From an uncultured Desulfuromonadales bacterium (lineage in GTDB: Bacteria > Desulfobacterota > Desulfuromonadia > Geobacterales > CAIOGM01): a DNA stretch of 32,189 bases. The position numbers and the translations under genes were made by a program. Positions 1 to 32,189 of this stretch are shown here, in pieces (within the stretch, counting starts at the first letter, position 1; every line of letters begins with the position of its first letter). The DNA lies in assembly GCA_903929485.1 (NCBI GenBank), contig CAIYUY010000210.1, positions 1 through 32,189 of the forward strand, written 5' to 3'. The notes below the pieces were generated by a model. The model had not been told where the DNA came from. It worked only from the letters and a program-made list of their open reading frames with translations, and did not search any database.

Positions 1-110
1 ACAAGAGCCGAAAAACTGAAGCGACGTCCGCCCTTAACAACCTTGGCGCAGCGGTTGATCTGTACTACCTTATCCGTAAGATTCAATTCAGCAGGATTTA
101 TCTTCACCAC
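1..110 (-). CDS. rpsE: 30S ribosomal protein S5 (5' part, cut by window edge)
   Basis: S5 is a small-subunit protein that helps decoding accuracy and lines the mRNA entry side of the ribosome. Only the first 36 codons are inside the window. They begin [16 protein letters not shown] and reach the [11 protein letters not shown] stretch that opens the S5 double-stranded RNA-binding domain. Two GTG codons stand in tandem; the first (110-108) is preferred because AAGGAG lies six bases upstream of it. The gene follows rplR by 22 bases, the normal spc-operon order. The C-terminal part lies outside the window. Confidence 0.93.
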
Positions 111-132
111 CGAGCTCTCCTTGTTATGATCG

Positions 133-501
133 TTAGAAACAAAGTCCGTTCTCACGGGCGGCATCGGCAAGCGCTTTGACTCGTCCGTGGTACAAGAAGC
201 CGTTGCGATCAAACACAACCTTCGTTATATTACAGGCAAGGGCCTTACGCGCAATTGCCGCTCCGACTTTCCGAGCAGTTGCAATATTGCCGGTGTACGT
301 AACATCAACACCATCTTCCAAGGCCCTGCTACATGCGGCCGCCAGCGTACTCCCCGTCGTATCGTCTATAAGTTGCGCGTACATATGCTTGGCGCTCCTG
401 AAGACATTCAATCTTGGCCTCTCGCCGGTACCGAGTACATTCTTTCTAACGCGGACTTTCCGTTTGAGACGGGCCACCTTTTTCTGATCCATGGTGCTCA
501 C
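133..501 (-). CDS. rplR: 50S ribosomal protein L18
   Basis: L18 binds 5S rRNA together with L5 and helps fix it to the large subunit. The 122-residue product has a basic N-terminus ([14 protein letters not shown]), the [11 protein letters not shown] segment and the family's conserved C-terminal FDRNG block at residues 97-101 followed by FLYHGRV. Length is usual for the family. The GTG at 501 is chosen because AGGAG sits seven bases before it; the in-frame ATG at 492 would have a spacer of about 16. It lies between rplF and rpsE in the spc operon. Confidence 0.95.
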
Positions 502-525
502 GGCGTCACTCCTTACCCGTTGAAA

Positions 526-1065
526 CTATTTTTTACCGGTCTTTCCGGCTTTTCTCAGAATGGTCTCAGTCGCGTACTTGATCCCCTTACCTTTGTACGG
601 TTCCGGACCGCGGAAAGAACGGATTTTAGCAGCAGTCGCTCCGACTACTTCCTTATCTATCCCCTTGACCAGCAATTTTGTCATTTTATCCACTTCAACC
701 GTAATTCCGGCGGGAAGCGGAAATACGATGGGGTGCGAATAACCAAGAGCCAAATTCAGGACGTCCCCCTTGGACTCGGCACGGTAACCAACGCCGTTGA
801 TCTCAAGAGCCTTTTCGAAACCCTTGGTGACACCGGAGACCATATTGTCGACCAGTGTTCGAGTCAGACCGAATGCGGCGCGTGATTTCAGATCATCGAC
901 CTTTTTCGAAAAGACGATTCTGGTGTCGGTTATTTCAAGATTGATCTCGTTCATCAGAGTGCGAGACAAGGATCCCTTGGGCCCCTGAACGCTGATGGTG
1001 TTTTCCGTGAGGGTAACTTGAACCCCCTTGGGAATTTCAACGGGTACTTTACCGATCCTGGACAT
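526..1065 (-). CDS. rplF: 50S ribosomal protein L6
   Basis: L6 binds 23S rRNA near the sarcin-ricin loop, where elongation factors dock. The 179-residue sequence starts [15 protein letters not shown], carries GVGYRA at residues 91-96 and ends with the L6 signature [10 protein letters not shown] at 153-162 and a lysine-rich tail. Two homologous L6 folds are expected from the length. An AGGAG lies about nine bases before the ATG. Its position between rpsH and rplR is standard for the spc operon. Confidence 0.97.
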
Positions 1066-1093
1066 ACTTGGTTGCTCCTAGGTTTTCGTGGTA

Positions 1094-1492
1094 TTACCAG
1101 ACAGTACAGAGAAGTTCGCCACCAACCCCTGCTTCCTGAGCCGACTTATCGGTCAAGATACCCTTGGAGGTGGAGAGGATAGCAATACCCAATCCATTCT
1201 TGACGCGAGGAATGTCGTCGCTTCCGACATATACGCGACTACCGGGCTTGCTGATCCGCTTGATCTCGTTAATGACGCTATCCTTCTCGTCAATGTACTT
1301 GAGATAGATACGGAGTATTCCCTGTTTGTTGTCGGCGATAAGCTTGTAATTTTTAATAAAACCTTCTGTCCTCAGGACAGTTACGACATTCACTTTAAGG
1401 TTGGACGATGCAATGTCAACCTTCTGATGTTTGGCGCCTGCGGCGTTTCTGATTCTTGTAAGCAGATCGGCTATGGGATCGGTCATCGACAT
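1094..1492 (-). CDS. rpsH: 30S ribosomal protein S8
   Basis: S8 is a primary 16S rRNA-binding protein of the small subunit and, in enterobacteria, the translational repressor of the spc operon; that regulatory role is not demonstrated here. The 132-residue product begins [17 protein letters not shown] and ends with the S8 signature [12 protein letters not shown]. The ATG at 1492 is chosen because AGAGGAG lies eight bases upstream. An in-frame GTG nine bases earlier (1501) would overlap the ribosome-binding site. The gene sits between rpsN and rplF. Confidence 0.96.
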
Positions 1493-1529
1493 CGAAAGCA
1501 CTCCTCTTTATTCATTGGCCTAAAACGGC

Positions 1530-1715
1530 TTACCAGCTTGATTTTGTTACACCGGGGATCAGCCCTGCCGAAGCATACTTGCGGAGGCAGATCCGGCACA
1601 TGTCGAACTTCCGGTAATAGGCGCGCGGTCTTCCGCACAGGGGACAACGATTGTATTCCTGCACCTTGAATTTGCCGGGCCGTTTGGCCTTCAGTATCAT
1701 CGATGTTTTTGCCAC
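1530..1715 (-). CDS. rpsN: 30S ribosomal protein S14, zinc-binding short form
   Basis: S14 helps assemble the head of the small subunit, next to S3 and S10. At 61 residues this is the short type-Z form. The four zinc ligands are all present: C24 and C27 (CPLC), C40 and C43 (CRIC). The long zinc-free form is about 100 residues. The gene stands in its usual place between rplE and rpsH. Keeping all four cysteines means this copy is not the zinc-independent paralogue some bacteria make under zinc starvation. Confidence 0.95.
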
Positions 1716-1733
1716 GAGTTCCTCCGAACCTGA

Positions 1734-2276
1734 TTATAGCGGTCTGAACGGCATGCCGAGTAATTTAAGAAGCATGCGAGCTTCATCATCACTCTTTGCC
1801 GTAGTTACAACTGTTATATTCATCCCTTTGATCTTGTCTACCTTGTCGTAATCGATCTCGGGAAAAATAAGCTGTTCCTTGATACCAAGGGAGTAGTTCC
1901 CTCTGCCGTCAAACCCCTTGGGGGAAACCCCCTTAAAGTCACGAACACGAGGCAAAGCCACGTTCACCAGACGGTCAAGAAATTCATACATCTTACTTTT
2001 GCGAAGCGTAACCATGCAGCCGATAGGCATCCCCTCGCGCAGTTTAAAACTGGCGATGGATTTCCTGGCCTTGGTTATTACCGGCTTCTGACCAGCGATG
2101 GACGTCATTTCAGCCGCGGCCGAGTCAAGAATCTTGACATTCTGGATGGCCTCACCAAGCCCCATATTGATGACAATCTTTTCAATCTTCGGAACCTCCA
2201 TGATATTCTTGTAGGAGAATTCCTTGATGAGCTGAGGGATCATCTCTTTTTCGTACAACTCTTTAAGCCGTGCCAT
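1734..2276 (-). CDS. rplE: 50S ribosomal protein L5
   Basis: L5 binds 5S rRNA and forms an intersubunit bridge at the central protuberance, touching P-site tRNA. The 180-residue product is a normal family length. Recognisable blocks include [20 protein letters not shown] near residues 24-43, [14 protein letters not shown] in the middle and [17 protein letters not shown] near the end. It follows rplX by 11 bases and precedes rpsN by 18, so it is tightly co-transcribed in the spc operon. Confidence 0.97.
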
Positions 2277-2287
2277 CGCTGCCCTCG

Positions 2288-2617
2288 CTAGTTATTGTCA
2301 AAGGACTCGCCGCACTTGGTACAAAGACGTTCTTTTGTCCCGTCTTCGTGAACGCTGATGCGAGTCCTGACTGCCTTCTTGCATTTTCCGCAGTATACCA
2401 TTACGTTGGATATATGAAGGGGGGCTTCCTTCTCAACGATGCCGCCCGCTTCGTTCCCCTTGGCGCGTGTGTGCCTCTTGACGACGTTGAGCCCTTCAAC
2501 AAGGACACCGTCTTTTTTCGGGACTAACCGAAGGATCTTGCCGGTCTTGTCTTTATCCTTACCGGTGATCACCATGACGGTATCGCCTTTTTTAACGTGT
2601 AGCTTCTTGCCTAACAT
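2288..2617 (-). CDS. rplX: 50S ribosomal protein L24 with C-terminal cysteine-pair tail
   Basis: L24 is one of the first proteins to bind 23S rRNA during large-subunit assembly. The N-terminal KOW domain is clear ([20 protein letters not shown] at residues 9-28), followed by [10 protein letters not shown]. The 109-residue product ends with two cysteine pairs, C76/C79 (CGKC) and C99/C102 (CTKC), which form a zinc-ribbon-like tail. That tail is seen in many deltaproteobacterial, Gram-positive and cyanobacterial L24 proteins but not in E. coli L24, so it helps with taxonomy. Zinc binding is inferred from the motif only. Confidence 0.95.
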
Positions 2618-2634
2618 TGACGGTTCTCCCTGAT

Positions 2635-3003
2635 TTAGAGCACTTCCGGCGCAAGGGAAATGATCTTCATGAATTTTTTAGCGCGCAATTCCCTTGCAAC
2701 TGGACCGAAGATACGGGTACCAATCGGTTCCTTGTTGTTGTTGATAACAACACCCGAATTATCATCAAAACGTATGTAGGTGCCATCGGGACGGCCAAGT
2801 TCCTTGGCGGTTCTCACGACGACGACTTTAACGACGTCACCCTTCTTGACCTTGGAGTTTGGTATCGCCTCCTTGACCGAGGCGACGATAATATCACCGA
2901 TGCCGGCGTATTTACGTTTTGAACCGCCCAGAACTTTGATGCAATAGAGTTTTTTGGCCCCGGAATTATCAGCCACATCCAGGACAGTCTGCATCTGTAT
3001 CAT
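2635..3003 (-). CDS. rplN: 50S ribosomal protein L14
   Basis: L14 binds 23S rRNA at the subunit interface and takes part in an intersubunit bridge; the silencing factor RsfS binds it in other bacteria. The 122-residue length is exact for the family. It begins [19 protein letters not shown] and contains the conserved [20 protein letters not shown] and [18 protein letters not shown] blocks. It is the first gene of the spc group, but only 25 bases separate it from rpsQ and no promoter or terminator is seen there. Confidence 0.97.
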
Positions 3004-3028
3004 CGGAATACTCCTCGACTCACGGTTC

Positions 3029-3277
3029 TTATAAAATCTCGCGCACGTTCCAGTGCTTGTCCTTGCTTAACGGGCGGGTCTCAACCATGAGGACTCTGTC
3101 GCCGATCTTGCAGACGTTGTCCTTGTCATGGGCCTTATACTTGGCCGTGCGCCTGATGTACTTGTTATACACCTGATGTTTGACGAGTTGGTTTACCTTG
3201 ACGACGACGGTTTTGTCCATCTTGTCGCTCACGACCACGCCCACGAGAGTCTTTCTGCTGCCGCGCTCTTCACTCAT
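3029..3277 (-). CDS. rpsQ: 30S ribosomal protein S17
   Basis: S17 is an OB-fold protein that binds 16S rRNA early in small-subunit assembly. The 82-residue product starts [20 protein letters not shown] and contains the family blocks DKTVVVKV and [21 protein letters not shown]. The ATG at 3277 is chosen because GGGTGA lies six bases upstream. A GTG at 3286 is in frame but falls inside that ribosome-binding site. It is the last gene of the S10 group, ten bases after rpmC. Confidence 0.95.
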
Positions 3278-3287
3278 ATGTGTCACC

Positions 3288-3473
3288 CTATACCGTTTCG
3301 TGGAGAATGGTTTTCACCCTTGCGATACTCTTTCGTGCAGAGTTGATCCGGGCGCTGTTTTCCAGATGTCCGGTATGGAGCTGGAACTTAAGATTGAAAA
3401 GCTCCTGGGCCAGTTCCGCTTCCTTGGCGGACAGCTCTTCACTGCCCAATTTTCTGAGTTCGCTAGCCTTCAT
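3288..3473 (-). CDS. rpmC: 50S ribosomal protein L29
   Basis: L29 lies at the polypeptide exit tunnel of the large subunit, next to L23, and forms part of the docking site for trigger factor and SRP. The 61-residue protein is two helices, with the typical [14 protein letters not shown] start and [17 protein letters not shown] end. Its ATG lies inside the last codons of rplP, giving an 11-base overlap in a different frame that points to translational coupling. Confidence 0.95.
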
Positions 3474-3885
3474 TGGTCTGGTTCCTCGTTACAAATTTAG
3501 TGGCCAGGGGGAGCTTGTGAGCTGCCAGACGAAGCGCCTCGCGGGCGACTTCCTCGGTAACCCCTTCCATCTCGTAGATCATCCGTCCAGGTTTAATAAC
3601 GGCTACCCAGGAGTCCGGCGAACCCTTGCCTTTGCCCATCCGAGTCTCTGCAGGTTTGGCGGTAAGCGGTTTATCGGGAAAGATCCTGATCCAGATCTTA
3701 CCGCCCCTCTTGACATATCTGGTCATGGCGATACGCGCTGCTTCAATCTGACGCGAGTCGAGCCAACCACATTCAGTCGCTTGAAGTCCGAACTGACCGA
3801 AGGAGAGAGAGACCCCACGCTGGGGAGAACCGCTCATCCGTCCCTTCATCTGTTTTCTATGTTTTACTCGTTTAGGCATTAACAT
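3463..3885 (-). CDS. rplP: 50S ribosomal protein L16
   Basis: L16 organises the A-site region of the large subunit and the tRNA elbow contacts, and is essential for late assembly. The 140-residue product begins [17 protein letters not shown] and contains [21 protein letters not shown] and the [18 protein letters not shown] block that marks the family. AGGAG lies about nine bases before the first ATG, and a second ATG two codons on is possible. The stop codon overlaps the start of rpmC. Confidence 0.97.
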
Positions 3886-3909
3886 CGTTGCAAACTCCTG
3901 GTACCGGTA

Positions 3910-4536
3910 TTAAGTGAGGATCTCACCCTTATAGACGAGAACCTTCACCCCAATGATCCCGTAGGTCGTCTTGGCCTCGGCAAAACCATAATCAATATCA
4001 GCACGAAGCGTGTGCAGGGGCACTCTCCCTTCGCGATACCACTCAGTTCGGGACATCTCGGCGCCGCCAAGGCGGCCGGAACAGGTGATTCTGATCCCTT
4101 TTGCGCCAAACTTCAAGGAAGATTGTACGCTTTTCTTCATTGCACGCCTGAAAGCAATTCGACGTTCAAGTTGCATCGCCACATTCTCGGCAATAAGCTG
4201 AGCGTCCAGCTCCGGCTTTCGCACTTCCTGAATGTTAAGAAAGATCTCAGTGCTGGTGAGCTTGGCCAGATCCTTTTTAAGGGTCTCGACCTCGGAGCCT
4301 TTCTTCCCGATGATCAGGCCGGGACGTGCGGTATAGATGTTAATCTTTGCCTTGTTGGCTGCCCGTTCAATCTCTATTTTCGAGACTCCTGACAGATACA
4401 GACGCTTTTTCAGGAAAGTTCTCAATTTGAGATCTTCGTGAAGCAGCTTGGCATAGTCCGCTTTGGCAAACCATTTGGAATCCCAGGTCTTGATTACTCC
4501 AAGCCTGAAGCCGATCGGATTTACTTTCTGGCCCAA
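3910..4536 (-). CDS. rpsC: 30S ribosomal protein S3 (TTG start)
   Basis: S3 forms part of the mRNA entry channel and, with S4 and S5, the ribosomal helicase. The 208-residue product starts (M)[19 protein letters not shown], which is the invariant S3 N-terminus. An RNA-binding KH domain is visible with GKKG at residues 77-80 in [13 protein letters not shown]. The start is a TTG at 4536-4534, with GGAGG seven bases upstream (4548-4544). The open frame continues further upstream into rplV, but that extension has no family similarity. Gene order is rplV-rpsC-rplP. Confidence 0.95.
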
Positions 4537-4561
4537 AACCTCACCTCCGCCTTCTGGTACG

Positions 4562-4897
4562 TTATTTGGTATCCGCAACAACCACGGTAATATGGCTGGT
4601 CGGTTTTCTAATCTTGCTGGCTCGCCCCATGGCGCGAGGTGTAAAGCGCTTGAGAACGGCGCCGCCGTCAACGAAAGCAGTTTTCACGAAGAGCCGATCC
4701 ACATCCGAGACCCCTTTTTGTTCCGCATTTGCCACCGCGGATTTGAGGAGTTTCGAGACAAGCTTGGCCGATGGTTGCGGTGAAAACTTGAGAATAGTCA
4801 GTGCATCCTGGATACCGCGACCACGGATCATATCCACGACGAGACGGGTCTTACGAGGCGACAGACGCGCCATGGTCAATTTGGCTTGTGCTTCCAT
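4562..4897 (-). CDS. rplV: 50S ribosomal protein L22
   Basis: L22 contacts all six 23S rRNA domains; its long beta hairpin lines the exit tunnel near the macrolide site. The 111-residue product starts [20 protein letters not shown], contains [11 protein letters not shown] and ends with the hairpin signature [21 protein letters not shown]. The hairpin tip shows no obvious deletion of the kind linked to erythromycin resistance. It follows rpsS by 17 bases and precedes rpsC by 25. Confidence 0.96.
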
Positions 4898-4914
4898 GTT
4901 TCGGCTCCTTTACT

Positions 4915-5193
4915 CTACTTCTTCTTCATCTTGCTCTTCTTATCGGCAGCGTGACCGTAAAAAGTCCGCGTTGGGGAAAACTCGCCAAGTTTGTGCCCGA
5001 CCATGTTTTCGGAGACGAAAACCGGAATAAACTTTTTGCCGTTGTGTACGGCAAAGCTCAGACCGATAAAGTCGGGAGTAATGGTAGAGCGCCGTGACCA
5101 GGTCTTGATGATCTTCTTGGATACCTGCTCAGCCTCTACCTTTTTGGCGAGGTGTTCATCGACAAAGGGTCCCTTTTTGATCGAACGTGCCAT
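4915..5193 (-). CDS. rpsS: 30S ribosomal protein S19
   Basis: S19 sits in the head of the small subunit, pairs with S13 and contacts the A-site tRNA and an intersubunit bridge. The 92-residue product opens [19 protein letters not shown] and has the conserved [20 protein letters not shown] and [19 protein letters not shown] blocks. The tail is very lysine-rich (KKSKMKKK), as usual. It lies between rplB and rplV in the S10 operon. Confidence 0.97.
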
Positions 5194-5215
5194 CGTGTCA
5201 GTCCTTTAACGAGTA

Positions 5216-6040
5216 TTATTTAGTCCGCTTCTTGACAATGAAGCGAGTTGATCTCTTATTCGTTCTGGTTTTGTACCCCTTGGTGGGGATACCCCATGGT
5301 GTTACCGGATGACGACCACCCGACGTACGTCCCTCACCACCTCCATGAGGATGGTCAACCGGGTTCATGGCGACACCGCGGACTTTCGGACGACGACCCA
5401 ACCAACGAGCGCGTCCCGCCTTACCAAGACAGACCTTCTCGGAATCAAGATTGCCTACCTGTCCGATGGTTGCCATGCAACCCTGGAGCACCATCCGCAC
5501 TTCACCCGAGGGAAGCTTAACCTGGGCGTAGGCGCCTTCCTTATTCATGAGTTGAGCAAAAGTTCCGGCGCTTCTGGCAAGCTGACCGCCTTTGCCGATC
5601 TTCAACTCAATGTTATGGATGATGGTGCCCAACGGTATGGCTTTGATGGGAAGCGCGTTGCCCGGCTTTATATCGGCATCGGCGCTGGCGATAATCTTAT
5701 CGCCTACCTTCAGATTGTTAGGGGCCAGGATATACCGTTTCTCACCATCCACGTAATTCAAAAGTGCAATTCGAGCGGTCCGATTGGGGTCATACTCGAT
5801 AGTTGCCACAATAGCCGGAATTTCCAGTTTATTGCGTCTGAAATCTATGATACGGTATTTCTGCTTGTGACCGCCGCCGATGTGTCTGGCGGTTACACGC
5901 CCGTAGCTATTTCTACCGCCGCTCTTTTTGAGGGTCTCGAGAAGTGACTTCTCCGGGGTGGAGGTAGTTATATCGTCGAAAGTAGAACAGGTCTGGTGTC
6001 GACGCCCGGCGGATGTAGGTTTATAACTCTTGATTGCCAT
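5216..6040 (-). CDS. rplB: 50S ribosomal protein L2
   Basis: L2 is among the most conserved ribosomal proteins; it is needed for subunit joining and supports the peptidyl-transferase centre. The 274-residue length is exact for bacteria. It begins [17 protein letters not shown] and carries the C-terminal signature HPHGGGEG at residues 230-237, whose first histidine corresponds to the conserved His near position 229 of E. coli L2. A lysine/arginine-rich tail follows. Flanked by rplW and rpsS, normal S10-operon order. Confidence 0.98.
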
Positions 6041-6065
6041 GTATTGTTACTCCAGCACAGTGGTT

Positions 6066-6350
6066 TTAGACTTCAAAGAAATCGACGCTGCTTCCCTCTT
6101 TGAGGGTTACATAGGCCTTTTTCCAGTTGGCACGTTTTCCTTCGTGCTTGCCGAACCGTTTTTTCTTTCCGGCGACATTAACAGTGTTTACATTCTTCAC
6201 TTCAGTCTTGAAGAATTTTTCCACTGCCTGCTTGATTTCAATCTTGGTGGCCGCACGATCCACGACAAAAGCAACCAGATTGTTTTCATCCTTGCCAAGG
6301 GATGTTTTTTCTGTGATCAGTGGCTTCTTGATAACCTGAAAAGGGTTCAT
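6066..6350 (-). CDS. rplW: 50S ribosomal protein L23
   Basis: L23 sits at the exit-tunnel rim and is the main ribosomal docking point for trigger factor and SRP. The 94-residue product starts [18 protein letters not shown], contains [20 protein letters not shown] and the VNTVNV...[12 protein letters not shown] block. Its ATG overlaps the TGA stop of rplD by four bases (ATGA), a classic sign of translational coupling. Order is rplD-rplW-rplB. Confidence 0.97.
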
Positions 6351-6967
6351 GACTGCAGCGCTCCTTCCATCTTGCGGACCGCATCCTGAGTCAGCATTAG
6401 ATTCTGGAATTTCATGATGTCAAAGATAGTCAGTGCTTCCGGTTTGAGCAACTTGACGTCACGCACGTTGCGGCAAGAAAGCTCAAGATTTCTCCCTGCG
6501 TCGGCAATGATAAGTGCTTTGTTCAGCTCGAATGTTGTGAGAACTTCAACAAAACCCTTTGTCGAGATAGAACTCAGGTCTAAATTCTCCATGACCGTAA
6601 GCTTGTTCTCCCTGAAAAGCATGGAGAGAGCGGAACAGATTGCCCCACGCCGAGCTTTTTTGTTCATCCGGAGGTTGTAACTCTTAGGTTGGGGGCCAAA
6701 AGCCACCCCACCGCCGGGATACTGAGGAGCCCGTTTACAACCCTGGCGAGCACCGCCGGTCCCTTTCTGTTTGAAAGGTTTTTTGCCGCTGCCGGACACA
6801 GCAGAACGGTTCTTGACGGCAGCGGTACCGGCACGACGGTTAGCAAGCTGCACCTTGACCGCTTCGTGAATGAGATACTCTTTCACGTCGGTATTGAACA
6901 CGGCGTCACTCAGTTCGAGCTGGCCTACGACCTTCCTGTTAATATCGAAAACATCTACAATCGCCAT
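6347..6967 (-). CDS. rplD: 50S ribosomal protein L4
   Basis: L4 lines the exit tunnel constriction with L22; in E. coli it also represses the S10 operon, a role not tested here. The 206-residue product has the basic extended loop [18 protein letters not shown] followed by the [17 protein letters not shown] stretch, both diagnostic of L4. The loop shows no obvious change at the macrolide-contact lysine/glycine region. It follows rplC by 14 bases and overlaps rplW by four. Confidence 0.97.
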
Positions 6968-6981
6968 AACCCTCTCCGAAC

Positions 6982-7614
6982 TTACTTGGCCTTTACACTG
7001 CTCTTGATCAGGACGATGCCGTTATCGGAACCGGGAATCGCACCCTTGATCAGAATCAGATTTTCGGCAACATCAACCCGCACCACCTGGAGTTTCTGGA
7101 TAGTTACGCGCACATTTCCCATCTGACCCGGCATCTTCTTACCCTTGAAGACGCGTGACGGAGTCGCGGAGCATCCTATGGAGCCGGGAGCACGGTGAAA
7201 TCGCGAACCATGCGACGCGCGCCCCCCCTTGAACCCCCAGCGCTTCATAACACCCTGAAAACCTTTACCGATACTGGTTCCAGTCACGTCGATTATGTCA
7301 CCGGGTGTAAACAGATCGGCAGTCAGCACGTCTCCCACCGAATAACTATCCACATTCTCCAGTTTGAATTCGCGCAGAGCTGAAAAAGCACCTTTACCGG
7401 CTGCCCGGCAATGACCCATAAGCGGTCGATTGATGCGGTGAGTCGCCTTACTGCCGAACCCAACCTGAAGAGCGCTGTAACCGTCTTTATCGGCTGTTTT
7501 TTTCTGCAATACGACACACGGACCGGCTTCAACGACAGTCACCGCAATACAGCGTCCGTCATCAGCAAACAGTTGCGTCATACCCAGTTTTTTCCCAATC
7601 AAACCCTTCTTCAT
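6982..7614 (-). CDS. rplC: 50S ribosomal protein L3
   Basis: L3 reaches into the peptidyl-transferase centre and nucleates large-subunit assembly. The 210-residue sequence begins [20 protein letters not shown] and has the signature central block [20 protein letters not shown] followed by [14 protein letters not shown]. The tip region next to the peptidyl-transferase centre ([10 protein letters not shown]) is conserved, including the Gln that PrmB methylates in E. coli. Located between rpsJ and rplD. Confidence 0.98.
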
Positions 7615-7637
7615 GGCAGCAATTCCTATAATCGAAT

Positions 7638-7946
7638 TTAGAGCTTAATTTCCACATCCACACCGGCCGACAAGTCCAGTTTCATCAGCGCATCCACTGT
7701 CTGCTGCGTCGGATCAAGGATGTCGATCAATCTTTTATGCGTTCTGATCTCGAATTGCTCACGTGATTTTTTATCTACATGAGGTCCTCTGAGAACACAG
7801 TACTTGTTAATAACGGTAGGGAGTGGGATCGGACCTGCAACGCGAGCTCCGGTGCGTTTAGCCGTATCAACGATCTCGCCGACGGACTGGTCGAGCAGCT
7901 TGTGGTCATAGGCCCTTAAACGGATACGAATCTTCTGGGTTTGCAT
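7638..7946 (-). CDS. rpsJ: 30S ribosomal protein S10 (NusE)
   Basis: S10 is a small-subunit head protein and, as NusE, a partner of NusB in antitermination and of NusG in linking transcription and translation. The 102-residue product starts [20 protein letters not shown] and has the family core [23 protein letters not shown], split by conserved residues, and [17 protein letters not shown]. It is the first S10-operon gene and is separated from tufA by 101 bases holding a heptanucleotide palindrome. Confidence 0.98.
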
Positions 7947-7965
7947 AAGTCCTCTTTATATCAAA

Positions 7966-8042
7966 GTTCTATGTTCTAGGTTCCAGGTTCCAGGTTTCAG
8001 GTTCTAGGTTGAATGTAGAACCTAGAACGTAGAACTTAGAAC
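7966..8042. repeat. Heptanucleotide-periodic palindrome between tufA and rpsJ
   Basis: The 77 bases divide exactly into eleven 7-base units on the plus strand. Units 1-6 are variants of GTTCTAG/GTTCCAG, unit 7 (GTTGAAT) is a spacer, and units 8-11 are the reverse complement type (GTAGAAC, CTAGAAC). The arms can pair over about four units (7966-7993 with 8015-8042) around a 21-base loop, with a few mismatches. No T-run follows on the minus strand, so it is not a classical terminator. A sister element lies after tufB. Confidence 0.9.
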
Positions 8043-8047
8043 AGTTT

Positions 8048-9238
8048 TTATTGAATGATGGCGCTGACTACTCCGGCACCGACGGTCCGGCCACCTTCAC
8101 GGATTGCGAAGCGAAGACCTTCGTCCATGGCGATGGGGGTGATCAGATTTACGGTCATGGCCACATTGTCGCCGGGCATTACCATTTCGATCCCCTCGGG
8201 AAGTTCGGCAACACCAGTCACGTCAGTAGTCCTGAAGTAGAACTGCGGACGGTAACCATTGAAGAACGGAGTATGACGACCTCCTTCTTCCTTGGTCAAG
8301 ACATATGCTTCCGCTTTGAACTTTGTGTGGGGGGTGATGCTCCCCGGCTTGGCAAGAACCTGGCCACGCTCAACATCTTCACGCTTTACGCCGCGGAGCA
8401 GTGCGCCGATATTGTCGCCGGCACGACCTTCGTCCAAAAGTTTCCGGAACATTTCAACACCGGTCACGGTGGTCTTGGCTGTTTTCTTGATACCCACAAT
8501 CTCGATCTCTTCACCCACCTTCACAATACCCCGTTCTACCCGCCCCGTGGCGACCGTACCGCGACCGGAGATGGAGAAAACGTCTTCAACAGGCATGAGG
8601 AACGGTTTATCGATGGCGCGTACCGGCACGGGAATGTAGGAGTCAACCGCCGCCATCAGAGCTTCGATTGCAGGCAGAGCCAGATCTCCGGCATCGCCGT
8701 TCAACGCCTGCAGCGCGGAACCCTTGATGATAGGGATATCGTCGCCGGGAAAATCATAGGAGGAAAGAAGCTCCCTGATCTCCATCTCCACCAATTCCAG
8801 CAGCTCCTCATCGTCCACCATGTCGGCTTTGTTGAGGAACACAACCATGTAGGGAACGCCGACTTGACGGGCAAGGAGGATATGCTCACGCGTCTGGGGC
8901 ATGGGGCCGTCAGCGGCGGAAACGACAAGTATGGCGCCATCCATCTGCGCTGCGCCGGTGATCATGTTCTTGACATAGTCGGCATGCCCCGGACAGTCAA
9001 CATGAGCGTAATGGCGATTATCAGTTTCGTACTCCACATGGGCTGTGGCGATGGTTATCCCGCGCTCTCGCTCTTCCGGGGCGTTGTCGATCTGATCGAA
9101 CGCCTTGAACTCCGCCTGCCCCTTGCCGGCAAGAACCTTGGTAATCGCCGCTGTCAGCGTAGTTTTACCATGGTCCACGTGACCGATAGTCCCGATGTTA
9201 ACATGAGGCTTATTTCTGGAAAATTTTGCCTTGGCCAT
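8048..9238 (-). CDS. tufA: Elongation factor Tu, copy A
   Basis: EF-Tu is the GTPase that brings aminoacyl-tRNA to the ribosomal A site. The GTP-binding motifs are intact: GHVDHGKT at residues 19-26, DCPGH at 80-84 (catalytic His84) and NKAD at 135-138. The 396-residue length is standard for the family, with domains 2 and 3 after about residue 205. The protein is the same as that of the second copy at 24447-25637, but the DNA differs at many synonymous positions and the stop is TAA here and TAG there. It closes the str group (rpsL-rpsG-fusA-tufA), 13 bases after fusA. Confidence 0.98.
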
Positions 9239-9251
9239 GGGAATCTCCTGA

Positions 9252-11330
9252 TCAGCCTTTTACTTTGGCGATGATCTCTTCAGATACTGATTTAGGCGCT
9301 TGCTCGTAATGATCGAATGTCATGGAGTAGGTAGCCCGCCCCTGGGTAGCGGATCGCAAATCGGTTGAGTAGCCGAACATCTGAGCTAAAGGAACCATGG
9401 AAGCAACTACCTGTGCTCCCGCACGCCCTTCCATCCCCATTATCCGCCCCCGCCTGGAGTTGAGGTCGCCGATGACCTCGCCCATGTACTCTTCGGGAAC
9501 AACTACTTCCACTGACATTATCGGTTCAAGGATAACCGCGCCTGCCTTGGCGCACCCCTCTTTAAAAGCCATGGAGCCGGCTATTTTGAATGCCATCTCC
9601 GAGGAGTCAACGTCATGGTAGGAACCTTCAATGAGTGTAACCTTGAAGTCTACCATGGGAAAACCAGCCAGGACACCGGTATCCATCGCCTCACGGATAC
9701 CCTTGTCAACGGCGGGAATGAATTCACGTGGAATCACTCCGCCTTTGACGGCATCCACGAACTCGTAACCTTTTCCCGGTTCCTGGGGCTCGATCTCGAT
9801 CCAGACATGTCCATACTGACCACGACCACCGGACTGACGGACAAATTTCCCCTCAACCTTGGCTTTCCTCGTTACTGTTTCACGATAAGCAACCTGCGGT
9901 TTCCCAACATTCGCCTCGACCTTGAATTCACGCATCATCCTGTCGACGATGATCTCAAGATGAAGTTCTCCCATTCCTGAAATGATTGTCTGACCGGTCT
10001 CTTCGTCGGTACGAACCCGGAAGGAAGGGTCCTCACTGGCGAGTTTCTGAAGACTGATGCCCAGTCTTTCCTGATCAGCCTTGGTTTTCGGCTCAATGGC
10101 GATGGAGATAACCGGATCGGGAAACTCGATTGATTCCAAAATTACCGGGTTGGCTTCTTCACAGAGAGTATCACCGGTGGTGGTGTATTTGAGCCCTACC
10201 GCGGCGGCGATATCACCGGCATAAACTTCCTTGATCTCTTCACGCTTGTTCGCATGCATCTTGAGGATACGCCCGATTCTTTCGCGCTTACCCTTGGTGG
10301 AATTATATACGTAAGAACCCGAGGCCAAGACACCCGAATATACCCGGAAAAAAGTCAACTGACCAACAAACGGGTCGGTCATTATCTTAAACGCCAGAGC
10401 AGAAAACGGTTCTTTATCATCGGCGGAGCGCTCAATGACCTCCTCACTCCCCTCTTTCACCCCTTTGATGGGGGGAATATCCAACGGTGAGGGAAGATAG
10501 GCAACGACTGAATCAAGCAGGTTCTGAACACCTTTATTTTTAAAAGCTGACCCACAAACCACCGGGCAGATCTTGATGGATATGGTAGAGGTACGGATTG
10601 CATTCACGATTTCTTCATTGGTGAGCTCTTCACCACTGAGATATTTTTCCATGAGAAGGTCGTCGTGGCTGGAAAGTTCCTCAATCAGTTTCTCACGGTA
10701 TTCTTGAGCAACATCCAGATCCTCGGCGCTTATCTCTTCTTCCCGGAACGTGGCCCCAAGGGATTCCTCGTCCCAGATTATTGCCTTCATGGTAACCAGG
10801 TCAATGATCCCCTTGAAGTAATCTTCCTTGCCGACCGGAAGCTGAATCGGCACCGGATTAGCCTTGAGGCGATCTTTTATCATGGCGACGCCGCGATAAA
10901 AATCAGCGCCGATTCTGTCCATTTTATTTATGAATGCCAGCCTGGGTACGCCGTACTTGTCAGCCTGTCGCCAAACGGTCTCCGACTGAGGCTCAACACC
11001 GCCAACGGAGCAGAAAACTGCGACCGCGCCATCTAGAACACGCAATGAGCGCTCAACTTCGATGGTGAAGTCCACGTGACCCGGAGTGTCGATGATATTA
11101 ATTCGGTGTTCATCCCAGTGGCACGTAGTCGCAGCGGAGGTGATGGTAATTCCTCGCTCCTGCTCCTGCTCCATCCAGTCCATGGTGGCGGTCCCTTCAT
11201 GGACTTCACCGATTTTATGGGAGACACCCGTATAATAAAGAATACGTTCTGTCGTAGTGGTCTTGCCGGCGTCGATATGAGCCATAATCCCGATATTTCG
11301 GGTTTTTTCTAGTGATACTTGACGAGCCAC
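9252..11330 (-). CDS. fusA: Elongation factor G
   Basis: EF-G drives ribosomal translocation and, with RRF, ribosome recycling. The 692-residue product has the P-loop AHIDAGKT at residues 17-24, then DTPGHVDFT and NKMDR GTPase motifs, and ends with the domain IV/V region ([14 protein letters not shown] and the [13 protein letters not shown] block). The start is GTG at 11330-11328 with GGAGG eight bases upstream. The intact domain IV and its place in the str group favour the canonical fusA over a mitochondrial-type or spdA-like paralogue. Confidence 0.97.
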
Positions 11331-11366
11331 AAACAGTTCCTCCGGCGTACGGCAGAATCGGCAGAT

Positions 11367-11837
11367 CTACCAGCGGTAATGCGCGAACGCGCGGTTTGCT
11401 TCAGCCATCTTGTGCGTCTCTTCACGCTTCTTGACAGCCGCTCCGCGATTGTTGAAGGCGTCCAGGATTTCACCGGCCAGCTTGTCGGTCAAGGTTTTCT
11501 CGGACCGCTTGCTTGCATAGCGTGTCAGCCAGCGCATGGCCAGCGCCAGACGGCGCTCGGCGCGAACTTCAATGGGCACCTGATAGGTCGAGCCGCCCAC
11601 ACGACGAGACTTGACTTCCAGCATCGGCTTAATGTTATCCAGCGACTTTTTAAGGACCTTGAGTGCTTCCTCATTGGCCCGCTGGGCTACAAGTTCCAGC
11701 GCGCCGTAAAGAGCACGTTCGGCTGTACTCTTCTTGCCGCCGATCATGATTACGTTGACCAGTTTGGCGACAATTCGGTCATTGTACTTGGGGTCGGGAA
11801 TAATGATTCGCTTGGCTACTTCTCTTCTTCTTGGCAT
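11367..11837 (-). CDS. rpsG: 30S ribosomal protein S7
   Basis: S7 nucleates the 3' major domain of 16S rRNA and touches mRNA and E-site tRNA; in E. coli it represses the str operon. The 156-residue product begins [20 protein letters not shown] and has [20 protein letters not shown] and [19 protein letters not shown], the strongest S7 signature. The C-terminus ends with [10 protein letters not shown], typical of the family. It lies 19 bases after rpsL and 36 before fusA. Confidence 0.98.
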
Positions 11838-11856
11838 GTCAACCTCTCACTGGCTC

Positions 11857-12228
11857 TTACTTGGGTCTCTTGGCGCCGTACTTAGAACGGCTCTTTAACC
11901 TGCCCTTGACGCCGACGGAATCAAGGGTGCCCCGGACGATGTGATACCTGACACCCGGAAGGTCTTTGACCCTTCCACCGCGAATCAGCACCACAGAGTG
12001 CTCCTGGAGGTTGTGTCCGACACCTGGAATATAGGATGTGACTTCTATCCCATTGGTTAACCGTACCCTGGCTACCTTGCGGAGAGCGGAGTTCGGCTTC
12101 TTTGGTGTGGTGGTGTAAACCCTGACACAGACTCCTCGCTTCTGAGGACAGCTTTTTAACGCTGGTGCGGTGGATTTATCTTTTCTACTTTCGCGGCCGA
12201 TTCGTATGAGTTGATTGATGGTTGGCAT
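11857..12228 (-). CDS. rpsL: 30S ribosomal protein S12
   Basis: S12 sits at the decoding centre and controls fidelity; mutations in it give streptomycin resistance. The 123-residue sequence begins [14 protein letters not shown] and holds the [13 protein letters not shown] loop (Lys43/Lys44) and the [13 protein letters not shown] loop. The lysines usually changed in streptomycin-resistant strains are wild type. The conserved Asp in KDLPG is the site of methylthiolation by RimO in E. coli. It is the first gene behind the promoter at 12300-12328. Confidence 0.98.
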
Positions 12229-12299
12229 CGTGCGATATTCTCCCGAACTGCAAGGTCACAGGGGAAACAGTATCCCCTTCTGGAGCGAAAAACCTGACG

Positions 12300-12328
12300 A
12301 AAATAGCAAGAGCCGTCTGACTTGTCAA
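12300..12328 (-). promoter_or_regulatory. Sigma-70 promoter upstream of rpsL (str group)
   Basis: On the minus strand a perfect -35 box TTGACA (12328-12323) is followed after exactly 17 bases by TATTTT (12305-12300). Transcription would begin near 12293 and give a leader of about 65 bases before rpsL. The leader holds a small hairpin (AGGGGA paired with TCCCCT). The promoter lies in the 145-base gap after rpoC, so the str-S10-spc genes can be transcribed independently of rpoBC. Activity is inferred from sequence only. Confidence 0.8.
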
Positions 12329-12373
12329 GTCTTTTCGACATTTGCCTCTAAAAAGCTTTTGTCGACTACACTG

Positions 12374-16555
<4,182 letters not shown>

Positions 16556-16563
16556 GGGTGTTT

Positions 16564-16568
16564 CCTCC
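16564..16568 (-). promoter_or_regulatory. Shine-Dalgarno site that sets the rpoC TTG start
   Basis: GGAGG on the minus strand stands eight bases upstream of the TTG at 16555. It lies inside the first codons of the longer frame that begins with ATG at 16573, which has only a weak purine stretch before it. This argues for the TTG start. Confidence 0.75.
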
Positions 16569-16611
16569 TTCATAGGAGTTAGCTACATCACGGTCTTCGT
16601 GCGTCGGCAAC

Positions 16612-16668
16612 GTGCCGCGTCCGGCGTGTGGCGTGCAAAACCCGAGAGCTTTATGCACGCTACACGCA
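16612..16668. repeat. GC-rich heptad-periodic inverted repeat between rpoB and rpoC
   Basis: The left arm GCGTGTGGCGTGC (16624-16636) and right arm GCACGCTACACGC (16655-16667) are complementary over 13 bases with a single G-T wobble, around an 18-base loop. The plus strand leading into it runs in 7-base steps (GTGCCGC, GTCCGGC, GTGTGGC, GTGC). It has the same period and palindromic plan as the elements after tufA and tufB but a different base sequence. It explains the unusually long rpoB-rpoC gap of 143 bases. Confidence 0.75.
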
Positions 16669-16698
16669 AAACGGAGCAAGTATCACATTATCGCACGC

Positions 16699-19600
16699 CT
16701 ACTCTTCGTCACTCTCCAGGAGTTCCACGTCCAGACAGAGAGACTGGAGCTCCTTGATAAGAACGTTGAACGATTCAGGAAGCCCCGGTTCCAGGGTGTG
16801 TCGTCCCTTGACGATGGCCTCGTACATCCGTGTCCTGCCTGCCACGTCATCGGACTTGACGGTAAGGAACTCCTGGAGGGCATAAGATGCCCCGTAGGCC
16901 TCCAGAGCCCAGACCTCCATCTCCCCCAGACGCTGGCCTCCGAACTGGGCCTTTCCTCCCAGCGGCTGTTGGGTAACGAGACTGTAGGGCCCGATGGAGC
17001 GTGCGTGGATCTTGTCATCAACAAGGTGATGGAGCTTGAGGATGTACATGATCCCCACTGTAACCTTATGTTTGAACGGTTCACCCGACTTACCGTCAAA
17101 AAGAGTAACTTGACGAGTCTTGGCGTAACCGGATTTGTCCATGAGCGCCTTTACTTGCGCCTCCGTGGCTCCCTCGAAGACCGGCGATGCCATGGGAACC
17201 CCCCGCTTGAGACGCTGAGCAACCTTGTGCAGCTCATCATCATCCAGGGTGTCGAGAAACACCCCCATGGCTTCGTCACTATATATTGTTTTAAGATAAT
17301 CCTTAATATGTTCGGCAGGGGAGTTCTTTTCCAAAAATTCCTCTATCTGCCAGCCGATTCCCTTGGCTGCCCACCCCAGATGAATTTCCAGAATCTGCCC
17401 CACGTTCATACGAGAGGGAACACCCAGTGGATTCAATACCAATTCCACCGGCCTCCCGTCTTCCATGTACGGCATGTCCTCCTCGGGGAGGATGCGGGAA
17501 ACAACCCCCTTATTCCCGTGGCGACCGGCCATCTTGTCACCGACCTGAAGCTTACGCTTGATGGCGACATAGACCTTCACCATCTTGATGACCCCTGGAG
17601 GGAGATCATCGCCACGCTTCATCTTCTGGATCTTGTCGGCAAAGACGTAGTGGATGATATCCACCTGCTGGGTAAGGGTGTCAAGAATGAGCCTGATTTT
17701 CTCTTCGCTCTCGTCACCCGCCTCCAGGGATAGGTCGCTCCAACGATCCATGGCGATTCCATCAAGAAGATGATCGTCAAGAAGCGCACCGCGGGGAATC
17801 CGAACCCGCCCTTCACTGTCCTCCACGGTGACCACCACGGTCTTACCCAGGAGTATCCGCTTCAGTTTACTCCTGGCGGAATTGCGAATAATGGTGATTT
17901 CGTCCTGCTCATCCTTGCGAAGCTTGATCTCCTCGGCCCGTTCGATGAGTTCAGTTCGCGAATCCTTGTCAGCCCCCTTACGAGAGAAGACCTTAGCTCC
18001 GATAATCGTCCCTTCGACACCCGGAGGAACCCGCAGGGAAGTATCACGTACGTCCCCTGCTTTCTCGCCAAAAATAGCCCTGAGGAGTTTTTCCTCCGGA
18101 GAGAGTTGAGACTCACCCTTGGGAGTAATCTTACCTACCAGAATATCACCCGGCTTCACCTCGGCGCCGATTCTGATGATCCCGGACTCGTCCAGGTTCC
18201 TCAGAGCCTCGTCCCCAAGATTCGGGATATCGGAGGTAATCTCCTCCTTCCCCAGCTTGGTGTCACGGGCGATACATTCGAACTCCTCAATATGAATTGA
18301 GGTAAACCGGTCGTCCTTGACAAGCCTTTCGGAGATGAGAATGGAATCCTCGAAGTTATAGCCGCCCCACGGCATGAAGGCTACCATGACATTCTGTCCC
18401 AGCGCCAGCTCCCCCATGTCGGTAGAGGGACCGTCGGCAATGACATCGCCGCTGATCACATGATCTCCCACCGCCACCACCGGACGCTGATTGATGCAGG
18501 TATTCTGATTGGAACGAGCGAACTTGATGAGGTTATAGATGTCAACCCCGGTGCCGGTTTCATCGGCCTGATCTTCATCAATCTTGACGACGATTCTGGA
18601 GGCATCCACCGACTCCACTACCCCGTTGTGACGCGCCACGACGGAGACCCCGGAGTCACGCGCCACGGTCCGCTCCATCCCGGTACCCACAAGAGGTGAG
18701 TCAGCCTTCAGAAGCGGAACAGCCTGCCTCTGCATGTTGGACCCCATGAGCGCACGGTTTGCGTCATCATTTTCCAGGAAGGGGATGAGTGAAGCCGCCA
18801 CTGATACCAGTTGCATGGGAGCCACATCCATCAACTCGATCTCGTCCCTGCTCACCAGGATGAATTCACCTGATTTTCTGGCGGAAACGTAGTCACTGGT
18901 AAAACGCCCGGTCTCATCCATCTCGGCATTTGCCTGCGCAATGGCATGCCCTTCCTCCTCCAATGCGGAAAAGAAACGGACTTCATTGGTGACCCGCCCT
19001 TCACTGACTATCCGATAGGGGGTCTCCACAAAACCATGTTCATTAATGCGGGCGTAGGTAGAGAGAGAGGCGATAAGTCCGATGTTCGGACCTTCCGGGG
19101 TTTCAATGGGACAGACCCGGCCGTAGTGCGTCGGATGGACGTCACGAACCTCGAAGCCGGCTCGCTCACGGGTTAACCCCCCCGGTCCGAGAGCGGAAAG
19201 ACGCCTTTTATGGGTTACTTCGGAGAGTGGATTAGTCTGATCCATAAACTGTGACAACTGACTGGAGCCGAAGAACTCCTTGACCACCGCGGAGACCGGC
19301 TTGGAGTTGATCAGGTCGTGGGGCATGAGATTCTCCACCTCCTGCAGGCTCATCCGTTCCTTGATGGCCCTCTCCATGCGTACCAGTCCGATGCGATACT
19401 GATTCTCCAGGAGTTCACCCACGGCCCTGACGCGCCGGTTTCCAAGATGATCGATATCGTCGATGGTTCCCTTGCCGTTCTTCAGGTCGATGAGGTAGCG
19501 GACAACCTCGAGAACATCCTTTTTGGTCAAGGTCTGAGTCTCGAGGGGAATATCCTTCAGCTCGGGAGCAAGTTTATGATTCATCTTCAACCGTCCAACG

Positions 19601-20832
19601 GCGGAGAGATCGTATCGTTCCGGGTTGAAGAAGAGGTTTTCAAAGAGAATCGTAGCGCTGCGCACCGTGGGAGGATCCCCGGGGCGGAGTCGTCGATAGA
19701 TCTCGATAAGCGCATTTTCCGTTGTATCGATCTTGTCGGCCAGCAACGTGTCCCGCAGTGATGATGTTACATGGACATTATCGATAAAGAGTATCTTGAA
19801 CGAAGGGATACCCCGGCCAAGAATCTCTTCAATACGCACCGGAGTGAGTTCGTCATTGCATTCTACGATTACCTCCCCCGTGGCGGGATCGACGATGTCG
19901 TGGGAAGCAAACTTGCCGGTAATTTCTTCATGAGAAGTCGGAACATTCCTGATACCATGCTCTGCCATTTTGCGGATGGCGGCCTTGGTAAATTTCCTGT
20001 TGGCCTTGACGATTACCTCTCCGGTAAGGGGATCGGCGATATCAGTGAGGGCCTTCTGGGTGGAGAGGAGTTCCGGATCGGATACTTTACAGATCCGGAG
20101 ACCGGTTTCTTCATTGCTGACCAATATCTCTTCACTTTTATAATAGAAGTTGAGAAGTTCTTCCGTGGAGAAATCAAGGGCCTTGAGAAGCACCGTAGCC
20201 GGCATCTTCCGGCGCCGATCGATCCGTACGTACAGGATATCCTTATGATCGAATTCGAAGTCAAGCCAGGAACCACGATAAGGGATCACCCTGGCCGAAT
20301 AAAGTATTTTGCCGCTGGAGTGAGTCTTCCCTTTGTCATGATCATAGAAAACCCCCGGTGATCGATGAAGCTGGCTGACGATAACCCGCTCGGTGCCGTT
20401 GATAATGAAGGTACCGTTATCGGTCATGAGCGGGATCTCGCCGAAATAGACCTCCTGCTCCTTGATGTCGCGAATTGATCTGACGCTGTTTTCCTTATTC
20501 AGGTCCCAGACCACCAGGCGAACCTTAACCTTCATGGGCGCGGCAAAGGTCATCCCTCTCTGGTGACACTCGTCCACATCGTATTTGGGCTGGCCGAGGG
20601 AGTAGGAGACATACTCCAACGAAGCTGTCTCGCTGAAATCCCTGATGGGAAAAACACTCCGGAAGACTGCCTCGAGACCGGAATTTTTACGGGAATCCGC
20701 GGGAAGATTCAGCTGGAGGAAGCGGCGATATGAATTTTTCTGAATATCGATAAGGTTGGGAATGTCTATTATTTTTTTGATCTTGGCGAAATTGTTGCGC
20801 AAGAGGGGATTATTGGCAATAGAATAAGCCAT
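16699..20832 (-). CDS. rpoB: DNA-directed RNA polymerase subunit beta
   Basis: Beta forms the second half of the RNA polymerase active cleft and the rifampicin pocket. The 1377-residue product begins [18 protein letters not shown]. The rifampicin region is wild type: Asp531, His541 and Ser546, equivalent to E. coli 516, 526 and 531, in the [10 protein letters not shown]...[13 protein letters not shown] stretch. Further landmarks are [30 protein letters not shown] and, near the end, [21 protein letters not shown]. It follows rplL after 172 bases that contain a strong hairpin. Confidence 0.98.
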
Positions 20833-20951
20833 TGTGGAGAGTCTCCTTTTGGTGCAAGGCCCACACGGCTTTCCGCCGGGAGCACTACCTGAATGTCAAT
20901 ATTTCAAGTAGTTGGCAGCACGAAGCACAAGCCCGCCAACAAACATAAACA

Positions 20952-20978
20952 GCCAAGGCCGCCCGTGGCGACCTTGGC
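20952..20978 (-). promoter_or_regulatory. 12-bp hairpin in the rplL-rpoB gap (attenuator or RNase III site candidate)
   Basis: The 27 bases form a stem of 12 pairs (one G-T wobble) with a three-base loop: GCCAAGGTCGCC, ACG, GGCGGCCTTGGC on the minus strand. It starts 26 bases after the rplL stop. The following bases (TGTTTATGTTTG) are only moderately T-rich. In E. coli the same gap holds a partial terminator and an RNase III site that lower rpoBC expression relative to rplL; the same role is inferred here from position and shape. Confidence 0.75.
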
Positions 20979-21004
20979 CTGAAGGTGCTATGTAATAATC
21001 GGTA

Positions 21005-21382
21005 CTACTTGACTTCCACTTCAGCGCCAACTTCCTCAAGCTGTTTCTTGGCGGTTGCGGCTTCGTCCTTGGACACGCCGGACTTGACCGCCTGGGGTGC
21101 GCCGTCAACCACATCCTTGGCTTCTTTCAGTCCCAAGCTGGTCAGGGCGCGAACTACCTTGATTACGTTAATCTTGTTGGGGCCGACAACTTTGAGAATG
21201 ACATCAAACTCGGTCTGCTCTTCAACAGGCTCGGCAGCGGCGGCAGGACCAGCGGCGGCGGCGGCGGCAGGGGCGGCGGCGGATACTCCGAACTTCTCTT
21301 CAAGTTCCTTGACGAGTTCGGCGAGTTCCAGGACGGTCATGTTCTCGATGAAGCTGATTACTTCTGCTTTGGTGATTGCCAT
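21005..21382 (-). CDS. rplL: 50S ribosomal protein L7/L12
   Basis: L7/L12 dimers form the flexible stalk that recruits and stimulates the translational GTPases. The 125-residue product shows the N-terminal dimerisation domain ([20 protein letters not shown]), an alanine-rich hinge near residues 34-53, and the C-terminal factor-binding domain with [20 protein letters not shown] and a KLEVEV-like end ([10 protein letters not shown]). Order rplJ-rplL-rpoB is normal; the stalk operon is controlled by the L10 leader upstream of rplJ. Confidence 0.97.
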
Positions 21383-21435
21383 GGTGCGTATTCCTCTCTT
21401 ATAAAGTAGTTGTAGATGTGATAGATCAAAGTGGT

Positions 21436-21960
21436 CTAAAGACCCTCTTTTTGCTCTCGGATAGCATCCAATACACGGACAAAACCGCCCGGAACCGCGG
21501 CAAGTACTCTGACGAAGTTCGACGTGGGAGCCTGCATCGAACCAAGCATTCTGGCCAGCAGCACTTCACGACTGGGCAGATCAGCCAGGGCCTGAATATC
21601 CGCCACGGACATCGGCTTACCGGTAAGAACGCCCCCCTTCAGCTTAAATACGGCATTCTGGTCCTTGGCGAACTTCGACAAAACCTTGGCGGCAGCGACA
21701 GGATCCGTATAGCTCAAGGCAATAGCGGTGGGACCGGTAAAATGTTCAACCAACGATCCCTTGTCGGTATCACGTGAGGCCAGTTCGAGCAGGGTGTTTT
21801 TCACGACTTTGTATTCGATGTCCGATTTACGCAGTTCATTCCTGAGATGCGTAGCTTTTTCCACGTTAAGTCCGCGGAAATCAGCCAGGAACACTGCTTT
21901 GGCTCGGACAAGTTTGTCGTGAAGTTCCGCGACAACTTGTTGCTTGCTCTCTTTGTTCAA
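21436..21960 (-). CDS. rplJ: 50S ribosomal protein L10 (TTG start)
   Basis: L10 anchors the L7/L12 stalk to 23S rRNA and, in complex with L12, represses its own operon. The 174-residue product begins (M)[20 protein letters not shown] and contains [14 protein letters not shown] and [13 protein letters not shown]. The TTG at 21960-21958 is chosen because AAGGAGG lies seven bases upstream (21974-21968). The open frame continues to 22005, but the extra residues ([15 protein letters not shown]) are translations of the leader RNA and of the ribosome-binding site. The helix alpha-8 region that binds L12 dimers is at the C-terminus. Confidence 0.95.
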
Positions 21961-22000
21961 GCGCCTTCCTCCTTTCTGTTTGGGTGGTGGGCAACTGCCC

Positions 22001-22099
22001 GCCAAAGTCGGAAGCGCCGAGATTGAACTCGTTTCACAACCTAGTCTCGGCAGGGCTCATTAAGCCGGGGTACCGGCGCCTGCTGTCTCTGACTTTGGC
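22001..22099 (-). ncRNA. Ribosomal protein L10 leader
   Basis: This autoregulatory mRNA structure binds L10 (with L12) and represses rplJ-rplL translation. The minus strand opens with GCCAAAGTC (22099-22091), which pairs perfectly with GACTTTGGC (22009-22001) over nine bases and closes the whole element. Inside is GACAGCAGG, a GCCGG/CCGGC hairpin with TACC loop, the TTAATGAG internal segment and CCTGCCGAG, matching the known L10-leader pattern with its kink-turn. It ends about 40 bases before the rplJ start, just upstream of a GGGC/GCCC hairpin. Confidence 0.88.
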
Positions 22100-22109
22100 T
22101 CTACAACGG

Positions 22110-22814
22110 CTACAGTATGTGCGACGTTACTTCGGGTAGATCAAGTTTAATACCAGGACCCATGGTGGAACTGACCGTGATCTTTTTCAGATAGTTTCCC
22201 TTGGCGGCGGAGGGTTTCGCCTTGATGAGAGCCTCCACGAGGGCAAGGATGTTCCCTTTCAGCTTTTCCGCATCAAAGGAAACTTTTCCCACCGGGGCGT
22301 GAACAATACCGGCTTTCTCCACCCGGAACTCGACCTTGCCGGCCTTGGATTCGGTAATGGCCCGAGTCAGGTCGAAGGTCACGGTTCCTACCTTGGGATT
22401 CGGCATCAGACCGCGGGGTCCCAGAAGTTTACCGATCTTCCCCACAACACCCATCATATCCGGCGTTGCAATGGCAGTATCAAAATCGAACCAGCCGCCC
22501 TGGATCTTTGCTATGAAGTCATCGGCGCCTACGAAGTCGGCGCCGGCATCCAAGGCTTCCTTCTCTTTTTCGCCCTTGGCGAAAACCAGAACTCGCACGG
22601 TCTTGCCCAAGCCGTTGGGGAGAACCACCGCGCCGCGGACCATCTGGTCGGCATGGCGCGGATCAACGCCCAATCTGACCGCAACTTCCACCGTTTCGTC
22701 AAATTTGGCAAAGGCCGTATCTTTTACCAGCGAAAGAGCGGTATCAAGAGGATACGCCTTCAACCGGTCAACTGCGGCATTAGCGACTTTTTGTTTTTTC
22801 GTAACCTTCGGCAT
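22110..22814 (-). CDS. rplA: 50S ribosomal protein L1
   Basis: L1 forms the mobile stalk that helps deacylated tRNA leave the E site; in E. coli it represses the rplK-rplA mRNA. The 234-residue product begins [18 protein letters not shown]. It contains [20 protein letters not shown] and, in the second half, [15 protein letters not shown], the L1 signature. The ATG at 22814 has AGAGG nine bases upstream. An ATG two codons earlier (22820) is also open but only three bases from that site. It follows rplK by 26 bases. Confidence 0.96.
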
Positions 22815-22840
22815 CGTCATTAACCTCTCTAAAAATCAGT

Positions 22841-23266
22841 TTAAACAATATCCACGCCCATGCTCCGCGCCGTACCGGCGATGGTGGCCATGGCGGCCTC
22901 CACACTGGCGGCATTGAGATCCGTCATTTTCTTGCTGGCGATCTCACGAAGCTGATCCGTGGTCAATTTTCCGACCTTGATCTTGTTGGGGGTCGCCGAC
23001 CCACTGGCCAATCCCAGCGCTTTTTTGATGAGGACCGAAGCGGGCGGGGTCTTGGTGATGAAGGTAAAGGATCGATCGGCAAACACGGTGATAACTACCG
23101 GAGTTACCGTACCTGGCTCATCTCCCTGTGTTTTAGCATTAAACTCTTTACAGAACGCCATGATATTGACACCGTGCTGTCCAAGCGCCGGCCCGATGGG
23201 GGGAGACGGGTTGGCTTTGCCGGCTGGGATCTGAAGTTTGATATAGGCGGTAATTTTTTTGGCCAT
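22841..23266 (-). CDS. rplK: 50S ribosomal protein L11
   Basis: L11 binds the GTPase-associated centre of 23S rRNA, is the thiostrepton contact and is needed for RelA activation. The 141-residue product starts [20 protein letters not shown], followed by [20 protein letters not shown] with the conserved proline-rich hinge. The C-terminal RNA-binding domain carries the [14 protein letters not shown] block. It follows nusG after 66 bases and precedes rplA. Confidence 0.98.
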
Positions 23267-23332
23267 ACTCTACTCCTTGCAATTACATGATACGGGATAT
23301 GATTCATCGACGCGCCATTGGCGTTGCCGTTT

Positions 23333-23860
23333 TTAACTTTTTTCTACCTGCATGAACTCCAACTCCACCGGTGTAGCCCTGCCGAAGATGCTTACCATGA
23401 CTCGCAGTTTACCTTTGTCCGGCTTGACATCTTCAACGACACCCGAGAAATTCAGGAACGGGCCGTCGACCACCCGTACGGTTTCTCCGATCTCGAAAAG
23501 CACCTTATGGCGCGGTTTCTCGGCTCCCTCAACCATTCTCTTGGCAATCTTGTCCACATCTTTGTCGGGGATAATCGTGGGGCTGGTGCCACCGACAAAA
23601 CCGGTAACCTTGGAGGTCTCCTTGACAACGTGCCAAGTCTCATCATCCAGATGCATCTGTACAAGAATATATCCGGGGAAGAATTTACGCAGAGATGTCT
23701 TTTTTTCACCTTTTTTGAGTTCAACAACCGTCTCGGAGGGGATGAGAACCTCACCGAAAAACTCTTCCACCCCAAGATTCTTGATCCGCTCCATAAGAGA
23801 AAGTTTAACCTTATTCTCGAATCCGGAATAGGTATGGACTCCGTACCACTTCTTTTCCAT
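23333..23860 (-). CDS. nusG: Transcription termination/antitermination factor NusG
   Basis: NusG binds the RNA polymerase clamp and links it to Rho or to ribosomal S10. The 175-residue product opens MEKKWYGVHTYSGFENKV, the NGN-domain signature, and includes KKFFPGY-like FFPGYILVQM. The KOW domain is at the C-terminus (GETVRVVDGPFLNFSGVVE ... FGRATPVELEF). Length suits the ordinary NusG rather than RfaH, LoaP or other specialised paralogues. It lies nine bases after secE. Confidence 0.97.
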   Translation of the reverse strand: MEKKWYGVHTYSGFENKVKLSLMERIKNLGVEEFFGEVLIPSETVVELKKGEKKTSLRKFFPGYILVQMHLDDETWHVVKETSKVTGFVGGTSPTIIPDKDVDKIAKRMVEGAEKPRHKVLFEIGETVRVVDGPFLNFSGVVEDVKPDKGKLRVMVSIFGRATPVELEFMQVEKS

Positions 23861-23869
23861 AACAGTCCT

Positions 23870-24055
23870 TTAGCGCAGAATGATGCGAATCAGCTTGGCC
23901 AGAATGAGGTCGCAGGCGCCGAGATAGAGAGAGATCAGGACAATGATGGTGATGACAACCCAGGATGTGGCGATAGTTTCCTTCCTTGTCGGCCAGGTAA
24001 CCTTGCCCATCTCGGTTTTGACATCTTCCAGAAATAGTTTAGTTTTATCTATCAC
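23870..24055 (-). CDS. secE: Preprotein translocase subunit SecE
   Basis: SecE clamps the SecY channel in the inner membrane. The 61-residue product is the short one-span form: an amphipathic N-terminal helix (KLFLEDVKTEMGKVTWPTRK) with the conserved WP motif near residues 21-22, then one transmembrane helix (VVITIIVLISLYLGACDLIL). The start is GTG at 24055; the ribosome-binding site is weak (GGGGT). E. coli SecE has two extra helices that are absent here, as in most bacteria. Order tRNA-Trp, secE, nusG is common in deltaproteobacteria. Confidence 0.95.
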   Translation of the reverse strand: MIDKTKLFLEDVKTEMGKVTWPTRKETIATSWVVITIIVLISLYLGACDLILAKLIRIILR

Positions 24056-24084
24056 ACTGGGACCCCGTAAGCATCCATCGAAAA

Positions 24085-24161
24085 TGGCAGGCCAGGAGGG
24101 ATTCGAACCCCCAACACCCGGTTTTGGAGACCGGTGCTCTAGCCGTTAGAGCTACTGGCCT
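24085..24161 (-). tRNA. tRNA-Trp (anticodon CCA)
   Basis: The 77-base gene folds as a cloverleaf: acceptor AGGCCAG with CTGGCCT, anticodon stem CCGGT/ACCGG around loop CTCCAAA (anticodon CCA), and T-arm GGTTCGAATCC. The 3' CCA is encoded (24087-24085). It lies between rpmG and secE on the same strand, so it is probably processed from the same transcript. Confidence 0.97.
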
Positions 24162-24205
24162 GCATGGAGACAAACGCAGCAAAAGCCGCGGTCATGAGAT
24201 GGGAA

Positions 24206-24355
24206 CTATTTGGTTTCCTTATGGGGCGTATGCAACCGACAGAAGCGGCAGTACTTTTTGAATTCAAGTTTCTGCGGGGTACTCTTCTTGTTCTTCGTGG
24301 TTGTATAATTACGCTGTTTGCAGGTCGTGCAGGAGAGCGTGATGATGTCGCGCAT
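24206..24355 (-). CDS. rpmG: 50S ribosomal protein L33, zinc form
   Basis: L33 is a small large-subunit protein near the E site. The 49-residue product begins [17 protein letters not shown] and has four zinc-ribbon cysteines: C9, C12, C36 and C39. This is the zinc-containing form; the zinc-free paralogue lacks these cysteines. AAGGAATT lies just upstream of the ATG at 24355. A longer frame beginning at 24360 is out of frame with it and is a shadow. It stands between tufB and tRNA-Trp. Confidence 0.95.
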
Positions 24356-24375
24356 GGCAATTCCTTTGAAGTCTA

Positions 24376-24439
24376 GTTCTACGTTCTACGTTCAAGGTTC
24401 CAGGTTCAAACGTAGAACCTGGAACCTAGAACCTTGAAC
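24376..24439. repeat. Heptanucleotide-periodic palindrome between tufB and rpmG
   Basis: The plus strand runs in 7-base steps: GTTCTAC twice, GTTCAAG, GTTCCAG, GTTCAAA, one extra C, then GTAGAAC, CTGGAAC, CTAGAAC and CTTGAAC. The second half is the reverse complement type of the first, so the minus-strand RNA can fold into a long hairpin. The unit family and plan are the same as in 7966-8042. Each element begins within a few bases of the stop codon of a tuf gene. There is no terminator-type T-run. Confidence 0.9.
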
Positions 24440-24446
24440 TGATTTT

Positions 24447-25637
24447 CTATTGGATGATGGCGCTGACAACTCCGGCGCCGACGGTGCGACCGCCTTCACG
24501 GATGGCGAAGCGAAGCCCTTCGTCCATGGCGATGGGGGTGATCAGGTTCACGGTCATGGCCACGTTGTCGCCGGGCATGACCATCTCGATCCCCTCGGGA
24601 AGTTCCGCTACACCCGTCACGTCGGTTGTTCTGAAGTAGAACTGCGGACGATAACCGTTGAAGAACGGTGTATGACGCCCCCCTTCTTCCTTGGTCAGAA
24701 CGTACGCTTCCGCCTTGAACTTGGTGTGGGGGGTGATGCTCCCCGGCTTGGCAAGTACCTGGCCACGCTCAACGTCCTCACGCTTTACGCCACGGAGCAG
24801 TGCGCCAATGTTGTCGCCGGCGCGTCCTTCGTCCAGCAACTTCCGGAACATCTCTACACCAGTGACGGTGGTCTTGGCAGTTTTCTTGATACCGACAATC
24901 TCGATCTCTTCACCAACCTTGACGATTCCGCGCTCAACCCGCCCCGTGGCCACAGTGCCGCGACCCGAGATGGAGAAAACGTCTTCAACAGGCATAAGAA
25001 ACGGTTTGTCAATGGCGCGTACCGGCACGGGGATGTAGGAGTCAACCGCCGCCATCAAAGCTTCAATGGCAGGCAGAGCCAAATCGCCGGCATCGCCGTT
25101 CAGAGCCTGCAGTGCGGAACCCTTGATGATCGGGATATCGTCGCCGGGGAAATCGTAGGATGAAAGAAGTTCCCTGATCTCCATCTCCACCAACTCCAGC
25201 AGTTCTTCGTCATCCACCATGTCGGCTTTATTGAGGAACACGACCATGTAGGGAACGCCTACCTGACGAGCAAGAAGGATATGCTCACGTGTCTGGGGCA
25301 TGGGGCCGTCGGCGGCGGATACCACCAGAATTGCACCGTCCATCTGCGCAGCGCCGGTGATCATGTTCTTGACATAGTCGGCATGTCCGGGACAGTCAAC
25401 GTGGGCGTAATGGCGATTATCGGTCTCGTACTCCACATGGGCCGTGGCGATGGTGATTCCGCGCTCACGCTCTTCCGGGGCGTTATCGATCTGGTCAAAC
25501 GCCTTGAACTCCGCTTGTCCCTTGCCGGCAAGAACCTTGGTAATCGCCGCCGTCAGCGTAGTTTTGCCGTGGTCGACGTGACCGATAGTTCCGATGTTGA
25601 CATGTGGCTTATTCCTGGAAAATTTTGCCTTGGCCAT
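24447..25637 (-). CDS. tufB: Elongation factor Tu, copy B
   Basis: Second EF-Tu gene, encoding a 396-residue product with the same sequence as the copy at 8048-9238. GHVDHGKT (19-26), DCPGH (80-84) and NKAD (135-138) are intact. It stands after four tRNA genes in the arrangement known from the E. coli thrU-tyrU-glyT-thrT-tufB operon, so it is called tufB. AGGAGG lies about seven bases before the ATG. Synonymous differences from tufA are spread along the gene, and it ends in TAG instead of TAA. Confidence 0.98.
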
Positions 25638-25696
25638 CTGTAAATCCTCCTGTATGCTGCCTGCGCAGGTATACTACTACTATTTTTTTGGGGAAA

Positions 25697-25772
25697 TGGA
25701 GCCCGCATCCGGATTCGAACCGGAGACCTCATCCTTACCAAGGATGTGCTCTACCTACTGAGCTATGCGGGC
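25697..25772 (-). tRNA. tRNA-Thr (anticodon GGT)
   Basis: The 76-base gene has a perfect 7-bp acceptor stem (GCCCGCA/TGCGGGC), anticodon stem CATCC/GGATG around loop TTGGTAA (anticodon GGT), and T-arm GGTTCGAATCC. The 3' CCA is encoded (25699-25697). It lies 59 bases upstream of tufB, the place of thrT in E. coli, and reads ACC and ACT codons. Confidence 0.97.
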
Positions 25773-25785
25773 GCTGGATGCACGT

Positions 25786-25862
25786 TGGAGCGGGAAACGG
25801 GACTCGAACCCGCGACCCTCAGCTTGGAAGGCTGATGCTCTAGCCAACTGAGCTACTCCCGC
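25786..25862 (-). tRNA. tRNA-Gly (anticodon TCC)
   Basis: The 77-base gene pairs GCGGGAG with TTCCCGC in the acceptor stem (one G-T). The anticodon stem is TCAGC/GCTGA around loop CTTCCAA, giving anticodon TCC. T-arm GGTTCGAGTCC and an encoded CCA (25788-25786) are present. It corresponds to glyT of the E. coli tufB operon and lies 13 bases upstream of tRNA-Thr(GGT). Confidence 0.97.
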
Positions 25863-25973
25863 CAATCGTGCGCTACGAGGTTTGGTAAAAGTGCAAAGAC
25901 TTTTCGGTCTCAGTGCAAACGACCATGGTCTCCTGGGATAATCGAAATCGTTTCCGCACTTTCTGAAGTTTTA

Positions 25974-26058
25974 TGGTGGAGGGAGGAGGATTCGAACCTC
26001 CGAAGTCGCTGACGACAGATTTACAGTCTGTTCCCTTTGGCCGCTCGGGAATCCCTCC
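25974..26058 (-). tRNA. tRNA-Tyr (anticodon GTA)
   Basis: The 85-base length and the long variable arm mark a class II tRNA. The acceptor stem is GGAGGGA/TCCCTCC with discriminator A and encoded CCA (25976-25974). The anticodon stem ACAGA/TCTGT holds loop CTGTAAA, anticodon GTA. It corresponds to tyrU. A 111-base spacer, longer than the others, separates it from tRNA-Gly. Confidence 0.97.
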
Positions 26059-26087
26059 GCATTGAAAGCCGGTATCAACAGTTTTTG

Positions 26088-26163
26088 TGGAGCTGGCGAT
26101 GGGACTCGAACCCGCAACCTGCTGATTACAAGTCAGCTGCTCTGCCAATTGAGCTACGCCAGC
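26088..26163 (-). tRNA. tRNA-Thr (anticodon TGT)
   Basis: The 76-base gene has acceptor stem GCTGGCG/CGCCAGC, anticodon stem GCTGA/TCAGC around loop CTTGTAA (anticodon TGT), T-arm GGTTCGAGTCC and an encoded CCA (26090-26088). It is the first gene behind the promoter at 26223-26251 and corresponds to thrU. It reads ACA and, with modification, other threonine codons. Confidence 0.97.
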
Positions 26164-26222
26164 GCAGCCTTTCACCCTTGCTTGCGACCCCGTTTTCGAT
26201 AATCACTCGGTCAAGTCCTGTG

Positions 26223-26251
26223 CTTATACGGTATCCAGCAGTCAATGTCAA
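26223..26251 (-). promoter_or_regulatory. Sigma-70 promoter of the tRNA-tufB operon
   Basis: On the minus strand TTGACA (26251-26246) and TATAAG (26228-26223) are separated by exactly 17 bases. An A-rich stretch (GCAAAAAAAATG) just upstream of the -35 box could act as an UP element. Transcription should start near 26216, about 50 bases before tRNA-Thr(TGT). This is the strongest promoter-like sequence I found by eye in the window. Confidence 0.87.
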
Positions 26252-26285
26252 CATTTTTTTTGCATCTTTTTCCAAAAACGTTAAA

Positions 26286-26322
26286 TCAATGCATGGCGGA
26301 CCATTACTGCTTACTGCATTGA
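26286..26322 (-). terminator. Possible weak terminator after the methyltransferase gene
   Basis: Seven bases past the stop of the methyltransferase gene, an 8-bp inverted repeat (TCAATGCA, then TGCATTGA) encloses 21 bases and is followed on the minus strand by TTTAACGTTTTT. The stem is AT-rich and the loop long, so the call is tentative. It would separate the upstream operon from the tRNA-tufB promoter. Confidence 0.35.
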
Positions 26323-26328
26323 CGCAAC

Positions 26329-27033
26329 TCATCGGCTATCACCGCTCCCCACGAACAGTGGTGGAAGCACCGTAAGTTCCCCGTTACGCCCCTTTCCCAG
26401 CTCCACCAGCACCATCCGGCCGCAGCCGGTAGCCCTGCCGTGGACAAACTGCAGACGGAGCAGACAGAGTTTCAGGAGCGAAGCAGTGGCGATCAGTTCC
26501 GCCAGCCGGGAGACATGATAGATACAACAGATTCTACCCGCCGTTTTCACGAGATATTTAGCCATTTCGAGAAAATCGGCAAGTGACGCCGTGGACTCGT
26601 GGCGGGCCGTGTCGCGCCCGGCAAGTGGGCTGACCTTTCCGGTCCCCAGTGGACGATAAGGAGGATTAGTGAGAACGAGGTCAAAGGAGGAGACCGGAAA
26701 CAGACCTTTCAGGCTAAGGATGTCCGCGGAGATAACCGTCACCTGCCCCTCAAGCCCGTTCAGCGCTACATTTCGCTCCGCCAGTCGGGCACTCTCCTCC
26801 CGGCTCTCTACCCCCACAATCATGGAGCCTGGTACCATGCGGGCCATGATCAGCGCCATCACCCCGCAACCGGTCCCCAGGTCAATGATCCGACCATCGC
26901 TTTTCCCTGAGAATTCGCAGAGAAGAAGAGGATCCACGGAAAACCGGTAGCCACGCCGCGGCTGGAGTATCCGAAGATCAAAATCGCGCAACTCATCCAT
27001 GGTTTCAGCGTTAGCGGCATCAGGAGTGATCAT
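26329..27033 (-). CDS. TrmN6-like tRNA (adenine-N6) methyltransferase
   Basis: A 234-residue Rossmann-fold methyltransferase. The SAM-binding motif DLGTGCG is at residues 51-57 and the adenine-N6 catalytic motif NPPY at 123-126, after DLVLT. The N-terminal RGYRFSVDPLLL segment is typical of the TrmN6/YfiC family, which methylates A37 of tRNA1(Val). The residue GYRFSVD pattern and size (about 245 in E. coli) fit, but other NPPY enzymes such as PrmC/RlmF relatives cannot be fully excluded. No good Shine-Dalgarno is seen before the ATG at 27033; ATG at 27000 is an alternative. It lies 28 bases after the glycosyltransferase gene. Confidence 0.82.
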   Translation of the reverse strand: MITPDAANAETMDELRDFDLRILQPRRGYRFSVDPLLLCEFSGKSDGRIIDLGTGCGVMALIMARMVPGSMIVGVESREESARLAERNVALNGLEGQVTVISADILSLKGLFPVSSFDLVLTNPPYRPLGTGKVSPLAGRDTARHESTASLADFLEMAKYLVKTAGRICCIYHVSRLAELIATASLLKLCLLRLQFVHGRATGCGRMVLVELGKGRNGELTVLPPLFVGSGDSR

Positions 27034-27061
27034 TTGTGGCCTGCGTCAAGAGAATCCGAGA

Positions 27062-27811
27062 TCAGGATGCTTTCCCCTGAAAGATAGCCACCGTCAGGAG
27101 CTTCATCCTGCAGAGCCTGAACTGGATTGCGGTGAGAAGAACATTAAGGCCGTAGATGACGCTACGGCTGAAATTGATGGATGAGGCATCCTTGAAATAT
27201 TTCGTGGGGCAGGAGAGCTCCCCGATCCGGTAGCCGAACCAAACCATCTGAGCCAGCATCTGGTTGTCGAAGACAAAATCGTCGGAGTTGCGTTCCAGGG
27301 GAAGGCGTTCAAGCACCTGGCGGGAAAAGGCCCGATAACCTGAGTGGTATTCGGAAAGCTTCTGCCCAAGGAGAAGATTCTCCAAAAAGGTCAGCATCCT
27401 GTTTGCCAGATACTTGTACCGCGGCATTCCCCCCTTGAGGGCGCCGATACCGAGGATGCGGGACGCCAGCACTGCGTCGAACTCTCCATAAGCAATCATG
27501 GCCGCCATGGCGGTAATCAACCGGGGGGTATACTGATAATCCGGGTGGAGCATGACGACAATATCCGCGCCAAGTTCCAGCGCCTTGGCATAGCAGGTTT
27601 TCTGGTTACCGCCATACCCTTTGTTCTGCTCATGGACAATTGTCCGAATCCCCAACTGTCGGGCAACGGCCGCCGTATCGTCCCGACTGGCATCGTCCAC
27701 CAGCAGAACGTCATCCACGAACTCCAGGGGAATCTCCAGAAATGTCATCTCCAGGGTCTTCACGGCGTTATAGGCAGGAAGCACGACAATGATCCGCTTT
27801 CCGTTCAGCAC
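27062..27811 (-). CDS. Glycosyltransferase family 2 (polyprenyl-phosphate sugar transferase type)
   Basis: A 249-residue GT-A fold transferase without membrane helices. Visible motifs are LPAYNA (11-16), the nucleotide-sugar site VDDASRDDT (38-46), NKGYGGNQKT (63-72) and MLHPDYQY (87-94), whose Asp91 stands at the metal-binding position. FSGYRAFSR-like HSGYRAFSRQVLERLP follows. Close relatives act on undecaprenyl or dolichyl phosphate; the actual sugar is unknown. The GTG at 27811-27809 overlaps the TGA stop of the upstream gene by seven bases and has GGAGGGGGG before it. The longer open frame to 27913 lacks family similarity in its extra part. Confidence 0.85.
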   Translation of the reverse strand: MLNGKRIIVVLPAYNAVKTLEMTFLEIPLEFVDDVLLVDDASRDDTAAVARQLGIRTIVHEQNKGYGGNQKTCYAKALELGADIVVMLHPDYQYTPRLITAMAAMIAYGEFDAVLASRILGIGALKGGMPRYKYLANRMLTFLENLLLGQKLSEYHSGYRAFSRQVLERLPLERNSDDFVFDNQMLAQMVWFGYRIGELSCPTKYFKDASSINFSRSVIYGLNVLLTAIQFRLCRMKLLTVAIFQGKAS

Positions 27812-30246
27812 TCCCCCCTCCGCTCCGGCTTTTGCTCCGCGGTAGTTTTTCTTATCCGCCAATTCCATCCCAGCATGACAAAAAAGAAAGCAAGGGAAGC
27901 GAGAGTCAGCCACTTTCCAATCTTGAAGGGTAACGGGTCGAAGGTAAACGTTACCCTATGATCACCCGGCGTCAAATAGACGCCGCGCAGGACAAGGTTA
28001 ACAGGGACGATGGCCGCATCCTTACCGTCCACCGACGCTCCCCAGCCGGAGAAGTACTTGTCCCCCAGAACCAGGAGCGCATTCGTGGCCGACCGGACCT
28101 GCAAGGTCACCGCAACATTTCCATAGGTGATCACCGACACGGTACCCGGGTTAACGGCCGGCCCGTCCACCGGGGCAAGGGGGATGGTGGGAGGACTCTC
28201 CACCAACGCTTCCCGCCGGGCGTCGAAGGCAGGATTAGCCAGGATGCCGGGTATTTTTCGGGGATCATCAACCACCGTCACCGCCGCGGCGAGCCACCCC
28301 TTAGGAAATACCCTGCGATTTTGCAGTACCACCTCTTTGCCGTCGGGAGTCAGAAAGACCGGGACGAAACGGTCGCCCACCTGTCCCTTCTCCTGCTCAT
28401 ACTGGCTCTTTTCATAAATGAGATACTTGACATTCATGATGTCCGGCATGACGGAAGCGAAACTGAAACTATCAAGAAAGAGCTGCCAGCGCCACATCTG
28501 CACCGGGTTGGAAGTAAACATGACCGGGATGCCGTTCCCCACGAAGGTCATGGGATCGGCGTTGTTCATGGGGATAACCCGATATGGTCCGGCATCCCTT
28601 TTCACATACTCCATGGCCGGCGTCAACGTCGCCCGTAATGTTTTTGGAAGGGGCTGCAGGAGCATGTACTTGGCATTCACCCGCCCCACATCGGCCAGGA
28701 AAATAATCACCAGGAGCAGTGCCCCCCACCGTACCGGGAGCCATCTCCGGGTAACCGACCAGAGCCCCAAACCGGTCAGAGCCGCCACGCCCGCGGCCCA
28801 CCCGGTTTCCTGCATGAGATTCTCCCACCTCTGGGCCATCAGCTCAGTCCCCTGCTGATAGCGGGTGGGTTGACTCATTGTCTCCTCCAGTACCCCCTTC
28901 CAGTTCCCCTCGGCCAGGAACTGGGAAAGGAGAACCCCCAGAATAAGGAGCGGAAGCGCCGCCAGGGCATACCGATACCACCGAAGCTTTCGGTTATCGA
29001 CCATCTGCTCGTCCAGCAGAATGTCGATCCCCTGGGCCGCCAGAATCCCCAGACCGACAAGGGGGATAAACATCATCATCTTGGGAACGCGGAAATGGTT
29101 GATCCCGGGAAAATGCTCATAGAGGAACCAGTAGATGGCCGAATATTTTCCCAGGGAAAAGGTGATCCCCGCCACCACCAGTCCCCCGGCCAGCCAACTA
29201 TACCGATTGCGCCGACAGATGAAGGGAAGCGGCGCCAGGAGCCAAGGGAGAAGCCCCAGGTAATCGCTTGTCTGGGTAAAATTCATTCTCCCCCAGTAAT
29301 AAGCGTTTATGTTGTCGGAATTCCCCCCACCCTCCTGCCGGGAGAAGCCGAACATTCCCGGGATGACGAAGGTCGCCAACTCCTCGGGCGGAAACGACCA
29401 TGACATGGCCTCCTCCAGATCAAGCCCCCCCTTCCCCTGGTTAGCGCCACTCTGAACTCCACGGGTAGTATCCTGTGACCAGTTAGCCAGGGGAACCAGG
29501 GAGATAGCCACCGTGGAAAGAAAAAAGAGCAGGGTCGCCAGGTTGAGCGCCAGGAGACGGAGAGAATTCCCCCCCTGTTTACGCTCGGCAATGCACAGGG
29601 GAACAAAGCGGCAAACGGCGTAACAGCCCAGGGCGAGACAGGTATAGTAGGCGATCTGCCAGTGCATGTTGAAGAACTGGAAGGCGAGCATCACCGACGT
29701 GGTCAGGAAGAAGATCAGCCGGCGACTCTGAAAGCCCCGTTCCAGGAAGTAGAAAACCCAAGGGGCAAAGCTGATGGTGGCGATCTTCTGCACATGACCG
29801 GCATTGATGAGGGAAGCGTTCTCCGGGGCGACGGCGAAGAGGAGCCCCGCAAAGAAGGCCGCCGTGCGGCCGCAGCCGATGGCACGGCAGAAACAGAAGA
29901 CGCCGGCGCCGCCGAAGAAGAGGTGAAGAACGATGAACCAGGCGATGTTCACCGGCTCCGGGAGTAGCCAGAAGATCAGGTTACGGTAGAAGAGGAACTG
30001 CATGGAGAGGGTTCCCCCCCCTTCCGAGCCGCCGCCATTGGCCAGGGTATCCCATCCTGCCTGGAGGCTGACCTTGAAAAGATCCCAAAAACCCATCTGC
30101 CCGTACTGCTTTATGGTCCAGTAGAACTCTGCGGTGATATCAGGGGCGCGGATGATCTGATGAGTAAAGAGGATCTTACCGAAGAAGGCGATAAGCAGCC
30201 CCAGCATGAGCACCAGGGCAAGGAGATCTTTTCTGCGTTCGGTCAT
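27805..30246 (-). CDS. YfhO-family multispanning membrane protein
   Basis: The 813-residue product begins MTERRKDLLALVLMLGLLIAFF and has many hydrophobic spans through about residue 520, then a soluble C-terminal part and a last span (WLTLASLAFFFVMLGWNW). The early periplasmic-type loop with FWDLF...NGGGSEGGG and the later EHFPGINHFRVPKMMMF stretch, plus the GDKYFSGWGASVDG and PGDHRVTFTFDPLPF end, match the YfhO/GT-C-like family. In Gram-positives YfhO glycosylates lipoteichoic acid. Here, next to a lipid-type GT2, transfer of lipid-linked sugar to an envelope component is inferred; the acceptor is unknown. Upstream CGGAGC precedes the ATG. Confidence 0.82.
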   Translation of the reverse strand: MTERRKDLLALVLMLGLLIAFFGKILFTHQIIRAPDITAEFYWTIKQYGQMGFWDLFKVSLQAGWDTLANGGGSEGGGTLSMQFLFYRNLIFWLLPEPVNIAWFIVLHLFFGGAGVFCFCRAIGCGRTAAFFAGLLFAVAPENASLINAGHVQKIATISFAPWVFYFLERGFQSRRLIFFLTTSVMLAFQFFNMHWQIAYYTCLALGCYAVCRFVPLCIAERKQGGNSLRLLALNLATLLFFLSTVAISLVPLANWSQDTTRGVQSGANQGKGGLDLEEAMSWSFPPEELATFVIPGMFGFSRQEGGGNSDNINAYYWGRMNFTQTSDYLGLLPWLLAPLPFICRRNRYSWLAGGLVVAGITFSLGKYSAIYWFLYEHFPGINHFRVPKMMMFIPLVGLGILAAQGIDILLDEQMVDNRKLRWYRYALAALPLLILGVLLSQFLAEGNWKGVLEETMSQPTRYQQGTELMAQRWENLMQETGWAAGVAALTGLGLWSVTRRWLPVRWGALLLVIIFLADVGRVNAKYMLLQPLPKTLRATLTPAMEYVKRDAGPYRVIPMNNADPMTFVGNGIPVMFTSNPVQMWRWQLFLDSFSFASVMPDIMNVKYLIYEKSQYEQEKGQVGDRFVPVFLTPDGKEVVLQNRRVFPKGWLAAAVTVVDDPRKIPGILANPAFDARREALVESPPTIPLAPVDGPAVNPGTVSVITYGNVAVTLQVRSATNALLVLGDKYFSGWGASVDGKDAAIVPVNLVLRGVYLTPGDHRVTFTFDPLPFKIGKWLTLASLAFFFVMLGWNWRIRKTTAEQKPERRGEC

Positions 30247-30629
30247 GATTGCTCCGAGTAAGAGTGCGATGCGAATCGTTACGGAGACTCTACGGCATCA
30301 TATCCGGAGTCAGGATGATTTTTTTGGGAAACAGCTGACAGTCAACGGCCCTCATGATATTCGATGCCAAATACAATGACAAGGATTACGTGCTCTCGAC
30401 TCCGACAAAACCGGCAGCTGAAACGCCTCGTTCAGGCGCGTTTTTTGCCATTTTATTGAATATGTCCGGTGAGTTGGATCACGTTGTTCGGCATGCTGAA
30501 CTTTTGGATTTATTCTAAAAAAACTGCGCGAAAACGCAAACAAGAGTTCTCCTCACCAGTTGGCTCCTTCTCCCTTTCATTTCCCCGGCACGCCCCTTTC
30601 CCGACTCTTTTCATCCCAGGGACCGATTC
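30247..30629. other. Intergenic region with no supported gene
   Basis: No open frame here resembles a real gene on either strand. The segment holds the likely 5' leader of the YfhO-type gene (minus strand) and, in its middle, the plus-strand hairpin at 30424-30446. A weak promoter-like TTGACT can be read on the minus strand near 30345, but its -10 partner is poor. Confidence 0.6.
30424..30446 (+). terminator. Rho-independent terminator-like hairpin, plus strand
   Basis: CGCCT and AGGCG pair around loop CGTTC, followed by CG and six T residues. It would end plus-strand transcripts, yet no plus-strand gene is visible before it. It may be left over from a lost gene or stop antisense transcription. 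Confidence 0.45.
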
Positions 30630-30755
30630 TTACCCGGATCCGGCTTTATTCATACCGGTGCCATCCAGGAACCACCGCCATCGATAAAAAGTCCATCCGG
30701 CTCCCTCCAACTCCTTCTGGCGCTGCATGCGGAGCTCCTCGTTAGAGTCTTCAAG
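30630..30755 (-). pseudogene. Fragment resembling a C-terminal endonuclease-like (DUF559/DUF3320-type) domain
   Basis: About 40 codons read SNEELRMQRQKELEGAGWTF followed by YRW. This resembles the end of the endonuclease-like domain that closes many superfamily-I helicases and DUF559 proteins, where a RQxxLExxGWxFxR pattern is typical. The frame upstream of it has no related sequence and the expected residues after GWTFYR are absent. If the likeness is right, this is a decayed scrap. Recognition is from memory of the motif and is weak. Confidence 0.35.
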
Positions 30756-30817
30756 CATCAAGAAATTGCATGAGATGCCAACATTCCCCCCGTGCAAACA
30801 GTACACATAACCATGCT

Positions 30818-30964
30818 TCACCTGCCTCTCCGGCCCGAAAACCTTTTTTCATTCAGGACGACATCGTAACGGTCCTCATCGGTAGGCTCACCCCTTTCCT
30901 TCAACGCCTCCAGCAGGTACCCGTTCAGACTCTTGTCGTCCCTCAACAAATGTCTGAATATCAA
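30818..30964 (-). CDS. Small open frame of unknown function
   Basis: A 48-codon frame starts with TTG (30964) seven bases after GGGAGG and reads IFRHLLRDDKSLNGYLLEAL, then a charged stretch with GEPTDEDRYDVVLNEKRF and an arginine-rich end. It looks like an amphipathic helical protein fragment. An ATG at 30969 in another frame (26 codons, MFDIQTFVEG...) competes for the same ribosome-binding site. I do not recognise the family. Given the neighbours, it may be the broken start of a longer gene or an out-of-context remnant. Confidence 0.35.
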   Translation of the reverse strand: MIFRHLLRDDKSLNGYLLEALKERGEPTDEDRYDVVLNEKRFSGRRGR

Positions 30965-30977
30965 ACATGACACCTCC

Positions 30978-31106
30978 CTGACACCTGCCCCCTCAACTTG
31001 TCATCTTGAGGGTCTGACCCCACCTGCCCTTGAGGGTCTGACCCCACCTGCCCCCTGACACCTGCCCCCTCAACTTGTCATCTTGAGGGTCTGCCCCCAC
31101 CTGCCC
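30978..31106. repeat. Tandem repeat, two 52-base copies plus a partial copy
   Basis: Copy 1 (30978-31029) and copy 2 (31055-31106) are the same but for one base (CTGACCCC against CTGCCCCC). Between them lies a partial copy (31030-31054) of the last 25 bases. Each unit contains CTCAACTTGTCATCTTGAG and the odd palindrome GGGTCTGACCC. The array ends exactly where the intron-like sequence begins. There are no unique spacers, so it is not a CRISPR array. Confidence 0.88.
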
Positions 31107-31508
31107 CTACGGGGCTATCCGACTCCCTGTGCCACATTTGCCTTTCTCCCTTTTCGGTTGTCCGGCATACTCCCCTTTCGGGAAGAGGCGCAGGGCCTCC
31201 CGGGTTGCCGCATAATCACAATATCAGATATGCCATGGTCTTTGACCCCGAAGAAGCAAACATCGCCTTGCCATTAGCGGCGATGTTCATGTTGACTTCC
31301 ACCGTAACAAGAGTGTCGTCCTTCTCAATGTGACGCATTACGAGGCTCAATCCCTTCAACCTTTCGGCTTACGGCCTACCTGTTCGCTATCCTACGCTTA
31401 AAGTCTGCTGTTACCAGCAGACCTCCAAGGACTCGCTACCCGGTGGCTGGCCAGCCTTCCGGGGCGGGATTCGCACCCGCTTGATTATACGACATTGCCC
31501 GGCCGCAC
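31107..31508 (-). mobile_element. Group II intron, truncated 5' part without maturase
   Basis: Read on the minus strand, the segment opens with GTGCG at 31508, the group II intron 5' consensus. It is followed by GCGGGTGCGAATCCCGC, a long GTCTGCTG/CAGCAGAC stem capped by GTAA, and GCGAACAGG...GTAAGCCGAAAGGTTGAAGG, all in the style of domain I. Near the other end are CCCGGGAGGCCCTGC and GGGAGTCGGATAGCCCCGTAG, the sequence that usually stands shortly before the ltrA-type reverse-transcriptase gene. That gene, and domains V and VI, are missing: the tandem repeat follows at once. Identification is by motif memory, with no covariance search. Confidence 0.72.
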
Positions 31509-31644
31509 TGTTACCAGCGTTATATGTTATTTAGAGCAACGGTTCTCTCCCCGGAGTCTATCGAAAAAAAGCTTATCATATCAGTATTGTATTTCTATTG
31601 TCACCTGTAGTTGAATATAATTTTCAACAGGACAGGAGGACATC

Positions 31645-32097
31645 ATGAACCTCGAAAACGAAAGACTGGAACTGTTCAAGGGAATCAGATCATCACTTAG
31701 AGGCTCCGAAAAACACTTGCTGGTTGGTATCGATGCCGCGAAGAACAACCATCACGCTTTTTTCGGTACTCACAACGGACGAACGCTACGGAAAAACTCG
31801 GTCTTTGATAACAGCATTCAGGGTTTTGAAAGCGTTCGCACCTTAGCCAAGGATATTCAGAACCGATATGGCTTGGACGAAGTCGTGTACGGCTTGGAAC
31901 CGACGGCATCCTACCACAAACCGCTGGCCGAATACTTGATCCGCCAAGGTGAACACGTGGTCTATGTTTCCAACGTGGCGGTCGTTAAAAATCGTGCGCT
32001 TTTGGATGGCCGTTGGGACAAGAATGATAAAAAAGATGCCGCCAATGTCGGTCGTTGTCAAGGAAGTTGTCGCATTTCCTATGCAGCCTTGTTTTGA
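31645..32097 (+). pseudogene. IS110-family transposase, interrupted after about 135 codons
   Basis: IS110 elements move by a DEDD transposase guided by a bridge RNA made from their non-coding end. The N-terminal RuvC-like domain is present: Asp30 in LLVGIDAAK, Glu85 in GLEPTASYH, and Asp128/Asp131 in DKNDKKDAAN. GGAGG lies five bases before the ATG. After NV (residue 135) the family continuation (usually ADLI-type sequence) is replaced by unrelated residues and a stop at 32095-32097. Full-length members are about 320-450 residues with a C-terminal serine domain, which is absent from the window. A different frame (ATG at 32045) stays open to the window end. Confidence 0.85.
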
Positions 32098-32189
32098 ATT
32101 GTCGTACCGTTTTGAGTCGATTTCTGCGGGTTCAAGCAGACCACCGTTGGTCGATTCCAGTTGCGGCACTTACCTGACCACCGCTCGGG

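Follow-up and report, generated by a model that had tools for sequence, protein, structure and literature searches.

The stretch of DNA analysed here, a window of 32,189 nucleotides, contains a ribosomal gene cluster of the str/S10 type on the minus strand and belongs to a host genome of 5.36 Mb that is distributed over 369 contigs. Among RpoC relatives with an informative name, the closest ones are of Geobacter type (84–85%). Genes were called as longest open reading frames, and start codons are uncertain. Directly after tufB, at positions 24376–24439, the sequence-only reading had placed a palindrome composed of heptads, and both its exact position and its structure were borne out. The element is 64 bp long, consists of four plus four heptads and can be written as (GTTCNNN)4-GTT-CA-AAC-(NNNGAAC)4. 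It is separated by 7 nt from the tufB stop codon (24447–24449) and by 20 nt from the start of rpmG at its other end. A sister palindrome behind tufA is located 5 nt from the tufA stop codon and 19 nt from the start of rpsJ (Table 1), in full agreement with the earlier description of two elements at matching places a few bases past the tuf genes. It was also correctly recognized that order and number of units differ between the two elements and that synonymous sites of the tuf genes have diverged, the encoded proteins being identical and the DNA sequences 89.8% identical. Heptad runs of three units occur nine times in the window compared to 0.01 expected, and chance is no explanation for the palindromes behind tufB and tufA. 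RNAs of both elements fold at −33 to −35 kcal/mol, with z values of −7.2 and −7.4 relative to shuffled sequences.

Table 1. Genes and palindrome parts at the two tuf loci; positions refer to the window.
Feature	Position	Strand	Remarks
rpsJ	7638..7946	-	102 aa; next gene past the tufA element
Sister palindrome behind tufA	7966..8042	.	77 bp; one degenerate unit, GTTTCAG; larger loop
End motif and tufA stop codon	8043..8050	-	sense TAA-AAACT-GTTC
tufA	8048..9238	-	EF-Tu, 396 aa
rpmG	24206..24355	-	49 aa; next gene downstream of the tufB element; name from sequence and gene order
tufB element, left arm	24376..24406	+	four GTTCNNN heptads (TAC, TAC, AAG, CAG) and GTT
tufB element, loop	24407..24408	.	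two bases, CA
tufB element, right arm	24409..24439	+	AAC and four NNNGAAC heptads (GTA, CTG, CTA, CTT)
A-rich end motif fused with tufB stop codon	24440..24449	-	sense TAG-AAAATCA-GTTC; fits the family motif TNAAANCN before GTTC
tufB	24447..25637	-	EF-Tu, 396 aa

The palindrome behind tufB is one copy of a dispersed repeat family and was not made for tuf genes. In the host genome, the pattern (GTTCNNN)3GTTC is matched 222 times (112 forward, 110 reverse) as opposed to three matches (1 + 2) in a reversed control. Seventeen palindromes feature at least three heptads per arm and those with 2+2 arms raise the total above 20, counts that, like all element counts given here, rest on pattern searches and on the genome stretches read. 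The neighbouring genes are unrelated, ranging from those for a sugar-isomerase-like protein, an aldo/keto reductase, lactate racemase and histidine biosynthesis to those for a class II tRNA synthetase, RimP, a sensor kinase and an ABC transporter. Hundreds of elements after unrelated genes had been named beforehand as the finding that would speak against a link to tuf; unrelated neighbours were indeed found, although the palindromes amount to dozens, not hundreds, per genome. Among 141 genomes of one order, taken as Geobacterales (the host and 140 others), a 3+3 palindrome is present in 46 that are spread in a patchy manner over 15 of 29 genera, while control matches are zero in almost all. 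A stricter pattern applied phylum-wide is matched in eight of 395 genomes, six of which lie outside the order, in two families.

With regard to viruses, palindromes occur on 73 stretches of viral contigs. One 30-kb phage contig encoding portal and minor head proteins contains 17 of them in 24 kb, and another palindrome-carrying phage contig encodes tail-tube and tape-measure proteins. Densities in phages (0.2–0.7 per kb) lie far above that in the host genome (tens in 5.36 Mb). In phages, the loop is frequently longer and partly conserved, resembling GGGGAAAGAGGNGGTTTT. A number of contigs carry many copies (L318, L294, L295, L331 (IMGVR_UViG_3300009634_000151); L297, L299, L344, L365), some of them with GGGGAAAGAGGNGGTTTT as a conserved purine-rich core in the loop. 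A collection of named phage records yielded no similar sequence, and a plasmid collection only one weak match of 38 nt.

The family follows a common plan: an A-rich end motif and (GTTCNAN)4 lead through GTT into a short loop, after which come AAC, the four heptads complementary to the first arm, (NTNGAAC)4, and a T-rich end motif. Arms were counted in 104 distinct elements, each arm comprising two or more heptads: of the 208 arms, 96 consist of exactly four heptads and 60 of three, counts which, just as those for end motifs and placement, are not fully independent because elements of one order are related by descent. A minority of arms is expanded, up to 18 heptads. The heptad consensus reads GTTCNAN (GTTC-N-A-N), with the conservation of GTTC arising partly by construction, since elements were found by requiring it. 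Within an arm, adjacent heptads resemble each other more than shuffled ones do (0.72 vs. 0.65, SD 0.007), a pattern expected from tandem slippage. Between the two arms, facing heptads match at 0.562, compared to 0.639 in shuffles within the element and 0.577 (SD 0.011) in class-matched arm swaps, and the third variable (last) base matches in 25% only. Covariation between facing heptads was not detected among the 104 elements; selection on stem pairing was therefore rejected, and the strength of the stem does not appear to be finely selected. The stem rests on the repeated GTTC/GAAC and on A/T at the sixth base, with no sign of compensatory change.

The end motif, TNAAANCN immediately followed by GTTC, was found on both ends and on flanks adjacent (57) as well as not adjacent (168) to a stop codon; on the latter 168, A accounts for 52–65% at positions −7 to −4. 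As the A-rich motif lies outside the first GTTC on both ends, the opposite end shows its T-rich complement. Family-wide, the T-rich bases come after an NGN gap, and at least five T within eight positions are present in 25% of the elements.

Several elements depart from the common plan. In L144 (2476–2719), L145 (2050–2288), L148 and L149 the arms are 100–400 bp apart and separated by unrelated sequence, partly other repeats; each of the split-apart arms still abuts a gene end, which suggests later insertions into the loop. Single arms of 12–18 near-identical heptads (L155, L156, L279, L280 and L147, positions 5–133) are likely slippage hot spots and might serve as polymorphic markers. In genome G050, an element is found together with its flanks at two places in opposite orientation and with different numbers of units in the arms (L272, L278); this pair represents a duplicated segment in which heptad number changed between copies.

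In most cases, the palindromes are located at the end of a gene. Among 52 arrays that read away from a gene 3′ end, 27 begin 4–8 nt past the stop codon, even where more than 200 nt of spacer are free, and other genera show this start as well. In many cases, the stop codon itself falls within the A-rich end motif (TAA or TGA at gaps of 4–5 nt); stop-like triplets frequently appear in the end motif of arms away from gene ends, too. Either the end of the palindrome supplies stop codons or the palindrome settles at TRAA sites. A fixed distance after the stop was initially regarded as a rule of its own, a notion that was softened as arms without a neighbouring stop codon also bear the A-rich end motif.

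To what extent the palindrome is tied to tuf genes became apparent from a comparison of tuf downstream regions across relatives, in line with the check recommended in the sequence-only reading. In the genomes read, the palindrome does not track tuf beyond the genus. Within the genus, the tufA-rpsJ spacer contains a palindrome in all three readable congeners, the host included (G000, G002, G003). The outermost heptads of these elements are partly conserved while the inner ones differ, showing that the tufA copy is inherited within the genus, with turnover of inner units. In other genera, the palindrome is absent from 17 of 17 tufA-rpsJ spacers and from all tufB-rpmG spacers read (a number similar to 17), i.e., there is none at either site in these genomes, all of which had been selected for the presence of the family at other places. 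Tuf specificity was rejected on these grounds. The tufB-rpmG spacer of most relatives contains strong GC-rich hairpins of unrelated sequence. The tufA-rpsJ spacers of relatives mostly comprise 14–22 nt without a hairpin, while those of a further group are long and contain other hairpins; since this spacer is very short and hairpin-free in most relatives, the tufA copy is not generally needed. For tuf, these observations mean that a hairpin of one sequence or another tends to occupy the position behind tufB, which may favour a hairpin as such. With respect to the shared function after tuf that the sequence-only reading considered worth testing, a hairpin in the tufB-rpmG spacer may therefore matter, though the palindrome has no specificity for tuf.

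Two further observations concern these spacers. Recurrent hairpins of the type GTAGGGGCG...CGCCCCTAC in tufB-rpmG spacers of other genera (L185–L203) apparently constitute another dispersed repeat. Outside the order, a related heptad palindrome with the units GTTCAGG GTTCAAG GTTCAAG ... CCTTAAA (three times) is located directly behind an rpmG-preceding tuf gene in Deltaproteobacteria bacterium NC_groundwater_1539 (L047, position 141 onward).

As an explanation we favour, with a probability of about 0.5, a mobile or expanding palindromic repeat that persists at the ends of genes, where it would serve as a transcript-end hairpin, with mobility and an effect at the RNA level being what we infer from the data. 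Copies would have spread and would then have persisted chiefly in intergenic positions able to accommodate them, frequently with the A-rich end enclosing the stop codon, and each copy would form a long imperfect hairpin in RNA. Behind the tuf genes, it would act as a transcript-end hairpin within the operon that may slow 3′ degradation or trim read-through, with the outcome that tuf would be set apart from downstream rpsJ or rpmG. For the tuf copies, this preferred mechanism agrees with the fold, with the placement at gene ends and with the observation that unrelated hairpins recur behind tufB. An intrinsic (Rho-independent) terminator was discarded as a candidate: a terminator scan gives no call for the tufB copy, which has no T-run on the sense side and does not combine a GC-rich stem with an immediate T-run. 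A dedicated terminator was likewise dismissed, as the elements favour neither convergent genes nor the ends of operons (29 flanking gene pairs are co-directional, 14 divergent and 9 convergent, compared to 65, 21 and 28 for element-free neighbour spacers). Both this orientation and the missing T-run count against the favoured explanation, as do the lack of covariation between facing heptads, the hairpin-free tufA-rpsJ spacers of most relatives and the fact that neither a transposition enzyme nor a target duplication or empty site was identified. Searches in Rfam returned only matches of the element to miRNA precursors that stay below the gathering score and are due to the hairpin shape. More tentatively, and with a clearly lower chance of being correct, the family could be a movable gene-end module, i.e., an unnamed element spreading in Geobacterales and related lineages, with many copies in phages, the end of which supplies or encloses the preceding stop codon and which would either fix the position of transcript 3′ ends or serve as a target for a dedicated protein. 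What spreads and reads such repeats can be approached from the clear consensus, the distribution across the order, the rule for placement relative to stop codons and the phages with up to 17 copies.

Among the competing explanations, a purely selfish or neutral repeat is a possible one, albeit less probable than the transcript-end hairpin. A mobile or slippage-driven palindrome would then be tolerated where it is harmless to coding ends and ribosome-binding sites, without any function for tuf, and the likeness of heptads within an arm, the expansion of arms up to 18 units, the lack of a functional theme among neighbour genes, the patchy phylogenetic spread and the carriage by phages all agree with this. 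Against this reading, the standard arm length of four and the conserved end motif are more regular than free slippage would produce, all three congeners have retained the tufA copy, and arrays begin 4–8 nt past the stop even in long spacers. That the inverted GTTCNAN arrays act at the DNA level, as sites recognized by a nucleoid or regulatory protein, appears unlikely. GTTC maintained in successive heptads, a free third variable base and the lack of partner covariation do resemble a motif that is read rather than a pure stem, some elements are located between divergent genes, and paired arrays of 4–5 octa- or heptanucleotides on opposite strands have been proposed as IHF/HU sites in Geobacter metallireducens (PMC2700814). 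On the other hand, this binding is a proposal and not a test in that work, no binding protein has been identified, GTTC conservation is partly a product of the element search, and the elements hug gene ends, not promoters.

We attribute a very small likelihood to an mRNA element specific for tuf, or to transfer of an element from one tuf gene to the other along with the 3′ end of the gene. Both tuf genes carry an element, and with 0.90 the tufA and tufB genes of the host are more similar to each other than to the tufA gene of a congener (0.83), which shows that they exchanged sequence after the congeners split. A sequence common to tufB of the host and tufA of a congener, TAG-AAAATC[A/G]-GTTC, had first hinted at an element copied with a converted tuf 3′ end, but was set aside as a trace of copying since AAAANC before GTTC is the general end motif of the family and the elements are not unusually alike. 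The tuf elements rank only 64th in similarity among 210 element pairs and therefore show no sign of recent copying together with tuf; more than 20 copies are present elsewhere in the genome, and none was found at either tuf site in the other genera read. Of the two origins considered in the sequence-only reading, independent derivation from one dispersed family is thus better supported than transfer with a copied 3′ end of tuf. Equally improbable is a REP/BIME element mobilized by a Y1-type REP-associated transposase (RAYT). The elements are palindromic, intergenic and present in dozens per genome, and 44 of the 47 genomes examined contain Y1_Tnp genes, but the number of these genes is unrelated to that of the elements: genome G025 (12 pattern matches, single contig) contains none, while G138, which lacks the element, contains 28. 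In addition, a REP is a single hairpin of 20–40 nt, whereas the present elements are built from heptads in tandem. The RAYT link was rejected in the absence of a correlation, and no enzyme for spreading (transposition) of the family was found, Y1 transposases not following the element.

Multicopy intergenic sequences that lack an explanation are a known feature of Geobacter genomes, and dispersed degenerate heptad arrays similar to those described here, though with other units and in another phylum, exist as STRR heptads in cyanobacteria. With REP/BIME elements the family shares the character of short dispersed intergenic palindromes that occur in tens to hundreds of copies per genome and form hairpins in RNA. 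It differs by the absence of an association with Y1 transposases and by its heptad arrays, the inverted GTTCNAN arrays with flanking TNAAANCN taking the place of a hairpin with a GTAG-type foot. The hairpins in tufB-rpmG spacers of other Geobacterales occupy the same place as the tufB element, but are GC-rich single stems of unrelated sequence without heptads. Closest among described sequences come the heptads of Beggiatoaceae treated below and the paired tandem repeats of classes 1 and 3 of G. metallireducens that have been termed global regulator binding sites (Aklujkar, 2009; PMC2700814). The latter stem from the same order and consist of 4–5 tandem 7- or 8-mers in opposite-strand pairs that occur in many, mostly intergenic copies, and the arrangement of 3–5 such units paired on opposite strands is shared by the present family with its modal 4+4 heptads. 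Compared by published consensus only, the units are different, GTTGCTYN octamers and MTYCTGA heptamers as opposed to GTTCNAN; in G. metallireducens the distance within pairs is variable and insertion sequences lie near some of them, whereas the loop is usually short and the ends are A/T-rich in the elements studied here. The TAACTGA repeats of marine Beggiatoaceae (MacGregor, 2015; PMC4679880) are also intergenic tandem heptads with many sets per genome, including sets beside ribosomal protein genes, but these are direct repeats of another unit, almost never inverted and mostly located just upstream of start codons. The GTTCNAN unit is present neither in the paired arrays of G. metallireducens nor in the heptads of Beggiatoaceae. 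While the broader kind, bacterial intergenic palindromic repeats, is known, the family itself is little described and so far unnamed, and it may already stand among the multicopy sequences listed for G. bemidjiensis or Pelobacter carbinolicus.
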